NCBI GenBank assembly: GCA_021650895.1
Contig: CP091278.1
Span: 3,067,659 to 3,131,658, forward strand
Source: Candidatus Jettenia sp.
GTDB taxonomy: Bacteria; Planctomycetota; Brocadiia; Brocadiales; Brocadiaceae
Reading direction: 5' to 3'
DNA: 64,000 bases
A program made the translations under genes and the position numbers. Within the stretch, counting starts at the first letter, position 1, and each line of letters begins with the position of its first letter. Positions 1 through 64,000 of this stretch are shown here, one piece after another. Below the pieces are notes generated by a model, which saw only the letters and a program-made list of their open reading frames with translations, did no database searches and had not been told where the DNA came from.

Positions 1-1
1 T

Positions 2-1792
2 TCATTACCGGAAATTATGCAAAGCCCTGTTATTCAAGATCTTCGTGCTAAATTAGCAGAGCTTAAGGCCAGGAAATTAGAGATGATTACCAAGTATGGT
101 CCTAAGCATCCGAAGATGATTGAGATTAATTCCAGTATTGAGAAATTAGAGCAAGGAATTATTGACGAGGTGCAAACTGTAAGGAAGACAATCAAAGCAG
201 AGTTAGACCGAATTGTAGCTCTTGAAAAAATCGCTCAGCAAAAAGGGGCTGTAGCTTATAACGAAAAGGCTATTAACTATGATATGTTGTCTCTGGATGC
301 TGAAAGTGATCAAGAGATGTATGATATTCTGCTCAAGCAGGCAAAGGAGATTAGTCTTACCGGCAATATGGAGAAGAACGACATCCGGGTTGTGGATGAG
401 GCTGAGGTGCCACTTTTTCCTGTTAAGCCGAAGATATTTTTAAATATCTTTGTATCTGCAGTGCTAGGTTTGACATTTGGTGCAGGGCTTGCCTTCTTCC
501 TTGAGTATATGGATAAAACGGTGAGAACCCCTGAAGATATCGCACAACGGCTTGGTTTACCAATGCTTGGGATGATACCTTATGATAAATCCTTAAAAAA
601 AGGCAAAGTTCTTGCTTTGCAAGGTAATGAATCTCATCGCAATCAAAATAGACTTAAAGGTGTTTATACCCAATATGATGTTTCGGGAAGCTTTGTTACG
701 AGATTACCGTTGATGCAAGCAGGAATGTCTGGTCAGGTGCTTTTGATAGAAAGTACAACTAGTGGTGAAGGTAAAACTACTGTTTTGGCAAAATCAGCAA
801 TAAGTCTGGCAAGGGGTGGACTACGTGTACTTATGGTAGACGCTGATGTGCAAAGACCATCATTGCATCATTTATTTGGTTTAAAGAATGATGAAGAAAA
901 TGGATTGATTAATGCGATGTCCCGAGTTCTGTTACAGGAAATACGGCAAGGCTCTTTAAATAAGTATAGTGTGAGTGATCTTTTTTCTCTTCTTGCTCTT
1001 AAAAAACAAAGCGGACAACTTGTCATTACTAATGATTCTCAAACTATGACTGCTATCTTTGAGAACGGTTGCCTCATTCACATCCAGAGCCAGGATATCC
1101 CTTTTGCTAATCGTTTAGGAACCATGCTGCTACGGGGAGGTTTTATTACAGAAAGTCAGTTAAAAGATGCTATAGAGAGAAATCAGCGTACTGGACAACC
1201 ATTAGGATACATCCTTATTAATGCCGGATATATTAATCAAGCTCAATTACAAGGACCTTTAAAGTTGCAAATGGAGGAACACCTACAGAAACTTTTTAGC
1301 TGGAAACAAGGTACTTTTGTTTTTGAACCAGGCAGTGTAGAGAGATACGAAGATAAAAGAATTTATTTTGCAGAGGATTATACATCAATTATCAATCGTT
1401 TAAGCCGTATATCAGGAAGTCGCTTACTGGAAAGCGAGGTCCTCTCCCATGTGAAACCTGTTAATGAACCAAATTTATCACTCTTACCTGCGGGCATAGG
1501 GGACACAAGACCTGATGGTCCGCTCTATTTTACCCTTCTCTCAAAATTCCTAACTCTCCTGAAACAAAGGTACGATGTAGTCCTTGTGGATGCTCCGCCT
1601 TTATTAGATTTTATGAACGGTGTAACGCCTTTACTCTCATTAGTTGACGGTGTAATTTTTATCGTTAAATCAGGGCATGTATCTATCGATTATATCAATA
1701 AGGCCACTAGCTGCATAAAAGATGCAAAAACTAATATCATTGGTGCTATTCTGAATCAAGCAAAAATAAGACATGGGTGTTATTATAAATGA
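2..1792 (+). CDS. Polysaccharide chain-length/tyrosine autokinase (Wzc/GumC-CpsD type), 5' partial, with inserted PATAN-type domain
   Basis: The frame is open to the left edge (first codons read SLPEIMQSPVIQDL), so the N-terminus lies outside the window and the ATG at 17 is internal. Numbering from that Met: a coiled coil with the GumC-like YGPKHPKM motif (27-34), a proline-rich VPLFPVKPK stretch followed by a membrane helix (~139-163), then a BY-kinase ATPase with Walker A STTSGEGKTT (246-255), Walker A' LMVDADVQRP (272-281) and Walker B YDVVLVDAPP (519-528). Between A' and B sits an extra block of about 125 residues (~317-440) resembling DUF4388/PATAN: a GQLVI...FENGCLIHI core, an LGTMLLRGGFITESQL segment and a closing KQGTFVFEPG. 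The tail is short and ends CYYK, unlike the long tyrosine clusters of Wzc. Family role: inner-membrane control of polysaccharide chain length and export by autophosphorylation. The inserted domain's role is unknown. Confidence 0.88.
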   Translation, partial: SLPEIMQSPVIQDLRAKLAELKARKLEMITKYGPKHPKMIEINSSIEKLEQGIIDEVQTVRKTIKAELDRIVALEKIAQQKGAVAYNEKAINYDMLSLDAESDQEMYDILLKQAKEISLTGNMEKNDIRVVDEAEVPLFPVKPKIFLNIFVSAVLGLTFGAGLAFFLEYMDKTVRTPEDIAQRLGLPMLGMIPYDKSLKKGKVLALQGNESHRNQNRLKGVYTQYDVSGSFVTRLPLMQAGMSGQVLLIESTTSGEGKTTVLAKSAISLARGGLRVLMVDADVQRPSLHHLFGLKNDEENGLINAMSRVLLQEIRQGSLNKYSVSDLFSLLALKKQSGQLVITNDSQTMTAIFENGCLIHIQSQDIPFANRLGTMLLRGGFITESQLKDAIERNQRTGQPLGYILINAGYINQAQLQGPLKLQMEEHLQKLFSWKQGTFVFEPGSVERYEDKRIYFAEDYTSIINRLSRISGSRLLESEVLSHVKPVNEPNLSLLPAGIGDTRPDGPLYFTLLSKFLTLLKQRYDVVLVDAPPLLDFMNGVTPLLSLVDGVIFIVKSGHVSIDYINKATSCIKDAKTNIIGAILNQAKIRHGCYYK

Positions 1793-1897
1793 AATGAATA
1801 AAGAAATACTGCTTGAGAAAAGATACTTGATTATGAGATGTTTTTTGCTAAAGTTGTTAAGTCTTAAAGTGGCCAGTACCGTTTTTAGGAATCTAAA

Positions 1898-2941
1898 TTG
1901 CCTTACTGTATAGAGACATATAATCTTACAAAAAGATATCCAGTAATAAAAGGATATAGCGATATACTTTTGCATCCTTTTAGAAAGAAGGATATTACAG
2001 CGCTTAATAATGTAAACATTCAGATAAAAAAGAATGAATTGTTTGGCCTTCTGGGTCCAAATGGTGCAGGAAAAACTACCCTGATAAAGATCCTTTGTAC
2101 CCTGGTTCTTCCTACATCAGGGAGAGCACTTGTTAATGGTCTGGATGTTGAAAAGGATGGGAAGAAGATAAGAAAAATAATAGGCTATGTTATAGGTGAT
2201 GAGAGAAGCTTTTATTGGAGGCTTACAGGAAGACAAAATCTTAGATTCTTTGCAAAACTCAACAATATTTCTCACAAGGAAGCTGATCAGAAGATAAAGA
2301 ATTTACTGGAGTTTATGGAACTTACACACGATGCAGATAGAATGTTTAAGGATTATTCTACTGGCATGAGGCAAAAATTGGCAATAGCCAGAGGGTTGCT
2401 TACAAATCCTGAGATTATTTTTATGGATGAACCAACAAGTGGATTAGACCCTATTACTGCCCAAAAATTAATAAGGTTTATAAGGGAAAAATTAGTTGAA
2501 GAGGAAGGGAAGACAGTAATATTTGCAACTCATAACTTGCATGAGGCTGAGATACTATGTGACCAGATTGCTATCATTAACGGAGGAAAGGTAAAAATTG
2601 CAGGTACCGTAAAGGAAATAAAAAAGATGTTCCATTCAGAGAAAAGGTATGTAATAAAATTGAAGAGCGCAAAGAATGGTTTAGTAAGCAAGATTCAAAA
2701 TATAGCTATCGCTAATAAAGTTACAACCATACCTGATGATATTATATCTGATAAAATCCAAATCGAATTTGAGACTTTATCTGACAATGGGAATATATTT
2801 CAGACGGTTAAAGAACTAGTGGATATGGGTGGTGAAATAAATTCCTTTTACGAAAAAGAAATTTCATTAGGAGAACTCTTTTCAAAAGTTATGGATGCCG
2901 GAAATAGTACTATGTCATTGCAAACTATGGATAAAATTTAA
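1898..2941 (+). CDS. ABC transporter ATP-binding protein (ABC-2 exporter, DrrA/NodI-like)
   Basis: Cytoplasmic ATPase of an ABC-2 type exporter. Walker A GPNGAGKTT is at ~53-61, the signature STGMRQK at ~154-160, Walker B IIFMDEPTSGLD at ~173-184, and the switch histidine is in ATHNLHEAE. The signature departs from LSGGQ but is common in DrrA/CcmA-type ATPases. About 110 residues follow the ATPase and include an IXXFYEKEISLGELF segment typical of the C-terminal regulatory part. The start is TTG at 1898 with AGGA 7 bases upstream; no better ATG matches the conserved N-terminus. The permease begins 40 bp downstream, so the two form one transporter. Beside polysaccharide genes it may export a glycan or lipid-linked substrate, but the substrate cannot be read from sequence. 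Confidence 0.9.
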   Translation: MPYCIETYNLTKRYPVIKGYSDILLHPFRKKDITALNNVNIQIKKNELFGLLGPNGAGKTTLIKILCTLVLPTSGRALVNGLDVEKDGKKIRKIIGYVIGDERSFYWRLTGRQNLRFFAKLNNISHKEADQKIKNLLEFMELTHDADRMFKDYSTGMRQKLAIARGLLTNPEIIFMDEPTSGLDPITAQKLIRFIREKLVEEEGKTVIFATHNLHEAEILCDQIAIINGGKVKIAGTVKEIKKMFHSEKRYVIKLKSAKNGLVSKIQNIAIANKVTTIPDDIISDKIQIEFETLSDNGNIFQTVKELVDMGGEINSFYEKEISLGELFSKVMDAGNSTMSLQTMDKI

Positions 2942-2980
2942 TTTTACTATCCAGCCAGTATTTTAAACTTACATTGATGT

Positions 2981-3799
2981 ATGATGAATGGATTAATAGG
3001 AAAATCGCTTGCTTTTGTTTGGAGAGACTTTATAAACCAGACAAGCTACAAGTTCTCATTTTTTATACAATTTTTTGGCATATTCATATCAATCTTAACG
3101 TTTTTCTTTCTTTCAAGGCTTATAGGGGATGTTGGAGTATCATATCTCAAACCATACGGAGGAAATTATTTTTCGTTCGTTCTTATTGGAATTGCACTAT
3201 TTAGCTATATTGGAGTATCAATAGAGGCTCTCTCAACAAGCATTAGAGAAGGACAGATGCTTGGTACCTTAGAAGCCTTGTTAGTAACTCAAACAGAGAT
3301 TCCAACTATCATACTTTCTTCTTCTCTTTATAGTTTTCTACTTGCATCTTTCAAAGTAGCAATGTATTTACTCTTAGGAGTTTTTATATTCGGTATAGAT
3401 ATAAGTAATGCAAACCTAATAGGAGCTTTGCTTGTTCTGTTTTTCACAATTGCTTCTTTTAGCAGCTTTGGAATATTATCTGCTAGTTTTGTTATGGTAT
3501 TAAAGAAAGGAGATCCTATAAGTTGGATATTTACTAGCATTTTTGGAATTTTAGGAGGACTTTACTATCCTATTTCTGTCCTGCCTAATTGGCTTCAAAA
3601 ATTATCTTATTTATTACCCATTACTTATTCCCTGGAAGGAATGAGATTAGCCTTACTAAAAGGATGTTCTTTACGTGCATTAATGCCAAATATAGTAGCA
3701 TTAATCATTTTTTCGTTTATAATGCTGCCACTAAGTATTTTTGTTTTTGGATATGCCGTTAGAAGGGCAAAGATAGATGGAACTCTGACACAGTATTAA
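2981..3799 (+). CDS. ABC-2 type transporter permease
   Basis: A 272-residue integral membrane protein with about six hydrophobic segments and the ABC-2 family hallmark near the C-terminus (LGGLYYPISVLPNWLQKLSYLLP followed by a Glu-Gly-Met-Arg turn). Length and layout fit the NodJ/DrrB/Wzm group of export permeases. It follows the ATPase at 1898 by 40 bp and is presumably its partner. Two Met codons are adjacent at 2981 and 2984; the first is used. Whether the pair moves the polysaccharide made here or an unrelated lipid or drug is not determined. Confidence 0.88.
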   Translation: MMNGLIGKSLAFVWRDFINQTSYKFSFFIQFFGIFISILTFFFLSRLIGDVGVSYLKPYGGNYFSFVLIGIALFSYIGVSIEALSTSIREGQMLGTLEALLVTQTEIPTIILSSSLYSFLLASFKVAMYLLLGVFIFGIDISNANLIGALLVLFFTIASFSSFGILSASFVMVLKKGDPISWIFTSIFGILGGLYYPISVLPNWLQKLSYLLPITYSLEGMRLALLKGCSLRALMPNIVALIIFSFIMLPLSIFVFGYAVRRAKIDGTLTQY

Positions 3800-4196
3800 C
3801 TTTAAATGTCTATTTCAAAAATCAAGGCAGTTGAGAAAGCAAGAATGCTGCAGTTATTTTAAAATAGGATTGTATTTGAAAGTAATATAAGGCTTGTGTT
3901 TCATTACTAAAGAGGCTATATCTTTTACATTGATTTCTTCGTATTGTCTGTAAGAGTACAAGCTGAATAGTGATGATTACCAAGAGAGGAGGTCAGCCTT
4001 TCCCAACACTATTGCTGTTTAACAATGTATTAGTTTGGCTTATTACTATGAATGCATTTGTTTTAGATAAGTTACGCAACCGGAAGTATCACATCTGATA
4101 TAGTATGCCATACTAATTACTACATACTGTTTTGCTGAGCCAACTCAATGCTCATTTTACTTCATTACAAATTAAGGGGGCGATAAAATAACGATT
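3800..4196. other. Intergenic region, no gene recognised
   Basis: 397 bp between the ABC permease and the dehydratase. It is AT-rich, with one unsupported 41-codon frame (3973-4098) lacking a ribosome site. A purine-rich AAGGGGG lies about 20 bases before the next ATG. No tRNA, riboswitch or strong terminator was seen. A promoter for the following sugar genes is expected here but no convincing hexamer pair was found. Confidence 0.5.
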
Positions 4197-5336
4197 ATGA
4201 AAGACTTTTATAAAGGTAAAAGAGTTCTTATAACAGGTGCTGCCGGAACCGTTGGAAGAGAAGTTGCAAGGCAACTACTCTCCCTCATGCCTGCGGAAAT
4301 CAGGCTTGTGGATAACAACGAATCAGAAATGTTCTTTCTTATGGAAGAGTATAAAAATAAAAATGTCTTTTGTTTTCTTGGTGATGTAAGGGATAGGGAA
4401 AAGATAGAGAAGCTTTCATATGATATAGATATTATTATCCATTGCGCCGCCTTCAAACATGTTATTCTTTCTGAGTATAATTCTTTTGATGTCGTGCGGA
4501 CGAATATCATAGGAGTTGAAAATATTATTGGTGCAGCAAGGAATTGTAATGTTAAAAATGTCCTTTTCACAAGCAGTGATAAAGCTGTAAACCCTACGAA
4601 TGTAATGGGTACATCAAAACTTATGGGTGAGAGGCTTATAACAGCAACAAATGCTGTAAAGAGTAATAATCATGGTATTTTCAGCAGCACAAGGTTTGGT
4701 AACGTTATAGGTTCAAGAGGTTCTGTTGTCCCGTTATTCGCGAAACAAATAAAGAATGGAGGCCCTGTTACCGTTACCGATAAGAGGATGACCCGTTTTA
4801 TTATGACAATAGAAGAGTCTGCAAGACTAGTTTTAAAATCTGTTACCCTTTCAAAAGGCGGGGAGGTCTTCGTAACAAAGATGCCCATAGTGAGAATTCC
4901 GGATCTTGCTGAAGTTATGATAGAGGTTCTTGCACCTTGGTATGGTTACAAACCATCTGATATAAAGATTATAGAAATTGGTGCAAAACCTGGTGAAAAA
5001 TTATATGAAGAGCTTATGAGTGAAGAGGAAGTCCATCGTTCTTTAGAATTAAAGGACATGTTTGTAATTACACCGGCATTTAAATCTATATACGGAGACA
5101 TAAAATATGAATATCCTGATTTTGTCTCTAATCAATTACGAAAATCTTACATATCTGTTAATGAACAACCCATGAGTAAAGACGACATTAAAAAGTACTT
5201 AAAGGACAATAAGATCTTAGAGAATGTTGACAATAGTTTTCCTGGAATAAAAGAATCTTTAAACAAGAATATTATGGAAGACATCTTGGATAACAAAGAA
5301 AAGTTAAATAAAAATTTCTCTGGGAGTGTTATATGA
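4197..5336 (+). CDS. Nucleotide-sugar 4,6-dehydratase (FlaA1/WbpM/CapD catalytic-domain type)
   Basis: A soluble 379-residue extended SDR. The Rossmann motif TGAAGTVG is at ~13-20 and the catalytic stretch SSDKAVNPTNVMGTSK at ~126-141. Met137 replaces the usual Tyr of YxxxK, as in the S-M-K triad of WbpM-type UDP-GlcNAc 4,6-dehydratases. The membrane domain of full-length WbpM/CapD is absent, so this resembles the stand-alone PseB/FlaA1 form. Expected role: 4,6-dehydration of a UDP-HexNAc to a 4-keto-6-deoxy sugar for the surface glycan. The C-terminal ~60 residues are charged and not recognised. The stop overlaps the next start in an ATGA (5333-5336), so it is translationally coupled to the sulfoquinovose synthase. 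Confidence 0.85.
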   Translation: MKDFYKGKRVLITGAAGTVGREVARQLLSLMPAEIRLVDNNESEMFFLMEEYKNKNVFCFLGDVRDREKIEKLSYDIDIIIHCAAFKHVILSEYNSFDVVRTNIIGVENIIGAARNCNVKNVLFTSSDKAVNPTNVMGTSKLMGERLITATNAVKSNNHGIFSSTRFGNVIGSRGSVVPLFAKQIKNGGPVTVTDKRMTRFIMTIEESARLVLKSVTLSKGGEVFVTKMPIVRIPDLAEVMIEVLAPWYGYKPSDIKIIEIGAKPGEKLYEELMSEEEVHRSLELKDMFVITPAFKSIYGDIKYEYPDFVSNQLRKSYISVNEQPMSKDDIKKYLKDNKILENVDNSFPGIKESLNKNIMEDILDNKEKLNKNFSGSVI

Positions 5337-6481
5337 GAGTTTTAATATTAGGCGCTGATGGATATCTTGGCTGGCCTACTTGTATGTATTTTTCTCAACG
5401 TGGGCATGAGGTTGTAGGGGTAGATAATTATTTCAGGCGTAATGCCGCAGTAGAGCTTGATTGTGAGCCATTACTACCGACACCAAATTTGATTCAAAGG
5501 GCAAAGGTTTGGGAGGAACTTACTGGTAAAAAGATCAATATCCATATTGGAGATGCAACCAATTATACCTTTCTTCTCCGGATATTTAAAGAGTATAAGC
5601 CCGAGGCTGTTATCCATTATGCGGAACAGCCGTCCGCTCCTTACTCGATGATAAACCGAGATAAGGCAGCTTTTACCCTTCAGAATAATCTTGTGAGTAC
5701 CTTGAATATTGTATATGCAGTTAAAGAAACCAATCCAGACTGCCATATAATAAAACTTGGTACTATGGGAGAATATGGCACCCCTAATATCGACATCGAA
5801 GAGGGTTGGCTGGAAATAGAACATAAAGAGAGAAAAGATAAATTCCTTTTTCCAAGACAAGCAAGTTCCCTTTATCATACAACAAAGGTACAAGATACGG
5901 ATATGCTTTGGTTTTATGTAAGGACATGGGGTATTAGAGTGACCGATCTTATGCAGGGGCCTGTTTATGGTATTTCTACTGATGAGGCAGACATCGACTC
6001 CCGATTGGTACCCAATTTTAATTATGATGAGATATTTGGGACAGTTCTGAATCGCTTTATTGTTCAAGCCATAGCCAATTATCCCCTCACAGTTTATGGT
6101 AAAGGAGGACAGATAAGGGGATATTTAAATCTGAAGGATACTATGCAGTGTGTTTATCTCTCTGCAACACAACCAGCTAAAAATGGAGAATTAAGGATTT
6201 TCAATCAGGTAACGGAGACCTTCAGCGTTAATGAATTAGCTGATAAAGTTTACACAGTTGGAAAAGAACTGGGCTACAATATTAAGGTTGATCATATAGA
6301 AAATCCAAGAAAAGAAAAAGAAGAGCATTATTATAATCCGAAGTACACTGGATTATTAGAACTGGGATTGAAACCTAATTACCTGACCGACGAAGTACTT
6401 GCAGGGATGTTCAGGGTAGTTGAGCAATATAAAGATCAAATAAATAGAGAAGCAATTTTTAGAGGTATAAAATGGAAGTAA
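5333..6481 (+). CDS. sqd1: UDP-sulfoquinovose synthase (SQD1-like)
   Basis: A 382-residue SDR enzyme expected to make UDP-sulfoquinovose from UDP-glucose and sulfite with bound NAD+. The match to the SQD1 family is specific: GADGYLGW (7-14), DNYFRRNA, YAEQPSAPYSMI (~96-107), KLGTMGEYGTPNIDIEEG (141-158) with Thr144, YHTTK (181-185) and VYGKGGQIRGYL. The Thr/Tyr/Lys positions fall where the plant enzyme has its catalytic residues. One change is visible: EQP where many members read EQR. It overlaps the preceding dehydratase by 4 bp. In this locus the product could be a sulfonated sugar for exopolysaccharide rather than, or besides, sulfolipid; no sulfolipid synthase can be singled out nearby. 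Confidence 0.9.
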   Translation: MRVLILGADGYLGWPTCMYFSQRGHEVVGVDNYFRRNAAVELDCEPLLPTPNLIQRAKVWEELTGKKINIHIGDATNYTFLLRIFKEYKPEAVIHYAEQPSAPYSMINRDKAAFTLQNNLVSTLNIVYAVKETNPDCHIIKLGTMGEYGTPNIDIEEGWLEIEHKERKDKFLFPRQASSLYHTTKVQDTDMLWFYVRTWGIRVTDLMQGPVYGISTDEADIDSRLVPNFNYDEIFGTVLNRFIVQAIANYPLTVYGKGGQIRGYLNLKDTMQCVYLSATQPAKNGELRIFNQVTETFSVNELADKVYTVGKELGYNIKVDHIENPRKEKEEHYYNPKYTGLLELGLKPNYLTDEVLAGMFRVVEQYKDQINREAIFRGIKWK

Positions 6482-6609
6482 ATAAAAGGTTGAGAAAAAA
6501 GGGTAGTAATGTGGGATATCTACGAGTGCCCTGAGAGAGGGCAACAGAAGTTATCAGGAGGGTTCTCTTTAAGTTTTTACTCTATTATCAACTAAGAAAA
6601 ACACTATAC

Positions 6610-7674
6610 ATGATACAGGGAATAAAGGATTTTTATACACCGCTTGAATTACTTAACTTATACTATTCAAATGGCCACTGTGGAGAGAATAGGAGAAACA
6701 GACTATGGCAAAAAATGAATTCTCTTCTTTCGTGGGACAATCTCTTAAATCATGGTTATCAATGGGATTTGTGCCCTCTGCTGTTCTTTATCATCTCAAA
6801 GGCTTTACCTAAAATAAATAACTCAATTTTCCAGCAGGATCAGGGAAAAGCATGTCCTAAATCTATTTCATCTAAACTCCAGGAGTATTACCAACGCAGT
6901 CTTATAAGAAATATGATTTTGGTGGAAGAATTAAAGCGAATAGTTCTGGAATTAAGAGAGAGTAACATCGAAGTTGCTACTCTAAAAGGGGGTTTTTTGG
7001 CTGAGAATGTGTATAAAGATATTGCCTGCCGACCTATGGGAGATTTGGATATTTTAATTAAAGATAAAGACAAAGAGAAATGCTATAAGATACTTTTAAA
7101 TATGGGTTACGAGAATGTGGTGGAAAGCGCTCAAATACAGATGTTACACAGAAGCTTTTGCAAGAAAGTTAGGATGATGCCGGTAAACATTGAGATACAT
7201 CACTATCTCGTTAAAGAGGTATTTATTCCAAAGTTCAACGTTGAAAATGTTTTTTTTGATAAAAATATTCCTCTTGAATATAATTTGATTTATCTTTCCT
7301 GTCATGGAATAAGGCACGGTCTTTATAGGTTTTTGTGGCTTTGTGATCTTGCAGAAATTATTAAGAATAATAAGGAATTGATAAATTGGGATAAAGCCTA
7401 CAAAAAAAGCATAGATTATAATATTCAAAAACAGTTTCTATTTACTATGCACCTAACTACTATCCTCCTTTTGCCAACATTTTCAGGGATGAGCAACTTC
7501 TCATATAAGTATCTTTTACCGTATATTTCTGAATTATTATTTATAAAAATACAAAAAAAAATACTAAATCATGCTGATGAAAAAAGATTGAGACATTTAT
7601 TAAGCATATGCATGATGAAGATAAGTGATCTAAAAGCTTTTTTCCAAAGATACATTCAATACAGAAAGATGTAA
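6610..7674 (+). CDS. Nucleotidyltransferase-fold protein (NTP_transf_5 type)
   Basis: 354 residues. The central part carries the nucleotidyltransferase pattern LKGGFLAENVYKDIACRP followed by MGDLDILIKDKD, in which the D-x-D metal-binding pair is present. This is typical of the uncharacterised NTP_transf_5 family often found in polysaccharide and secondary-metabolite clusters. N- and C-terminal parts are helical and not recognised. It sits between the sugar-nucleotide genes and the flippase. Substrate unknown; a nucleotidyl or phosphoryl modification of a sugar or lipid intermediate is possible but only inferred. No clear ribosome site precedes the ATG at 6610. Confidence 0.7.
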   Translation: MIQGIKDFYTPLELLNLYYSNGHCGENRRNRLWQKMNSLLSWDNLLNHGYQWDLCPLLFFIISKALPKINNSIFQQDQGKACPKSISSKLQEYYQRSLIRNMILVEELKRIVLELRESNIEVATLKGGFLAENVYKDIACRPMGDLDILIKDKDKEKCYKILLNMGYENVVESAQIQMLHRSFCKKVRMMPVNIEIHHYLVKEVFIPKFNVENVFFDKNIPLEYNLIYLSCHGIRHGLYRFLWLCDLAEIIKNNKELINWDKAYKKSIDYNIQKQFLFTMHLTTILLLPTFSGMSNFSYKYLLPYISELLFIKIQKKILNHADEKRLRHLLSICMMKISDLKAFFQRYIQYRKM

Positions 7675-7737
7675 AGAATTGTTTGTAAACTACGTATAAA
7701 ATGTGATATATCTTATACTTTTTGTTAATAAATATAA

Positions 7738-9288
7738 ATGAATCAAGAGAATATTGTTCCTCTGTCGGCCGAAAAACCCAGCCAAACAACTAAAAGTATG
7801 TCTCATCGTGCTTTAAGTGGGTTTTCATGGACATTTTCTGGTACTGGTGTACGAGTTGGCTTGGAAATGCTGGTACTCGCTATACTGGCTCGCCTTCTTA
7901 CTCCAAAGGATTTTGGGATTGTTTCTGCTGCAATGGTTGTTGTAAGACTCTCTGAGGTCTTTGCTCAAATAGGTATTGGCCCAGCAATAGTCCAACGTCA
8001 GGATCTTAAAACAATACATCTGCGTACCGGTTTCACAATATCCTGCCTTTCGGGTCTATCTTTAACGGGTCTCATTTCGTCACTTGCTCCACAGATTTCT
8101 GTTTTTTTTCACATGGAAGAACTTATACCTGTTATTCGGGGCGTATCGCTTGTTTTCCTGTTCCAAGGTATATCTTTGGTAGCGGAGTCCCTTTTACAAC
8201 GAGAGCTCCAGTTCCGATGGTTAGCCATAATTCAATCTCTATCTTATGCTGTAGGTTATGGCATTGTTGGAATTAGCCTTGCATTTTTAGGGTTTGGTGT
8301 ATGGAGCTTAGTTATTGCATATCTTTCACAAATGGCTTTTAAAAGCATCTTTTTACTCAAGGTTAAGCCACATCCTAAACGACTGGCGCTTGAGCGACGT
8401 GCGATTGCTGAGTTAATGTACTTTGGCGGAGGATTTACCTTGGCTCGCATTGGTAATGCAATTGCAGGTCAGGGAGATTATCTGGTTGTAGGGCGTTGGC
8501 TCGGTGCAAATGCTTTAGGGCTTTACAGCCGGGCCTATCAATTAATGACAATACCAGCCATGCTTTTCGCAAAAATTTTAGACACGGTACTTTTTCCTGC
8601 AATGGCGCAAATTCAAACACAGCCAGAGCGCCTACGGGTTGCATACAGAAGAGGTGTTGCGTTAATTGCATTGGTTGTTTTGCCATCGAGCGCAGTCGCA
8701 TATGTTTTATCACCTGAGCTAATTATCGTAGTTTTTGGGCCTAAATGGCTTGAAGTTGTTATGCCTTTTAAAATTTTTGCTATAGCCATGTTGTTTCGCA
8801 CGAGCTATAAAATGAGCGATTCCCTTGCGAGAGCTACGGGGGCTGTCTATAAAAGGGCTTGGCGTCAAGGTGTTTATGCGGCATTAGTTTTAGGAGGAGC
8901 ATGGATTGGCCAATTTTGGGGTATATCCGGTGTAGCATTCGGAGTCTTTGGAGCTATTATGGTTAACTTTATACTTATGGCTCATCTTAGTTTGGTAGAG
9001 CTATCAGTGTCCTGGAGGGATTTTTTTATTGCCCATATATCTGCAATACCCTTGACCTTGATTGTTTTATCAGAAGTTTATATTGTGACTACGGTATTGA
9101 GGAATTTTGCTATGCCAGCAATAATAATTCTCATTGTATCGATGGTTATTATTATGCTTACAATGGCCTTGTTGTTACGTTTTGCTTCTAAAATTGCCTT
9201 AGGGGAAGCGGGTATATGGATGTTTCAGACATTATTGGGTTATGTAAAAAAAAGACGCACTTCATCTACGAGTAGGGTAAATGGTTAA
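7738..9288 (+). CDS. Polysaccharide flippase (Wzx/MOP superfamily)
   Basis: 516 residues with 12-14 predicted membrane helices and no catalytic motifs. The N-terminal GFSWTFSGTGVRVGLEMLVLA and LARLLTPKDFGIVSAAMVVV fit the polysaccharide biosynthesis family (Polysacc_synt_3 in the MOP superfamily). Such proteins flip lipid-linked oligosaccharide units across the inner membrane. The reading frame looks more GC-rich than its neighbours, which may mean a separate history. It would work with the initiating transferase at 16530 and the ligase/polymerase-like protein at 11771 as a Wzx/Wzy-type pathway. The ABC exporter at 1898-3799 is an alternative route. Confidence 0.88.
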   Translation: MNQENIVPLSAEKPSQTTKSMSHRALSGFSWTFSGTGVRVGLEMLVLAILARLLTPKDFGIVSAAMVVVRLSEVFAQIGIGPAIVQRQDLKTIHLRTGFTISCLSGLSLTGLISSLAPQISVFFHMEELIPVIRGVSLVFLFQGISLVAESLLQRELQFRWLAIIQSLSYAVGYGIVGISLAFLGFGVWSLVIAYLSQMAFKSIFLLKVKPHPKRLALERRAIAELMYFGGGFTLARIGNAIAGQGDYLVVGRWLGANALGLYSRAYQLMTIPAMLFAKILDTVLFPAMAQIQTQPERLRVAYRRGVALIALVVLPSSAVAYVLSPELIIVVFGPKWLEVVMPFKIFAIAMLFRTSYKMSDSLARATGAVYKRAWRQGVYAALVLGGAWIGQFWGISGVAFGVFGAIMVNFILMAHLSLVELSVSWRDFFIAHISAIPLTLIVLSEVYIVTTVLRNFAMPAIIILIVSMVIIMLTMALLLRFASKIALGEAGIWMFQTLLGYVKKRRTSSTSRVNG

Positions 9289-9458
9289 TGTCGAGGTTTA
9301 CTTATCAATAACCATTGGAATATAGGTGCACAGGTATAGGATATACAGGAATACTTTATAAGAATTACATTCTACCTTTGTATTCCTGACTGAAAACTAA
9401 CTCCTATAACTGAATGGTGTTTACAAAGATTTCATGATATTGAAAGATAACTGTTATT

Positions 9459-10169
9459 ATGATTATTGAAGTAACGGGGGAACCTGGTATAGGGAAGACT
9501 ACTTTATTACGTGAGATTTGCAGTAGGCTTGATTGTAAACCGATATTATACTCAGATAATTTAGTTTTAAGACACTTTAAATTTAATTTTATTAGATCAG
9601 CATTTTTGCGCAAAATTTCAACTAATATATTATTATTTTTACTATTCCTTCCCTATATTAAAAAATATAAGAATTTTTTGCTACATGCTGTAAATATACT
9701 GAAGGATGTTAATGAGAGTAAAATGTTTAAGATTAATATTCTGAGAAATATTATACTCAAACTTGGAAGATTTGAGTTTATATCTAAGAATCTTGCTCAC
9801 AAAATAGTTCTCGTTGATGAAGGTATATCTCATATCCCCTTTAATCTTATCGATTATGGTGGCAAGAGAGAAATTAATCTTGAATCAATATTTGCATTAT
9901 TGGAGTCTGTAGTCTCTAAGGTAAAAGTTGTTGTACTGTATCATAAATCAATAAACATCGGACTTCGTCTTACACTGCGGGGCCATCAAAGGATTAAACA
10001 AAAAGCAAGTTATTCAGTGGACCAATTTGTTCATTTAAACAATCGATTAGCGGAGGCGTATAAATCAATGCCTGATGGTGTGTTTTTAGATAAGAGAGTA
10101 TTGGAATTAGGTACCGAACGAGATTATAGAGAGATCGTTCCTTTTTTTGAGGAAATAATTGAAAAATGA
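9459..10169 (+). CDS. P-loop NTPase of unknown function
   Basis: 236 residues beginning MIIEVTGEPGIGKTT: Walker A GEPGIGKT is at ~7-14, and a Walker B-like KIVLVDEG occurs near residue 117. The fold is probably kinase or nucleoside-monophosphate-kinase-like, but no named family is recognised. The stop overlaps the start of the next gene (ATGA, 10166-10169), itself a nucleotidyltransferase-kinase fusion, so the two are probably made together and may act in one step. A mobile or defence ATPase is less likely given the polysaccharide context. Confidence 0.65.
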   Translation: MIIEVTGEPGIGKTTLLREICSRLDCKPILYSDNLVLRHFKFNFIRSAFLRKISTNILLFLLFLPYIKKYKNFLLHAVNILKDVNESKMFKINILRNIILKLGRFEFISKNLAHKIVLVDEGISHIPFNLIDYGGKREINLESIFALLESVVSKVKVVVLYHKSINIGLRLTLRGHQRIKQKASYSVDQFVHLNNRLAEAYKSMPDGVFLDKRVLELGTERDYREIVPFFEEIIEK

Positions 10170-11611
10170 ATAACTCTGCTCTTCATCTCTCAAAGCAAAT
10201 TATTGCTGCGCTTAACTCGAACTCGATCAGTTACTGTTATTGGAAGAATAATCATGATCTTATGAAAAGCTTAGCCGGTGAAGATGATTGGGATTTACTT
10301 ATCAATAAGGATCACTATTCGAGTTTTATGCGAGTTATTCATTCCCTGGGTTTTAAAGAAGCGTATAACCCAAAGATTTATTTTCCTTTTATCTCTCATT
10401 TTTATGGACTGGATGTTGAAACTGGGAAATTCCTTCACTTACACGTACATTTGAAGATCATTACCGGAGAGAGCCATACGAAGAATTATCATTTACCATT
10501 AGAGAAAATGATTCTTGATAATACAATCAACCATCCTTCCGGATGTAAGATTCCTCAACCTGAGGTAGAATTGATTATTTTTGTTCTTCGGTATTACATA
10601 AAAATCTCATGTATACCAGGAGCAATCCTTATTTGGAAAAGAAATCGAGCCTTTCATGAAGAATTTTCCGCTATTTATCGTAATGTTGATCTGAATAAGA
10701 CTCATACTCTTTTGAATTCTTATTTTCAATACATTTCAGTTAGGTTCTTTTCAGAAATGATTGATGGATATATCCGCAAAAGGACATTCAGAAAGAGGGT
10801 ACTTATTGGTCTTAAATTGAGGTGGAAATTATCTTCTTTGTGCCGTTTGGGTGTTGTTGGTTCATTTGTTGCTCGTTACTATCAGATAGTGTATCGAATA
10901 GTAAATAAACTGACCTTTAAAGAAAAGAAATTTCTCGTTACTGGTGGATCAATTATTGCTATTACCGGTCTTGATGCAACTGGTAAATCAACCATTACAT
11001 CAGAATTGCAACGCTGGTTAAACGCCCATTTTAACACGCGTTTTCTCCATGTTGGAAGGCCAAAGGTAAGACTTGAAACTTTATTATTTAGAGCTGTATT
11101 ACGGTTAAAAAAGGCAAAGGGTATAAATTCAGAATCCTCCACTACTGAGCTAAAAAAGCAAGGTATTATTTTTGCTATACGCTACCTAGTTTTAGCTTAT
11201 GAGAGGTTTCAACTTTTAAAAATAGCCAATCGCTTAAGGGCTAATGGTTATATTGTAATCTGCGATCGATATCCATCCCTGAATTTAGGAAAAATGGATA
11301 GCCCTCGAATTGGTAAAGTAAGTAATAATAATACTCTTGTGAAGTTTATGGGACGAATGGAGGATAAGCTATATAAGACGATGCCTGTTCCTGATGCAAT
11401 TTATAATCTTAAAATACCGGTTGATGTTGCTATTAAGCGAAATCAATTACGAGTGAAAGATGATAAGGAAACAGATGAGCAGTTGCGCTGTCGTTATGAT
11501 GAAAATTCTGATCTTTGCTACAATGCTCTTAGTTTTGAAGTAATAGATACATCACGGGAATTCCAAGTTGTAATGAAAGAATTAAAAGAAAAAATATGGG
11601 TAAAATTATAG
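10166..11611 (+). CDS. Nucleotidyltransferase-like domain fused to thymidylate-kinase-like domain
   Basis: 481 residues with two parts. Residues ~1-150 resemble a nucleotidyltransferase, with the acidic pair in GEDDWDLLI (~38-46). Residues ~258-481 form a P-loop kinase like thymidylate kinase: Walker A GLDATGKST (268-276), a VICDRYPS motif typical of the TMK DRY/DRx element, and an arginine-rich lid region. A true Tmk is unlikely given the fusion and the locus; phosphorylation of a sugar or lipid intermediate is more plausible but inferred. It is coupled to the upstream P-loop gene by a 4-bp overlap. Confidence 0.7.
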   Translation: MNNSALHLSKQIIAALNSNSISYCYWKNNHDLMKSLAGEDDWDLLINKDHYSSFMRVIHSLGFKEAYNPKIYFPFISHFYGLDVETGKFLHLHVHLKIITGESHTKNYHLPLEKMILDNTINHPSGCKIPQPEVELIIFVLRYYIKISCIPGAILIWKRNRAFHEEFSAIYRNVDLNKTHTLLNSYFQYISVRFFSEMIDGYIRKRTFRKRVLIGLKLRWKLSSLCRLGVVGSFVARYYQIVYRIVNKLTFKEKKFLVTGGSIIAITGLDATGKSTITSELQRWLNAHFNTRFLHVGRPKVRLETLLFRAVLRLKKAKGINSESSTTELKKQGIIFAIRYLVLAYERFQLLKIANRLRANGYIVICDRYPSLNLGKMDSPRIGKVSNNNTLVKFMGRMEDKLYKTMPVPDAIYNLKIPVDVAIKRNQLRVKDDKETDEQLRCRYDENSDLCYNALSFEVIDTSREFQVVMKELKEKIWVKL

Positions 11612-11770
11612 TAAACTTATTTGGTTATGAAGAGGACAATCATCGAGTTTTTCTGAATCTTATGGCTACATTAAATATTAAAATTTTCTGTAGTTAAATA
11701 AATTTTAATGTTGTAGTTACAAATAGGACAAGTTTCATCTTTTGAATTTTTTATATATGTATATTTCTCA

Positions 11771-13024
11771 ATGAATGTTTTTAGTCAAAAACAATATACA
11801 ACTGTTGGTATCTTAACGATTCTCTCATTTGCAATGTTACCACTGTATTTGTTTTCTTCAGGTGGATTTCAGCTTGTAGATGTAATGATTGTTTTACTCT
11901 CATTAGCTATTTTTATGGCGATCAATACTAATGAAGTTCAAGTAGGGAGCTATTTAATAAGCCCATTTATTCCTTTTATCTCATGGTCAATTATTATTAA
12001 CTCATACTACTCAATGTACTCCATCTCAGAAGGCGGATACTTCCTTAGTACAATTCAATTGATTTTTGGATTTTATATATTGTTTTTATTTTCTATTGTA
12101 TTTAATCGGATTTTATCAGATCCAAGGGGTGTAAAGTATCTCTATTGGAGTTTATTAGCTGCATGCATAACTCCATGGTTATTAGAGGCTAAACGTGGAT
12201 CAATCAGAAATGCATTATCATTTAACAATCCAAATCAATTAGCGTATTATTCAATATTAATACTTTCCATGCTCTTGTTGATCAATTCAGTCGATGCAGA
12301 AATACGAAATAAAGGTAAAATGTGCTGGATATTAACTATTGCAATTTTAATATTTTCAAATATCTTCGTTATTATATCCGCTTCGAGGGCCGGATTTGTT
12401 ATTGTAATCTTATTGGATATTTATTTCTTTTATACCCTATTGAGGAGACATACAAAATTATTTTTATTCCTGGTATTTATGATAGTGCCTATTTTAATGG
12501 TTGCTATGCAAAGTAAGGTTATTATGAACAAGAAGTCTTCAAACGATATGGCAGAAGTTAACCATATACAAACAATAAATAAGAGATTCAACAAAAATGA
12601 TATAATAGAAAGTTTAAGTAAGCGTGCATTTGGGCATATTGAAGACAAAAACGATTTCAGTATTATTTTTGGTGGTGGTGCTAATAAAGGTCATCTTGGA
12701 GTGGCAAAAGTCGAGTCTATGTTAATGTTAGAAGCACATAATATGATAATGGAGATCTTTGATTCTTATGGGATTATAGGTGTTGTATTGTTTTTAGGAG
12801 GTTCAGTGCTTTTTGTAGTTAGGCTTGGAGATTTTCCCTATAAATGGTTTTTCTTTAGTACCTTGTTATTATACAATATCTCTCATAATGGTATTCGCTT
12901 TCGATGTATGTGGGTAGCTATTGCATTGATTTCGGTTGCTGCCCTTGCCAGTAGCAGGCGTCAAAGCAGTAAATATTATCAGTTATCAGAGCTACAAGCA
13001 GCGAATCGTTATTGTCGGTCCTGA
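11771..13024 (+). CDS. O-antigen ligase/polymerase-like membrane protein (Wzy_C family)
   Basis: 417 residues, 10 or more hydrophobic segments and a large periplasmic loop (~255-320). Near its end is the family-type pattern AHNMIMEIFDSYGIIGVVLF, which carries the conserved HN..(M/L)E....YG signature. Such proteins either polymerise oligosaccharide repeats or join glycan to a carrier outside the inner membrane. The position between the kinase-like genes and the secreted beta-helix gene fits a Wzy role with the flippase at 7738. Polymerase and ligase cannot be separated from sequence alone. Confidence 0.82.
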   Translation: MNVFSQKQYTTVGILTILSFAMLPLYLFSSGGFQLVDVMIVLLSLAIFMAINTNEVQVGSYLISPFIPFISWSIIINSYYSMYSISEGGYFLSTIQLIFGFYILFLFSIVFNRILSDPRGVKYLYWSLLAACITPWLLEAKRGSIRNALSFNNPNQLAYYSILILSMLLLINSVDAEIRNKGKMCWILTIAILIFSNIFVIISASRAGFVIVILLDIYFFYTLLRRHTKLFLFLVFMIVPILMVAMQSKVIMNKKSSNDMAEVNHIQTINKRFNKNDIIESLSKRAFGHIEDKNDFSIIFGGGANKGHLGVAKVESMLMLEAHNMIMEIFDSYGIIGVVLFLGGSVLFVVRLGDFPYKWFFFSTLLLYNISHNGIRFRCMWVAIALISVAALASSRRQSSKYYQLSELQAANRYCRS

Positions 13025-13092
13025 CAAAACTGAATTTGGAAGTATTTTCTATAATAGCTCTTACCATAGAATATAGGTAGTAAGAATAGATA

Positions 13093-14976
13093 TTGAATAT
13101 TTTCTTCATTTTATTTATAGTTGTTGCAAGTTTATGTTGTAATTATTCTTTATGTAAGCAAGATTTTGCCTATGGGAATTCCTATTATGTTGATCCAAAT
13201 AAGGGCGATGATGGAAAGATAGGAAACTTATCTGCTCCCTGGAGAACGATAAAAAATAGTGTTTCGAGATTACAACCGGGCGATACCCTCTATCTCAGGG
13301 GTGGAACTTACTATGAGAGTCAAATTAAAATTAGTAACCAAGGGGCTAAATCAAAAAAAATTATCATAAAAAATTATCCCGATGAATCGCCAATTATTGA
13401 TGGAGGTTATGCAGAGTTTAGAATAGTTCCCAATTCTGATTGGGAGATTCACGATGCTAAGAAAAATATATATAGGTCGGTAAAAACTTATTCTTCTGCA
13501 GATTATGTCTATGGATATTTCGGACCCGATAATAATTGTCGCCTTATCTCTTATGAAAGTTATCATGATCTTAGCGCAGAGAATGAAGATTATACTGCTG
13601 TTGGTGATGTTTATCTCGGTCCCGGTATATTTTGGAATAGTTCTGATGAGAAGATCTATATCAGGCTGAAGCCCAGTAAGCAACAAATGGCTATGGGGTA
13701 TACTACTCCATTGAACAACGACCCATGTCTTACAAAGATGTTTATTTTTTCTCATCATGAAATAATCATTTTAAGAGAGAAGTCTTCTTACATCGATATT
13801 GAAGGTATTAATCTTAGGTATCAAAACAATGCTTTTGAATTTAAACCAGGATCGAATAATATTCTTATAAAGAACTCAAATGTGTTAGGAGGTAGGACAC
13901 ATATTTATGTAAATGACAATGTCCACGATCTTGTCTTTGATGGTATTAAGATTGAAGATTCTGTTCCTCCCTGGATTGCCTGGACTGATGTGAAAAGAGG
14001 TAAAAAACCAGCACACCGTTTTCAAGGGACTGCAATATCGATAGAAGGTTCAGCGCATAATATAGAGATCAAGAATTGTGTGTTTAATAACACCTGGGAT
14101 GGAATTAATGCTACTAGCTCAGCATTTGGTCTCCATATCCATGATAATGTATTCAAGGGTACCCGGGATGATGTGGTTCAGTTAGGGTCTGGCTGCTCTG
14201 ATGTTGAGATCAATCACAATAAAATGATCCTCGTTTCAAAAGGGGTTTCCAGGCACGGATCAGGTTCACCGCTCAGACCAGGGACAAAGTATATCCATCA
14301 TAATATTATTGATTGCAGTAAGCCCATGCTCGGTGGAAGACGTGATCCGGATGATTTACTTCTAGAAAAATATCAAAAATATCATGGTCCGAATGGTGAT
14401 GGGATGGTATGGGCGCGTCCATTTGGTAGCCACAGGAGTGGTGGATATGGCAGGGGTGATCCATGGAAGATATACCATAACACCATTATCTTTGGGAAGG
14501 AATTGAATGATAGGGGAGCAGGACACGAATATGTTCTCGAAACTTTTTATCCTGGGTATCCCCAGGAGGTCTACAACAATATCATCATTCAGACGATGGA
14601 TCATTGGCTGGCGAGGGATTGCAGGGTAGCAGATGGTTCACAGATATGTGATGGGAATCTCTACTATCGCTTAGGAGCGAATTCTAAGAGCTATTTTTTT
14701 AGATCATGGGCGGAGAGATTGGGTGGCAGCTCAAAAGATTTCAAAAGCCTTTCTGCGTTTAAATCATCACCACTCTTTGATGCTTCCAAGAAATATTATG
14801 CACCTGGCTGGGAGAAGAATGGAGCGGAAGCGAACCCTCAATTAGATGAAGATTACTATCCTGCCCCTGACGGTCCTGCGGCATATGGTGCTATACCGTT
14901 ACCATCTAGTTGGCCTGGTCAGGACGGTAAAAAATATCGTGGAGCATTGCCTCCTAAGAACTTGAATATAAAATGA
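13093..14976 (+). CDS. Secreted right-handed beta-helix protein, paralog A
   Basis: 627 residues. It starts at TTG 13093 with a hydrophobic export segment (FFILFIVVASLCCNYSLC). The mature part opens with YYVDPNKGDDG...PGDTLYLRGGTYYES, the DUF1565/pectin-lyase-like entry of parallel beta-helix proteins, followed by repeated N-x-I/V turns (INHNKMI, IHHNIID, IYHNTII). Members are polysaccharide lyases, epimerases or binding proteins; no catalytic triad can be named here. Paralogs B (18035) and C (23011) share its architecture, and its C-terminal 270 residues are nearly identical to B. Unlike B and C it has no GEMM riboswitch upstream and seems to be read from the polysaccharide operon. Confidence 0.82.
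   Translation: MNIFFILFIVVASLCCNYSLCKQDFAYGNSYYVDPNKGDDGKIGNLSAPWRTIKNSVSRLQPGDTLYLRGGTYYESQIKISNQGAKSKKIIIKNYPDESPIIDGGYAEFRIVPNSDWEIHDAKKNIYRSVKTYSSADYVYGYFGPDNNCRLISYESYHDLSAENEDYTAVGDVYLGPGIFWNSSDEKIYIRLKPSKQQMAMGYTTPLNNDPCLTKMFIFSHHEIIILREKSSYIDIEGINLRYQNNAFEFKPGSNNILIKNSNVLGGRTHIYVNDNVHDLVFDGIKIEDSVPPWIAWTDVKRGKKPAHRFQGTAISIEGSAHNIEIKNCVFNNTWDGINATSSAFGLHIHDNVFKGTRDDVVQLGSGCSDVEINHNKMILVSKGVSRHGSGSPLRPGTKYIHHNIIDCSKPMLGGRRDPDDLLLEKYQKYHGPNGDGMVWARPFGSHRSGGYGRGDPWKIYHNTIIFGKELNDRGAGHEYVLETFYPGYPQEVYNNIIIQTMDHWLARDCRVADGSQICDGNLYYRLGANSKSYFFRSWAERLGGSSKDFKSLSAFKSSPLFDASKKYYAPGWEKNGAEANPQLDEDYYPAPDGPAAYGAIPLPSSWPGQDGKKYRGALPPKNLNIK
14160..14960 (+). repeat. Long inverted repeat, left arm (3' part of paralog A)
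   Basis: About 800 bp of this arm is highly similar by eye to the opposite strand of 18050-18850 (3' part of paralog B), including long identical runs around the VVQLGSGCSDVE and PLFDASKKYYAPGW codons. The arms flank the GT4 gene and the sugar phosphotransferase gene. Confidence 0.85.
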
Positions 14977-15149
14977 TGAAAAAATCATACTATTAAGCTA
15001 TAACAATAACCGTGTAATACTATAATTATTAATTATTAATTTATTTTAATTTTTTAAAATATTTTTTATCTATCTAACAAAATGAATCAATAATTTCCCT
15101 GATAGAGATAAGGAATATTAATATAAATTATAGAAAGACTTTCGTTACC

Positions 15150-16292
15150 ATGGAAAAAAAAGCTTTGTTTATTGCAAACACTGGTTTTGCATTATTTAAT
15201 TATAGGCTTCAGTTAATGAAATTTCTATCCAATCAGGGATGGTCTGTTGTTGCAATAGCCAATGATGAAGCAGATTATGTTAATAAATTTTCAAATATAG
15301 GTATAAGATTTATAAATATTAATATCGATCATAAGGGAAAAAATCCTATTGCTGATGTTGCTCTTATATGGCGATTGAAGTCACTTTATGATCAGGAATC
15401 GCCATCGCTTGTGCATCATTTTACCATAAAACCCGTTATTTTTGGCTCATTAGCTGCTAAATGGGCAAAGGTTCCTGCTATTATAAATTCAATTACAGGA
15501 TTAGGCTATGTATTTAATAAACGTGGTCTCTTAATGCGTACCTCGATGATGCTTTATAAGTTTGCCTTATCTGGTCGGCCACGAGTGATTTTCCAAAATA
15601 ATGATGACTATCAGTTGTTTATCTCGAATAATCTCATTAAAAAAACCAATGCTGAGGTTATTCTTGGTTCAGGAGTTAATACTAAAGTTTTTTATCCAAA
15701 TACGATTAAGCGAAGCGATGCTAACTTACAATTTCTCCTGGTTTCAAGGATGCTTTGGAGTAAAGGCATAAGTGAATATGTTAGTGCTGCAGAAAGGGTT
15801 AAAAAGCAGTACCCTGAAACCAAATTTATTTTGGCCGGTGGTGCATCTGGCGGTGGTGCAAAAGGAAACCCGGATGCAATTCCTGAAAAATGGCTAAACG
15901 AAGTTAATGCAAGAGGAATCGCTAAATGGATTGGACGTATCCCTTTTGAAGATGTGATGATTTTGCTAGACAATTCTGACGTAGTTGTTTTACCCTCATA
16001 TTACCCGGAAGGCGTCCCCCGGTCATTAATAGAAGCTGCTGCTAAAGGAAAACCAATTATTACTACAAATACTCCAGGTTGTAATGAGGTTGTTTTGGAA
16101 GGTGTCAATGGTTTTTTTTCATCGCCAAAAGACGTTGAATCATTAGCAAATTGTATGCTCAATTTTATTCGAGAGCCAGAGTTAATAAATAAAATGGGTA
16201 TAGAAAGCCGCAAGCGGGCCGTAGATATCTTTGATGAAGAGAAAATTTTAGAAAAAACAGCTGGAGTTTATAAGGAAGCAGGGGCCTTATAG
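15150..16292 (+). CDS. Glycosyltransferase family 4 protein
   Basis: 380 residues with the GT-B two-domain layout. The N-terminal acceptor domain includes HHFTIKPVIFGSLAAKWAKV and NSITGLGYVF; the C-terminal donor domain has LLVSRMLWSKGISEY and the nucleotide-sugar motif PSYYPEGVPRSLIEAAAKGKPI, where the E-x7-E pair marks GT4 enzymes. Related proteins (WbpH/WcaC-like) add hexose or HexNAc to undecaprenyl-linked oligosaccharide on the cytoplasmic face. The ATG at 15150 follows a 173-bp AT-rich gap after paralog A. With the downstream phosphotransferase it lies between the two arms of a long inverted repeat, an arrangement that could invert. Confidence 0.88.
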   Translation: MEKKALFIANTGFALFNYRLQLMKFLSNQGWSVVAIANDEADYVNKFSNIGIRFININIDHKGKNPIADVALIWRLKSLYDQESPSLVHHFTIKPVIFGSLAAKWAKVPAIINSITGLGYVFNKRGLLMRTSMMLYKFALSGRPRVIFQNNDDYQLFISNNLIKKTNAEVILGSGVNTKVFYPNTIKRSDANLQFLLVSRMLWSKGISEYVSAAERVKKQYPETKFILAGGASGGGAKGNPDAIPEKWLNEVNARGIAKWIGRIPFEDVMILLDNSDVVVLPSYYPEGVPRSLIEAAAKGKPIITTNTPGCNEVVLEGVNGFFSSPKDVESLANCMLNFIREPELINKMGIESRKRAVDIFDEEKILEKTAGVYKEAGAL

Positions 16293-16529
16293 ATCTTGTA
16301 TATTAAAGATATTTTATCATAATAAAGATCGAAGATTTGCACCAGATGTTCCAGTTCACTGCAATAAATATCTTTACTATGCATTTTCTTCTTTCTGCAA
16401 TAAGCTCCTTATGAATGTTATTATGGTTTATAGCTTGTAAGCGAAAACCTTATGGCTAAAATTTATTAATAATTACTAATTTAACTCTAAAGCAGTTTTT
16501 GTTCCTACTAACAATTTTTACAAGGTTAT

Positions 16530-17930
16530 TTGAAAATGTATTTATTTTCTCCTAGTAGTAAAAAAAAGGTATTTCTTTTATTAGGTGATATACTTATTGT
16601 TCTTATTACCTTTTATATAACAGTGTTTATTAAAATAAAGATCTTTGAACCTTTTAATTTTAAGCTTATTCTGCCAAAGTTCAATTGGTGGGCTTTTACC
16701 TTGATATCGCTCTCTCCAATAATTTTTTATATTTTTGAACTCTACAATAAAAGTCGTTGGGAAAACAATACAAAACTCCTTCTTTATATAAGCTTTGCAG
16801 TTTTGATTACTTCAAGTATTGTTGCATTTCTCTCCTACATCTTTGTTTTTAATATGGTAATCGGCAGAGCAATTCTATTGTTTTATTCTATATTTAGCAT
16901 ATTGCTGCTATTTGCCTGGCGCAAACTCTTTGTAAATGTCTTCTCCAAATCGGAATATATAAAGGAGAAAGTGCTGCTTATTGGTGATGGAGCTATAGTA
17001 AATGATATTGATTCCATTGTTAAAACATATAAGATCATTCCTTATGATTTAAAGATTATCAGAAATTATTCAGAGAACCCCGGAACGGATTGTGTGAATG
17101 ATTCTATATCCACTCAAAGCCTTTCTGATATGGTTGTTAATAATAAATTTAATACAATCGTTGTTGCATGTAGTCTCAATGATTTTCCCCTACTGAGAAA
17201 ATGGCTTTTCGATATGAAATTTAGCGGTATTGCCATTTATGATGCTCTCTATTTTTATGAGGCATTGTCTGCTAAAATACCAATAGGTAGCATCAAGGAT
17301 TCTTGGTTTTTATTCCATAATCAAGGAAAGAAGTTTAATCCTTTTCTTTACAGTAGAATAAAAAGAATTATGGATATCTTGTTCTCCTTGTGTGGAATAA
17401 TTATATTGTCCCCACTAATGTTGCTAATAAGCCTGGCTATTAAATTATCGTCAAAAGGGCCAATCTTTTTTAGACAAGAACGCCTGGGACAAAATGAGAA
17501 GCCGTTTACTATACTAAAATTCCGTACAATGATTGATAATGCAGAAAAGGCTACTGGTCCTAAGTGGTCCGATAAAAACGATCCAAGAGTTACAAAAGTA
17601 GGTAGACCTCTCCGGAAGTGTAGATTTGATGAATTGCCTCAGTTATTCAATATCCTAAAAGGAGAGATGAGTTTTATCGGTACGCGTCCTATACGGAAAT
17701 ACTTTGCTGAAAAATTGGCCAAAGATATTCCATACTATCGACTTCGTTTCATCATAAAACCCGGGCTTACTGGCTGGGCGCAAGTACAAGGCCGTTACTT
17801 TGACAATAACGAAGAACAGAAAGAAAAACTTGAGTATGATTTATTTTATATCCAAAATCAATCCCTCTTCTTTGATTTGTTTATTGTACTGAAAACAGTA
17901 TCGACAGTGTTATTTTGGAAAGGGCAATAG
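16530..17930 (+). CDS. Undecaprenyl-phosphate sugar phosphotransferase (WbaP/ExoY type, polyprenyl glycosylphosphotransferase)
   Basis: 466 residues: four N-terminal membrane helices (~12-130), a Rossmann-like cytoplasmic region (~145-240), then a re-entrant helix RIMDILFSLCGIIILSPLML and the catalytic domain. Catalytic-domain motifs are RQERLGQNEKPFTILKFRTM, RFDELPQLFNILKGEMSFIGTRP with the DE pair, and KPGLTGWAQVQGR. It transfers a sugar-1-phosphate to undecaprenyl phosphate, the committed first step of repeat-unit assembly. Two start codons are possible, TTG 16530 and ATG 16536; an AAGG lies just upstream. A strong hairpin (17970-18007) ends the transcript. Confidence 0.9.
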   Translation: MKMYLFSPSSKKKVFLLLGDILIVLITFYITVFIKIKIFEPFNFKLILPKFNWWAFTLISLSPIIFYIFELYNKSRWENNTKLLLYISFAVLITSSIVAFLSYIFVFNMVIGRAILLFYSIFSILLLFAWRKLFVNVFSKSEYIKEKVLLIGDGAIVNDIDSIVKTYKIIPYDLKIIRNYSENPGTDCVNDSISTQSLSDMVVNNKFNTIVVACSLNDFPLLRKWLFDMKFSGIAIYDALYFYEALSAKIPIGSIKDSWFLFHNQGKKFNPFLYSRIKRIMDILFSLCGIIILSPLMLLISLAIKLSSKGPIFFRQERLGQNEKPFTILKFRTMIDNAEKATGPKWSDKNDPRVTKVGRPLRKCRFDELPQLFNILKGEMSFIGTRPIRKYFAEKLAKDIPYYRLRFIIKPGLTGWAQVQGRYFDNNEEQKEKLEYDLFYIQNQSLFFDLFIVLKTVSTVLFWKGQ

Positions 17931-17969
17931 GGCGTGGGTCGTACGATAGAAAAGAGTGTATCTTTATAT

Positions 17970-18007
17970 AACACTAAAGCCCCGGAGTTATCGGGGCTTT
18001 AGTGTTT
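17970..18007. terminator. Bidirectional rho-independent terminator
   Basis: A perfect 15-bp stem (AACACTAAAGCCCCG / CGGGGCTTTAGTGTT) with a 7-base loop, followed on the plus strand by TTTTG. It lies between the convergent ends of the phosphotransferase gene (17930) and paralog B (18035), so it can stop transcription from both sides. Confidence 0.88.
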
Positions 18008-18034
18008 TGTTTCCAAATCGTTTTGAGCAGTAAA

Positions 18035-19936
18035 TTATGGTGCTTGTGGAGGTAGTGCTCCTCGATATCCTCCACCATCGATGCCAGGCCAACTAGATGG
18101 TAACGGTATAGCACCATATGCCGCAGGACCGTCAGGGGCAGGATAGTAATCTTCATCTAATTGAGGGTTCGCTTCCGTTCCATTCTTCTCCCAGCCAGGT
18201 GCATAATATTTCTTGGAAGCATCAAAGAGTGGTGATGATTTAAACGCAGAAAGGCTTTTGAAATAGTATGAACTGCTTCCTAATTTCTCCTCCCATGATC
18301 TAAAAAAATAGTTCTTAGAATTCGCTCCTAAGCGATAGTAGAGATTCCCATCACATATCTGTGAACCATCTGCTACCCTACAATCCCTCGCCAGCCAATG
18401 ATCCATCGTCTGAACGATGATATTGTTGTAGACCTCCTGGGGATACCCAGGATAAAAAGTTTCGAGAATATATTCGTGTCCTGCTCCCTTACCATTCAAT
18501 TCCTTCCCAAAGATAATGGTGTTATGGTATATCTTCCATGGATCACCTCCGCCAAACTTAATACCCTGGTGCCGTCCAAACGGACGCGCCCACACCATCC
18601 CATCACCATTCGGACCATGATATTTTTCTGAAAGTAAATCATCCGGATCACGCCTTCCACCGAGCATGGGCTTACTGCAATCAATAATATTATGATGGAT
18701 ATACTTTGTCCCTGGTCTGAGCGGTGAACCTGAACCTTCCCGGGAAACCCCTTTTGAGACAAAAAGCAACTTGTTATGATTGAACTCAACATCAGAGCAG
18801 CCAGACCCTAACTGAACCACATCATCTCTAGTGCCCTTAAATACATTATTGTGGATATGGAGATTGTATGCTGTTTCGTTTGCATCAATTCCATCCCAGG
18901 TATTTTCGAATATACAATTCTTGATCTCTATATCATGCGCTGAATCTTCTATCGATATTGCAGTCCCTTGAAGACTATGCCCAGGTTTGGTGCCACATTT
19001 GACATCACTCCAAGCAATCCAGGGAGGAACGTTATCAGAGACACGAATACCATCAAGAACAATATCACGAACATCGTCACGGATCATAATAGGTGTCCTA
19101 CCACCTGCTATTTCCATATTCTTAAGAGTAATATGATCTGACCCGGATTCAAATTCAAAGACATTATTCTGATATCTTGCGTTAATACCTTCAATGGTTA
19201 TATAAGAACTTGATGGTCCAAAAGTGATAATCTCCTGGTTTGAGAAGATATACATGGGTGTAGAACGAGGATCGGTGTTGGATGGGATATTGTATCCCAT
19301 GGCAATTTCCTGCTTACTGGGCTTTAGTCTGACATAGATCTTTTTATTAGAACCATTCCAGAATATACCGGGGCCGATATAAATACCGCCAGACCTGGTA
19401 TAATCTTCGTTACTTGCCCGAAGATCATTATAATCTTCGTAAGGAACAAGGCGATAGTTATCGTTTCCACTTCCAAAATACCCATAAATTTCCCTTGCGT
19501 TAGGGTATGTATTTACCGACCTGTATATTCCTTTTGAAGAATCGTATACCTCCCACTGAGAGTTAGGGGTCGATCGAAATTCTTTGTAGCAACCGTTAAT
19601 GGTAACCGACTCATCAGCATAATTTTTTATGGTAATCCAATTTGATTCTTCTCCATGATTGTTAATTACAATTTGACTCTCATAGTAAGTTCCACCCCTG
19701 AGATAGAGGGTATCGCCTGGTTGTAATTTTTCGATACTCTTTTCTATGGTCTTCCAGGGATTGGATAAACTTCCACTGTTTGAATCATTACCATTTGTTG
19801 CAACATAATACGTAGCTGCCAGACATCTTTCGTTTGCTGATAAAAAAAAGGTTGAGGTTAAGCTTACAAAAGATATGAGAATGGAAAGAGAAAAAACGGG
19901 GGGGTTCAGTACTTTTTGAATATGGGATAGTAACAT
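18035..19936 (-). CDS. Secreted right-handed beta-helix protein, paralog B, riboswitch-controlled
   Basis: 633 residues. ATG at 19936 is preceded by a strong ribosome site (AAGGAGGTGCTGGT). The signal peptide (VFSLSILISFVSLTSTFF...) is followed by ATYYVATNGNDSNSGS and PGDTLYLRGGTYYES, the DUF1565-like entry, and a long beta-helix with VDIEIKNC and IHHNIID turns. The N-terminal ~150 residues and the whole upstream region match paralog C almost exactly; the C-terminal ~270 residues match paralog A; the middle is its own. This mosaic points to recombination among the three. A GEMM-I riboswitch (20000-20092) lies in the leader, so expression should follow c-di-GMP. Likely role: binding, cutting or modifying polysaccharide outside the cell; no enzyme activity can be assigned. 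Confidence 0.85.
   Translation of the reverse strand: MLLSHIQKVLNPPVFSLSILISFVSLTSTFFLSANERCLAATYYVATNGNDSNSGSLSNPWKTIEKSIEKLQPGDTLYLRGGTYYESQIVINNHGEESNWITIKNYADESVTINGCYKEFRSTPNSQWEVYDSSKGIYRSVNTYPNAREIYGYFGSGNDNYRLVPYEDYNDLRASNEDYTRSGGIYIGPGIFWNGSNKKIYVRLKPSKQEIAMGYNIPSNTDPRSTPMYIFSNQEIITFGPSSSYITIEGINARYQNNVFEFESGSDHITLKNMEIAGGRTPIMIRDDVRDIVLDGIRVSDNVPPWIAWSDVKCGTKPGHSLQGTAISIEDSAHDIEIKNCIFENTWDGIDANETAYNLHIHNNVFKGTRDDVVQLGSGCSDVEFNHNKLLFVSKGVSREGSGSPLRPGTKYIHHNIIDCSKPMLGGRRDPDDLLSEKYHGPNGDGMVWARPFGRHQGIKFGGGDPWKIYHNTIIFGKELNGKGAGHEYILETFYPGYPQEVYNNIIVQTMDHWLARDCRVADGSQICDGNLYYRLGANSKNYFFRSWEEKLGSSSYYFKSLSAFKSSPLFDASKKYYAPGWEKNGTEANPQLDEDYYPAPDGPAAYGAIPLPSSWPGIDGGGYRGALPPQAP
18050..18850 (-). 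repeat. Long inverted repeat, right arm (3' part of paralog B)
   Basis: The reverse complement of this stretch is highly similar to 14160-14960 within paralog A. The similarity falls off near codons upstream of GTRDDVVQLGSG and ends close to the stop codons, so it is confined to coding sequence. Confidence 0.85.
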
Positions 19937-19937
19937 A

Positions 19938-19992
19938 CCAGCACCTCCTTATAAAATTTGGCCGTAACAAACACAAGACCTGCAAAGTGCTG
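19938..19992 (-). promoter_or_regulatory. Putative riboswitch expression platform (anti-SD/SD pairing), paralog B
   Basis: On the minus strand, CAGCACTTT (19984-19992) just after the aptamer can pair over 9 contiguous positions (two G-U) with GAGGTGCTG in the ribosome site of paralog B. CAGCACTT and the ribosome site are also present after the aptamers of copy 2 (24960-24968) and copy 3 (25305-25313), which supports sequestration of the ribosome site as the switching step. Confidence 0.5.
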
Positions 19993-19999
19993 TTGTATT

Positions 20000-20092
20000 T
20001 GCCCGGCAACCCTGCTACCATGTCCTTATGAAGGATTTAGGCCAGTGGCTTTGCGTCCCATCCTTTCGAATGGTTTGCCCTTATCAGGTTTC
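20000..20092 (-). ncRNA. GEMM-I cyclic-di-GMP riboswitch (copy 1, upstream of paralog B)
   Basis: Read on the minus strand, the stretch carries the c-di-GMP-I aptamer hallmarks in order: AGGGCAAACC, a CCATTC-GAAA-GGATGG stem with a GAAA tetraloop, GGGACGCAAAGCC, the receptor element CTGGCCTAAATCC, and GGTAGCAGGGTTGCCGGGC at the 3' side. The aptamer ends about 64 bases before the ATG of paralog B. No U-tract follows, so control is probably at translation. Confidence 0.93.
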
Positions 20093-20261
20093 TAATAAAC
20101 AACTTTACTACGGAAGAATGCTTAAAATTATTTTATACGAGAGATTTGTTGCCTCCTTTCTTAAAAAGTTCAAAGCAGAATGAATAGTTGTTAAACCGTA
20201 GAATAATTAGATAAATTAAGTTACAATTTACTCTTATTGTTTTAGTTCTTCATTACAGGAA

Positions 20262-20304
20262 GAAATAGACTAGCTTCGCTTTAAAAGGAGAGCTAGTCTA
20301 TTTC
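20262..20304. terminator. Strong hairpin, likely terminator of gene D
   Basis: A perfect 14-bp stem GAAATAGACTAGCT / AGCTAGTCTATTTC with a 15-base loop, just past the minus-strand end of the beta-helix gene at 20327. No long T-run follows, so termination strength is uncertain. Confidence 0.6.
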
Positions 20305-20326
20305 ATGTGTTTTTAACAAGAGTTTG

Positions 20327-22831
20327 TTATAGGGAAAAATCCTGCATTTTACTGTATTCAATATGCAGTTTAGGGGCTTTATTAAGATCTCTGTGATTTG
20401 TGGCACCTTCGAAGGATTCTGCTATTCTTCTTCCTGTACCTGAAATAATAAATACCATTGCATTATTTGCTGCCCAGCCAGGTTGATTTATTATTTCTTG
20501 AACGATGGAAGTAATGTCCGGTGTCTGCTGGTCTTGCCCTGATTCTCCCTTGATATCCCAGGCAGGAGGATTCCAGCTAACTTTGGCAACTGTTCTTGAT
20601 CGAGAAGAGACATTACCTTTTCTACCAACAAAAGGTGTTGCGTTATTTGAAGCTTCACCTTTTATCATAAGGGTAGTTTCATTGAAGCTTATTTCATCAG
20701 TTGTGAACTGTATATAGGCTTTGGTAATTATTGCTCCGGATGGGATGTCTAAGGAATTGAATCTCAATCCAATATTCTGTATTATTCCACTATCGACAAC
20801 CAATTCTATATCTGAACTAGACATTCTCATACCACCACTATTTTTCTCCTCCACATCATCGTCCCCTTGCGCTATGGAAACGTCTAATGCGTATATAGTA
20901 GTAACGATTGATCTAGGGTCATAAGAGGGATCGGTAGTAATGATTACTTTATCCCATGTCACACCATCTTCGGCTGCCCCGATAACAAAGGGGTAGTTTC
21001 CCGGCGGGGTAGAAAGGCTCTTTGGCAATTTAACCCAGGAATAAGTTCCATTGGAAGAAGTAGGTACCGTTATTTTAGAATCACCATTAAAGGAGACAGA
21101 CAGGGAATTGCCGCTATCATCACTTCCCTTCGCACGAATCCAAACATAATATGGATAATTCTCCTCGGTAACTATGAGGGAGTATTCTGCATATGCCCAA
21201 GCTCCCATTCCCTCCGGTGCAGTAATCGCTGTACCACCCGATGCATCTGCATCACTTACCTTCTTTGCCGTTCCGACAAGCCATGCATACTTTTCTGCTT
21301 CAAATGGCACCGTGTTCGGCGCTGTAACCGTAACCGTATCCCCATCACCATCTTCTACATACCGGACCGTTATCGTATCACTTGCCTCTAACTCACCATC
21401 ATTCGCTGTTAGCTTTAATTTATACGTACCTTGCTTGGAGAAGGTGGCTGTGGCATCTGTATCCCTCGGATCAGAAAAGGTCACTGTGCCTGGACCACTT
21501 ACCATACTCCACAGAGTCTCTAAGGTACCATCCGGCAATCCATCATCGCTCACCTGTCCACCAAGAGTAAGATGATCAGTAGGATCGTAAATTACCTCAA
21601 GACTTCCTGCATTTACTGTTGGCGCCTGGTTCTTCGGAGGCTCGGTTGAACTTCCCGATTCCTTCGCTCCCAGATCGGGCGATGATCCCTTATAGGAGGA
21701 TGATGGTATATTTAAAACAACATCAGAATGCCATACAAAATACGCCGTCCCTTTGTCTATGCAGGGACTTCCATCCAAAAGATGGTAATTGGAATCATAT
21801 TTAGGCACAACATTCAATAGGATTCCATTGTCCGTAACGCAGTCTTTTATATGTTCCCCATTGTTATAAAAAATACTATACCCTACAACGGAATTTGTCT
21901 TAGCCCTTTTTATTCCCACATTCTTATTATTTACTATAATATTGTTCAGGGCAATCATATTGTCTGCACCCGTAACACCTACCACATTGCCTGCAATAGT
22001 ATTATGGTAAAGATACGCCCTTTCCTTCATGTATGACCCGCCGTAATTCTCCCGGGTATTCCCATCAGGCATGCACCCTACACCAGCCATAGCATTGTTT
22101 ACAATGACATTATTGAAGATAGAAAACACCCTATTTGATACATCAGAATAATCAATTAATTGAATGCCATCCTCACCATTTCCCGATAAGGTATTGTTAT
22201 TAATGGTGTATTTTATCGTCGGACCGGAATAATCGTACAACTTGTACAAACGGATTTCTATGCCATCATCCTCGTTATTTAGGATCATATTGTGTTCGAT
22301 GGTGTAGTAACCCTTCCTTCCGTCAACATCAATCCCATCGTCACTCGTGTTTTCAATCGTGTTATAGCCAACATAGCCGTAGCCGTCCGATTCAAAACTA
22401 ATGGCGTCACCTCCATTATCGCTAAAGATATTATTTTTTATGGTGACTAAATCGTTTACAATGATTGGCTTAGAGGCATTGGTAAATTTCAGACCGCTAA
22501 TCTCTACATTTACTCCCTTGCCATTGATAGTCTCAAATACCGTAGCTCTGCCTCCATCGATAACGGTTTGATTTATATACTTGGTATCTTTTGTTGTATA
22601 ATACTGGGAAGTAATGGTAAGCTTTTTATTGATATCGATACCATTTTCACGGTAGGTTCCGGGAGCAATAATGATAACATCACCGGACGATGCATTACTT
22701 ACCGCAGCCTTAATCGTGGAGTAATCCTCTGGCACATGGATTGTACCGGCATATGAAGCACCTGACAAGCAACACAGGACTACTAATTTACAGAAAAGAA
22801 ATTTCCATAATTTACCCTTCAACCTTCTCAT
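20327..22831 (-). CDS. Secreted multi-domain beta-helix protein (gene D) with PKD-like, CBM-like and DNRLRE-like domains
   Basis: 834 residues; ATG at 22831 has AAGGAGAAAG directly upstream. After a signal peptide (FCKLVVLCCLSGASYA) come: a pectin-lyase-like parallel beta-helix (~30-395; IHVPEDYSTIKAAV, APGTYRENG, N-x-I turns); a PKD/Ig-like domain (~405-490; VNAGSLEVIYDPTDHLTLGG, GTYKLKLTANDGE); a CBM6/35-like domain (~505-630; PFEAEKYAWLVGTA, YYVWIRAKGSDDSG); and a C-terminal DNRLRE/CBM96-like domain (~640-830; ITKAYIQFTTDE, APKLHIEYSK). This is a wall- or polysaccharide-binding architecture, possibly with lyase activity. It lies between paralogs B and C, in the same direction, without a riboswitch. 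Confidence 0.82.
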   Translation of the reverse strand: MRRLKGKLWKFLFCKLVVLCCLSGASYAGTIHVPEDYSTIKAAVSNASSGDVIIIAPGTYRENGIDINKKLTITSQYYTTKDTKYINQTVIDGGRATVFETINGKGVNVEISGLKFTNASKPIIVNDLVTIKNNIFSDNGGDAISFESDGYGYVGYNTIENTSDDGIDVDGRKGYYTIEHNMILNNEDDGIEIRLYKLYDYSGPTIKYTINNNTLSGNGEDGIQLIDYSDVSNRVFSIFNNVIVNNAMAGVGCMPDGNTRENYGGSYMKERAYLYHNTIAGNVVGVTGADNMIALNNIIVNNKNVGIKRAKTNSVVGYSIFYNNGEHIKDCVTDNGILLNVVPKYDSNYHLLDGSPCIDKGTAYFVWHSDVVLNIPSSSYKGSSPDLGAKESGSSTEPPKNQAPTVNAGSLEVIYDPTDHLTLGGQVSDDGLPDGTLETLWSMVSGPGTVTFSDPRDTDATATFSKQGTYKLKLTANDGELEASDTITVRYVEDGDGDTVTVTAPNTVPFEAEKYAWLVGTAKKVSDADASGGTAITAPEGMGAWAYAEYSLIVTEENYPYYVWIRAKGSDDSGNSLSVSFNGDSKITVPTSSNGTYSWVKLPKSLSTPPGNYPFVIGAAEDGVTWDKVIITTDPSYDPRSIVTTIYALDVSIAQGDDDVEEKNSGGMRMSSSDIELVVDSGIIQNIGLRFNSLDIPSGAIITKAYIQFTTDEISFNETTLMIKGEASNNATPFVGRKGNVSSRSRTVAKVSWNPPAWDIKGESGQDQQTPDITSIVQEIINQPGWAANNAMVFIISGTGRRIAESFEGATNHRDLNKAPKLHIEYSKMQDFSL

Positions 22832-23010
22832 TTCTTTCTCCTTAAATTTTTAGCGTATTAATTACTGGAATTTGTTCAGATTATTACACTAAATTTTTTT
22901 ATAATTAAAATGATAGTAGAAGTTAACAGCGAAAAAATTGTAAGACCTCTTGTATACCTAAAGCATCTAAAGTTTATGAAGCTTAAGCATTCTTAGGTAA
23001 ATTCGGTTAG

Positions 23011-24912
23011 TTATGGTTGTTGTGGAGGTAGCGCTCCTCGGTATTTTTTGCCATCCCTGCCAGGCCAACCAGATGGTAACGGTATAGCACCAGTTGCTGC
23101 CGGACCGTTGGGGTCAGGATAATAATTCTTGTCTAGTTGAGGGTCAGCTTCGATACCGGAGTTCTCCAAACCGGGAGGGTAGTATTTCTTAGAGGATTTA
23201 AAGAATCTTGAAGACTTAAACTCGGAAAGACTCATAAAATGTTTTTTACTACTTTTTTTTCTTTCTCTGTGTGATTTAAAAAAATAAGTTTTAGGATTGT
23301 TTATAGAGCGATAGTAGATATTCCCATCATATATTTGAGAACCATCTGCCACCCTACACTCTCTTGCCAGCCAATGGTCCATTGTCTGAATGATGATATT
23401 GTTATAGACCTCCTGTGGTTGATCTCGATAAAAATATTTAAGAATATATTCATGTCCTGTTCCTTTATTGTTTAGCTCCTTCCCAAATACCAGGGTATTA
23501 TGGTATATCTTCCATGGATCACCTTTACCAAATCTATTAGCTTCATGCTTTGCAAGCGGACGAGCCCATACCATCCCATCACCATTCGGGCCACGATATT
23601 TTTTTGAGAGTAATCTATCAGGGTCACGTCTCCCACCCAACATTGGTTTGCTGCAATCAATAATGTTGTGATGGATATATTTTGTCCCTGGTTTAGGTGG
23701 AGAACCTGATCCATGCCTGGAAATCCCTTTTGAAACGAAGATCATTTTATTGTGATTGATCTCAATGTCAGAGCAGCCAGACCCTAATTGAACTCCATCA
23801 TCCCGGGTACCTTTAAATATGTTATTGTGGATATGAAGATTATACGATGTATCAACTGCGCCAATTCCATCCCAGGTGTCTTCAAATGTGCAATTCTTGA
23901 TTTCTATATCGTATGCTGAATCCTGAATACTTATTGCAGGTCCCTGAAAAGCATGTCCAGGCTCCATACCACATTTGACATCACTCCAGGCAATCCAGGG
24001 AGGAACGTTACCGGAGATATGAATACCATCGAATACAATACCATGAACACCGTTACGGATCAAAACAGGTGTCCTACCACCTATTATATCGATGTTCTTA
24101 AGAAAAATGTGGTTTGCTCCTGATTTAAACTCAAGTGCATTATTCTGATATCTTAGATTAATACTCTCGATATGTATATATGAGGATTTCTCCTGAAAGG
24201 TGATAACTTCATGGTTTGGAAAGATGTGCATCAATGTAGAGCAAGGATTTGTATCTAAGGGGATAGTATATCCCATAATAATTTCTTGCTCACTGTGCTT
24301 TAGCCTTATATATATCCTTTCATCGGAACTATCCCAGAATATACCCGGGCCAAGATAAATATTACCAATATCAGTATAGTTTTCATTATCTGCGCTAAGG
24401 TCGCTGTATCTTTCATAAGAAACAAGCCGATAATTACCATTTTTACTTCCAAAATACCCATGGATACCCTCTGCGTTAGGGTATGTATTTACTGATCTGT
24501 ATATTCCTTTTGAAGAATCGTATACCTCCCACTGAGAGTTAGGAGTTGATCGAAATTCTTTGTAGCAACCGTTAATGGTAACCGACTCATCAGCATAATT
24601 TTTTATGGTAATCCAATTTGATTCTTCTCCATGATTGTTAATTACAATTTGACTCTCATAGTAAGTTCCACTCCTGAGATAGAGGGTGTCGCCTGGTTGT
24701 AATTTTTCGATACTCTTTTCTATGGTCTTCCAGGGATTAAATAAACTTCCACTGTTTGAATCATTACCATTTGTTGCAACATAATACGTAGCTGCCAGAC
24801 ATCTTTCGTTTGCTGATAAAAAAAAGGTTGAGGTTAAGCTTACAAAAGATACGAGAATGGAAAGAGAAAAAACGGGGGGGTTCAGTACTTTTTGAATATG
24901 GGATAGTAACAT
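23011..24912 (-). CDS. Secreted right-handed beta-helix protein, paralog C, riboswitch-controlled
   Basis: 633 residues, with the same start, ribosome site and signal peptide as paralog B. The first ~147 residues differ from B at only a few positions. Beyond that point the middle part resembles paralog A more (YLGPGIFW, SSDERIYIRLK, RYQNNALEFK), and the C-terminus is divergent from both (EFKSSRFFKSSKKYYPPG). The beta-helix pattern of repeated N-x-I/V turns runs through residues ~220-480. A GEMM-I riboswitch (24976-25068) sits in the leader. Expected location: outer surface or secreted. Function is probably polysaccharide binding or modification; an enzyme class cannot be assigned. Confidence 0.85.
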   Translation of the reverse strand: MLLSHIQKVLNPPVFSLSILVSFVSLTSTFFLSANERCLAATYYVATNGNDSNSGSLFNPWKTIEKSIEKLQPGDTLYLRSGTYYESQIVINNHGEESNWITIKNYADESVTINGCYKEFRSTPNSQWEVYDSSKGIYRSVNTYPNAEGIHGYFGSKNGNYRLVSYERYSDLSADNENYTDIGNIYLGPGIFWDSSDERIYIRLKHSEQEIIMGYTIPLDTNPCSTLMHIFPNHEVITFQEKSSYIHIESINLRYQNNALEFKSGANHIFLKNIDIIGGRTPVLIRNGVHGIVFDGIHISGNVPPWIAWSDVKCGMEPGHAFQGPAISIQDSAYDIEIKNCTFEDTWDGIGAVDTSYNLHIHNNIFKGTRDDGVQLGSGCSDIEINHNKMIFVSKGISRHGSGSPPKPGTKYIHHNIIDCSKPMLGGRRDPDRLLSKKYRGPNGDGMVWARPLAKHEANRFGKGDPWKIYHNTLVFGKELNNKGTGHEYILKYFYRDQPQEVYNNIIIQTMDHWLARECRVADGSQIYDGNIYYRSINNPKTYFFKSHRERKKSSKKHFMSLSEFKSSRFFKSSKKYYPPGLENSGIEADPQLDKNYYPDPNGPAATGAIPLPSGWPGRDGKKYRGALPPQQP

Positions 24913-25160
24913 ACCAGCACCTCCTTATAAAATTTGGCCGTAACAAACACAAGACCTGCAAAGTGCTGTTGTATTTGCCCGGCAACCCTGCTACCATGTC
25001 CTTATGAAGGATTTAGGCCAGTGGCTTTGCGTCCCATCCTTTCGAATGGTTTGCCCTTATCAGGTTTCTACTAAACAACTTACTACGGAAGAATGCTTAA
25101 AATTACTTTATATGAAGGATTGGTTGCCTCCTTTCTTAAAAAGTTCAAAGCAGAATGAAC
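24473..25160 (-). repeat. Direct repeat copy 2 (leader, riboswitch and N-terminus of paralog C)
   Basis: Partner of 19497-20185, same orientation, nearly identical by eye. Its far end overlaps the 3' end of the decayed 48-codon copy, which shows that the leader of B was itself derived from that tandem unit. Confidence 0.88.
24976..25068 (-). ncRNA. GEMM-I cyclic-di-GMP riboswitch (copy 2, upstream of paralog C)
   Basis: Identical by eye to copy 1 over the aptamer core: AGGGCAAACC, GAAA-capped stem, GGGACGCAAAGCC, GGCCTAAATCC and GGTAGCAGGGTTGCC. The anti-SD candidate (24960-24968) and ribosome site (24914-24926) follow in the same spacing. Confidence 0.93.
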
Positions 25161-25254
25161 GGTGTTTAAAGTTGTAAAAAATTATAGAGAGGATGAAAAT
25201 GGAAAGAGAAAATGGATGCTTTTTAAATGATTTTGAGATATGGAATAGTAACAT
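25108..25254 (-). pseudogene. Decayed fourth beta-helix copy: 48-codon signal-peptide remnant
   Basis: ATG at 25254 follows the same ribosome site (GGAGGTGCTGGT) as paralogs B and C. The peptide begins MLLFHISKSFKKHPFSLSIF, clearly homologous to the B/C signal peptide (MLLSHIQKVLNPPVFSLSIL), then runs into unrelated residues and stops after 48 codons at 25108, where the leader of paralog C begins. The beta-helix body is missing. It is best explained as the stub left by unequal recombination between tandem copies, though a short secreted peptide cannot be excluded. Confidence 0.75.
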
Positions 25255-25317
25255 ACCAGCACCTCCATATAGAATTGGACCGCAACAAACACAGCGGCCT
25301 ATGTGAAGTGCTGTATT

Positions 25318-25411
25318 CGCCCGGCAACCCTGCTACCATATCCTTTATGAAGGATTTAGGCCAGTGGCTTTGCGTCCCATCCTTTCGAATGGTTTGCCTT
25401 TATCAGGTTTC
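25318..25411 (-). ncRNA. GEMM-I riboswitch copy 3 (orphan, variant core)
   Basis: The same aptamer elements as copies 1 and 2, except the first G of the conserved GGG is A (AAAGGCAAACC instead of AAGGGCAAACC) and the P3 loop has small changes (TTCATAAAGGATATGG). The downstream hairpin keeps its pairing with different bases (AATACAGC / GCTGTGTT), which supports a functional past. It now controls only the 48-codon remnant, or acts as the leader of a longer transcript into paralog C. Confidence 0.9.
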
Positions 25412-25750
25412 TAAAAATTAATTTTATTATTTCAAAACATGTAAATTGTTCAATGCAAAACTAGCAGTTTATATACCAACAAATTATATAATTACTACAA
25501 AAATAGTAATATCAAATGTACTTAGTATTTACGATATTTTTTATCTTAAAATGAATATTATTATGAAGTATGTCAAAAGAGTTTTAAATGAACAAAAATG
25601 TATGTTATGGTACATGAATGCACTTTAGTTTTATATTTTCTAATTTAAATAAAAAAATTTGACTTATTATCGCTAGATTTAAAGTACTTAATAATTTAAT
25701 GCTATAGTATAAACAAGCGAAATTTATTCCTAAGTTGTTCTGTTCTTAAA
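25412..25750. other. AT-rich intergenic region, no gene recognised
   Basis: About 340 bp between the orphan riboswitch and the end of the barrel gene. It should hold the promoter for the riboswitch transcripts (minus strand), but the very high A+T content gives many weak hexamers and none is singled out. A 60-codon plus-strand frame (25446-25628) has no ribosome site or recognisable protein. Confidence 0.5.
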
Positions 25751-27139
25751 TTAAAAATTTAATCCGGCGCTTAGAGATACTGTATTTTTCGTCAGGTCAC
25801 CTAAATTAATAGTATTATCTCTGCGGTTATAGCCATAATCAAATTCAGCAAACCACCAATCTTGAGGATTGTATATTATATTCAAGTTAGCGCTAATGCC
25901 ATTAACCTCTTCAACAATGCCCAATGCATCGGTGCGCTCAAAAAATTCGAGATTGAAATAATTGACTTCAACGGATGCTTCAAATCGATCAAGTTCCCAG
26001 GTATATCTTAGTCCAATAGCAGTAAAAAAATAGGAGTTATTATCGGTAGAACGCTGTTCTTTTATACTTCTCTCCGCAAATACCTCAATTGATGAAACTG
26101 GAGTAACAAAGTATCGATTTCCTAAGATAGTCTCGAATCCTTCAAAATTTTCAAGGGTACTGTGGTCTCCATAGTTACTGGTCTTATAATGAGTTTTTAA
26201 ATATAATTCATTTTTTGGAGTGATTTTCCACTCTATATCAAAAGGAATATTTTTCTTTATACTATCCCTGTTTGGGCTTGAATCGTATCGCACAATACTA
26301 TAAAGAAATCCAGAAGAAATCTTAATTGGCAAAAAAGGATATTGGTACTCAACAATTGCACTTAGAGTATCAACATTAGAATCGGAATCTTCAAACTCCT
26401 CTTCTTGATAACTCACATCACGGTTGGTATAATGAATCGAGAAATCAAAATTAGGAAAAAAATCAGGAAAATCAAGATCAAAACTTGCGGTGTTCGTTAT
26501 AATAGTTCTTCGATCTACAAAGACATTAGGTCCTTGATCTTCAACTGGAATCTCATCATCAATAATGGCACCAAAAAATCTTCTCTGTACCCCTGGAGGA
26601 ATCACACTTCTTTTTATCCTGTCACTGAAACTAAGTTTGAAATCATTAGCAAAGTTGAAATCTATGGCTCCTTCTAATGATTGATTAACATGATTGTGGT
26701 CATGTATACGCATATACTCATAAATTGCGGCGTTGTAATCGAGGTGAACAAGTGAATAATCAGAAAGGGGTGATAAAAGTCCTATATCAAACTGGTGAAG
26801 AGTATAAAAATCTGCTGTCTCATCTTCAGAAGTGTTGAATACATTGTCATCATAAGTTTCAATTAGCTCATATGATGGTTTTATTTCGAGCGTACCTATA
26901 TGCAAGTTATTATAAAGCATATCGATTTCTTCCATAATATTGAAACCTGGCTGGTCAGGAAGCCCATCTATTTCGAGATTTTGAGAAAGTGCCTCCTCGC
27001 ATAACGCATAAGAAGGTCTAAAAAATATAAAAAAGATCATCAGAAAAACAATGCTCAACAAAACAAATTGCCTACAATAGTTAGTCTTCATGAATAATAT
27101 AAGTATTTTTTTATTGATTATAAAGATGCAATTTTCCAT
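25751..27139 (-). CDS. Outer-membrane beta-barrel protein (BBP2-type, polysaccharide-locus associated)
   Basis: 462 residues ending in Phe, with alternating hydrophobic strands throughout and an N-terminal signal (FVLLSIVFLMIFFIFFRPSYA). The entry IKPSYELIETYDDNVFNTSED and repeated aromatic-ended strands match the putative beta-barrel porin 2 family, which often accompanies Wza/BcsC-like polysaccharide export. ATG 27139 gives a long n-region; ATG 27091 (MKTNYCRQF) makes a more usual signal peptide, and neither has a clear ribosome site. Predicted location: outer membrane. It may help secrete the polysaccharide or anchor the beta-helix proteins; this is inferred from position. Confidence 0.8.
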   Translation of the reverse strand: MENCIFIINKKILILFMKTNYCRQFVLLSIVFLMIFFIFFRPSYALCEEALSQNLEIDGLPDQPGFNIMEEIDMLYNNLHIGTLEIKPSYELIETYDDNVFNTSEDETADFYTLHQFDIGLLSPLSDYSLVHLDYNAAIYEYMRIHDHNHVNQSLEGAIDFNFANDFKLSFSDRIKRSVIPPGVQRRFFGAIIDDEIPVEDQGPNVFVDRRTIITNTASFDLDFPDFFPNFDFSIHYTNRDVSYQEEEFEDSDSNVDTLSAIVEYQYPFLPIKISSGFLYSIVRYDSSPNRDSIKKNIPFDIEWKITPKNELYLKTHYKTSNYGDHSTLENFEGFETILGNRYFVTPVSSIEVFAERSIKEQRSTDNNSYFFTAIGLRYTWELDRFEASVEVNYFNLEFFERTDALGIVEEVNGISANLNIIYNPQDWWFAEFDYGYNRRDNTINLGDLTKNTVSLSAGLNF

Positions 27140-27344
27140 TTTATCTGAGGATTCTATTCTAAACAGGAAAGATTTTCAAATATAATCTGGAAAATTATTT
27201 AGGGGAAAAATAAAGAAACAAATTTTCTTGTATAAAGATTAAAGATATCGGTAGAATCGGAGATGATAAAATATAGAAATACCTAAGAGGATATAAAAAA
27301 CTTCTCCATTAAAATTTAAAGTATAAAAAATTAGGAAAAAGGAC

Positions 27345-27443
27345 ATGGAATTAGCATATTTTATTATTAGTGTGGTATCATTGATTGTAGTTTGTCTTCT
27401 ATTTTATGGAAAATATCTTTTCAAGCGTAAGAGGAAAAAATGA
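27345..27443 (+). CDS. Small single-pass membrane peptide (32 aa)
   Basis: ATG at 27345 follows AGGAAAAAGGAC. The 32-residue product is one hydrophobic helix (AYFIISVVSLIVVCLLFYG) with a basic tail (KRKRKK). Its TGA overlaps the ATG of the next gene (27440-27443), so the two are translationally coupled. This arrangement, ribosome site and membrane topology support a real small protein. No family recognised. Confidence 0.5.
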   Translation: MELAYFIISVVSLIVVCLLFYGKYLFKRKRKK

Positions 27444-29365
27444 CTATAAGAAAGATACGATTTTGTACGTGGTTTTTCTTCCGAACTACGATATTCTTTA
27501 TCTTAATGCTCACCTTTTTTTATCTTGGAGGATTATCTGTGGCATCGGCACAGAGAAAAAAGATTCCTGCTCCTGAATTAACGGGCGGTACTGCTTGGCT
27601 TAATGTTGCAAGGCCACTTACCCTTGCTGATGTAAAGGGAAAGGTTGTACTCCTTGATTTTTGGACATATTGTTGTATTAACTGTATGCATATTATTCCA
27701 GATCTCAAAAAATTGGAGGTAAAGTACCCAAATGAATTCGTGGTTATAGGAGTACATTCTGCAAAGTTTAAAAACGAACGGGAATCAGAGAATATCCGGC
27801 AGGCCATTCTCCGGTATGAAATTGAGCATCCTGTAGTTAATGATAGCAATTTTGCAATTTGGCAGGCCTACGGAGCCAAAGCATGGCCTACGCTTGTATT
27901 GATCGACCCTGAGGGAAATATTGTTGGGAGAGATACAGGAGAAGGGCATTATGAGGTCCTGGATAAAATAATTGGGGATGTAATCTCTGAGTATCGTTCT
28001 AAAAATCTTCTGAGTGAAAAACCCTTACCCATTTTATTAGAAAAAGACAAAAAGGGCCCAAGTCTTTTTTCCTTTCCAGGCAAGGTGTTAGCGGATGAGA
28101 TATCAAATCGCTTATTTATTGCTGATTCCAATCATAATCGAATTGTTATTACTACCTTAGATGGCAAAGTTCTTGATGTTGTTGGTAATGGTAAAATAGG
28201 CAAGGATGATGGTACCTTTACAGAAGCCAGCTTTAATCATCCACAAGGGATGGCATTCTACAGTGATTATTTATATGTAGCAGATACCGAAAACCATCTT
28301 ATTCGTAAACTAGACTTAAAGACAAAAACGGTTAAGACAATTGCCGGTACTGGTAAACAGGCAAGTTTCATGGCTGCTGGCGGAATGGGTACATCATCTT
28401 CTCTTAATTCACCTTGGGATCTGGTCTTTTTAAAAGGGCAGTTATATATAGCCATGGCTGGTGCTCACCAGATCTGGAAGATGAATTTGGAGACTACAGT
28501 TTTTGAGCCTTATGCTGGTAGTGGCAGAGAGGGTTGCATCGACGGTCCGTTAGATACGTGTGCTCTGGCGCAACCCAGTGGTATTACTGTCGCTGATAAA
28601 AAGCTTTATTTTGCAGACAGCGAGGTAAGTGCAGTTCGTTATGTAGATATGGAAAAAAAGGAGGTAAAGACGGTTGTTGGACAAGATCTTTTTGTTTTTG
28701 GGGATGTAGATGGCCAAGGTGAGGAGGTACGTTTACAGCACCCCCTTGGTGTATGGAATCATAATGGACTTATTTATATTGCTGATACTTATAATCACAA
28801 AATTAAGGTATTAAATCCGATGGACAAGACATGCCGAACAATCTTAGGAAACGGACAGTCCGGTCACAATGATGGTAAAGATGCTCAGTTTTATGAGCCT
28901 GGTGGTCTCAGCATTGCTAATAAATTGTACATTGCTGATACTAATAATCATGCTATCCGGGTAATGGATATAAAGACAAAAGAAGTGAATACTTTACAAG
29001 TTACGGGATTAAAAGTAGAAATCTCAGAGAGCAAACCACTCACGATTACATTACCCTTTGCAAAGGTATTAGAATTACCGTTAAAAACCCTGAAAGCAGA
29101 ATCTCGCATACAGGTAACATTAAATATTGATCTTCCTCATGGGTATCATTTGAATCCCAATGTCCCATTAGTATATAGTATTGAAGCGGGAAATGGTGTT
29201 CAAGTAGAGCAGGGTAGCCAGGAGATAAGACTTGAAAAACCTGTATTACCAATAAAAACATCTTTTAAAACTGAGTCTGAAATACAAGCTACCGATTTAA
29301 AAATTTCTGCAAGTTTTTACTATTGCAGAGAAGATAATCAGGGGCATGTTATGCTGATGCAGTGA
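27440..29365 (+). CDS. Thioredoxin-like/NHL-repeat protein, 3' end frameshifted
   Basis: 641 residues in this frame. A signal anchor (~12-37) is followed by a TlpA-like thioredoxin domain with FWTYCCINCMH (CxxC = CINC, ~72-82), then NHL/beta-propeller repeats (~215-520; ADSNHNRIVI, ADTENHLIRKLD, ADTYNHKIKVL, ADTNNHAIRVM) and a C-terminal beta domain. The product should act outside the inner membrane in thiol-disulfide chemistry. The frame stops at 29365 after GHVMLMQ; one extra base in the GGGG run at 29341-29344 would restore GACYADAVTWHYPLKI and 25 or so further residues to a TAG at 29443-29445. This is either a real frameshift or a homopolymer sequencing error. The restored stop lies within the end of a MITE-like element. 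Confidence 0.85.
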   Translation: MTIRKIRFCTWFFFRTTIFFILMLTFFYLGGLSVASAQRKKIPAPELTGGTAWLNVARPLTLADVKGKVVLLDFWTYCCINCMHIIPDLKKLEVKYPNEFVVIGVHSAKFKNERESENIRQAILRYEIEHPVVNDSNFAIWQAYGAKAWPTLVLIDPEGNIVGRDTGEGHYEVLDKIIGDVISEYRSKNLLSEKPLPILLEKDKKGPSLFSFPGKVLADEISNRLFIADSNHNRIVITTLDGKVLDVVGNGKIGKDDGTFTEASFNHPQGMAFYSDYLYVADTENHLIRKLDLKTKTVKTIAGTGKQASFMAAGGMGTSSSLNSPWDLVFLKGQLYIAMAGAHQIWKMNLETTVFEPYAGSGREGCIDGPLDTCALAQPSGITVADKKLYFADSEVSAVRYVDMEKKEVKTVVGQDLFVFGDVDGQGEEVRLQHPLGVWNHNGLIYIADTYNHKIKVLNPMDKTCRTILGNGQSGHNDGKDAQFYEPGGLSIANKLYIADTNNHAIRVMDIKTKEVNTLQVTGLKVEISESKPLTITLPFAKVLELPLKTLKAESRIQVTLNIDLPHGYHLNPNVPLVYSIEAGNGVQVEQGSQEIRLEKPVLPIKTSFKTESEIQATDLKISASFYYCREDNQGHVMLMQ

Positions 29366-29442
29366 CCTGGCATTATCCACTCAAAATTGATAAAGATTCC
29401 GGCGATAGTGTGGTAACAGTAAATTATTCTGCAGTCTTACCC

Positions 29443-29633
29443 TAGTACACTGTCAATATAATTCATGATAATACGATTTGTATCGGTTCAACTGCATGTG
29501 GCTGTGTCATTGCGAGGGTATTGTCCGAAGCAATCCCCTGGATATTTCAAAAGAGATTGCTTCGGGAAAATACCCCTCGCAATGACAAATACGAGAGAGT
29601 CTATTATAATAAATTAAGTTGACACTGTACTAG
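29443..29633. mobile_element. MITE-like palindromic element
   Basis: Imperfect terminal inverted repeats of about 30 bases (TAGTACACTGTCAATATAAT at the left, complement of ATTAAGTTGACACTGTACTA at the right) enclose a second, longer palindrome (29506-29586): GTCATTGCGAGGGTATTGTC ... CCTCGCAATGAC with GAAGCAATC / GATTGCTTC inside. There is no coding capacity. The inner palindrome resembles the dispersed GCGAAGCAATC-type repeats seen in many bacterial genomes. No transposase is near, so mobility would have to come from elsewhere. Confidence 0.7.
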
Positions 29634-29698
29634 TATCCCTTATTAGGATATAAGCTGTATCCTTGCATATATTTTGAAAATTTGCAGGGGTTTAACAG

Positions 29699-31501
29699 TT
29701 ATGCATGGCTCATCAACTCTTCCCTCTTATATATTTTGTATAATTGGCTATAGAGACCGCCAAGTCGGAGTAGTTCTTCATGACTCCCTTCTTCTGCTTT
29801 TTCTCCTTTGTTTATTACGATGATCTTATCGCAGTGAAGGATAGTAGAGAGCCGGTGCGCGATGAAGATGGATGTTCTACTTTGGGAAATTTTCTGAATA
29901 GCATTTTGGATTAATATCTCTGATATGGGGTCCATGCTTGATGTTGCCTCATCAAAGATTAATACCCGTGGGTCGTATATTATGATCCTGGAAAGAGAGA
30001 TAAATTGGCGTTCACCTACGGAGAGATTTGCGCCTCGCTCTAGGATTTCCATATCAAGCTTCTTTGGCATCCGTTTTATAAAGGGCATCAATCCCAATTC
30101 CTCGATGGTGCCTAATATCTCAGAGTCTGATATAGGTTTAAATAAAGTAATATTATCTCGTAACGTACCTGCAAATAAAAAAACATCTTGACTTACTAAT
30201 CCAATGACGTGCCGTAGTCCAATTTTTTCTAATTTTCGTATATCAATTTGATCCAGATAGATTATACCCTTTTGGATCTCATAAAGCCGTGTTAATACAT
30301 TTACGATAGATGTTTTTCCACTACCCGTTACACCTACCAAAGCGGTAGATTGACCTGGTTCTATTTGAAATGAGATATCCTTTAATACATAACTATGACT
30401 ATTATAGCTAAACCAAACATGGTCAAATTTTATTGCTCCTTTGAAGTCACTTTTGGAAATTTCTCTGCCAGGATTCGGGATGATGTAATCGGCCTCAGAT
30501 GGTTCTTTCATAAGAGAAAAGATGCGCTCTAGTGATGCCATAGCGCCTTGAAAGATATTATACTTTTCCACGATATCCCTGATTGGTTCAAATAAGCTGT
30601 GAATATATGAGAGAAATGCTACCAATACTCCCAAAGTGAGAAGATTATTTGCATATCGTATAGCGCCGTACCAGAGGATTAAACCAACAGTTAATGCACT
30701 TACGATATTGATCGAGGGTTGAAATACAGCAAAATAACGAATGTATTTGACTTGTTCTTTCAAATAGTCATCATTGATCTCATTAAATTTATCATAATTC
30801 TTTTTCTCCCGGTTAAAGAGTTGGATAACCTTCATTCCGGTAAGATTTTCATTGAGATAGGCATTGATACGTGCCAACTTGCGCCGGATTTCTCGAAATG
30901 AATTTTTCATACGGGTACCAAACCAGAGGGCGATTATGATAATAACAGGGAGAAGGGCGAGTGTGATAAGTGCAAGTTCCGGTTTTAACATAAACATGGC
31001 CACAAAGATACCGATGATGATGCAAATATCCGCAATTACTACAATAACACCAGCCGAAAAGAGTTCTCCAACGGCTGCAATATCATTCGTTAAACGTGTA
31101 ATGGTCCTTCCAACAGGATTCTTATCGAAAAAAGAAATAGGAAGTGATTGAACATGGTTAAAAAGTTCCATGCGCATATCGAGCATAACCTTTTGTCCAA
31201 TGGCTTGGATATTATAACTCTGCGCTACCACCAGAAGTAATCGCACTGTTTCAATTCCTAGCAAGGCTAATGCTATCTTGTATAGTAATAATGTGTCTCC
31301 TTTGTTTATACCATTATCAATGGCATATCCAAAAAGATAAGGGCCTAGCAAAAATAGGATAGTAGTAATCATTACCATAAGAACGGATAAAATGCCGGAG
31401 ATCTTATAACGCAGAATATAAGATAATAACTGTCGTATAACCGTTCTATCGTATAGTTTACCTGATAAAATATCTTCGCTAAAAAACTCTTCTTTTTTCA
31501 T
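29699..31501 (-). CDS. ABC exporter half-transporter (MdlB-like, second subunit of heterodimer)
   Basis: 600 residues: a six-helix exporter membrane domain (~30-320) and an ATPase domain. Walker A is GVTGSGKTS, the signature is the non-canonical LSVGERQF, and Walker B RVLIFDEATSSMD keeps the catalytic Glu; the H-loop is in IFIAHRLST. It pairs with the upstream gene at 31570, whose signature is canonical but whose Walker B Glu is replaced. This division is typical of heterodimeric exporters such as MdlAB, YheHI or TM287/288. Substrate unknown; lipid or drug export is usual for the family. The gap to the upstream gene is about 70 bp, consistent with one operon. Confidence 0.9.
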   Translation of the reverse strand: MKKEEFFSEDILSGKLYDRTVIRQLLSYILRYKISGILSVLMVMITTILFLLGPYLFGYAIDNGINKGDTLLLYKIALALLGIETVRLLLVVAQSYNIQAIGQKVMLDMRMELFNHVQSLPISFFDKNPVGRTITRLTNDIAAVGELFSAGVIVVIADICIIIGIFVAMFMLKPELALITLALLPVIIIIALWFGTRMKNSFREIRRKLARINAYLNENLTGMKVIQLFNREKKNYDKFNEINDDYLKEQVKYIRYFAVFQPSINIVSALTVGLILWYGAIRYANNLLTLGVLVAFLSYIHSLFEPIRDIVEKYNIFQGAMASLERIFSLMKEPSEADYIIPNPGREISKSDFKGAIKFDHVWFSYNSHSYVLKDISFQIEPGQSTALVGVTGSGKTSIVNVLTRLYEIQKGIIYLDQIDIRKLEKIGLRHVIGLVSQDVFLFAGTLRDNITLFKPISDSEILGTIEELGLMPFIKRMPKKLDMEILERGANLSVGERQFISLSRIIIYDPRVLIFDEATSSMDPISEILIQNAIQKISQSRTSIFIAHRLSTILHCDKIIVINKGEKAEEGSHEELLRLGGLYSQLYKIYKREELMSHA

Positions 31502-31569
31502 AACTATGGTTTTACCAAAAAGATGCAGAGAATGCGGGGAAAGATGCTTCTTCTAGACCTGAGACGGAC

Positions 31570-33336
31570 CTATTGAATTAATTTTTCTTCCAACGCTTCT
31601 TTGCTGTATAAGGAGGTATATAAACCGTTGATTTTGATAAGTTGCTCATGTGTTCCCTTTTCAACTATCATACCATTTTCCATAACTACAATCATATCAA
31701 AGTTTCTGATAGCAGGGAGTCTGTGCGTTACGACCAGGAGGGTTTTACCAGCAAAATATTTTTGTATATTTTTCAGTATTGCATCCTCTACTCGCGCATC
31801 CACGGCGGAAAGGCAATCATCGAGTATGATAATATCCGGATGCATAGCCAATGCACGGGCAATGGTAATGCGTTGTTTTTGTCCACCTGATAGGTTAACC
31901 CCACGTTCACCCAAATAGCTATCAAATTGGTTCGGGAGTTGCTGAATTTCTTTCTCAATCACTACCATTTGAGCAATTTTTTGAGCGCTATAGTAACTGC
32001 TTTTCTCATTCTCTACACCAAATAATATGTTATCCACAACTCTTTCCGAAAACAGGAATGTGTCTTGCGGAACGAAGCCGATAATTTTCCGCAAGGCCTT
32101 AATATGTATCGTATTGATATCCATACCGCCGATAAAAAGGCTTTTATCCGGTACTGGGATTATACGGGGAATCAGGTTTACCAATGTTGACTTTCCACTC
32201 CCTATTGGTCCCACAATAGCGATTCTTTGTCCCGCAGGAATTTTCAGGTTTATACCCTTGAGAATCCATTCCTTGTTACCATCATATTGCATATGGATAT
32301 CCCTAAATTCGATTTCGCCATGAGGTATGTATGTTACATTATCTCTTGAAATAATTTCAGGCTTTTCATTCATTACCTCATCAATACGCTTCATAGAGGC
32401 GTTTCCACGCTGCAAGAGGGATAAACTCCATCCAACAGCTGTCATGGGCCAGACCATCATTGAGATATAACGCTGGAAGGCAACCAGAGTACCAAGGGTA
32501 ATAACCCCTTCAATAACCATCCTCCCGCCGATGAGAAGTAAAATAATAACACCCATATAGGTTGTATATTCGAATACCGGTCCCAGGAGAGACTGAGGAA
32601 TAGCGAGCTTAAGGTTTTTCTTCATAAAATTCTTACCTAGTTTCAAGAGGGTTTTTTCTTCCTGTTGAGACATATTAAAGGATTTTACAATACGGATACC
32701 TGATATGTTCTCTTGCACCTTTTCACTAATTCTCGAAAACTGTTCCTGGACACTCCGAAATCGTTTATCGATAACATCCTTAATTTTATATGCAATGAAG
32801 GGTATTAATGGCATTAATAAAAATGTATAGAAGGATAATTTGGGAGACAAATATAGAATAATTGGTGGTATTACAAAAAAATAAAATATTGCATCTAGCC
32901 CTACCAATAATCCGGGACCTACAGCCATACGAACGGCGCTCATGTCATTCGTAGCCCTTGACATAAGATCACCTGTTTTATATTTTTGGAAAAATTTTTC
33001 GGAAAGTGTTTCGATATGCCCAAAGAAGGCCATGCGGAGATCGTAATCACAACGAAAGGATGTTCCAATAAAATACATTCTCCAGACATATCGACATATC
33101 CCTTGAAAGAAGCTCAACAGGATGTATAAGGCGGAAAGGATTACAATCTTTGTAAGACTTACCTCTTTAGAAAGGATATCAAGCGCCTTTTTTATAATAA
33201 GTGGTGGGAAGATGTTAATTATGTCTACAGCGATAAGCGATAGAGTTCCTATAATAAAATAGCGTTTATACTTCTTTACAAACACCCTATAGATAAGGTT
33301 CTTTTCCCAAAATTCCCGAAACTTCTTTATCAGCAT
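31570..33336 (-). CDS. ABC exporter half-transporter (MdlA-like, first subunit of heterodimer)
   Basis: About 588 residues from ATG 33336 (MLIKKFREFW); a TTG 30 bases earlier is less likely. Six membrane helices (~35-310) precede the ATPase: Walker A GPIGSGKST, canonical LSGGQKQR signature, and Walker B DIIILDDCLSAVD, in which Asp replaces the catalytic Glu. In the heterodimer this Asp site faces the LSVGE signature of the partner, giving one degenerate and one competent site. The gene is transcribed away from the methyltransferase at 33482, with a shared AT-rich 145-bp promoter region. Confidence 0.9.
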   Translation of the reverse strand: MLIKKFREFWEKNLIYRVFVKKYKRYFIIGTLSLIAVDIINIFPPLIIKKALDILSKEVSLTKIVILSALYILLSFFQGICRYVWRMYFIGTSFRCDYDLRMAFFGHIETLSEKFFQKYKTGDLMSRATNDMSAVRMAVGPGLLVGLDAIFYFFVIPPIILYLSPKLSFYTFLLMPLIPFIAYKIKDVIDKRFRSVQEQFSRISEKVQENISGIRIVKSFNMSQQEEKTLLKLGKNFMKKNLKLAIPQSLLGPVFEYTTYMGVIILLLIGGRMVIEGVITLGTLVAFQRYISMMVWPMTAVGWSLSLLQRGNASMKRIDEVMNEKPEIISRDNVTYIPHGEIEFRDIHMQYDGNKEWILKGINLKIPAGQRIAIVGPIGSGKSTLVNLIPRIIPVPDKSLFIGGMDINTIHIKALRKIIGFVPQDTFLFSERVVDNILFGVENEKSSYYSAQKIAQMVVIEKEIQQLPNQFDSYLGERGVNLSGGQKQRITIARALAMHPDIIILDDCLSAVDARVEDAILKNIQKYFAGKTLLVVTHRLPAIRNFDMIVVMENGMIVEKGTHEQLIKINGLYTSLYSKEALEEKLIQ

Positions 33337-33481
33337 ATTGGATTGACAGTCTTTTAGAAAACACAAAAATTCTAAAATTATCTCTGTATTTTTATGAATT
33401 TATTTATAAAATATTTACATTATCATATATATCCTGAATTGTATATAATTAATTATTAAATAAAAAACCAGGAGTATTTAG

Positions 33482-34222
33482 ATGAAAAAAAATATGTTAA
33501 GAGAAACGGTTTATGCTTTTAATAATACCGATATTGTTGCCACCTATGACTTTGATATGGATGTGTGGCATCCTAATCGTACAAAAATGGCGTTGGTTGT
33601 GTGTGAGATACTGCCTTTTTATACGAACGATAATTTAAGGATATTAGACCTTGGTGTAGGAACGGGTTATCTTACTCACAAGATTCTTGAAACATTTCCC
33701 AATGCAAGGGTTATTGCGGTAGATGCTGCTGAACTTATGATAGAGAAGGCTAAATTAAGGCTAAAAAATCACCTCAAACAAATAACGTTTCAAACCTCTA
33801 CTTTTCAGGAGTTGCCAGATAAAGAAGCTACTCTTTCTCCTATGGATGTTGTAGTCTCCTCTTTTGCTCTTCATCATTTATATAAAGAAGAAAAACTTAT
33901 ACTATTCAGGTATATACATTCAATATTAAAACCAAATGGCTGGTTTATAAATTGTGACATTTTTAAGGCAACCGATACGGTACTTGAAGATCGATTCCGG
34001 TATTTACATCGTTTGGGAATACAACAAAGGATAAAAAGGATTAAACATCAAGAGAAGTCTATTGATCAAATCTCTTCAGAATTGATAGAAAAGGAGAAAA
34101 AGGGCGGAGACCATCCTTTATTCCTTATGGAGGACATGGAGCTTCTGAAAAAAGCTGGATTTCGTACAACAGAGTGCTTTTGGAAAGAGTACCGGGAAGC
34201 AGTGTATGGTGGTATAAAATGA
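33482..34222 (+). CDS. Class I SAM-dependent methyltransferase
   Basis: 246 residues. SAM-binding motif I is ILDLGVGTGYLTHKI (~56-70), motif II VIAVDAAELMIEKA, and VVVSSFALHHL marks motif IV, as in UbiE/COQ5 and related Methyltransf_25 enzymes. A ribosome site (CCAGGAG) sits 8 bases before the ATG. The TGA overlaps the ATG of the following ABC-F gene (34219-34222), so the two are co-translated. Substrate not identifiable; coupling to an ABC-F ATPase hints at a ribosome- or translation-linked target but does not prove it. Confidence 0.85.
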   Translation: MKKNMLRETVYAFNNTDIVATYDFDMDVWHPNRTKMALVVCEILPFYTNDNLRILDLGVGTGYLTHKILETFPNARVIAVDAAELMIEKAKLRLKNHLKQITFQTSTFQELPDKEATLSPMDVVVSSFALHHLYKEEKLILFRYIHSILKPNGWFINCDIFKATDTVLEDRFRYLHRLGIQQRIKRIKHQEKSIDQISSELIEKEKKGGDHPLFLMEDMELLKKAGFRTTECFWKEYREAVYGGIK

Positions 34223-36171
34223 TCCGCCTGAACACTGTCAACCTGGTTTTTGGTAGTAAGATTATTTTAGATACGGTTTCCCTGCACATTCAGAGAAATG
34301 ATAGAATTGGTCTTATTGGCCCTAATGGTACAGGGAAATCTACCCTGTTCAAAATCATTTGTAGATGTATCGAACCTAGTGCAGGCACGATTATTTTTGC
34401 AAAAGATACAAGCATTGGCTATCTGCCTCAGGAGGGTTTTGTCTTTAAGAAAAAAACTATTTTTGAAGAAGCGAGTTCCGCCTTTGAAGACATCCTTTCC
34501 TTGAAAAATCAGATTAATAAAATTCATACTCAATTGGAGGATTCTTCTCTGCAAGATGAAGATCGCCAAGTGCTCCTTGACCACTATGTACACCTGCAAC
34601 ATCAACTCGAGGTTGTCAATGGTGCCAAGGTTAATGCAGAGACAGGCAAGGTCTTAAAAGGTATGGGTTTTAAAGAGGCAGATTTTGAAAGGAGTATCAA
34701 TACCTTTAGCGGTGGATGGCAGATGCGAGTAGCTCTCTCGAAACTATTACTCCAGGAGCCCAATTTACTCCTCTTAGATGAACCAACAAACCATTTAGAT
34801 ATCGATTCAATCCTTTGGCTGGAAGAATACCTGAAAGAATTTAAAGGAGGATTGATTATCATATCACACGATCGGGCCTTTCTGGACCGGAATGTTAGTA
34901 AGATTTGGGAGTTAGAAAAGGGAGATATTTCTGAATACTATGGTAATTATTCCTTTTATGAAGCCGAGAAAGAAAAGCGTAAAGAATTGCAAATTGCACG
35001 ATATACCAATCAGCAGAAAAGGATTAAAGAGGTTGAGCGCTTTATAGAAAGGTTCAGGGCTAAGAATACTAAGGCTTCTCAGGTGCAAAGCCGGATACAT
35101 ATGCTTGAAAAGATGGAAAGAGAAGAACTGCCCGAAGATACGGTAGAACAAGTAAAATTTAGATTTCGTACATCGAAGCAAAGTGGTGTAACAGTACTTG
35201 ATGTTAAAGATGTCTCACACATATATGACGGACGTTTCATCTTTCAGGATATTTGTCTTTCGATTGAAAGGGGGGAAAAGGTAGCTCTTGTAGGACAAAA
35301 CGGATCAGGAAAATCTACGCTATCACGTATCATAGCAGGTATTGAGCAGCCATACTCCGGGACCATCAAGATGGGGCATAATGTCCTTTCTGAGTATTTT
35401 GCCCAGGAACATGCAGAAAAATTAAACAACAATAATACCTTATTGCAAGAAATCGAATCTGTTGCTCCCTTTTCCATGATTCCTCATGTTCGGCACATAT
35501 TAGGTGCCTTTCTCTTTTCGGGCGATGATGTCTTCAAGGCAGTTAACGTCTTAAGCGGTGGTGAGAAGTCCCGTTTATCCCTTGCCAAGATACTTCTAAA
35601 ATCTGCAAATTTTTTAATCCTGGACGAGCCGACCAATCATATTGATATTACTACCAAGAAGATTCTCAAGAATGCATTGTTGGATTATACAGGAAGCGTG
35701 TTGATTGTATCTCATGATAGAGACTTTTTGGATGGTTTAGTCTCCAAGGTTTATGAGTTGCGAAATGGTAAGATTCATATTCATTTAGGAAGTTTTAAGG
35801 ATTTTCTTGAAAAGAAGGCGTCTGTATTGCATATGGAAATCGCAGAGACTGAGATGAGGGATACGCCCTCTTCAAAATTAGAGGATTGTGGATCTCAAAA
35901 ACAACAGTACTTGCAAAAAAAGGAGCAAAATGCCAGAAAACGTAAGCTCACAAAGGAGGTCCAAACTGTTGAAGAACACATTGCTCTCCTTGAGATGCAA
36001 AAAAAGGAATTCGATCATGTCTTTTCAGATGTAACATTATACAATGATAAAGAAAGGTCTGTAGAAATCAATAAACAGTATAAAGCTCTCACGGAGGAAT
36101 TGAACTCCCTTTATAAGAGATGGGAGATAGCTCATACTGAATTAGAATCTCTTCATGATAACTATGCATAA
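34219..36171 (+). CDS. ABC-F family ATPase (Uup/YdiF-like)
   Basis: 650 residues from ATG 34219 (MIRLNTVNLVFG), chosen because it overlaps the methyltransferase stop (ATGA) and starts at the conserved ABC-F N-terminus. Two ATPase domains without membrane helices: Walker A GPNGTGKST and GQNGSGKST, signatures FSGGWQMRV and LSGGEKSRL, Walker B LLLLDEPTNHLD and FLILDEPTNHID. A charged linker and a C-terminal coiled coil (~555-650) complete the Uup-like layout. ABC-F proteins bind the ribosomal E site and modulate translation, some giving antibiotic protection. Confidence 0.93.
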   Translation: MIRLNTVNLVFGSKIILDTVSLHIQRNDRIGLIGPNGTGKSTLFKIICRCIEPSAGTIIFAKDTSIGYLPQEGFVFKKKTIFEEASSAFEDILSLKNQINKIHTQLEDSSLQDEDRQVLLDHYVHLQHQLEVVNGAKVNAETGKVLKGMGFKEADFERSINTFSGGWQMRVALSKLLLQEPNLLLLDEPTNHLDIDSILWLEEYLKEFKGGLIIISHDRAFLDRNVSKIWELEKGDISEYYGNYSFYEAEKEKRKELQIARYTNQQKRIKEVERFIERFRAKNTKASQVQSRIHMLEKMEREELPEDTVEQVKFRFRTSKQSGVTVLDVKDVSHIYDGRFIFQDICLSIERGEKVALVGQNGSGKSTLSRIIAGIEQPYSGTIKMGHNVLSEYFAQEHAEKLNNNNTLLQEIESVAPFSMIPHVRHILGAFLFSGDDVFKAVNVLSGGEKSRLSLAKILLKSANFLILDEPTNHIDITTKKILKNALLDYTGSVLIVSHDRDFLDGLVSKVYELRNGKIHIHLGSFKDFLEKKASVLHMEIAETEMRDTPSSKLEDCGSQKQQYLQKKEQNARKRKLTKEVQTVEEHIALLEMQKKEFDHVFSDVTLYNDKERSVEINKQYKALTEELNSLYKRWEIAHTELESLHDNYA

Positions 36172-36569
36172 CGACATAAATTCTCAGCAGTCTGCTATTC
36201 CAGGTCTGATCCAGATCCATTGTTTTTCTAGGTTCCCATCCTCCACTCCCCATTTTCATGAGGACTAGTTTCGTGAAGACAGGTTTCACGGGAATGACAT
36301 GTACGTCTCTAATAAATGTATGTATAAATAAAACCATAATAAATATAGTATCTGAATTCAAACATATGGTCCAAAATCAAAAATGATTGACCTGCGAACT
36401 TACAATTAAAGGCGATTGAGGAAATCCTGATTACCATATAGCTTTATTTAATTTGATTTTATAGAGCGATTTTTATAAGATTTTAAAATATTGTGTTGAT
36501 TTTTAACTTCTCATAGGGTAATAACTCATACGTTATCTTATATATCATAACATTACTCCTTCGTCTTCT
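36172..36569. other. Intergenic region with degenerate repeat remnant
   Basis: 398 bp without a gene. Near 36180-36300 a stretch ending TTTCACGGGAATGACATG resembles the common CGGGAATGAC-type dispersed palindrome, much decayed. The rest is AT-rich leader of the TPR gene, with no clear promoter. Confidence 0.4.
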
Positions 36570-37445
36570 ATGTTTACAAGCTACGTATATAAATACTTTT
36601 CTAAGATACTGTTTATTCTTTTGATAGTTTTTGCTTTCTTTTTTTGCCAAATCACATCTGCCGTTACTATGCAAGGAAATGTTTATAAAACCTCCAAGAA
36701 AAAGTACAGTGCAAAAAAGTGGATTAAAAATGGGCAATCAAAATATAAACAAGCTAAATATGAACTTGCTGTTAAGGCATTTAATAAGTCCGTTGCCTGT
36801 TATCCTAATTATTTTGAGGCATGGGATGGTTTGGGAAGTGCATTATATTGTTTAGGCAATTATGATATGGCTATTCAAGCTTATGATAAGGCATTAAGTA
36901 TCAAACCTAACAATTATACAACGTGGGTAAATAAAGGGATTGCTTTATATAAGAAAGGCAATCACGAAGAGGCCTTAAAATTATACAACAAGGCTATCGA
37001 ATCAGATCCTAAACTTTCAAGTGCCTGGTATAATAAGGGTGTTATCTTCATTGCATTAGGTAGGAATACAGAGGCAATGTGGGCGTTTGAGAAGGCCATT
37101 GGGATTAGTCCTCAGGATGATCTGGCATGGCATGGAAAGGGCTATCTTTTAATTCTCCTAGAGAAATACGAAGAGGCTCTTCAGCTCTTTACGAAAGCAG
37201 CTCAGGGAAATCCAAATAGGGGATGGGCTTGGAATAATATGGGTATTACCCTCGATAAATTACATATGTATGATGAAGCAATCAAGGCTTTTGATAAGGC
37301 AATCGACATTAATCCGAAGAGTGCAAGGGCATGGCATAATAAGGCTAATACACTGTATAGTCAGGGGAAATATGAAGAATCTATGAGAGCTTATAATAAA
37401 GCAGTGGCACTGGATCCACTTCTCTATGCAAATAGTAAAAATTAG
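36570..37445 (+). CDS. Exported tetratricopeptide-repeat protein
   Basis: 291 residues. A signal peptide (ILFILLIVFAFFFCQITSA) is followed by about seven TPR units (~50-285), each with the W-x-x-x-G-x-A-L-Y-x-x-G and A-x-x-x-Y-x-K-A-I-x-x-x-P pattern, for example AWYNKGVIFIALGRNTEAMW and EAIKAFDKAIDINPKSARAW. TPR arrays are protein-binding scaffolds; here probably periplasmic or envelope-associated. The next gene, a secreted repeat protein, starts 40 bp downstream and may be its partner. Confidence 0.85.
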   Translation: MFTSYVYKYFSKILFILLIVFAFFFCQITSAVTMQGNVYKTSKKKYSAKKWIKNGQSKYKQAKYELAVKAFNKSVACYPNYFEAWDGLGSALYCLGNYDMAIQAYDKALSIKPNNYTTWVNKGIALYKKGNHEEALKLYNKAIESDPKLSSAWYNKGVIFIALGRNTEAMWAFEKAIGISPQDDLAWHGKGYLLILLEKYEEALQLFTKAAQGNPNRGWAWNNMGITLDKLHMYDEAIKAFDKAIDINPKSARAWHNKANTLYSQGKYEESMRAYNKAVALDPLLYANSKN

Positions 37446-37485
37446 TTATTTTGGAATAGTATAAAAGGTTAGGAGTATTTTTCAG

Positions 37486-38910
37486 GTGAAGATTGTAAGA
37501 AAAACATTTCAAATAATATCTATGTATACAGTACTTGGTTTTTTAACTACGGTGAGTTTACAGCAAATTAGCATAGCTGCATGGTCATCTTTTGCAAAAG
37601 AAAATACTGCTATTTGTATGGCGCCAGGTCAACAAAGTCTTCCACAGATCGTAAGCGATGGTGTTGGTGGAGCAATTATTACCTGGGAAGATGCCCGAGA
37701 TGTACATTTTGATATCTATGCCCAGCGCGTCGATGCTCATGGAAACGTTTTATGGAATAAGGATGGTGTTCCTGTTTGTGCTGTACCAGAAAACCAAAAC
37801 CGGCCAAAAATTATTAGTGATGGTGCTGGGGGGGCTATTATTACCTGGCATGATGTACGAAGTGGCAGTGGCAACTATGATATTTATGCTCAACGTATTG
37901 ATGCAGATGGTAAACCCCAATGGGCATCCAATGGGGTGCCAATTTGTACCGAAGTAAATGCGCAAAATAGTCCCTGTATTGTAACGGATGGCGCAGGCGG
38001 GACTATCATTATCTGGCAGGATTTTCGGACTAACTATGCAGACCTTTATGCTCAGCGTATTCGTAAAGATGGAGAATTATTGTGGAAAGAGAATGGAGTG
38101 CTTATCTGTGGATCTTCAGGAGCGCAAAGCGCACCAATAGCGGTGGATGATACTACGGGAGGTGCTATTGTAATATGGCAGGATTTCAGAAGAAGTTACG
38201 CAGATATCTATGCACAACGAGTTGATGGAGGTGGTAACATATTATGGGACAGAGGTGGAGTTCCTCTCTGTACTGCATCAGGGCACGAGAGTTTCCAGGT
38301 TGTTATCAATAATGGAGATGAGGGGGCAATTATAGCATGGGTTGATACCCGTAATGGAAATAACGATATCTTTGCACAGCAGATTGATGGAAATGGTGCC
38401 GTACATTGGCAAGAGAATGGTATTCCTCTGTGTATCGCAAAGGGTAACCAAAATTATCCTGTAATTACTGGCGACGGGGCAGGAGGCGCTATCCTTGCAT
38501 GGTGGGATATGCGAAGTGGTGTATTCGATATCTATGCGCAACATATTGAACTTGCTGGCAATATCCCTTGGGTGGAAAATGGTATTCCCATATGTGTTGA
38601 ATCCGGTATCCAAAACAATGTGAGTATAACTAGTAACGGTTCTGGTGGCGCAATAGTAACCTGGAATGACAACCGTGCTGATATGTTTGATGTATACGCT
38701 CAGCAAATCGATTCAAAAGGGCTTACAAAGTGGAGCGGAAAAGGGGTTCCGTGTAGTACAGCGTCCGATACTCAATGTTTTCCCGTCCTTGTTAGTGATG
38801 GTACTGGCGGTGTTATTATTACCTGGCAGGATGGTCGCAATAAGGATAAGAGTTATTGGGATATTTATTCCCAAAAGATCAATAGTCAGGGCTTTTTGGG
38901 AGATGAATAA
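37486..38910 (+). CDS. Secreted eight-repeat beta-propeller-like protein
   Basis: 474 residues from a GTG at 37486 (AGGAG 14 bases upstream), with a signal peptide (YTVLGFLTTVSLQQISIAAW). The body is eight tandem repeats of about 52 residues, each with GGAI-x-W-x-D-x-R, then D-I-Y-A-Q-x-x-D, W-x-x-x-G-V-P-x-C and Q-x-x-P-x-I. The eight W-x-D-x-R motifs read WEDAR, WHDVR, WQDFR, WQDFR, WVDTR, WWDMR, WNDNR and WQDGR. Such regular repeats suggest an eight-bladed propeller. No catalytic residues are evident; the regular Cys in each repeat could be structural. Function unknown. Confidence 0.8.
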   Translation: MKIVRKTFQIISMYTVLGFLTTVSLQQISIAAWSSFAKENTAICMAPGQQSLPQIVSDGVGGAIITWEDARDVHFDIYAQRVDAHGNVLWNKDGVPVCAVPENQNRPKIISDGAGGAIITWHDVRSGSGNYDIYAQRIDADGKPQWASNGVPICTEVNAQNSPCIVTDGAGGTIIIWQDFRTNYADLYAQRIRKDGELLWKENGVLICGSSGAQSAPIAVDDTTGGAIVIWQDFRRSYADIYAQRVDGGGNILWDRGGVPLCTASGHESFQVVINNGDEGAIIAWVDTRNGNNDIFAQQIDGNGAVHWQENGIPLCIAKGNQNYPVITGDGAGGAILAWWDMRSGVFDIYAQHIELAGNIPWVENGIPICVESGIQNNVSITSNGSGGAIVTWNDNRADMFDVYAQQIDSKGLTKWSGKGVPCSTASDTQCFPVLVSDGTGGVIITWQDGRNKDKSYWDIYSQKINSQGFLGDE

Positions 38911-38919
38911 GGGTTAGAA

Positions 38920-39693
38920 TTATAGTCCTTTAGATAATTCATGTGTCTGTTGTCTATACCGGCTAAACATATCTTGAAGTTTTTGAAAAATTTCCTTAAT
39001 AATTGTAGTATTCTTAAAGTACAAATTCCAGGAAAGCTCTTCACCTTCAAAGGATTCTGTAAATCGGGGAATCATTTCATCTACTACATAGCTTACCTGA
39101 CCGTGCCTTAATAATAACGTCGGTACACGCTCTTCTGCCTCATGTATTGTCTCTACCGGAATAATTCCATTCCATTCCTTGGAGAAACCCTCAACAATGT
39201 AAAGCTTGCCGTGCTTATCAAACAACTGATACCATACATGGGCAAAAGAGATGGAATTTCCTTTATCTACCACCCATCCCCATACAATATCCCCATCTAT
39301 AGCTAACTCGGAGAGTTTGGAAAAGAACAAGAAAACAGAGTCTTCACAATCACCTCGTTTACTCTGTATTGTTTCGAAAGGGGTTTGCCAATAATCTGTT
39401 TTCGGAGGTTCGGCACGGTAATCAATATCAAAGGCGATTTCCCTATAAGCCTCGTAAATTTGCTCGCCGTTATCGAAGGTATCAATACACCAATCTCTAT
39501 AAGGCAGATTCTCTGGAATGGTATTTCCCTCTTGGGGGTATGCTATGGAAGACTTTGCTAAGTAGGTATCTTCAACAGGCTTATAGCCCTTTCCACTCAG
39601 AAACATATCTGCATATGAAACATCCGCAATTGCTTCTATATAATATGTTCCAGATAAAACAATGAGGGTTATAACGATTAAGAAATATTTCAT
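38920..39693 (-). CDS. Exported transglutaminase-like cysteine protein
   Basis: 257 residues with a signal peptide (YFLIVITLIVLSGTYYIEA). The core has the transglutaminase-like Cys in QSKRGDCEDSVFLF (~123-136) and a downstream His in SISFAHVWYQLF, the Cys-His pair of the superfamily. It could be a protease or peptide cross-linker acting in the periplasm. The gene is convergent with the repeat protein (10 bp between stops). No partner is obvious. Confidence 0.75.
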   Translation of the reverse strand: MKYFLIVITLIVLSGTYYIEAIADVSYADMFLSGKGYKPVEDTYLAKSSIAYPQEGNTIPENLPYRDWCIDTFDNGEQIYEAYREIAFDIDYRAEPPKTDYWQTPFETIQSKRGDCEDSVFLFFSKLSELAIDGDIVWGWVVDKGNSISFAHVWYQLFDKHGKLYIVEGFSKEWNGIIPVETIHEAEERVPTLLLRHGQVSYVVDEMIPRFTESFEGEELSWNLYFKNTTIIKEIFQKLQDMFSRYRQQTHELSKGL

Positions 39694-39988
39694 AAATAAA
39701 TAACATTGTCTGCTGCTTAAGAGGTAAACGGAACGAGACCTGAGAAATGTTTCCCCATACCATGGGATTCATTATTCACACATGTGTGATGAGAGATGAA
39801 TTTTTCATAACCATAGAGAAAAACTCGGTAATTTAATCACAAAATTTTAAAGAACATAATATAATTTTACTTTACATTTCCTATATTGTCAAACGTGAGC
39901 ATCAAAATTTCTTAAAGAAGATAGCTAATCTTTCATCCATATGATGAAAGAAGAATGAGGAGTGTAGTTTGTTTACCGTTATGTCATA

Positions 39989-40960
39989 CTATGGGTAAAG
40001 AACCACATCAGAGCGAGATTGAATGGACGAAAGATTTATTCCAAGCATGTCTGCTGTTTGAGTATTTAAGGTTAATGTTAACTTTTCTGGTTGTTGAACA
40101 CCCAATGAAGTGGTTTTCGGGCTGTTTAATAATGTTTGAGCTATCTCAGATGCTTGAATACCTGTATGAGTATAATCTGTCGAGACAGACATCAATGCCC
40201 CTGCCTTTACAATTGCACTTGATGTGCAGAATGTAGGTAAGTTATATTTCAGTGTCCCTTTGAGGATAGTATCTAATGAATTTTTGGTAATTACGGTGCC
40301 ATCAGGGATTATCCATAAAATATCTATTTTACGGATAATAGTGTTTAATACTGATGTTGCTTTATTTTCTGAGTCAACTTCTTTTGTAATGAGATTGAAT
40401 TCAAACTTTTTTGCGATATGGGTTGCTTCCGAGATAATTTTCCCTGTTTTCGTAGGATCATAAATAACTCCTATATTCTTATGGGTGCCGAGGAACTCTT
40501 TGAGAACAGCAAATTGATCTTCTACCGATGCTTCAGAGGATATACCAGTAACATTGACTCCCTGGAGATTAAAGCGTTCGTGATTAATAACCATACAAAA
40601 TATAATAGGTATGTCCGTAAATTGATCTTTTACGATCGTTGCGGCAAGGATTCCTACTGCTAAGATAAGATCGGGTTTGAATTTCTTACCCTTGATATTT
40701 TGGATAATTCTTTTACCCTCCTCTGCATCTCCGTTCAGGTTATACATTGCCCGTATGGAGATGTTTTTCCCTTTACATCCTTCTTGAAAACCCTTAACAG
40801 CTTCATCGTAAGCTACAATTTGTTGACTTTGAATAATGATGACAGTGTTTTCTTTTGCAATCGCTGGGGAAGTATGGAATGAGATTTGGAAAAGAAAGGT
40901 GATGATATACCAAAATACTATGAGTATTCGAATACTAAGGTATTTGTTATATTTTTGCAT
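39989..40960 (-). CDS. ABC transporter substrate-binding protein (ABC_sub_bind/TrpX-like family)
   Basis: 323 residues with a signal peptide (IRILIVFWYIITFLFQISFHTSPAIA, shown in part by a basic n-region and hydrophobic core). Two alpha/beta lobes have family patterns PDLILAVGILAATIVKDQ, IPIIFCMVINHERF, NIGVIYDPTKTGK and LPTFCTSSAIVKAGALMSVS. Related proteins bind amino acids or other small solutes, and some act in sensory systems without a permease. No permease or ATPase gene lies beside it. Its neighbour is a degenerate TonB-dependent receptor on the same strand, perhaps once part of one uptake unit. Confidence 0.78.
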   Translation of the reverse strand: MQKYNKYLSIRILIVFWYIITFLFQISFHTSPAIAKENTVIIIQSQQIVAYDEAVKGFQEGCKGKNISIRAMYNLNGDAEEGKRIIQNIKGKKFKPDLILAVGILAATIVKDQFTDIPIIFCMVINHERFNLQGVNVTGISSEASVEDQFAVLKEFLGTHKNIGVIYDPTKTGKIISEATHIAKKFEFNLITKEVDSENKATSVLNTIIRKIDILWIIPDGTVITKNSLDTILKGTLKYNLPTFCTSSAIVKAGALMSVSTDYTHTGIQASEIAQTLLNSPKTTSLGVQQPEKLTLTLNTQTADMLGINLSSIQSRSDVVLYP

Positions 40961-41186
40961 CGTTCTTTGGTATTGTTCAAATGATTAAGTGCTTTACCGA
41001 TTTATTACTCCAACTGTAATAATAATATGTGATACTATTGTACGATGCTTGTAATTGAATTCTCATATACTTACTCTCAATTATTCTAAATAGGTATCCA
41101 CAAATATATTGAAATATAGATTTGGTTTGTAGTTTGCTAAAGAGTCAGAAATCTTGATTAATAGGTAATAATTATATTCTGCCGTG

Positions 41187-42889
41187 CTAAAGTTGATAAC
41201 TCAATCCAACAAAAAATGTCCTTCCCGGCCGAGGAAGATCATCCGGTATGCGGGTAGGCCCCGGGTCACTGTAATCTTTATCAAGAATATTGAATACCGT
41301 CCCTTGCACTTCCATGGTCTTAAAGAATTCCCTTCCAATGATAGAGAAATTAAGGAGTGCATAAGCTGGTAGATCGTCTCTTGGGTCAGTATCAATCCTT
41401 GAGCGTCTTCCGCTAACAAAAGTACTTATATTAGTATTTATGTACTTCCAGTGATGTACATTTATACCAAAATTACCTTTATGTTGTGCAACAAATGGCA
41501 AGTCGTTTCCTTCGTTATCTTCTGGATTTTGAAAGGTATAATTCATAAAGATGTAATTGCTTGCACTAATATCCACCTTAGTTTCCATCTCAATACCCTG
41601 AACATGGGCATTGGTAAGATTTTCAAAACGTGAGGAACCAGAGATGTCACGTTGCAGAGCAATAAGATCTTTAATATCGTTGTAAAAATAATTAACACTG
41701 CTGGTAACATATTTATTAAATTGGTAACTTAATCCAACCTCGTATGTCCTTATTTTTTCTGGGTCCAGGTCCTTATTTCCAATACCAATTTGGAACATCT
41801 CATAAAAGCTTGGTGCCCGGAATGCCTCCCCATAAAGAAGTTTTAGTGATGCATTTTTCAAAAATGCCCATGTTAAGCCAGCTCGTGGACTTGTTGCATT
41901 GCCAAAATCATTGTATCGATCATGTCTTACACCAAGGGTGAGATTCAGAGTATCAGTAATATCCCAAGTATCCTGAAGATAAACGGAAAATATTCTTCGT
42001 GTGATATCGGGTAAAAAGGAAAATGTATCAGAAAAATCTTCGATATCAGGTAATGGAGCTCCTGTGACTTGGTCGAAATTAGCGAGAAAGTGGTTATCGG
42101 ATTGGTTGATCAACCGGTATTCCAGCCCCAGGGTAATAATATTTCCATCAAACAATGTGTAATCAAGGGGAACCTTTGTACCTACAATCCTTTCAATTCC
42201 CTTAACGATAAAAATTTGTCCATCAGGGTAAATCGTAAGCTCCTCTGTTCCATCGTTATTTATGTCTGTAGGAAAGATAGTGTTTTCTGGGAATGCTTCG
42301 AACTTGCTATTACTATCAAATTGATCATAATAGGCCCTTGGTCTCAAAGTAAATCTTTCCTCCAGGGTTTTTTTATATCCTACCTCTCCAAATACATAAT
42401 TATCTTCAAGGTCAGATTCATCATTTAAGGAGAGACCTCCGCCAAGAAAGGGTTCGCGATTCTTGTTGCTGTACCACCCCTGGAACCATAAATCCTCATA
42501 AGTAACTTTCAGGTTCAAGTCATATTCTTGCCTTCCATCATGTACCCTTCCAGGGGCTTGTGAGGCTGCAGACCCAAAGAGGTTATCAAGTGCTGTCTGA
42601 AAATCACTCCTGACAATGCCATCAAATCCAGTAGTTTGTCTGTAATGAGCCATTCCGGAGATATTAACCTTTCCATACCTATCGCCAAATACAACATTTT
42701 CCTCATAGGTATCGAAGCTTCCGTTTCAAGACCTTCTGCCACGGCAGTATCTATAAAAGAGATATTTTCACTGGCGTGAGAATTCGCCTCTGCCATTTGA
42801 GATGTTTCAGTATCTTTGGCGAGGGTTATGGAAGGATCTAAGGCAGCAAGGTTTAACAAACTACAAAGGTTGAAGAAAAAAAACAACAA
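41187..42889 (-). pseudogene. TonB-dependent receptor, plug domain deleted and frame broken
   Basis: The long frame (to 42653) encodes an outer-membrane barrel with typical TonB-receptor strands and C-terminus: FRAPSFYEMF, LDPEKIRTYEVGLSYQF, GRTFFVGLSYQL. Upstream in another frame (start TTG 42889) is a signal-peptide region ending near ISFIDTAVAEGLE. The barrel frame can be read back to GSFDTYEENVVFGDRYGKVNISG, which normally closes the plug. The ~120-residue plug is missing between the two parts and the junction (~42715) changes frame, with a TGA in the barrel frame just upstream. So the gene has suffered an internal deletion and is probably dead. The former ligand is unknown. Confidence 0.78.
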
Positions 42890-43413
42890 TCCTTTTTTGT
42901 TGCTTAACCTTTCAGACAGGGAAAGTCTCCTAATTAACCCATAAAATATTTAATACATGGATTTTTATTAAATTTGCTTTTAATTCATAACTGGAGACAA
43001 TAAATGCATTTCCTAATTACCAAATTTATTATTCTATGTCAAGTATTCTTTCGTGAATTTATGAGGACGGTATTACTTCTTTTTTGTAAAAGTATATGAT
43101 GTAAAATAAGGTTGTATAAACAAAGGCTGAATTTGTCTTACAGTAAATTTACCTTGCATTTTTATTCATGTTGGGATAACTTAAATAAATCTCATGAAAT
43201 GTTTATTACCAGGATGGTAAATTACCTATTCAGTTTATAAGATTTAGCATCAGCAAGAGTACCTGGTTGATTACTGAATACCATGGAATTCGTATTCAAC
43301 CAACCACCAACCTGCCTGTGCGTTGTACCTGTAATGTATTTTATCTTTACAAGCAGATTTCGATTCGATACGGAGAAAATTTTTCTAACAATCAAGATTG
43401 GTCCTTTTTCTTT
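42890..43413. other. Intergenic region, no gene recognised
   Basis: 524 bp between divergent genes. It is AT-rich. No cobalamin, TPP or GEMM riboswitch elements were seen although the left neighbour is a TonB-dependent receptor relic. The in-frame upward extension of the GNAT fusion (43267-43413) encodes no recognisable sequence and is taken as non-coding. Confidence 0.5.
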
Positions 43414-44427
43414 ATGGTTTTTGTCATTGAGAATCTCAAAGAATCCGATGTAGAAACAACTATAGGCCTTTTCCATAGTAGTATAAATGAATTACATGCT
43501 GAGAGCCAGGAGGTTGAACGCCTGCACTTTAAGGATAGGTATCCTGTGGAAGAGGTTAAGATGCGACTCAATAATAAAGACTGTATTTATCTCGTTGGCA
43601 AAGAAGATGGAAAGATTGTAGGTTTTCTATTTGCCTGGGTTTCAGAAGGTGTAGGTAATATTCATTGGATGGGCATAGACCCAGGATATAGAAAGAAGGG
43701 ATACGGGGATAAAATCTTACAGGAGACCCTGAGGCTCTTCATGGAAAGAGGTTGTTATGAGGCAAAGCTATTTACCTATCCTTCTGAGAAAGCAGCGTAT
43801 CATCTTTTTCAAAAGCACGGATTTAAAGAGATAGCTTTTATTGATGATCGATTTTTTGGTGTGAATATTATTCTTATGGTGCGGAAGATTGCCAGAGTAC
43901 CAGAGGAGCATCGTTCAAAAAAGATTGTACTGGCAGGTGAGGCAGGTCAGGGAATTAAGCTTATGGCTCATGTACTGGCCAGTATTTTAGCGAAATTGGG
44001 AAAAGAGGTCTCCCTGAACCTTATCTATGATGCCACGGTACGTGGCGGCAATATTCGGGCGGAGATTGTATATTCGGATGATAAGATCGATGTTCCCTTT
44101 TTTGAAGAGGCAGATATTGGGCTTCAGCTTTCAAAAATACTCGATCCTTCAGTTAAGGCAAAACTTGTACTCATCGAATCATCTGCCTGTGATGCGGAAT
44201 GTAAAAAGTGTGAACTCCGTTGTCCTGCAAGTGATCGCATTCCATTTGAGAAACTTGCCATAGAGCAATTTAACAGCCCTATCTTTGTTAATATGATTGC
44301 CCTTGGCAGGGTGCTCAGCAAGATTGGTATTAATATTGAGACAGTAAACTTTGCTTCCGAGTTTCCATCACAATTTCTCGATGAGAATATAAAGGCAGTA
44401 CGCTATGGCTATACGTACCAAGATTAG
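43414..44427 (+). CDS. GNAT acetyltransferase fused to 2-oxoacid:ferredoxin oxidoreductase gamma-like domain
   Basis: 337 residues from ATG 43414 (MVFVIENLKESD), the first Met before the GNAT fold. Residues ~1-155 are a GNAT domain, with acetyl-CoA loop MGIDPGYRKKGYGDKIL. Residues ~169-337 resemble the gamma subunit (PorG/KorC, POR family): IVLAGEAGQGIKLMAHVLAS, LIYDATVRGGNIRAEIVYS. In this domain lies CDAECKKCELRCP (Cys ~259, 263, 266, 270), a cluster not usual for PorG. No alpha or beta subunit is adjacent. It overlaps the fumarase alpha start by 23 bp, which ties it to C4/2-oxoacid metabolism. The fusion may link acetylation and oxidoreductase regulation; this is inference. Confidence 0.78.
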   Translation: MVFVIENLKESDVETTIGLFHSSINELHAESQEVERLHFKDRYPVEEVKMRLNNKDCIYLVGKEDGKIVGFLFAWVSEGVGNIHWMGIDPGYRKKGYGDKILQETLRLFMERGCYEAKLFTYPSEKAAYHLFQKHGFKEIAFIDDRFFGVNIILMVRKIARVPEEHRSKKIVLAGEAGQGIKLMAHVLASILAKLGKEVSLNLIYDATVRGGNIRAEIVYSDDKIDVPFFEEADIGLQLSKILDPSVKAKLVLIESSACDAECKKCELRCPASDRIPFEKLAIEQFNSPIFVNMIALGRVLSKIGINIETVNFASEFPSQFLDENIKAVRYGYTYQD

Positions 44428-45262
44428 CACATCCGAAATAATTGAAAAGGTATCTCAGCTTTGCATGGATGCCAACTTCAATTTAAATGACGATATTTCT
44501 ACTGCCCTGGAAGACTCATATGAGGCGGAAGGATCTCCTGTTGCAAAAGAGATATTTGCAGAGTTATTAGAGAACGCAAGGATTGCCCGTACATGCCAGA
44601 TGCCAATATGCCAGGATACCGGAGTTGCAGTTGTTTTTGTAGAATTGGGCGAGCATGTAGAGGTTACCGGGGGACGTCTTTATGATGCCATTCATGAGGG
44701 TGTTCGTAAAGGATATAAGGACGGTTTCCTGCGAAAATCGATTGTTACAGACCCTCTCAACCGAATCAACACGGGCGATAATACACCGGCTATTATCCAT
44801 ACAGAGCTTATACCTGAAAATTATCTAAAGATTACTCTTATGGCTAAAGGTGGCGGATGTGAGAATATGAGCCGTATTGCTATGCTAACACCATCGGACG
44901 GCAGAGAAGGTGTGATTAATTTTGTAGTAGAAACCGTAAAGATAGCACAAGCCAATCCGTGTCCACCTATTATTGTAGGCGTTGGAATTGGTGGTACATT
45001 TGATTATGCCGCCCTCTTGGCCAAGAAGGCACTATTGAGAGATCTGGGGACGAAGCATCGTAATCCTGATACTGCTGCGTTAGAACAAGAGATGTTGGGA
45101 CGAATAAACAATTTGGGCATTGGTGCACAAGGACTTGGCGGCTGGATTACGGCTATGGCTGTCCATGTGGAACGCTACCCGTGTCATATTGCAAGTTTAC
45201 CGGTAGCTGTGAATATCGAATGTCATGCTCATCGGGTTAAAACCGTATTATTAGGAAAATAG
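44405..45262 (+). CDS. fumA: Fumarate hydratase class I, alpha subunit
   Basis: 285 residues. It matches the N-terminal (alpha) half of class I iron-sulfur fumarase/tartrate dehydratase: RTCQMPICQDTGVAVVF, MAKGGGCENMS, NPCPPIIVGVGIGGTFDYA and NIECHAHR. Cys69, Cys152 and Cys186 are candidates for the [4Fe-4S] ligands. The enzyme interconverts fumarate and malate in the (possibly reductive) TCA cycle. The beta subunit follows after one base. L-tartrate dehydratase is the main alternative; the two cannot be separated from sequence here. Confidence 0.9.
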   Translation: MAIRTKISTSEIIEKVSQLCMDANFNLNDDISTALEDSYEAEGSPVAKEIFAELLENARIARTCQMPICQDTGVAVVFVELGEHVEVTGGRLYDAIHEGVRKGYKDGFLRKSIVTDPLNRINTGDNTPAIIHTELIPENYLKITLMAKGGGCENMSRIAMLTPSDGREGVINFVVETVKIAQANPCPPIIVGVGIGGTFDYAALLAKKALLRDLGTKHRNPDTAALEQEMLGRINNLGIGAQGLGGWITAMAVHVERYPCHIASLPVAVNIECHAHRVKTVLLGK

Positions 45263-45263
45263 T

Positions 45264-45821
45264 ATGTCAGAGATACTCTATCTAAAAACATCTATGATAG
45301 AGAATGATATTCCCCGCCTCAGGATTGGGAATAAGGTTATGATTAGTGGAGTTATTTATACCGCCAGGGATGCAGCACATAAACGGCTTGTGGAGCTTAT
45401 TGATCAGGGTAAAGAACTGCCTTTTGATGTGCGGAATCAAATTATCTATTACGTCGGCCCAAGCCCCGCCCGCCCTGGCAATCCTATTGGTTCTTGTGGT
45501 CCAACCACGAGCTACCGAATGGACGTATATACACCTCAATTATTGTCAAAAGGTCTCAAGGCAACTATAGGGAAAGGTAATCGTTCTCAGCGTGTTATTG
45601 AGGCTATGGTACATTACAAAGCTGTTTATTTTGCTGCTACAGGCGGTGCGGCTGCTTTGTTGGCAAAAGCTATAAAAAAGGCAGATGTTATTGCTTACAA
45701 AGACTTGGGTGCTGAAGCTATTATGAGGCTTGAAGTTGAGAATTTTCCCGTAGTAGTTGCTAATGATATATATGGGAATGACTTATACAAAGAAGGGGTT
45801 GCAAAATATATCAGGATATGA
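45264..45821 (+). CDS. fumB: Fumarate hydratase class I, beta subunit
   Basis: 185 residues of the C-terminal (beta) half of class I fumarase: SGVIYTARDAAHKRL, YYVGPSPARPGNPIGSCGPT, TPQLLSKGLKATIGKG and FAATGGAAALLAKAIK. It completes the active site with the alpha subunit encoded one base upstream, so the two are co-translated. The split two-gene form is typical of archaea and many anaerobes, whereas E. coli FumA/B are single chains. Confidence 0.9.
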   Translation: MSEILYLKTSMIENDIPRLRIGNKVMISGVIYTARDAAHKRLVELIDQGKELPFDVRNQIIYYVGPSPARPGNPIGSCGPTTSYRMDVYTPQLLSKGLKATIGKGNRSQRVIEAMVHYKAVYFAATGGAAALLAKAIKKADVIAYKDLGAEAIMRLEVENFPVVVANDIYGNDLYKEGVAKYIRI

Positions 45822-45850
45822 TGCAGCTATAATAAATAAACTTATTAAGA

Positions 45851-45902
45851 TGTAGGGCGAGGCTTTAGCCTTGCTCCCCGCCTGAATGTGCACGTGGGAT
45901 AA
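45851..45902. repeat. Small dispersed repeat (copy 1)
   Basis: TGTAGGGCGAGGCTTTAGCC continuing to TTGCTCCCCGCC and TGCACGTGGGATAA, about three-quarters identical by eye to 62215-62272. The core GGCGAGGCT / AGCCTTGCT is an imperfect palindrome. Both copies lie between genes. Confidence 0.6.
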
Positions 45903-45982
45903 CAATCCTTTGGTCTCATTTACTTTATAATTTGTGAAGTTTGTAGTTGCACGAGAGAAAGGCTATGAGGAGATTATTAACC

Positions 45983-47281
45983 ATGAGAAAAATTTTATAT
46001 ATTGTATTGGATGGACTCGGGGATGGAAAGTATCCTTGTAAGGAGCTTGGTAATCGTACACCTTTGGAGGCAGCATCTACCCCTACTATGGACATGCTGG
46101 CAAAAGAAGGGCAGACTGGGGTGATGTATACAGTAGGAAAAGGCATCGCACCTGAGTCTGATATTGCGGTGATTAGTATCCTGGGATATGATGCCATGAA
46201 ATATTATACCGGTCGAGGCCCTTTAGAAGCGCTTGCTGCAGGAATAAAAATCAGCGACGGTGATCTTGCCTTTCGGGCGAATTTTGCTACAAGAGGAAGC
46301 GGAAGGGCTATAAAGGATCGTCGTGTCGGGAGAAATCTTTCTACAGAAGAGGCAGCACAACTCTGTAAAGAAATTAACAAAAAAGTAAAATTGACTTCCG
46401 CCCCTTCTACCTTTCAATTAAAAAATACCCTTGAATATAGAGCTGTACTGGTCATTCGCGGTGTAAAGAACAAGCTTTCCGGATATGTTACCAATACGGA
46501 TCCTGCATATACAAAACATGGTCTCCTGGGAGTTGCAAGAGAAACGGGGAGTTTTGAGAATATTGTTGAGTATTGTACGCCGACAAAAGACTGTCCGGAC
46601 ATCGAGGCTGCATATCGTTCTGCATTACTGGTAAATGAATTTACCCTTAAGAGTTGTGAGGTGTTGGATCAATCCGAAATTAATAAAGAGCGTATAAAAA
46701 AGGGGTTTCTTCCCGCAAATCTTGTTCTTCTGAGAGATGCTGGTGATCACCTTCCGAAAATTCCTGCTATGAAGAGTAAATTTAAGAAGAATTTTGGGTG
46801 TTTTGTTGAGATGCCGACCGAAGAGGGTATCGCGTTATTGACGGGTATGAAGATAATCCCTCTTCCTCCTCCTACACAAGATCTGGAAAAAGATTATACT
46901 TTACGCTCCGAGATGACGATAAAACATATGAAAAAGTACGATGGGCTTTATATTCATATTAAGGGACCAGATGTGCCTGGGCATGATGGTGATGCAATGA
47001 AGAAAAAAACGGTGATTGAGACGATTGATCAGTATTACCTTGCACCCTTAATTAACCATATAGACCTTGATAAAACTATTGTTGCAATTACCGCCGACCA
47101 TTCAACCCCTTGCAAACTAAAATCGCACTCAGATGATCCCGTTCCTTTACTCATTTGTGGTGGGGGCATTAAACCAGATAATACAAAATCCTTTTCAGAA
47201 AAGGTTTGCAGTGCAGGGAAGATTGGGAAAATACTTGGTGTTCAGCTTTTGCCATTACTGGTCAAATATGCAAATAAGTAA
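45983..47281 (+). CDS. apgM: 2,3-bisphosphoglycerate-independent phosphoglycerate mutase, archaeal type
   Basis: 432 residues from ATG 45983 (MRKILYIVLDGLGDG), supported by GGAG 10 bases upstream; earlier in-frame starts at 45947 and 45965 add only unconserved residues. ApgM/PhosphMutase family motifs: LDGLGDG (metal-binding Asp), SDIAVISILGYD (nucleophile Ser region), GRGPLEALAAGI, KGPDVPGHDGD and ITADHSTPC. It interconverts 3- and 2-phosphoglycerate in glycolysis/gluconeogenesis with divalent metal. The next gene overlaps its 3' end by 14 bp. Confidence 0.9.
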   Translation: MRKILYIVLDGLGDGKYPCKELGNRTPLEAASTPTMDMLAKEGQTGVMYTVGKGIAPESDIAVISILGYDAMKYYTGRGPLEALAAGIKISDGDLAFRANFATRGSGRAIKDRRVGRNLSTEEAAQLCKEINKKVKLTSAPSTFQLKNTLEYRAVLVIRGVKNKLSGYVTNTDPAYTKHGLLGVARETGSFENIVEYCTPTKDCPDIEAAYRSALLVNEFTLKSCEVLDQSEINKERIKKGFLPANLVLLRDAGDHLPKIPAMKSKFKKNFGCFVEMPTEEGIALLTGMKIIPLPPPTQDLEKDYTLRSEMTIKHMKKYDGLYIHIKGPDVPGHDGDAMKKKTVIETIDQYYLAPLINHIDLDKTIVAITADHSTPCKLKSHSDDPVPLLICGGGIKPDNTKSFSEKVCSAGKIGKILGVQLLPLLVKYANK

Positions 47282-48383
47282 TGAAGGAACTTTATTAAAA
47301 TGGATTGCAATCTCTTTTGGTATAGTATTTTGTATCGCTTTCATTACGATTTTAACAGTTCCGTTAGGTACTTCTGAAAGTTTTGTAAGACGAAAGGTTG
47401 TTCAGGCATTGGAAGATAGATTTGAATCTATCCATGAAATCGGACCGATCTCCTTTCATTGGCCTAATCAAATTACTATCTCATATCTTATTATTCAAAA
47501 ACAAGAGATAAAAGAAACATCTCCCATACGATTTGAGGAGATCCAGGGTAAGGTGAAATTGCTCTCGCTTCTTACAAAAGAGCTTGTTCTGAAGAAAATT
47601 TCTATACAGCAGATCAACTATGAGAATCAATTCCTGGTAGAAGATCTCGTTACAGACGAATTTTCATTCAAAAACGATATTGTCTTTATCCATGCAAAGT
47701 TGCGTGTGAATGATGGTCCTACTACGATAAAGGGAACAATTGACCTCCATGGAAAAGAGCCAGTATTCGATATTTTTATTGATGCGAAAGATGTGTATAT
47801 TACTCAAGATATACAGGCTGTTCGTCTCCTTCCGTTATTTACTATAAAAGAGGGTGAAATAGGCGGTATTTTGAGTTTGAGCGGTTACTTAAAAGGTAAA
47901 GGTTTGGACAAAAAAGTAGTCAATGAAGAGTTGGATGCAGATATACATATTAAAGTAAGGGATGGGTATGTCCGGGGAAATAAACTATTTTCTTCCTTAT
48001 TAGGGATTGCAGGGATAAAGGATATGTATTCATTTGATTTCGTGGAAGCATCGATACAGATCAAAGATGGTAAAATTTATACTCAAAAAATGGAGATGAA
48101 AGGCCCGTTGATGAGCATGAATGCGTCCGGTATGGCTGAGCTTGAAGGTGCGATATCGTATGATGTTGCTGTTACCTTTCGTAAAGAACATTTGGGTAAG
48201 GATATTGAAAAAATTGCAAGTGTGGTTTTAGGACAAAATGCATTGCCGGTAGAAATACGGGGTACAACAAAAGATCCGGAGGTTTCGGTTAAATTACCCA
48301 AGGATAATTTAGAGCATCTTCTTCATGATCTGGTGAATGATTTTTTGACTACCTCAAAGAAGAAACAGAAAAAGGAAAAATAA
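47268..48383 (+). CDS. AsmA/DUF748-like envelope protein
   Basis: 371 residues from ATG 47268 (MQISNEGTLLKW), overlapping the mutase gene by 14 bp. One N-terminal membrane helix (~11-32; IAISFGIVFCIAFITILTV) is followed by a mainly beta periplasmic part. The C-terminal half (EGEIGGILSLSGYLKGKG, IHIKVRDGYVRG, MKGPLMSMNASGMAELEG) is AsmA-C/TamB-like, a group implicated in lipid movement between membranes. The last residues are lysine-rich. CvpA follows 7 bp downstream. The family assignment is by pattern, not by a strong signature. Confidence 0.68.
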   Translation: MQISNEGTLLKWIAISFGIVFCIAFITILTVPLGTSESFVRRKVVQALEDRFESIHEIGPISFHWPNQITISYLIIQKQEIKETSPIRFEEIQGKVKLLSLLTKELVLKKISIQQINYENQFLVEDLVTDEFSFKNDIVFIHAKLRVNDGPTTIKGTIDLHGKEPVFDIFIDAKDVYITQDIQAVRLLPLFTIKEGEIGGILSLSGYLKGKGLDKKVVNEELDADIHIKVRDGYVRGNKLFSSLLGIAGIKDMYSFDFVEASIQIKDGKIYTQKMEMKGPLMSMNASGMAELEGAISYDVAVTFRKEHLGKDIEKIASVVLGQNALPVEIRGTTKDPEVSVKLPKDNLEHLLHDLVNDFLTTSKKKQKKEK

Positions 48384-48390
48384 TTCAGGA

Positions 48391-48957
48391 ATGAATTGGA
48401 TTGATTATACAATCTTTACGCTCGTATTTTTTGCCGCTATCTTTGGGCTTTCCAGCGGACCTGTTATCCAATGTATAAGGATTGTGTGTTTGCTAATCTC
48501 CTTCTTTACAGCCGTTTTCTTTTATGGTATTTTGAGTAATATCTTACGAGGTGTTTTCGTTCCACCGACAGCAAATATGTTAAGTTACTTTATCATTTTT
48601 GGGACGGCGCTTATTGTTACCTACATCGTCACAGATATTATAAAGAGAGCCTTAGATGCATGGAATATGGGAATTGGGCTCCGATTGTTTGGCGGACTAT
48701 TAGGAATTATCAAAGGAATTATCTTTTGTGGTGTAATTATTTTTGGAGTCTTGTCATTTTGCAGTAAACCAACGAGTGACAAGATTGCTACATCAAAGAT
48801 TGCAACTCAGATAGGGAAAGGCATGCAGACGATGGTCTCTCTTATTCCTGAAAGTATTCCAAACAAGATAAGGGGTGATGAAGAAGAGATAAAGGAAAAT
48901 AAGGTACCAAAAGAGATGCAATCAACAAACGATGAGGATTTTAAGTTAGCGCAATAA
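48391..48957 (+). CDS. CvpA family membrane protein
   Basis: 188 residues. Four hydrophobic segments (~3-120) carry CvpA patterns: MNWIDYTIFTLVFFAAIFGLSSG at the start and AWNMGIGLRLFGGLLGIIKGI in the last third. A charged cytoplasmic tail follows (~140-188). CvpA was named for colicin V production and is linked to envelope homeostasis in several bacteria. It is in an operon with the AsmA-like gene (7 bp gap). Confidence 0.85.
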   Translation: MNWIDYTIFTLVFFAAIFGLSSGPVIQCIRIVCLLISFFTAVFFYGILSNILRGVFVPPTANMLSYFIIFGTALIVTYIVTDIIKRALDAWNMGIGLRLFGGLLGIIKGIIFCGVIIFGVLSFCSKPTSDKIATSKIATQIGKGMQTMVSLIPESIPNKIRGDEEEIKENKVPKEMQSTNDEDFKLAQ

Positions 48958-49126
48958 GCAGACTATCATTGTTAGGTTCATGAGACCTTTTCATCTTAGA
49001 AGCTTCTTGTTACTCAGATAAATAAAAACTTCCAGAGTATAGTAAACTATCTCTTCAGGTTCATGTAATTATTTATTTTTTATTATCTAAATATGGTTAT
49101 GATATATTATAGACCTCTAGCTTTAC

Positions 49127-49594
49127 CTATCTGATCAGTTTTTTCATTATATCTCCTAATCGATAGTAAAAACCTGCTGTATGTAAACTTGATGGTAATT
49201 TGAGCACTTCATAATCGTAATGATGCATAAACTCATGAATCAGGGTATCGAGAAATGTTTTAGAGGCGACAACTGTCTGCCGTATTGCTGTCTTATTATT
49301 GATCGTAATATTTCCTGCTTTATAAGTTCCATACGTCTTCTTCATGAGCTTACCATCTTTCAAAGAGTGATTCTGACGCTTATCGTATACGTTAAGTTGT
49401 GGAGGAGGAATTGATAGAGATTGCGATATCTCATTAAGTAATTTTTGACCCAGAACTTGCCGTTCTGCAGCATCTGCTGAAATTAAGAGTCTTTTTGCAT
49501 ACATCATGGTAGTTTTATTTGGTTTGAATAACGTATCTTTTATGCTATTGGATTTTTTATAAACGGCCTTATTCTTACTTTGCTGCCAAGTCAT
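49127..49594 (-). CDS. Putative zinc metallopeptidase (SprT/WLM-like)
   Basis: 155 residues from ATG 49594 (MTWQQSKNK), chosen because TTGGAG lies 7 bases upstream; an in-frame ATG at 49615 lacks this. The C-terminal part has FLDTLIHEFMHHYDYEVL with HEFMH as the HExxH zinc site. Basic N-terminal ~50 residues. A third zinc ligand and family are not certain; it may be a SprT-like or M78-type protease. It lies alone, convergent with the CvpA operon. Confidence 0.65.
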   Translation of the reverse strand: MTWQQSKNKAVYKKSNSIKDTLFKPNKTTMMYAKRLLISADAAERQVLGQKLLNEISQSLSIPPPQLNVYDKRQNHSLKDGKLMKKTYGTYKAGNITINNKTAIRQTVVASKTFLDTLIHEFMHHYDYEVLKLPSSLHTAGFYYRLGDIMKKLIR

Positions 49595-49710
49595 GTGCAT
49601 CTCCAAATATTTCACAAATTAAGCACAACAAAAGATATTTTTGAAATGGATATAAGCTAATCAATATCTCATATTACTCTCTTCGATATTGTATCATGAT
49701 AATTTTTTGT

Positions 49711-49738
49711 TTGACAATCCATATTTTTAATATATTCT
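49711..49738 (+). promoter_or_regulatory. Probable sigma-70-type promoter for the operon at 49822
   Basis: TTGACA (49711-49716), 16-base spacer, TATTCT (49733-49738). The -35 is perfect and the -10 has four of six consensus bases. Predicted start near 49745, giving a leader of about 75 bases before the ATG at 49822. Confidence 0.55.
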
Positions 49739-49821
49739 AATTTTTTCGACATTTTTGTGCTTGTATATTTTTAAGGCATTTATTAAGCCAGTCGGGGGTA
49801 TTAAAAAGGAGCCTTTAACGT

Positions 49822-50211
49822 ATGAGTCCGCTTTCTAAAAATTTTGTGCGTGCAAGCCTGATTTATTTTTTCATTGCGGCTATTCTTGGTATTATTATGG
49901 TCTCTATGAGAAGCTATCCAGCTCAACTCCTGTTCGTCCATGTACATTTAAACCTTTTAGGGTGGATGTCGATGATGATTTATGGAGTTGGATATCATAT
50001 CTTGCCTAGATTTTCAGGAACACCACTTGCCTATCCCAAAATAGGTACTCTTCAATTCTATCTTGCAAATATCGGTCTTGTAGGCTTGGTATGTTTCCGC
50101 CCAATACATCCGGTTGCAGAAATCTTTGCTGGTCTGGTAGTGATTTCTGTCGGTTTATTTATATTCAATATCTGGATGAGTATGATACCACCCAAGCCCG
50201 AGCCTGAATAA
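49822..50211 (+). CDS. Small four-helix membrane protein related to cbb3/NOR subunit I fragments
   Basis: 129 residues, four membrane helices. The pattern FVHVHLNLLGWMSMMIYGVGYHILPR resembles part of the histidine-bearing helices of heme-copper oxidase (cbb3/NOR) subunit I, and short stand-alone proteins of this kind are known. With only four helices it cannot be a full oxidase subunit. The three histidines (HVH and YH) could bind heme or metal. The activase gene begins 29 bp downstream, suggesting a shared transcript, but a functional link is not shown. Confidence 0.6.
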   Translation: MSPLSKNFVRASLIYFFIAAILGIIMVSMRSYPAQLLFVHVHLNLLGWMSMMIYGVGYHILPRFSGTPLAYPKIGTLQFYLANIGLVGLVCFRPIHPVAEIFAGLVVISVGLFIFNIWMSMIPPKPEPE

Positions 50212-50239
50212 CCATTGTAAATAAAGGAGATTTCGTAGA

Positions 50240-52147
50240 ATGTATACGATAGGAATCGATATTGGTTCGATGTCGACGAACGGGATTTTGTTAAATGAAA
50301 AAAAGGAGATTCTTTCTTCTGTAATTATTCCAACTGGTGCCAGCAGTAAAAAAGCAGCAGATAAAACATATCATCAGATACTTACGGAAAATAAATTATC
50401 AGAAAAGGATATTGATTATATTATTGCTACAGGATACGGACGTATAAAAGTACCATTTGCTCATGAAGTTGTAACGGAGATTACCTGCCACGCCAAGGGG
50501 GCTAATTATTATTTCCCCAATGCCCGGACTATTATCGACATCGGGGGGCAGGATAGTAAGGTTATTAAGGTTGATGCAAATGGAAACGTCCTTGATTTTG
50601 TTATGAATGATAAGTGTGCTGCGGGAACAGGCCGGTTCCTGGAGGTTATGGCCAGGACATTAGAAATAGATCTGGAAGATATGGGCGGGCTTTCGCTCAA
50701 TGGAAAAGAGAATGTTTCTGTTAGCAGTCTCTGTACTGTTTTTGCGGAATCTGAAGTAGTATCTCTTATTGGCGCTGACCATAAAGCAGCAGACATCTGC
50801 CGAGGATTACATATTTCTATTGCTAAACGTATCACTGCACAGGTCAAGAGAATTGGCCTGGAAGAAGAAATTGTTATGACGGGTGGAGTTGCAAAAAATA
50901 TTGGTGTTGTAGCAGAGTTGGAGAGAAATCTTGGTTGTAAGATCAGGATATCGGAAGAACCTCAAATCAATGGGGCGCTTGGGGCTGCATTGATCGCCCT
51001 GGAAAAGGCACGATCAAAAGTCAGTACCTCCACATCTGTTTCCGGAAACACCTCAACAGAAATATCCATTGCGGAGTTTTCAGTAGAAGATCATAATTTG
51101 CCTAAGATTGGCTATTTTTGTTCTTATACCCCGGTAGAACTTATTCGTGCTGCAGGATTTCATCCCGTCAGGATTAAGGGTGCTGAAAAGGAATCGTGTG
51201 CTGCCAATGAAGTGCTTTGTGGCAATATTTGCCCCTATATCAAAGCGGTTGTTGATCAAAAAATCAACGGTAATCTGGAAGATTTTAAAGGCATGGTATT
51301 CGTTAATTCATGTGATGGAATGCGCAGGCTCTATGATGCATGGATTCGATTGGACGAAGGGAAAAAGACATTTAACTATATCCTGGATATTCCAAAAAAT
51401 ACCGATGATGCCGCAGTTTACTACTATGCAAACCTGCTAAAAAATTTAAAGGAAAAGCTCGAATCATATTTTACCTTGAAAATTCACCATGATGATATAA
51501 ATCATAGTATTTCTCTGTATAATGCAGCTCGGGAAAGGGTACGGTTGTTTTTACAAAAGTACTGGAGCGGATATATCGGACAATCTGGATATGAAATATT
51601 TTCCTTATTAAAGAAGGGTGTTAACATCCTTCCAGAGAAATTCAATGTATACCTGAATCATGTTATGAAGCAGAAAGGTGATGTTCGCGATACACGGGAT
51701 ATACCCCGGCTCTTTATCTGGGGTAGTATTATGGAAAACGAAAAAATTATGAAGGTTATTGAGGATGCGGGCGCTAAAGTCGTTGCCGAGGATTTATGCA
51801 ACGGCAGCAGATACTTTGATGCCCAAATTAGTATGAGCAATGACCCCATTCTCTCTATTGCCAAAAGATACATCACGCGCGCTCCTTGTTCCCGTATGGT
51901 AAACATCTTCGAGAGAATTAACAATGTATTAGCGATAATGCAGGAAAAATCGATTCATGGAGCAATTTATCATACCCTGAAGTTTTGCGATCATAATCTC
52001 CTGGATTATCCGGTGATTAAAAAGACATTCCACGAGAAAAATATTCCGCTCCTTCATCTTAATTGTGATTATACTGCAAGCAGTGAAGGACAAATTAAAA
52101 CACGTGTCGAGGCATTTCTCGAACAATTAACCAGCACCTCTAAGTAA
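50240..52147 (+). CDS. 2-hydroxyacyl-CoA dehydratase activase fused to a dehydratase-like subunit
   Basis: 635 residues in two parts. Residues 1-~255 form the ASKHA ATPase activase: YTIGIDIGSMSTNG, TIIDIGGQDSKVIKV, NDKCAAGTGRFLEVM with the cluster Cys, SLCTVFAESEVVSL with a second Cys, and VMTGGVAKNIGV. Residues ~295-630 resemble the HgdB/BcrC/double-cubane family: IGYFCSYTPVELIRAAGFHPVRI, CGNICPYIK, FVNSCDGMRR, EDLCNGSRYFD and RAPCSRM. The activase passes electrons with ATP hydrolysis to a [4Fe-4S] or double-cubane partner. A second dehydratase-like protein follows 16 bp downstream. Confidence 0.85.
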   Translation: MYTIGIDIGSMSTNGILLNEKKEILSSVIIPTGASSKKAADKTYHQILTENKLSEKDIDYIIATGYGRIKVPFAHEVVTEITCHAKGANYYFPNARTIIDIGGQDSKVIKVDANGNVLDFVMNDKCAAGTGRFLEVMARTLEIDLEDMGGLSLNGKENVSVSSLCTVFAESEVVSLIGADHKAADICRGLHISIAKRITAQVKRIGLEEEIVMTGGVAKNIGVVAELERNLGCKIRISEEPQINGALGAALIALEKARSKVSTSTSVSGNTSTEISIAEFSVEDHNLPKIGYFCSYTPVELIRAAGFHPVRIKGAEKESCAANEVLCGNICPYIKAVVDQKINGNLEDFKGMVFVNSCDGMRRLYDAWIRLDEGKKTFNYILDIPKNTDDAAVYYYANLLKNLKEKLESYFTLKIHHDDINHSISLYNAARERVRLFLQKYWSGYIGQSGYEIFSLLKKGVNILPEKFNVYLNHVMKQKGDVRDTRDIPRLFIWGSIMENEKIMKVIEDAGAKVVAEDLCNGSRYFDAQISMSNDPILSIAKRYITRAPCSRMVNIFERINNVLAIMQEKSIHGAIYHTLKFCDHNLLDYPVIKKTFHEKNIPLLHLNCDYTASSEGQIKTRVEAFLEQLTSTSK

Positions 52148-52162
52148 AGAGTAAGTGAAACT

Positions 52163-53500
52163 ATGATATCAATTCGTAAATTTAAAGTATTAATAGATCC
52201 TTTTCTACGCCGTATTTCTCCCATGTTATTTAAAGAACTTTTACGGTTTCTTATGATATATCATTTCTTTTATCGGGGAAATAAGAAGAAGGAACTCATC
52301 TCTCTGAATGTTCAGACCCGTGTCGGCGTGAAGCATCTTTATAACACATTTACCCACCCAAAGCGAACGATCTGGACGACAATGTTTGTTCCTTCAGAAA
52401 TTCTTTTCGCTATGGGGCTGTATCCATTTTGTCTTGAAATCGGTGCAGCGCTCTTTGCAGGTATTGGACAAAGTTCACGAGGGCTCTTAGAGGCAGAATC
52501 ATACGGAGTTCCTACTGATATTTGTTCCTTTCACCGGTCTGCAATCGGGCATGTATCCAGAAATCTATTTCCTAAAAACATCCTTCAGGCTGCAACTACA
52601 ACACTATGCGACAATAATACAAAGACGACAAAGATATGTGAGTCTATGACGGGGAAAGAAACTATTGTCCTTGATGTTCCGTACGAGGCAGATGATTATT
52701 CTATTAACTATCTTGCGAAGCAACTTGAGGATTTCACGAAACGGTTAGAAGTCGTAACCGGTAGGAAGATGAGACAAGAGGCATTTGAAAAGGCGATAGA
52801 GTACTCAAATCAAACACGAGAGAAAATGCTTGAAATCAATGAATTGAGAAAGGACCCACATAGTCCTCTTCCCGGTAGTAATGCCCTGGGTTTTATGTTT
52901 CCCGGATATTTATTAATCGGTTCGCCTCTTTCAGTAGAGTTTTTTGCCAGCCTTGCCGCCGAGCTACGTGAAAAGATTGAAGAAAGCAAAAGAAATAACA
53001 GGATACCACCAAAAGACATTATAAGAATTCTCTGGCTAGAGCTAAAACCTTATTTTAATGTTGATTTTTTGACAAAATTAGAGAAAGATCAAGGGGTAAG
53101 GATCGTCTTTGAGGAAACGAATTACGTTTATTGGGATGCATTAGACCCTCAAAAACCTTACGAGAGTTTGGCAAAGAAACTCATTACCAGCCATTATAAT
53201 GGGCCATTGGAACGGCGTATTGAGGTTACCAAGAGGCTTGCCAGGGAATATGAGGTGGATGGTGTGATTGTTTTCTCAACGTGGGGTTGTAGAAGAAATA
53301 ACGCTGCTGTGCCTGCTTTAAAAAGAGAACTGAACAAAATGGGTTATCCACTGCTCAGCCTTGATGGAGATTGTGTGGATGATCATAACTATATGCCAGG
53401 ACAGTTTTCTACAAGAATAGAAGGTTTTTTGGAAATGTTACGTGGAAGAAAAGCTACTACCAGCCCACAATATGAGACCTGTGCTGCTGGTGTGGCTTAA
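52163..53500 (+). CDS. 2-hydroxyacyl-CoA dehydratase/double-cubane-like subunit
   Basis: 445 residues of the HgdA/BcrB/DCCP superfamily. Recognisable parts are TTMFVPSEILFAMGLYPFCLE near residue 75, DICSFHRSAIG, TTTLCDNNTKTTKICE and the C-terminal VFSTWGCRRNNAAVP with DGDCVDDHNYMPGQ. Several Cys could bind iron-sulfur clusters. It follows the activase fusion and should be its electron acceptor. Substrate unknown: candidates are a 2-hydroxyacyl-CoA, an aromatic acyl-CoA or a small molecule such as those reduced by double-cubane proteins. Confidence 0.8.
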   Translation: MISIRKFKVLIDPFLRRISPMLFKELLRFLMIYHFFYRGNKKKELISLNVQTRVGVKHLYNTFTHPKRTIWTTMFVPSEILFAMGLYPFCLEIGAALFAGIGQSSRGLLEAESYGVPTDICSFHRSAIGHVSRNLFPKNILQAATTTLCDNNTKTTKICESMTGKETIVLDVPYEADDYSINYLAKQLEDFTKRLEVVTGRKMRQEAFEKAIEYSNQTREKMLEINELRKDPHSPLPGSNALGFMFPGYLLIGSPLSVEFFASLAAELREKIEESKRNNRIPPKDIIRILWLELKPYFNVDFLTKLEKDQGVRIVFEETNYVYWDALDPQKPYESLAKKLITSHYNGPLERRIEVTKRLAREYEVDGVIVFSTWGCRRNNAAVPALKRELNKMGYPLLSLDGDCVDDHNYMPGQFSTRIEGFLEMLRGRKATTSPQYETCAAGVA

Positions 53501-53537
53501 AGCAAATGTAATGCGATACAAAATTGGTAGGCTCTTT

Positions 53538-54443
53538 CTATTGTTTTGTTTCCTTAACTGACTTGTTTAATTTCAGCCAGTTTTCCAGATATATATCCTG
53601 TTTAATTATTTGAACTCCTTGCATCTGTTTTATCTGGGAAAGTATATGCTCAAAATTTTTCAAATTCTTATTTACCTGCTCCTTATGAAACGGACTTCCC
53701 TGAGAATTTACGTATAAATGCCATGGGTGGATCGCAAATAGAAAGAGACCTCCTTTCGCTACCTCTCTTGCCCATAAAACTGCATCGATATATTCATGAG
53801 AGCTTCTTTTATCTTCAAAGATAGCCCATAAATAGGATGACATCTTTTTCCCTTCCCTATCAAGAAAAGAAGGAAGGGCTAGTTCTAAAAGATTCGAGCC
53901 AAATGTATTCAGTGAAAATGGTTTGCCTGCCCACGTAGCGCTGAGAGATACTGTTTCAGAGGAATCATACTGGAATCCCGCGTGTTCTAATGCTTTTATT
54001 ACCGTATGATTGACCCTTGTATAAGGCGCACGAAATCCCTTGATGTTTCGTGCAAATATTTTTTCCAGAATTTCCTTTGCTTTCTTAATTATCTCCTCAA
54101 CGATACCTTCTTCCATAGGCATTCCGGATATCTTTCCCAAAAAATCCTCGTGTCTCAGAGAATGGCAAGATACTTCGTGTCTTTCAGATAATTTGGGTAA
54201 ATTTATTCCTTCAGCGCCGAGTATCTGTGCCGTTCTCGCCTCATAAAATAAAGTCGACTCTATGGTATACACATCTAACAGCTCAAATATCTTTTGCAGT
54301 CCTTTTTTACATGCATCTGTACTTATCTTACCGCAGTGTACCGGGGAGGAGAGGGCATCATATTGTCCTTTGACAGCAGTATTAGCATCGGGGTCAATGT
54401 CGAGAGATATTGCAACATATAGGGGTTCGTCAGTATTTGCCAT
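53538..54443 (-). CDS. Polysaccharide deacetylase family protein
   Basis: 301 residues from ATG 54443 (MANTDEPLYVAISLD), one base after the lysS stop. NodB-type motifs: AISLDIDPDAN (first Asp), SCHSLRHEDF (His-x3-His metal pair) and FRAPYTRVN (third motif). CE4 enzymes remove N- or O-acetyl groups from glycans or peptidoglycan. No signal peptide is seen, so it may act in the cytoplasm on a precursor. The start overlapping lysS at 54494 is longer but unconserved. The operon with lysS is probably positional. Confidence 0.78.
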   Translation of the reverse strand: MANTDEPLYVAISLDIDPDANTAVKGQYDALSSPVHCGKISTDACKKGLQKIFELLDVYTIESTLFYEARTAQILGAEGINLPKLSERHEVSCHSLRHEDFLGKISGMPMEEGIVEEIIKKAKEILEKIFARNIKGFRAPYTRVNHTVIKALEHAGFQYDSSETVSLSATWAGKPFSLNTFGSNLLELALPSFLDREGKKMSSYLWAIFEDKRSSHEYIDAVLWAREVAKGGLFLFAIHPWHLYVNSQGSPFHKEQVNKNLKNFEHILSQIKQMQGVQIIKQDIYLENWLKLNKSVKETKQ

Positions 54444-54444
54444 G

Positions 54445-55875
54445 TTATTTTGGCTTGAGAGTTGGGAAAAGAATGACCTCCCGTATAGATACATTATTTG
54501 TTAAGAGCATGATAAGCCTATCTATACCGATTCCAAGGCCACCAGCTGGAGGCATACCATACTTTAAGGCGGTGAGAAAATCTTCATCTACTTTACCCGT
54601 AATATCAGCTTCTGTTCCCAATTGCTCATGGAATCGCTTATCTTGCTCAATAGCATCGTTTAGCTCAGAATATGAATTAGCTACCTCCATTGAAGAGATG
54701 TACAACTCAAATCGCTGGGCAAAACGATGATCATATTCACATACCTTCGTTAATGGACAGATTGAGGTTGGATAGTCTAATACAAAAGTTGGATTGATTA
54801 AAGCTCGTTCCACCATCTGCTCAAAGATGTTGTTAGCCATAGTATCTCTGTCAACCCCTTGAGTCTCAAGTCCCAATTCCTTTGATTTCCTTATTAATCC
54901 TGATTCATCCTCAAGACTTACACCACTATATTCTTTCAATAATTCAGAAAAAGTAACGCGGCGCCAGGGTGGTGTCATATCAATCTTTTGTTCCCCAAAA
55001 GTGATCTCATATCCACCATACAGTTCCTTTACAAGCGATGTTATAAGGTTTTCTGTAAGCTCCATCATACCATGATAGTCACTGTATGCCTGATACAACT
55101 CCATCATGGTGAATTCGGGATTATGCCGTGTAGAAATACCTTCATTTCTGAAGTTACGATTAATTTCATATACTCGCTCCATCCCGCCCACAAGTAACCT
55201 TTTTAGGTAAAGTTCCGGAGCAATCCTGAGATAGAGATCGATATCGAGGGCATTATGGTGCGTAATAAAAGGCCTTGCAACTGCTCCGCCCGGAATAGAT
55301 TGCATCATAGGCGTCTCTACTTCTACAAAACCACGATCATCTAAGAATCTTCGTATAAATTTCATGATTCTGATACGTTTAAGGAACGTTTCCATTACTT
55401 CGGAATTGGTAAATAAATCGACATACCGTTGTCGATGTCTTAATTCAACATCTTTTAGTCCATGCCATTTTTCTGGTGGTGTTAGTAAAGATTTTGACAG
55501 GATAGTAACATCATCAGCATATATGGTGATTTCTCCGGTCCTTGTTTTAAAGAGGGTACCTTCCACCCCTACGATATCGCCTAGATCCAGCAATTTAAAC
55601 ATTTCAAATTTTTCAGGGCCGACCTTATCGAGTTTTATATAAACCTGTATCTTTCCCGTCCAATCTTTAATATCTAAGAATGCGGTCTTTCCATGCGGAC
55701 GCATGGTTGAAATACGTCCAGCAGTTTTGGCCTGTATATCGTCTCGTTCGGCTACAAAGCTTTCTATAATTGATTTTATAGATTGTGTATTATCGTAGCG
55801 TTTACCGTAGGGATCTAGTCCCTTTTCACGCAATTTTTGAAGTTTATCAAAACGTTCTTGTTCGAATTTATCCAT
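54445..55875 (-). CDS. lysS: Lysyl-tRNA synthetase, class II
   Basis: 476 residues from ATG 55875 (MDKFEQERFDKLQ); an in-frame ATG at 55899 adds eight residues. The N-terminal OB anticodon-binding domain has AGRISTMRPHGKTAFLDIKD; the class II core follows with VETPMMQSIPGGAVARPF (motif 1), FRNEGISTRHNPEFTMMELY (motif 2) and GGLGIGIDRLIMLLTN (motif 3). It charges tRNA-Lys. The deacetylase gene follows after one base. Confidence 0.95.
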   Translation of the reverse strand: MDKFEQERFDKLQKLREKGLDPYGKRYDNTQSIKSIIESFVAERDDIQAKTAGRISTMRPHGKTAFLDIKDWTGKIQVYIKLDKVGPEKFEMFKLLDLGDIVGVEGTLFKTRTGEITIYADDVTILSKSLLTPPEKWHGLKDVELRHRQRYVDLFTNSEVMETFLKRIRIMKFIRRFLDDRGFVEVETPMMQSIPGGAVARPFITHHNALDIDLYLRIAPELYLKRLLVGGMERVYEINRNFRNEGISTRHNPEFTMMELYQAYSDYHGMMELTENLITSLVKELYGGYEITFGEQKIDMTPPWRRVTFSELLKEYSGVSLEDESGLIRKSKELGLETQGVDRDTMANNIFEQMVERALINPTFVLDYPTSICPLTKVCEYDHRFAQRFELYISSMEVANSYSELNDAIEQDKRFHEQLGTEADITGKVDEDFLTALKYGMPPAGGLGIGIDRLIMLLTNNVSIREVILFPTLKPK

Positions 55876-56180
55876 ATATTCTGTATCCAGGAAAAACATA
55901 CAACAGATATGAGGTAAAATAAAAGTCCAAAGTTAACTCATTTTATCAGCAATACAAAGACAGTCAAGGAAAATGGACAAGAATGAATTCCTGTCCAACA
56001 ATTTGACTTGACAATGTTATTTGTGTAAAGTACTTTGCTCTTATTATGAGAATCATAAAAATGCGGTACTAACGCAGATTTTTGAAAAGATTCAGGAGAA
56101 AAGAGAAAAAGTAGCAATAGTACCCCCCTGAAAGGGCGATCTGTTCGGAGAAATTTTGGAGAATAATAGGGTTATTGCAT

Positions 56181-56483
56181 ATGATTAAACATATTGTGAT
56201 GTGGAAACTAAAGGATGTTGCCGAAGGGTCTGGTAAGATGGTAAACGCTCGGAAGATGAAAGATCTTCTGGAATCATTGAAGGAAAAAATAGGAGAAGTC
56301 AAACACATAGAGGTTGGCATCAATGGTGTTAAGACAGATGCTTCTGCTGATGTTGTATTGTATTCTGAATTTGCGTGTATGGAAGACTTGGATAGGTATC
56401 AAAACCATCCGGAACATGTAAAAATTGTACAGTTTGTCAGGGAAGTATGTATGGAGCGGAGGGTGGTTGATTATGAAATATAA
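56181..56483 (+). CDS. Dabb (stress-responsive A/B barrel) domain protein
   Basis: 100 residues from ATG 56181 (MIKHIVMWKLKD), preceded by TAGGG 10 bases upstream. The Dabb pattern is clear: IKHIVMWKLKD at the start, VKHIEVGINGV in the middle and DLDRYQNHPEHVKIVQFV near the end. These small dimeric proteins are often of unknown function. The 3' end overlaps RNase R on the opposite strand by 13 bp. Confidence 0.85.
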   Translation: MIKHIVMWKLKDVAEGSGKMVNARKMKDLLESLKEKIGEVKHIEVGINGVKTDASADVVLYSEFACMEDLDRYQNHPEHVKIVQFVREVCMERRVVDYEI

Positions 56484-58639
56484 TCTTGTTCTCCTTTTTG
56501 ATTATTGCAGTGGATAAAATCAACTTCTCGTTTTAAAAAGTCGATCTTATAGATCTTTACTTTTACAACTTCTCCGATCCGATACATTCGTTTCCGTCGG
56601 GTGCCGATGAGCGCCATATTCTTTTTATCTATTCGATAGATATCGTCTGCCAGGGTGCGAATGTGAACAAGTCCTTCCAGGAGGTATTTATTGAGTTGAA
56701 CAAAAAATCCAAATTCCTGAATACCAGTAATGACACCCTCAAAGGTGTTTCCAACCTGATTTTCAAAGAACCGGAGTAATCGTAATTTAACAATTTCCCT
56801 CTCGGCATCATCCGCCCTCCGTTCAGTTATAGAGCAATGTTTTGCCCATTCAGTTAAATGTGTCAACCATAAGTTCTGTGTCACTGCAGACGATAGCTCG
56901 CCTGAAAAATATTGATCTAAAATTCTATGAACAATTAAATCTGGATAGCGGCGTATAGGTGAGGTAAAGTGAGTATAGTGATCCAGCGCAAGTGCAAAAT
57001 GCCTGCCTTCTCCTGCCGCATAAATTGCTTGTTTCATAGATTTTAAAAGTACCAGATTGATCGTATAAGCCTCAGGTTTTCCCCGTATTTTATCTAATAA
57101 CTTTTGTAATTGTTTACTTTTAAAGGGGTCTATTTTTGTCTGTTCTAATCCACGAATAAAACTTGCAAATTCCCACATATCTTCTTCGTCGGGTTCCGGA
57201 TGAGTACGGCACAAGAGTGGCATCTTTTTTTCAAACATGAACGTTGCTACCGTCTCGTTTGCCAGGAGCATACATTCTTCTATCAATTTATGAGAGATAT
57301 CTTTTTCAACCTTTTCTACATCTTTAACATAACCATGATCATCTAATTTGAGTGATACTTCAGGTAGATCTAACTCTATGGCTCCTCGATTGAGTCTATT
57401 TTCAAAAAGTAATTGAGCGAGGTGTGCCATATTACGCAACATATCTTCGGCATCATCAGCTATGCGTATGGTATTTTCGTTATTAAGAATGGCAGTGGCT
57501 TGATTGTATGTTAATCGTTTGGTTACCTTAATGATGGAGTGTTTAATCTCAGCCTTTATAAGACGCCCCCTATGATCGAGTGTCATAATAACACTTTTCG
57601 TGAGTCGGTCCTCTCCTTCTCTCAAACTACAGATATTGTTCGATAGCGCTTCAGGAAGCATGGGGATCACCTCTCCTGGTAAATAGACACTGGTGCCCCG
57701 ATACCGGGCTTCGTCATCAATAGCTGTATCGGGTTTTACATAATGTGATACATCGGCAATGTGTACACCGAGTAACCAGTCTCCGTGCTTATTTTTTTCG
57801 AGAGATACTGCATCATCAAAATCTTTGGCATCTTCAGGATCGATCGTAATCATGAGATTTTTGCGTAAATCGAGTCTGTCCTCGATTTCTTTCTGAGAGA
57901 CGTAGTGAGGAATATGTTTCGTCTCCTGTAGTATCTTTTGGTTGAAGGTATGCGGTAGTTTGAATTGATAGATAATGGAACGGAGGTCAACCTTGGGATC
58001 TCCTTCTTTTCCCAGTACTTCAGTTATTTCTCCTTCAGGATTAAGGTGTCTGGACGGCCATTCGGTAATTTGAGCAACTACTTTGTCACCGGGTTCCGCA
58101 CCCTTTGAAACATCTTCTGCAATATAAATATCTTTAAATAGCCTTGGGTTGTCAGGAGCAACAAACCGCATCCGTTTCGTTTTCTCGAAGGTGCCTACTA
58201 CCAATTCATTTACACGTTTTAGTACGTTAACGATTTGTCCTGATGTACCTCTTTTTTTTTCAAATTTTTTTTTGGGAATCTGGGCGGTTGCGGGTAATCG
58301 TACTACCACGAGATCTCCATGCATAGCAGAACCCATATCTTCCTCATTGACGTAAACATCTTTACCAGTGCCAGCGCCCTTTTTAACCGGAACAACAAAA
58401 CCAAATCCCCTTGGGTTGCACTCTAATGTGCCTACCATTAAATGTACCTTTTTGGGATCAGCGTACTGTTTTTGTTTAATCTTTACAACTTCACCGGAAA
58501 ATTCCAGATCATACAAAAGATCACAAAATGCTTGGTATTCTGTATCATCAATTTTAAAATGTTCTGCCAGCTCAGCGGCAGTCATAGGGCTGTATTTTTT
58601 GCTACGGATAAATTGAAGAATAGGGGTAGGATCGATCAT
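56471..58639 (-). CDS. rnr: Ribonuclease R
   Basis: 722 residues. An N-terminal helix-turn-helix-like part (PTPILQFIRSKKYSPMTAAEL) is followed by cold-shock domains (VGTLECNPRGFGFVVP), the RNB catalytic domain with DPEDAKDFDDAVS (Asp cluster) and LCRTHPEPDEED, and a C-terminal S1 domain (GVITGIQEFGFFVQL). It is a 3'-5' exoribonuclease that degrades structured RNA. A YhaM-like 3'-5' exonuclease gene lies just upstream on the same strand. The C-terminus is not extended by the usual basic tail of the E. coli protein. Confidence 0.94.
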   Translation of the reverse strand: MIDPTPILQFIRSKKYSPMTAAELAEHFKIDDTEYQAFCDLLYDLEFSGEVVKIKQKQYADPKKVHLMVGTLECNPRGFGFVVPVKKGAGTGKDVYVNEEDMGSAMHGDLVVVRLPATAQIPKKKFEKKRGTSGQIVNVLKRVNELVVGTFEKTKRMRFVAPDNPRLFKDIYIAEDVSKGAEPGDKVVAQITEWPSRHLNPEGEITEVLGKEGDPKVDLRSIIYQFKLPHTFNQKILQETKHIPHYVSQKEIEDRLDLRKNLMITIDPEDAKDFDDAVSLEKNKHGDWLLGVHIADVSHYVKPDTAIDDEARYRGTSVYLPGEVIPMLPEALSNNICSLREGEDRLTKSVIMTLDHRGRLIKAEIKHSIIKVTKRLTYNQATAILNNENTIRIADDAEDMLRNMAHLAQLLFENRLNRGAIELDLPEVSLKLDDHGYVKDVEKVEKDISHKLIEECMLLANETVATFMFEKKMPLLCRTHPEPDEEDMWEFASFIRGLEQTKIDPFKSKQLQKLLDKIRGKPEAYTINLVLLKSMKQAIYAAGEGRHFALALDHYTHFTSPIRRYPDLIVHRILDQYFSGELSSAVTQNLWLTHLTEWAKHCSITERRADDAEREIVKLRLLRFFENQVGNTFEGVITGIQEFGFFVQLNKYLLEGLVHIRTLADDIYRIDKKNMALIGTRRKRMYRIGEVVKVKIYKIDFLKREVDFIHCNNQKGEQDYIS

Positions 58640-58761
58640 CGTATTTTAGATTATTGAATTCTATTTATGTAAGTTTTCAAGATATCTGGCGTAGACTTCA
58701 GTTTTCTTTATCCATATTGCCACAATTTCATCCTTTTTTAAAGATAAATTCTCTGGAAAAG

Positions 58762-59706
58762 CTACTTTTTGTAAAGCCTGCGTTCAAACATTTTAACGTA
58801 ATCTGTCCACAGGCTATTGGTGTCTTTATGCTCAACTATAGCTCTTGTCGCGGCTTGTACCTTTGCATCCAGGTTATCCAGGTGGTGGAGTGCAATAGCC
58901 TCAGGGATACCGGGTTTCACTGGTGATCCCCATTCATATTCACCATGATGGCTTAAGATAAGATGAAAAAGGATATTGAGCAGATCGGGTGGAAAGTCTT
59001 CTATTTTGAGAGCTTTTTCATAGATCATAACAATGCCTGATGCGAGGTGTCCTGTAAGCTGTCCTTCATCGGTATATTGGAAACTGCGTTCACAGGATAA
59101 TTCCCGTGTTTTCCCAATATCATGCAAAATGACACCGGTAATTAATAAATCCCTTTTTATTTCAGGATAATGGTTTGAGAAGCTAATTGCCAGCTTAGTG
59201 ACAGAGAGGGTGTGTTCCAATAAGCCACCTAAAAATGCATGATGATTTTGCATGGCTGCAGGTACTGTGGAAAATATTTTGCAAAAGGACTCATCTGAAA
59301 AGAGGGCATTCAATAGTTTCGAAAGATATGTATCTTGAATTGTTTTGATAACTTGTTTGAGCTCGTTCATCATACCTGGTATATCTTTTTCAGTGCTAGG
59401 GATGAATTCCCCCATGGTAACTTGCGTTTCGGCAACAGGACAGAGTTCGTTAATTCGGATTTGCAAGGTATTATTAAAGGTCTCTACAATACCTTTTATT
59501 TTTATAAATTCATCCTTATGGAAACTATCACAAAGTTGACGTGCTGCATCCCATTTTCTTGCTTCAATAAAGCCGGACTTGTCCGCCAATTGTAAATTAA
59601 GATACGGTTTTTTTTCCCGTGTTTCTCTTACCTCCTTCTTCAATACAAGAAATACCTCTTCTACCGGTTCACCACTCTTTAGGGTTGATATATATTTTCT
59701 AGACAT
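58762..59706 (-). CDS. YhaM-like 3'-5' exoribonuclease (OB fold + HD domain)
   Basis: 314 residues. An N-terminal OB-type domain (~10-100; KKPYLNLQLADKSGFIEARKWD) is followed by an HD domain (~155-300): HHAFLGGLLEHTLSVTKLA, GVILHDIGKTREL (HD pair) and LILSHHGEYEWGSP. This is the layout of YhaM. It lies 122 bp upstream of rnr and runs the same way, so two 3'-5' RNA-decay enzymes may be co-expressed. Confidence 0.88.
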   Translation of the reverse strand: MSRKYISTLKSGEPVEEVFLVLKKEVRETREKKPYLNLQLADKSGFIEARKWDAARQLCDSFHKDEFIKIKGIVETFNNTLQIRINELCPVAETQVTMGEFIPSTEKDIPGMMNELKQVIKTIQDTYLSKLLNALFSDESFCKIFSTVPAAMQNHHAFLGGLLEHTLSVTKLAISFSNHYPEIKRDLLITGVILHDIGKTRELSCERSFQYTDEGQLTGHLASGIVMIYEKALKIEDFPPDLLNILFHLILSHHGEYEWGSPVKPGIPEAIALHHLDNLDAKVQAATRAIVEHKDTNSLWTDYVKMFERRLYKK

Positions 59707-60048
59707 CGTACCGTGTACTCTATAAATTTATTTTTAAGAAAATTTTTCCATATTATTACTGCCGAAAATATTTGTACGGATTTTACGTAAGGAAGGAATC
59801 AATGTCAAGGAGTATATATCTCTGCTAATCCTGCATTTTTTTGTTGAAATCAAATATTGAACAGATTAATATCTTGTGTTTATTCTGAGTGATGGTAATA
59901 TACATCACGGGAAAAGATTAAAGCAAAGAAGGTTAGGCATGCATCACGATGTATATCTTTGTCAGGATGTGTATCTCTAAATTGATTGATGATACCTGCG
60001 ATATTTTAAGGAATATTCATAAGAAACATATACGAGTATAATTCTAAC
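59707..60048. other. Divergent intergenic region before glyS
   Basis: 342 bp. It holds a candidate promoter (59844-59872) but no recognised T-box, tRNA or small gene. The glycyl-tRNA synthetase alpha subunit (glyQ) is not in front of glyS as it often is. Confidence 0.5.
59844..59872 (+). promoter_or_regulatory. Candidate sigma-70-type promoter for glyS
   Basis: TTGAAA (59844-59849), 17-base spacer, TAATAT (59867-59872). Both hexamers are near consensus and the spacing is optimal, but the region is AT-rich and the leader would be about 170 bases. Confidence 0.4.
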
Positions 60049-62172
60049 ATGACCGATGATCTACTTTTTGAGATTGGTACTGAAGAGATTCCTGCCGGTT
60101 ATATTATTCCGGCGCTAAATCAGATGGGAGCCTTATTTACAGAACGGGCAAAAAAATATCGTTTAGAAATACGCTCTGTTTATTGTACGGGCACGCCCAG
60201 GAGATTGGCCTTATTTGTAGAGGGTTTACCACAAAAGCAGGAAAGTGTTACAGAAGAAGTTCTGGGACCCTCCGCAGCAATTGCGTTTGATAAGGCAGGA
60301 AATCCTACAAAGGCAGGTATAGGTTTTGCTAAATCACAAGGTATAGATATACATAACCTTCACATAAAAAAAATCTCCAAAGGTGAGTATTGTTTTGCAA
60401 TAAAAAAGATAGAAGGCCAGGAGACGTTATACCTCTTACCGGATATTTTGGGTGAAATTATCAAGGGTATTTCATTTCCTAAATCAATGAAATGGAAAGG
60501 GAATCATCTGTTTTTTGCCCGTCCCATACGTTCGCTTCTTGCGATCTTTGGGGATAAGGTTGTTCCTGTGGAAATCGATGGGATTAAGGCTAATAAATAT
60601 ACCTTTGGGCATCCTTTTTTATCTGGGAAGAAGATTGAAGTGCCGAAAGCGGATGGTAATTTATACAAACAGTTACTGAAGCAGGAAAAGGTTGTTGTTG
60701 ATGTTACAGAGCGTCGTGAGGCAGTGCAAACAAAAATAACACAGCTTATGGTGCCGTATGATGCAAGTATTGATGATGAAGATTTGTTGGATGAGGTAAC
60801 GAACCTTATAGAATACCCCAATGCCATAGAATGCAGTTTTGATGAAGAATTCCTTGATATTCCAGCCGATGTTATAGAAACGGCAATGAAAGAACATCAG
60901 AGGTATTTTCCCATTAAAAAAAGAGATGGGAAATTACTCGCAAAATTTATAGCGGTACTCAATCGCGGTGAGAGCAGCGCTCATACTACTATTCGCGGGA
61001 ATGAACGTGTGTTGAAAGCGCGTCTTTCAGATGCCAGGTTCTTCTGGAAAGAGGATAAAAAAATCCAACTTGAAAAGCGGGTAGAAGATTTAAAAAATCT
61101 TTTCTTCCTTGAGAAATTAGGAAATTACTATGATAGGACAAACAGGATCATGGAACTTTCCAGTTTCATTGCTCACACATTAATTAATGTTAACACGTTG
61201 ACGATAGAAGATGCTGCGTTAGCGAAACGGGCTGCGTTTTTGTGTAAGGCAGATCTTTTAACACAGATGGTATCTGAATTCCCATCGCTGCAAGGAATTA
61301 TGGGGAAGGAGTATGCCGGGTGGGATGGTGAAGAACCTGCTGTTGCTTTAGCAATTGCAGAGCATTATATGCCTCGTTATGCTACAGACAATATCCCTGT
61401 ATCAAAAATTGGCGCAGTTGTAGGTTTATCTGATAAGTTCGATACCATATCGAGTTGTTTTGCCCTGGGTTTGATTCCAACAGGCTCACAAGATCCTTAT
61501 TCCTTAAGAAGACATGCCTACGGTATTATCCGTATTTTGGAAGAACATGGGTTTACCTTAGAACTTAAGGAAGTCTTTCATCGGTCTTTATCATTACTTC
61601 CTTTGTTCACAAAAGCAGATAGCGAACATATACTACACGAGAAATTAATTCCTGATATAAAGGGATTTTTTAAGGATAGATTATTTCAGATAAACATAGA
61701 AAGAGGATATCGTTATGATTTGGTAAATGCTGTCTTGAATGCAGGGATAGAATTTGATGATATTTATAACTTTTTACAAAGGTTAAAGGCTATAGCAAAT
61801 ATATCTCAGGAAAAATGGTGGCCTGAATTAGTTACCGTGGTAGAAAGGACATTCAACATTGGTAAAAAGGCAAATACCACTGGGTCGGTAAATGAAAATT
61901 TGTTTCAGGATACCGAGGAATATACTTTATGGGATATGTATAAAAAAGCTGAAGCAGATATCAGAAAACGGATAGATGAAAAAAAATACGAGGAAGTCTC
62001 TGAGATGTATTGTAATATCTTTGCTAAACCTGTTCATGCCTTTTTTGATAAGGTGTTTGTGAATGTTGAAGATGGAAGAGTGCGTAATAACAGACTGCTG
62101 CTCCTCAGGGAGATTAACGAGTTATATTCGAAAAAAATAGCTGATCTTTCCCAAATTATCATGCCCAATTAA
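60049..62172 (+). CDS. glyS: Glycyl-tRNA synthetase, beta subunit
   Basis: 707 residues, full family length. The start LLFEIGTEEIPAGYI and the motifs TPRRLALFVEGL, GPSAAIAFDKAGNPTKAGIGFAKSQG, HQRYFPIKK, RLSDARFFWKEDKK and PTGSQDPYSLRRHAYGI mark the beta subunit of the alpha2-beta2 enzyme; the last part is the HD-like and anticodon-binding region. It needs the alpha subunit (GlyQ), which is not in this window. An imperfect hairpin follows the stop. Confidence 0.95.
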   Translation: MTDDLLFEIGTEEIPAGYIIPALNQMGALFTERAKKYRLEIRSVYCTGTPRRLALFVEGLPQKQESVTEEVLGPSAAIAFDKAGNPTKAGIGFAKSQGIDIHNLHIKKISKGEYCFAIKKIEGQETLYLLPDILGEIIKGISFPKSMKWKGNHLFFARPIRSLLAIFGDKVVPVEIDGIKANKYTFGHPFLSGKKIEVPKADGNLYKQLLKQEKVVVDVTERREAVQTKITQLMVPYDASIDDEDLLDEVTNLIEYPNAIECSFDEEFLDIPADVIETAMKEHQRYFPIKKRDGKLLAKFIAVLNRGESSAHTTIRGNERVLKARLSDARFFWKEDKKIQLEKRVEDLKNLFFLEKLGNYYDRTNRIMELSSFIAHTLINVNTLTIEDAALAKRAAFLCKADLLTQMVSEFPSLQGIMGKEYAGWDGEEPAVALAIAEHYMPRYATDNIPVSKIGAVVGLSDKFDTISSCFALGLIPTGSQDPYSLRRHAYGIIRILEEHGFTLELKEVFHRSLSLLPLFTKADSEHILHEKLIPDIKGFFKDRLFQINIERGYRYDLVNAVLNAGIEFDDIYNFLQRLKAIANISQEKWWPELVTVVERTFNIGKKANTTGSVNENLFQDTEEYTLWDMYKKAEADIRKRIDEKKYEEVSEMYCNIFAKPVHAFFDKVFVNVEDGRVRNNRLLLLREINELYSKKIADLSQIIMPN

Positions 62173-62199
62173 ATGAGGCTGCTTTTGGCAGCACCTCAT
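62173..62199 (+). terminator. Hairpin after glyS (possible terminator)
   Basis: ATGAGGCTGC / GCAGCACCTCAT with a TTTTG loop forms an imperfect stem starting at the stop codon. It is followed by AAAAAAC rather than a T-run, so factor-independent termination on the plus strand is doubtful. Confidence 0.35.
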
Positions 62200-62214
62200 A
62201 AAAAACAGAGTTGA

Positions 62215-62272
62215 TGTAGGGCAGGGCTTGAGCCTTGCTTCCCCTCCTTTGAATATATGCACAGGGATAGTA
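62215..62272. repeat. Small dispersed repeat (copy 2)
   Basis: TGTAGGGCAGGGCTTGAGCC continuing to TTGCTTCCCCTCC and TGCACAGGGATAG, matching 45851-45902 with scattered changes. It lies between glyS and the ftsH promoter. Confidence 0.6.
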
Positions 62273-62408
62273 CCCTAAAGAATTGAAATGCCTAACATTA
62301 CTTAAATGGAACATTGTTGAACCCCACAGATATCCTGTTTATTTAAGCTAAGCCCGCTTGATACAGCTTATTTATCGCTATTACATTATTTTATGTATGA
62401 GTTTCTCA

Positions 62409-62437
62409 TTGACTGTTTTAGAAACATGGTATATATT
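62409..62437 (+). promoter_or_regulatory. Probable sigma-70-type promoter for the ftsH operon
   Basis: TTGACT (62409-62414), 17-base spacer, TATATT (62432-62437). Five of six bases match in each hexamer. Transcription would start near 62444, about 80 bases before the small ORF at 62523. Confidence 0.6.
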
Positions 62438-62522
62438 CTTAACAGAGATGCTTGATAATAAGCAAAAGTATTGCCTCTTTTATGATTAGCAAATTAACAT
62501 TTAAGAAAGCGAGGGCGTATAC

Positions 62523-62699
62523 ATGAAAAACGTGGAATTTTCTGTCGAGGGAACTATACTCAATATAAAGATAGATTTATCAAAGGAATTTGGTCCTTCT
62601 TCATCAGGAAAAAATATCATTGTTGCGTCAACGGAAGGGAACGTCACCATACCGAACCGTGAAGAAAAAATCGGTTTAAACGTCTACCGCAAAAAATAA
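62523..62699 (+). CDS. Short conserved-type protein (58 aa) upstream of ftsH
   Basis: ATG at 62523 follows GCGAGGG with 8 bases spacing. The 58-residue product is rich in beta-forming stretches: [36 protein letters not shown] and KIGLNVYRK. The GPSSSGK...VAST pattern resembles a family of very short uncharacterised proteins in several phyla, recognised only by general memory. It is 10 bp ahead of ftsH and shares its promoter. It is not a P-loop ATPase (too short, no core). Confidence 0.7.
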
Positions 62700-62709
62700 T
62701 CTTTACTAT

Positions 62710-64000
62710 ATGGAAAAAAAGCAGAGAGACAACTCCAAGGGCTCACAGTGGAGAGTATTCGTAAGCTTGGGGCTTTTTATTATTTTTTTTTATGGACTCA
62801 TATACGGATGGCAATCCTTTTATCCCCAACAAACCCTCAATCAACGTATCATAAGCTATAGTCAATTTATTGAACAGCTTGATGCTGATAATATCGATTC
62901 TGTCTCCATGAAGAATTTGCGCATAAAGGGGGAGTTTCGTAAAGAAGTGACCCTTCCGCTCCCGGATGAAAAGGAACCTGTTTCAGTAAAAAATTTTCAA
63001 ACATTTTTACCTGTTTTTCAAGGAGAGGAGCTTATTGAGAAACTGAAAGAGAAAAATGTGGTAATACATGTGGAACCACCTGAAGAACGATCCGTTTTCT
63101 GGCAATTCCTTGTTGGGCTACTTCCATGGATGTTTATTATCGGTATATGGATGCTCATGATGAGACGAGCCCAGCAAATAGAGGGAGGACCTGGAGGACT
63201 TTTTTCCTTCGGGCAAAGCAAGGCGATACTCTACGATGTGAAAAAACCACGCATTACTTTCAAGGATGTAGCTGGTATGGACAATGTAAAACAGGAATTG
63301 AAAGAAGCGATAGAATTTCTTAAAGACCCTGGTGTATTCAAGAGAATCGGTGCGAAAGTGCCCAAAGGTATGCTCCTTATCGGTGCTCCGGGAACCGGGA
63401 AAACACTTCTTGCGCGTGCAACGGCAGGAGAGGCTGGTGTCCCTTTCTATAGCATTAATGCATCAGAATTTATTGAGATGTTTGTAGGTGTAGGGGCCTC
63501 ACGTGTCAGGGATATGTTCCGGAAGGCTAAGGCATCTCATCCCAGCATAATCTTTATTGATGAAATTGATGCTGTTGGGCGCACACGAGGTGCAGGTCTT
63601 GGCGGGGGACACGACGAAAGGGAGCAAACGCTTAATCAGCTTTTAGCTGAAATGGATGGATTTCATCCAAACGAAGAAGTTATTGTAATGGCAGCAACCA
63701 ACAGGCCTGATGTGCTTGATCCGGCGCTTCTCAGGCCAGGCAGGTTTGACAGGCAAGTTGTACTAGATAAGCCCGGATGGAAAGAACGAAAAGCAATTCT
63801 TGAAATACATGTCAGGAATAAAAAATTGAAGAAAGACATCAACCTTGAAAGTATAGCGAAAAGGGACCCCTGGCATGACAGGTGCCGACCTCGAAAATCT
63901 TGCAAATGAAGCTGCATTAATTGCAATCCGGAAAAAGAAAGATGTCATTGATCAGAGTGACTTCGATGAAGCGCGTGATAAGGTCCTTATGGGAACTGTA
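62710..64000 (+). CDS. ftsH: ATP-dependent zinc metalloprotease FtsH, frameshifted and 3' partial
   Basis: Two N-terminal membrane helices (~15-34 and ~130-150) flank a periplasmic domain. The AAA+ domain has Walker A GAPGTGKT (225-232), Walker [13 protein letters not shown] (~280-291), the pore segment [14 protein letters not shown] and the second-region [20 protein letters not shown]. The frame from 62710 ends at 63909 with the unrelated tail [14 protein letters not shown]. Removing one G from the GGG at 63863-63865 restores [20 protein letters not shown] and keeps the frame open to the window edge (through [12 protein letters not shown]). So the gene is probably intact apart from a sequencing error, or carries a real frameshift. 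The protease domain (HExxH) lies beyond the window. Confidence 0.88.

Follow-up and report, generated by a model that had tools for sequence, protein, structure and literature searches.

Three c-di-GMP-I riboswitches with a putative translational OFF platform precede beta-helix protein genes and a gene stub in the anammox bacterium Candidatus Jettenia

Riboswitches of the c-di-GMP-I (GEMM-I) class owe their ligand selectivity to position 20, where A20 in place of G20 is the mark of the cGAMP-specific GEMM-Ib type (PMC6456294), and their occurrence in tandem is well known (PMC9481103 and PMC12452182). The array described here lies in a window of 64,000 nucleotides, i.e., the whole stretch of DNA that we analyzed, from the single-contig 3.82-Mb genome of Candidatus Jettenia sp., and represents a known riboswitch class in a new, distinctive setting. 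What is new is that each aptamer is predicted to lead into a translational platform, in which a hairpin blocking the Shine-Dalgarno sequence (SD) opposes an anti-sequestor, and that this platform recurs in other families of the same order. A literature search for riboswitches or c-di-GMP together with anammox returned no title or abstract on riboswitches in anammox bacteria, with subscription journals mostly outside its coverage.

A cmscan search with Rfam over the whole window gave exactly three matches above the gathering score, all of them to RF01051 on the minus strand and each covering the model at full length (positions 1-87 of 87) with scores far beyond the gathering cutoff of 35 bits. 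Aptamer 1 (25320..25408; 88.6 bits, E 3.3e-16) is located 5' of a gene stub, aptamer 2 (24978..25065) 5' of gene C, and aptamer 3 (20002..20089) 5' of gene B; the latter two are identical in sequence (86.9 bits and E 8.3e-16 each), and aptamer 1 is slightly different. The first-pass annotation, which had claimed three GEMM-I aptamers (a near-identical pair and one variant) and had expected strong minus-strand matches of the RF01051 covariance model in these places, is thus borne out, with aptamer coordinates correct to 2-4 nt. The GAAA tetraloop and the tetraloop-receptor helix (UUCGAAAGG and CCUAA...UAUGG/CAUGG) are visible in all three window aptamers, and the tetraloop is missing only from the copy B aptamer of Candidatus Jettenia ecosi. 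The ligand-contact bases G20, A47, and C92 (Vc2 numbering) are kept in all 15 leaders that we aligned to Vc2, three from the window and 12 others. A GEMM-Ib specificity for 3',3'-cGAMP is ruled out by G rather than A at position 20 in all leaders, and c-di-GMP is the expected ligand because of this G20, whereas A20 would mark the GEMM-Ib type. Assignment of the window aptamers to c-di-GMP-I-GGC (RF03167) is ruled out as well, since RF01051 is the clan winner for all three. With 11 GGDEF matches in the genome, it is plausible that the host makes c-di-GMP. Judged by their sequence, the three elements are genuine GEMM-I aptamers of the c-di-GMP type that would presumably bind this ligand.

The ORFs behind the aptamers are arranged as the first-pass annotation had described them, all on the minus strand. 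Gene C (23011..24912) encodes a secreted-looking, right-handed beta-helix protein of 633 aa, and gene B (18035..19936) encodes a 633-aa beta-helix paralog that is 77% identical to it, both with PF13229 and DUF1565 matches; the stub is found at 25108..25254. Genes B and C are under purifying selection, with computed dN/dS values of 0.18-0.20 and 0.16-0.23, respectively, and between-species values range from 0.11 to 0.23 across genes B and C, the 834-aa gene discussed below, beta-helix paralog A, and an EpsL-like gene. Similarity of the B and C proteins to chondroitinase B, pectate lyase, and rhamnogalacturonan lyase is weak and limited to the N-terminal part (PDB matches included), with PF14592 covering residues 62-115 only and below cutoff. 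Assignment to PL6/chondroitinase B was rejected for want of a full catalytic-domain match, the predicted structure of the 633-aa protein is of low confidence (mean pLDDT 38.1, 6 sequences), and any enzymatic or matrix-remodeling role would be conjectural. In another genus (G016, L051:4311-9349), two c-di-GMP-I aptamers are found 5' of a 1002-aa chondroitinase-B-like protein (PF14592, 46.3 bits), with a gap of about 1.15 kb between the second aptamer and the ORF.

The genes located downstream of the window aptamers are B and C alone and perhaps also that of an 834-aa beta-helix and PKD protein behind gene C (20327..22831, minus strand; dN/dS 0.15-0.17), which is without a riboswitch directly upstream and possibly under putative control by read-through from gene C. 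A scan for promoters and terminators gave matches at chance level. A perfect 13-bp inverted repeat (AAATAGACTAGCT/AGCTAGTCTATTT) in the interval from the 834-aa gene to leader B (20250-20320) was seen by eye, is absent from the scan output, and is possibly a terminator separating the units. The proposal that the polysaccharide region as a whole is under second-messenger control is not supported because the polysaccharide-assembly genes (flippase, polymerase, glycosyltransferases, and sugar transferase; about 4.2-17.9 kb) and paralog A (13093-14976) are encoded on the plus strand, where the whole-window Rfam search found no riboswitch on them.

Each expression platform spans 74 nt with the SD and AUG at its end and is matched by our platform-only model R1 on the minus strand: platform 1 (25252..25325; R1 match G000:C1:3092910-3092983) ends at the stub AUG, platform 2 (24910..24983) lies 5' of gene C, and platform 3 (19934..20007), identical to platform 2, lies 5' of gene B, with the pairing found in platforms 1 and 2. 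Two competing folds can be drawn per platform, an SD-blocking hairpin and an anti-sequestor in which the GCC strand of the aptamer itself is engaged. In platform 2, the sequestor pairs CAGCACUU (24961-24968) with AGGUGCUG (24915-24922) over the SD, and the outer part of the anti-sequestor pairs the aptamer's GCCG (from 24983) with CGGC (24937-24940). Both folds can form in the array leaders of three Jettenia species, at the 95908 and 2040295 loci, and in one order-level relative; copies B and C of Candidatus Jettenia ecosi have a mismatch within the sequestor. Model R1 recovers the platform in Jettenia and in order-level relatives directly 3' of GEMM-I aptamers, with matches in other families of the order in genomes G037 (twice), G048, and G055, which are outside its training set, and in G027, which is inside it. 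An RF01051 aptamer is found directly upstream of the R1 match in four of four scanned loci of relatives (L076, L078, L079, and L085) and likewise in G027, and two weak R1 matches (G008 and G017; E about 0.03) at which an RF01051 aptamer is absent were treated as noise.

In 16 distinct sequences, 95.3% of cells are paired in the sequestor helix, and three of its pairs have changed on both sides, although the sequences behind these pair-change counts are few and related and alignment A5 had been fitted to the sequestor. The covariation score of the sequestor was reached by none of 500 shuffles, and the smaller alignment A4 gives weaker support than A5 (pairs were counted on these two alignments, leaving out MAFFT alignment A2 with its misaligned B/C platform insertion). 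The case for the platform rests on comparison because in single-sequence tests the helix length over the SD was equaled in 5-27% of shuffles, which is not significant for most leaders. When the aptamer fold is held in ensemble folding, the sequestor probability goes up in most unsaturated leaders and down in none; in the bound state it reaches only about 0.23 in leaders B and C and still less in G2. For the 2040295 leaders and for G27, sequestration is predicted in both states, and several values change when 45 nt of coding sequence are added.

The recurrence of R1, the covariation of the sequestor, and the rise of its probability under aptamer-held folding favor a translational OFF switch, and our best inference, of moderate confidence, is that c-di-GMP would lower translation of the two 633-aa beta-helix proteins. 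Without ligand, the 3' strand of the aptamer (GCCG, which holds the ligand-contact base C92) would pair with the downstream CGGC to form an extended anti-sequestor hairpin in which CAGCAC is engaged as well, leaving the SD open for production of the beta-helix protein. With c-di-GMP bound, GCCG would be held in the aptamer and the anti-sequestor weakened, which would allow the two sequestor strands to pair over the SD and translation to fall. Taken together, we give a probability of roughly 60% to the reading that these are translational OFF riboswitches whose leaders were duplicated with genes B and C and are subject to gene conversion, and that the stub derives from a deleted third copy. The aptamers, their ligand-contact bases, and the conserved alternative pairings are computed parts of this reading, and we infer the ligand binding, the OFF direction, and the translational mechanism.

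The evolutionary part of this reading starts from computed array conservation and a computed homogenized block. The array sits in a syntenic block of about 93-97% identity among Jettenia genomes, and its layout, with about 343 nt from aptamer 1 to aptamer 2 and about 5 kb from there to aptamer 3, is kept from the window genome (G000 or G0) to Candidatus Jettenia ecosi (G001 or G1) and a third Jettenia (G002 or G2); a search of protein C against genome contigs returned three loci, all in Candidatus Jettenia ecosi J2. Copies B and C within one genome are 96-100% (G0 and G2) or 85-99% (G1) identical from the aptamer start to about +600 and 63-86% identical past this point (about 75% for the remainder as a whole), and orthologs are 84-100% identical between species from the aptamer onward. 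In the window genome, the homogenized block, 96-100% identical between the copies, reaches from the aptamer to about codon 150 (24465..25065 for copy C and 19490..20089 for copy B, both minus strand), past which the two copies share 64-84% identity. Site patterns across G0 to G2 switch sharply at about +600, from 17 concerted versus 0 paralog-type sites before it to 2 versus 288 past it, as fits the recombining beta-helix family suggested in the first-pass annotation. These patterns are consistent with gene conversion as the process that homogenized the riboswitch and about 150 codons between B and C in each genome, and recombination routes other than conversion may also be the source of the block. 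Genes B and C would then have been duplicated together with their leaders, and gene conversion would keep the leader and N-terminus alike. We consider it conceivable but rather doubtful that in Jettenia the riboswitch recombines as one cassette with its platform and the N-terminal coding segment, kept uniform across paralogs by conversion while the remainder of each protein diversifies; such a cassette would put one OFF module over different proteins, given a related leader at a PAS-histidine kinase.

The stub ORF has 48 codons, of which the first 26 encode signal- or anchor-like residues that are nearly the same in three Jettenia species and resemble the signal segment of the beta-helix proteins; the ORF then enters the upstream region of leader 2, and its C-terminus differs between species and, in G2, lies in a different frame. 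Because the N-terminus is kept and the C-terminus is not, the most likely origin of the stub is a third copy of which the remainder was deleted, an event that would predate the split of the three species and would have left aptamers 1 and 2 in tandem. A tentative alternative, also compatible with the OFF mechanism and differing from the reading above on the stub, is that both aptamers form a putative functional tandem with a short leader peptide for steeper (digital) control of gene C. The succession of aptamer 1, the start of a 26-residue peptide, and aptamer 2 at about 343-nt spacing in three species would fit this idea, as would the 347 doublets and 12 triplets of c-di-GMP-I riboswitches counted elsewhere (PMC9481103), but the variable, frame-shifted C-terminus of the stub speaks against it.

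With regard to direction, we regard it as unlikely that the window elements are ON switches, in which the ligand would free the SD by cotranscriptional folding or by stacking that favors an inner anti-sequestor with no need of the GCC strand. This inner anti-sequestor can indeed form next to an intact aptamer in leaders B and C (bound-state MFE), c-di-GMP-I riboswitches are predicted to be ON in examples given in PMC9481103, closely homologous aptamers can work in either direction (PMC9262584), and the GGC-type riboswitches of the window genome resemble antitermination ON switches by inspection. However, the competitor of the ligand-bound aptamer in the platforms that we examined is the anti-sequestor and not the sequestor, and aptamer-constrained folding does not lower the sequestor probability of any unsaturated leader. 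Still less probable is that real but partly decaying aptamers sit in an array of mostly recombination debris, with B/C regulation weak or lost in some species, which would explain the non-conserved stub C-terminus, a riboswitch before a broken beta-helix copy at the 2040295 locus, and the lost tetraloop and mismatched sequestor of Candidatus Jettenia ecosi copy B but is at odds with more than 85 bits for aptamers 1 and 2 in all three species, dN/dS values of 0.16-0.23 for genes B and C, and a platform kept at order level.

The window genome contains 24 c-di-GMP-I matches, of which 23 exceed the cutoff and many are associated with surface, pilus, and secretion genes. Of its eight PF13229 matches, only two fall in genes that immediately follow a riboswitch. 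The first-pass annotation had called the repeated use of such riboswitches on beta-helix proteins distinctive, which holds for the setting but is weaker than claimed in view of these numbers. Among 11 loci outside the window that were scanned with all families, RF01051 is best at three (L002, L005, and L006) and RF03167 at eight, and in several of these non-window leaders a terminator-like stem repeats the 3' aptamer strand in complement, as expected for ON switches (by inspection). Their downstream genes include pilM, a prepilin peptidase, pseudopilins, a glycosyltransferase, peptidases, and a TonB-receptor plug protein. Relatives of the same family carry 56 (G020), 44 (G022), and 35 (G013) c-di-GMP-I matches per genome, more than the 17 GEMM-I riboswitches reported for G. 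sulfurreducens (PMC6456294).

Further loci were recorded as separate observations. The leader type of the array with a similar MLLSHV start is joined to a PAS-histidine kinase at the 95908 locus (L025:5427-6845), and a similar riboswitch at G000:C1:2040295-2040382 (L027), which precedes a broken beta-helix copy, has compensatory sequestor changes relative to the G001 copy. In L028 (G000:C1:36000-46000), a row of small Cys-rich peptide ORFs and a radical-SAM protein (PF04055) follow a GGC-type c-di-GMP-I riboswitch (40188-40308), an arrangement suggestive of a RiPP cluster controlled by c-di-GMP. Finally, a response regulator at L026:4352-6061 that has a partial GGDEF and a methyltransferase domain lies behind a canonical c-di-GMP-I riboswitch, possibly a feedback on c-di-GMP signaling.

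Wastewater plants grow anammox bacteria in the form of granules, and to our knowledge the control of their aggregation is poorly known. The riboswitch matches number about two dozen in a single Jettenia genome and as many as 56 in a genome of the same family; they amount to a list of c-di-GMP-regulated genes that can be tested directly. The conserved dual-fold platform predicts OFF control at the level of translation. The terminator-type GGC riboswitches in this genome, as read by eye, would act in the opposite direction, so that a single signal would turn up some surface systems and turn down others.

Compared with known systems, the window aptamers share with the RF01051 class the full-length model match, the ligand-contact bases, and their location in the 5' leader of envelope or secreted protein genes; they differ in their anammox planctomycete host, in the SD-sequestor/anti-sequestor platform that is predicted to be OFF, and in that the leader lies within a recombining block. 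They belong to the same clan as RF03167, but the loci of that type in this genome have longer P3 arms and terminator-like stems. Like known tandems (PMC9481103 and PMC12452182), aptamers 1 and 2 follow each other, about 343 nt apart, with a platform of their own each, but here a start codon and the 48-codon stub lie between them, and therefore the deletion of a gene copy is the probable origin of this tandem. The C. difficile riboswitch Cd1, an OFF switch, resembles the window elements in that ligand lowers expression (as predicted here) and that the anti-structure can form only once the binding-competent fold is lost; according to PMC9262584, Cd1 acts on transcription through a terminator and controls flagella, whereas the window riboswitches are predicted to act on translation and to control beta-helix proteins.
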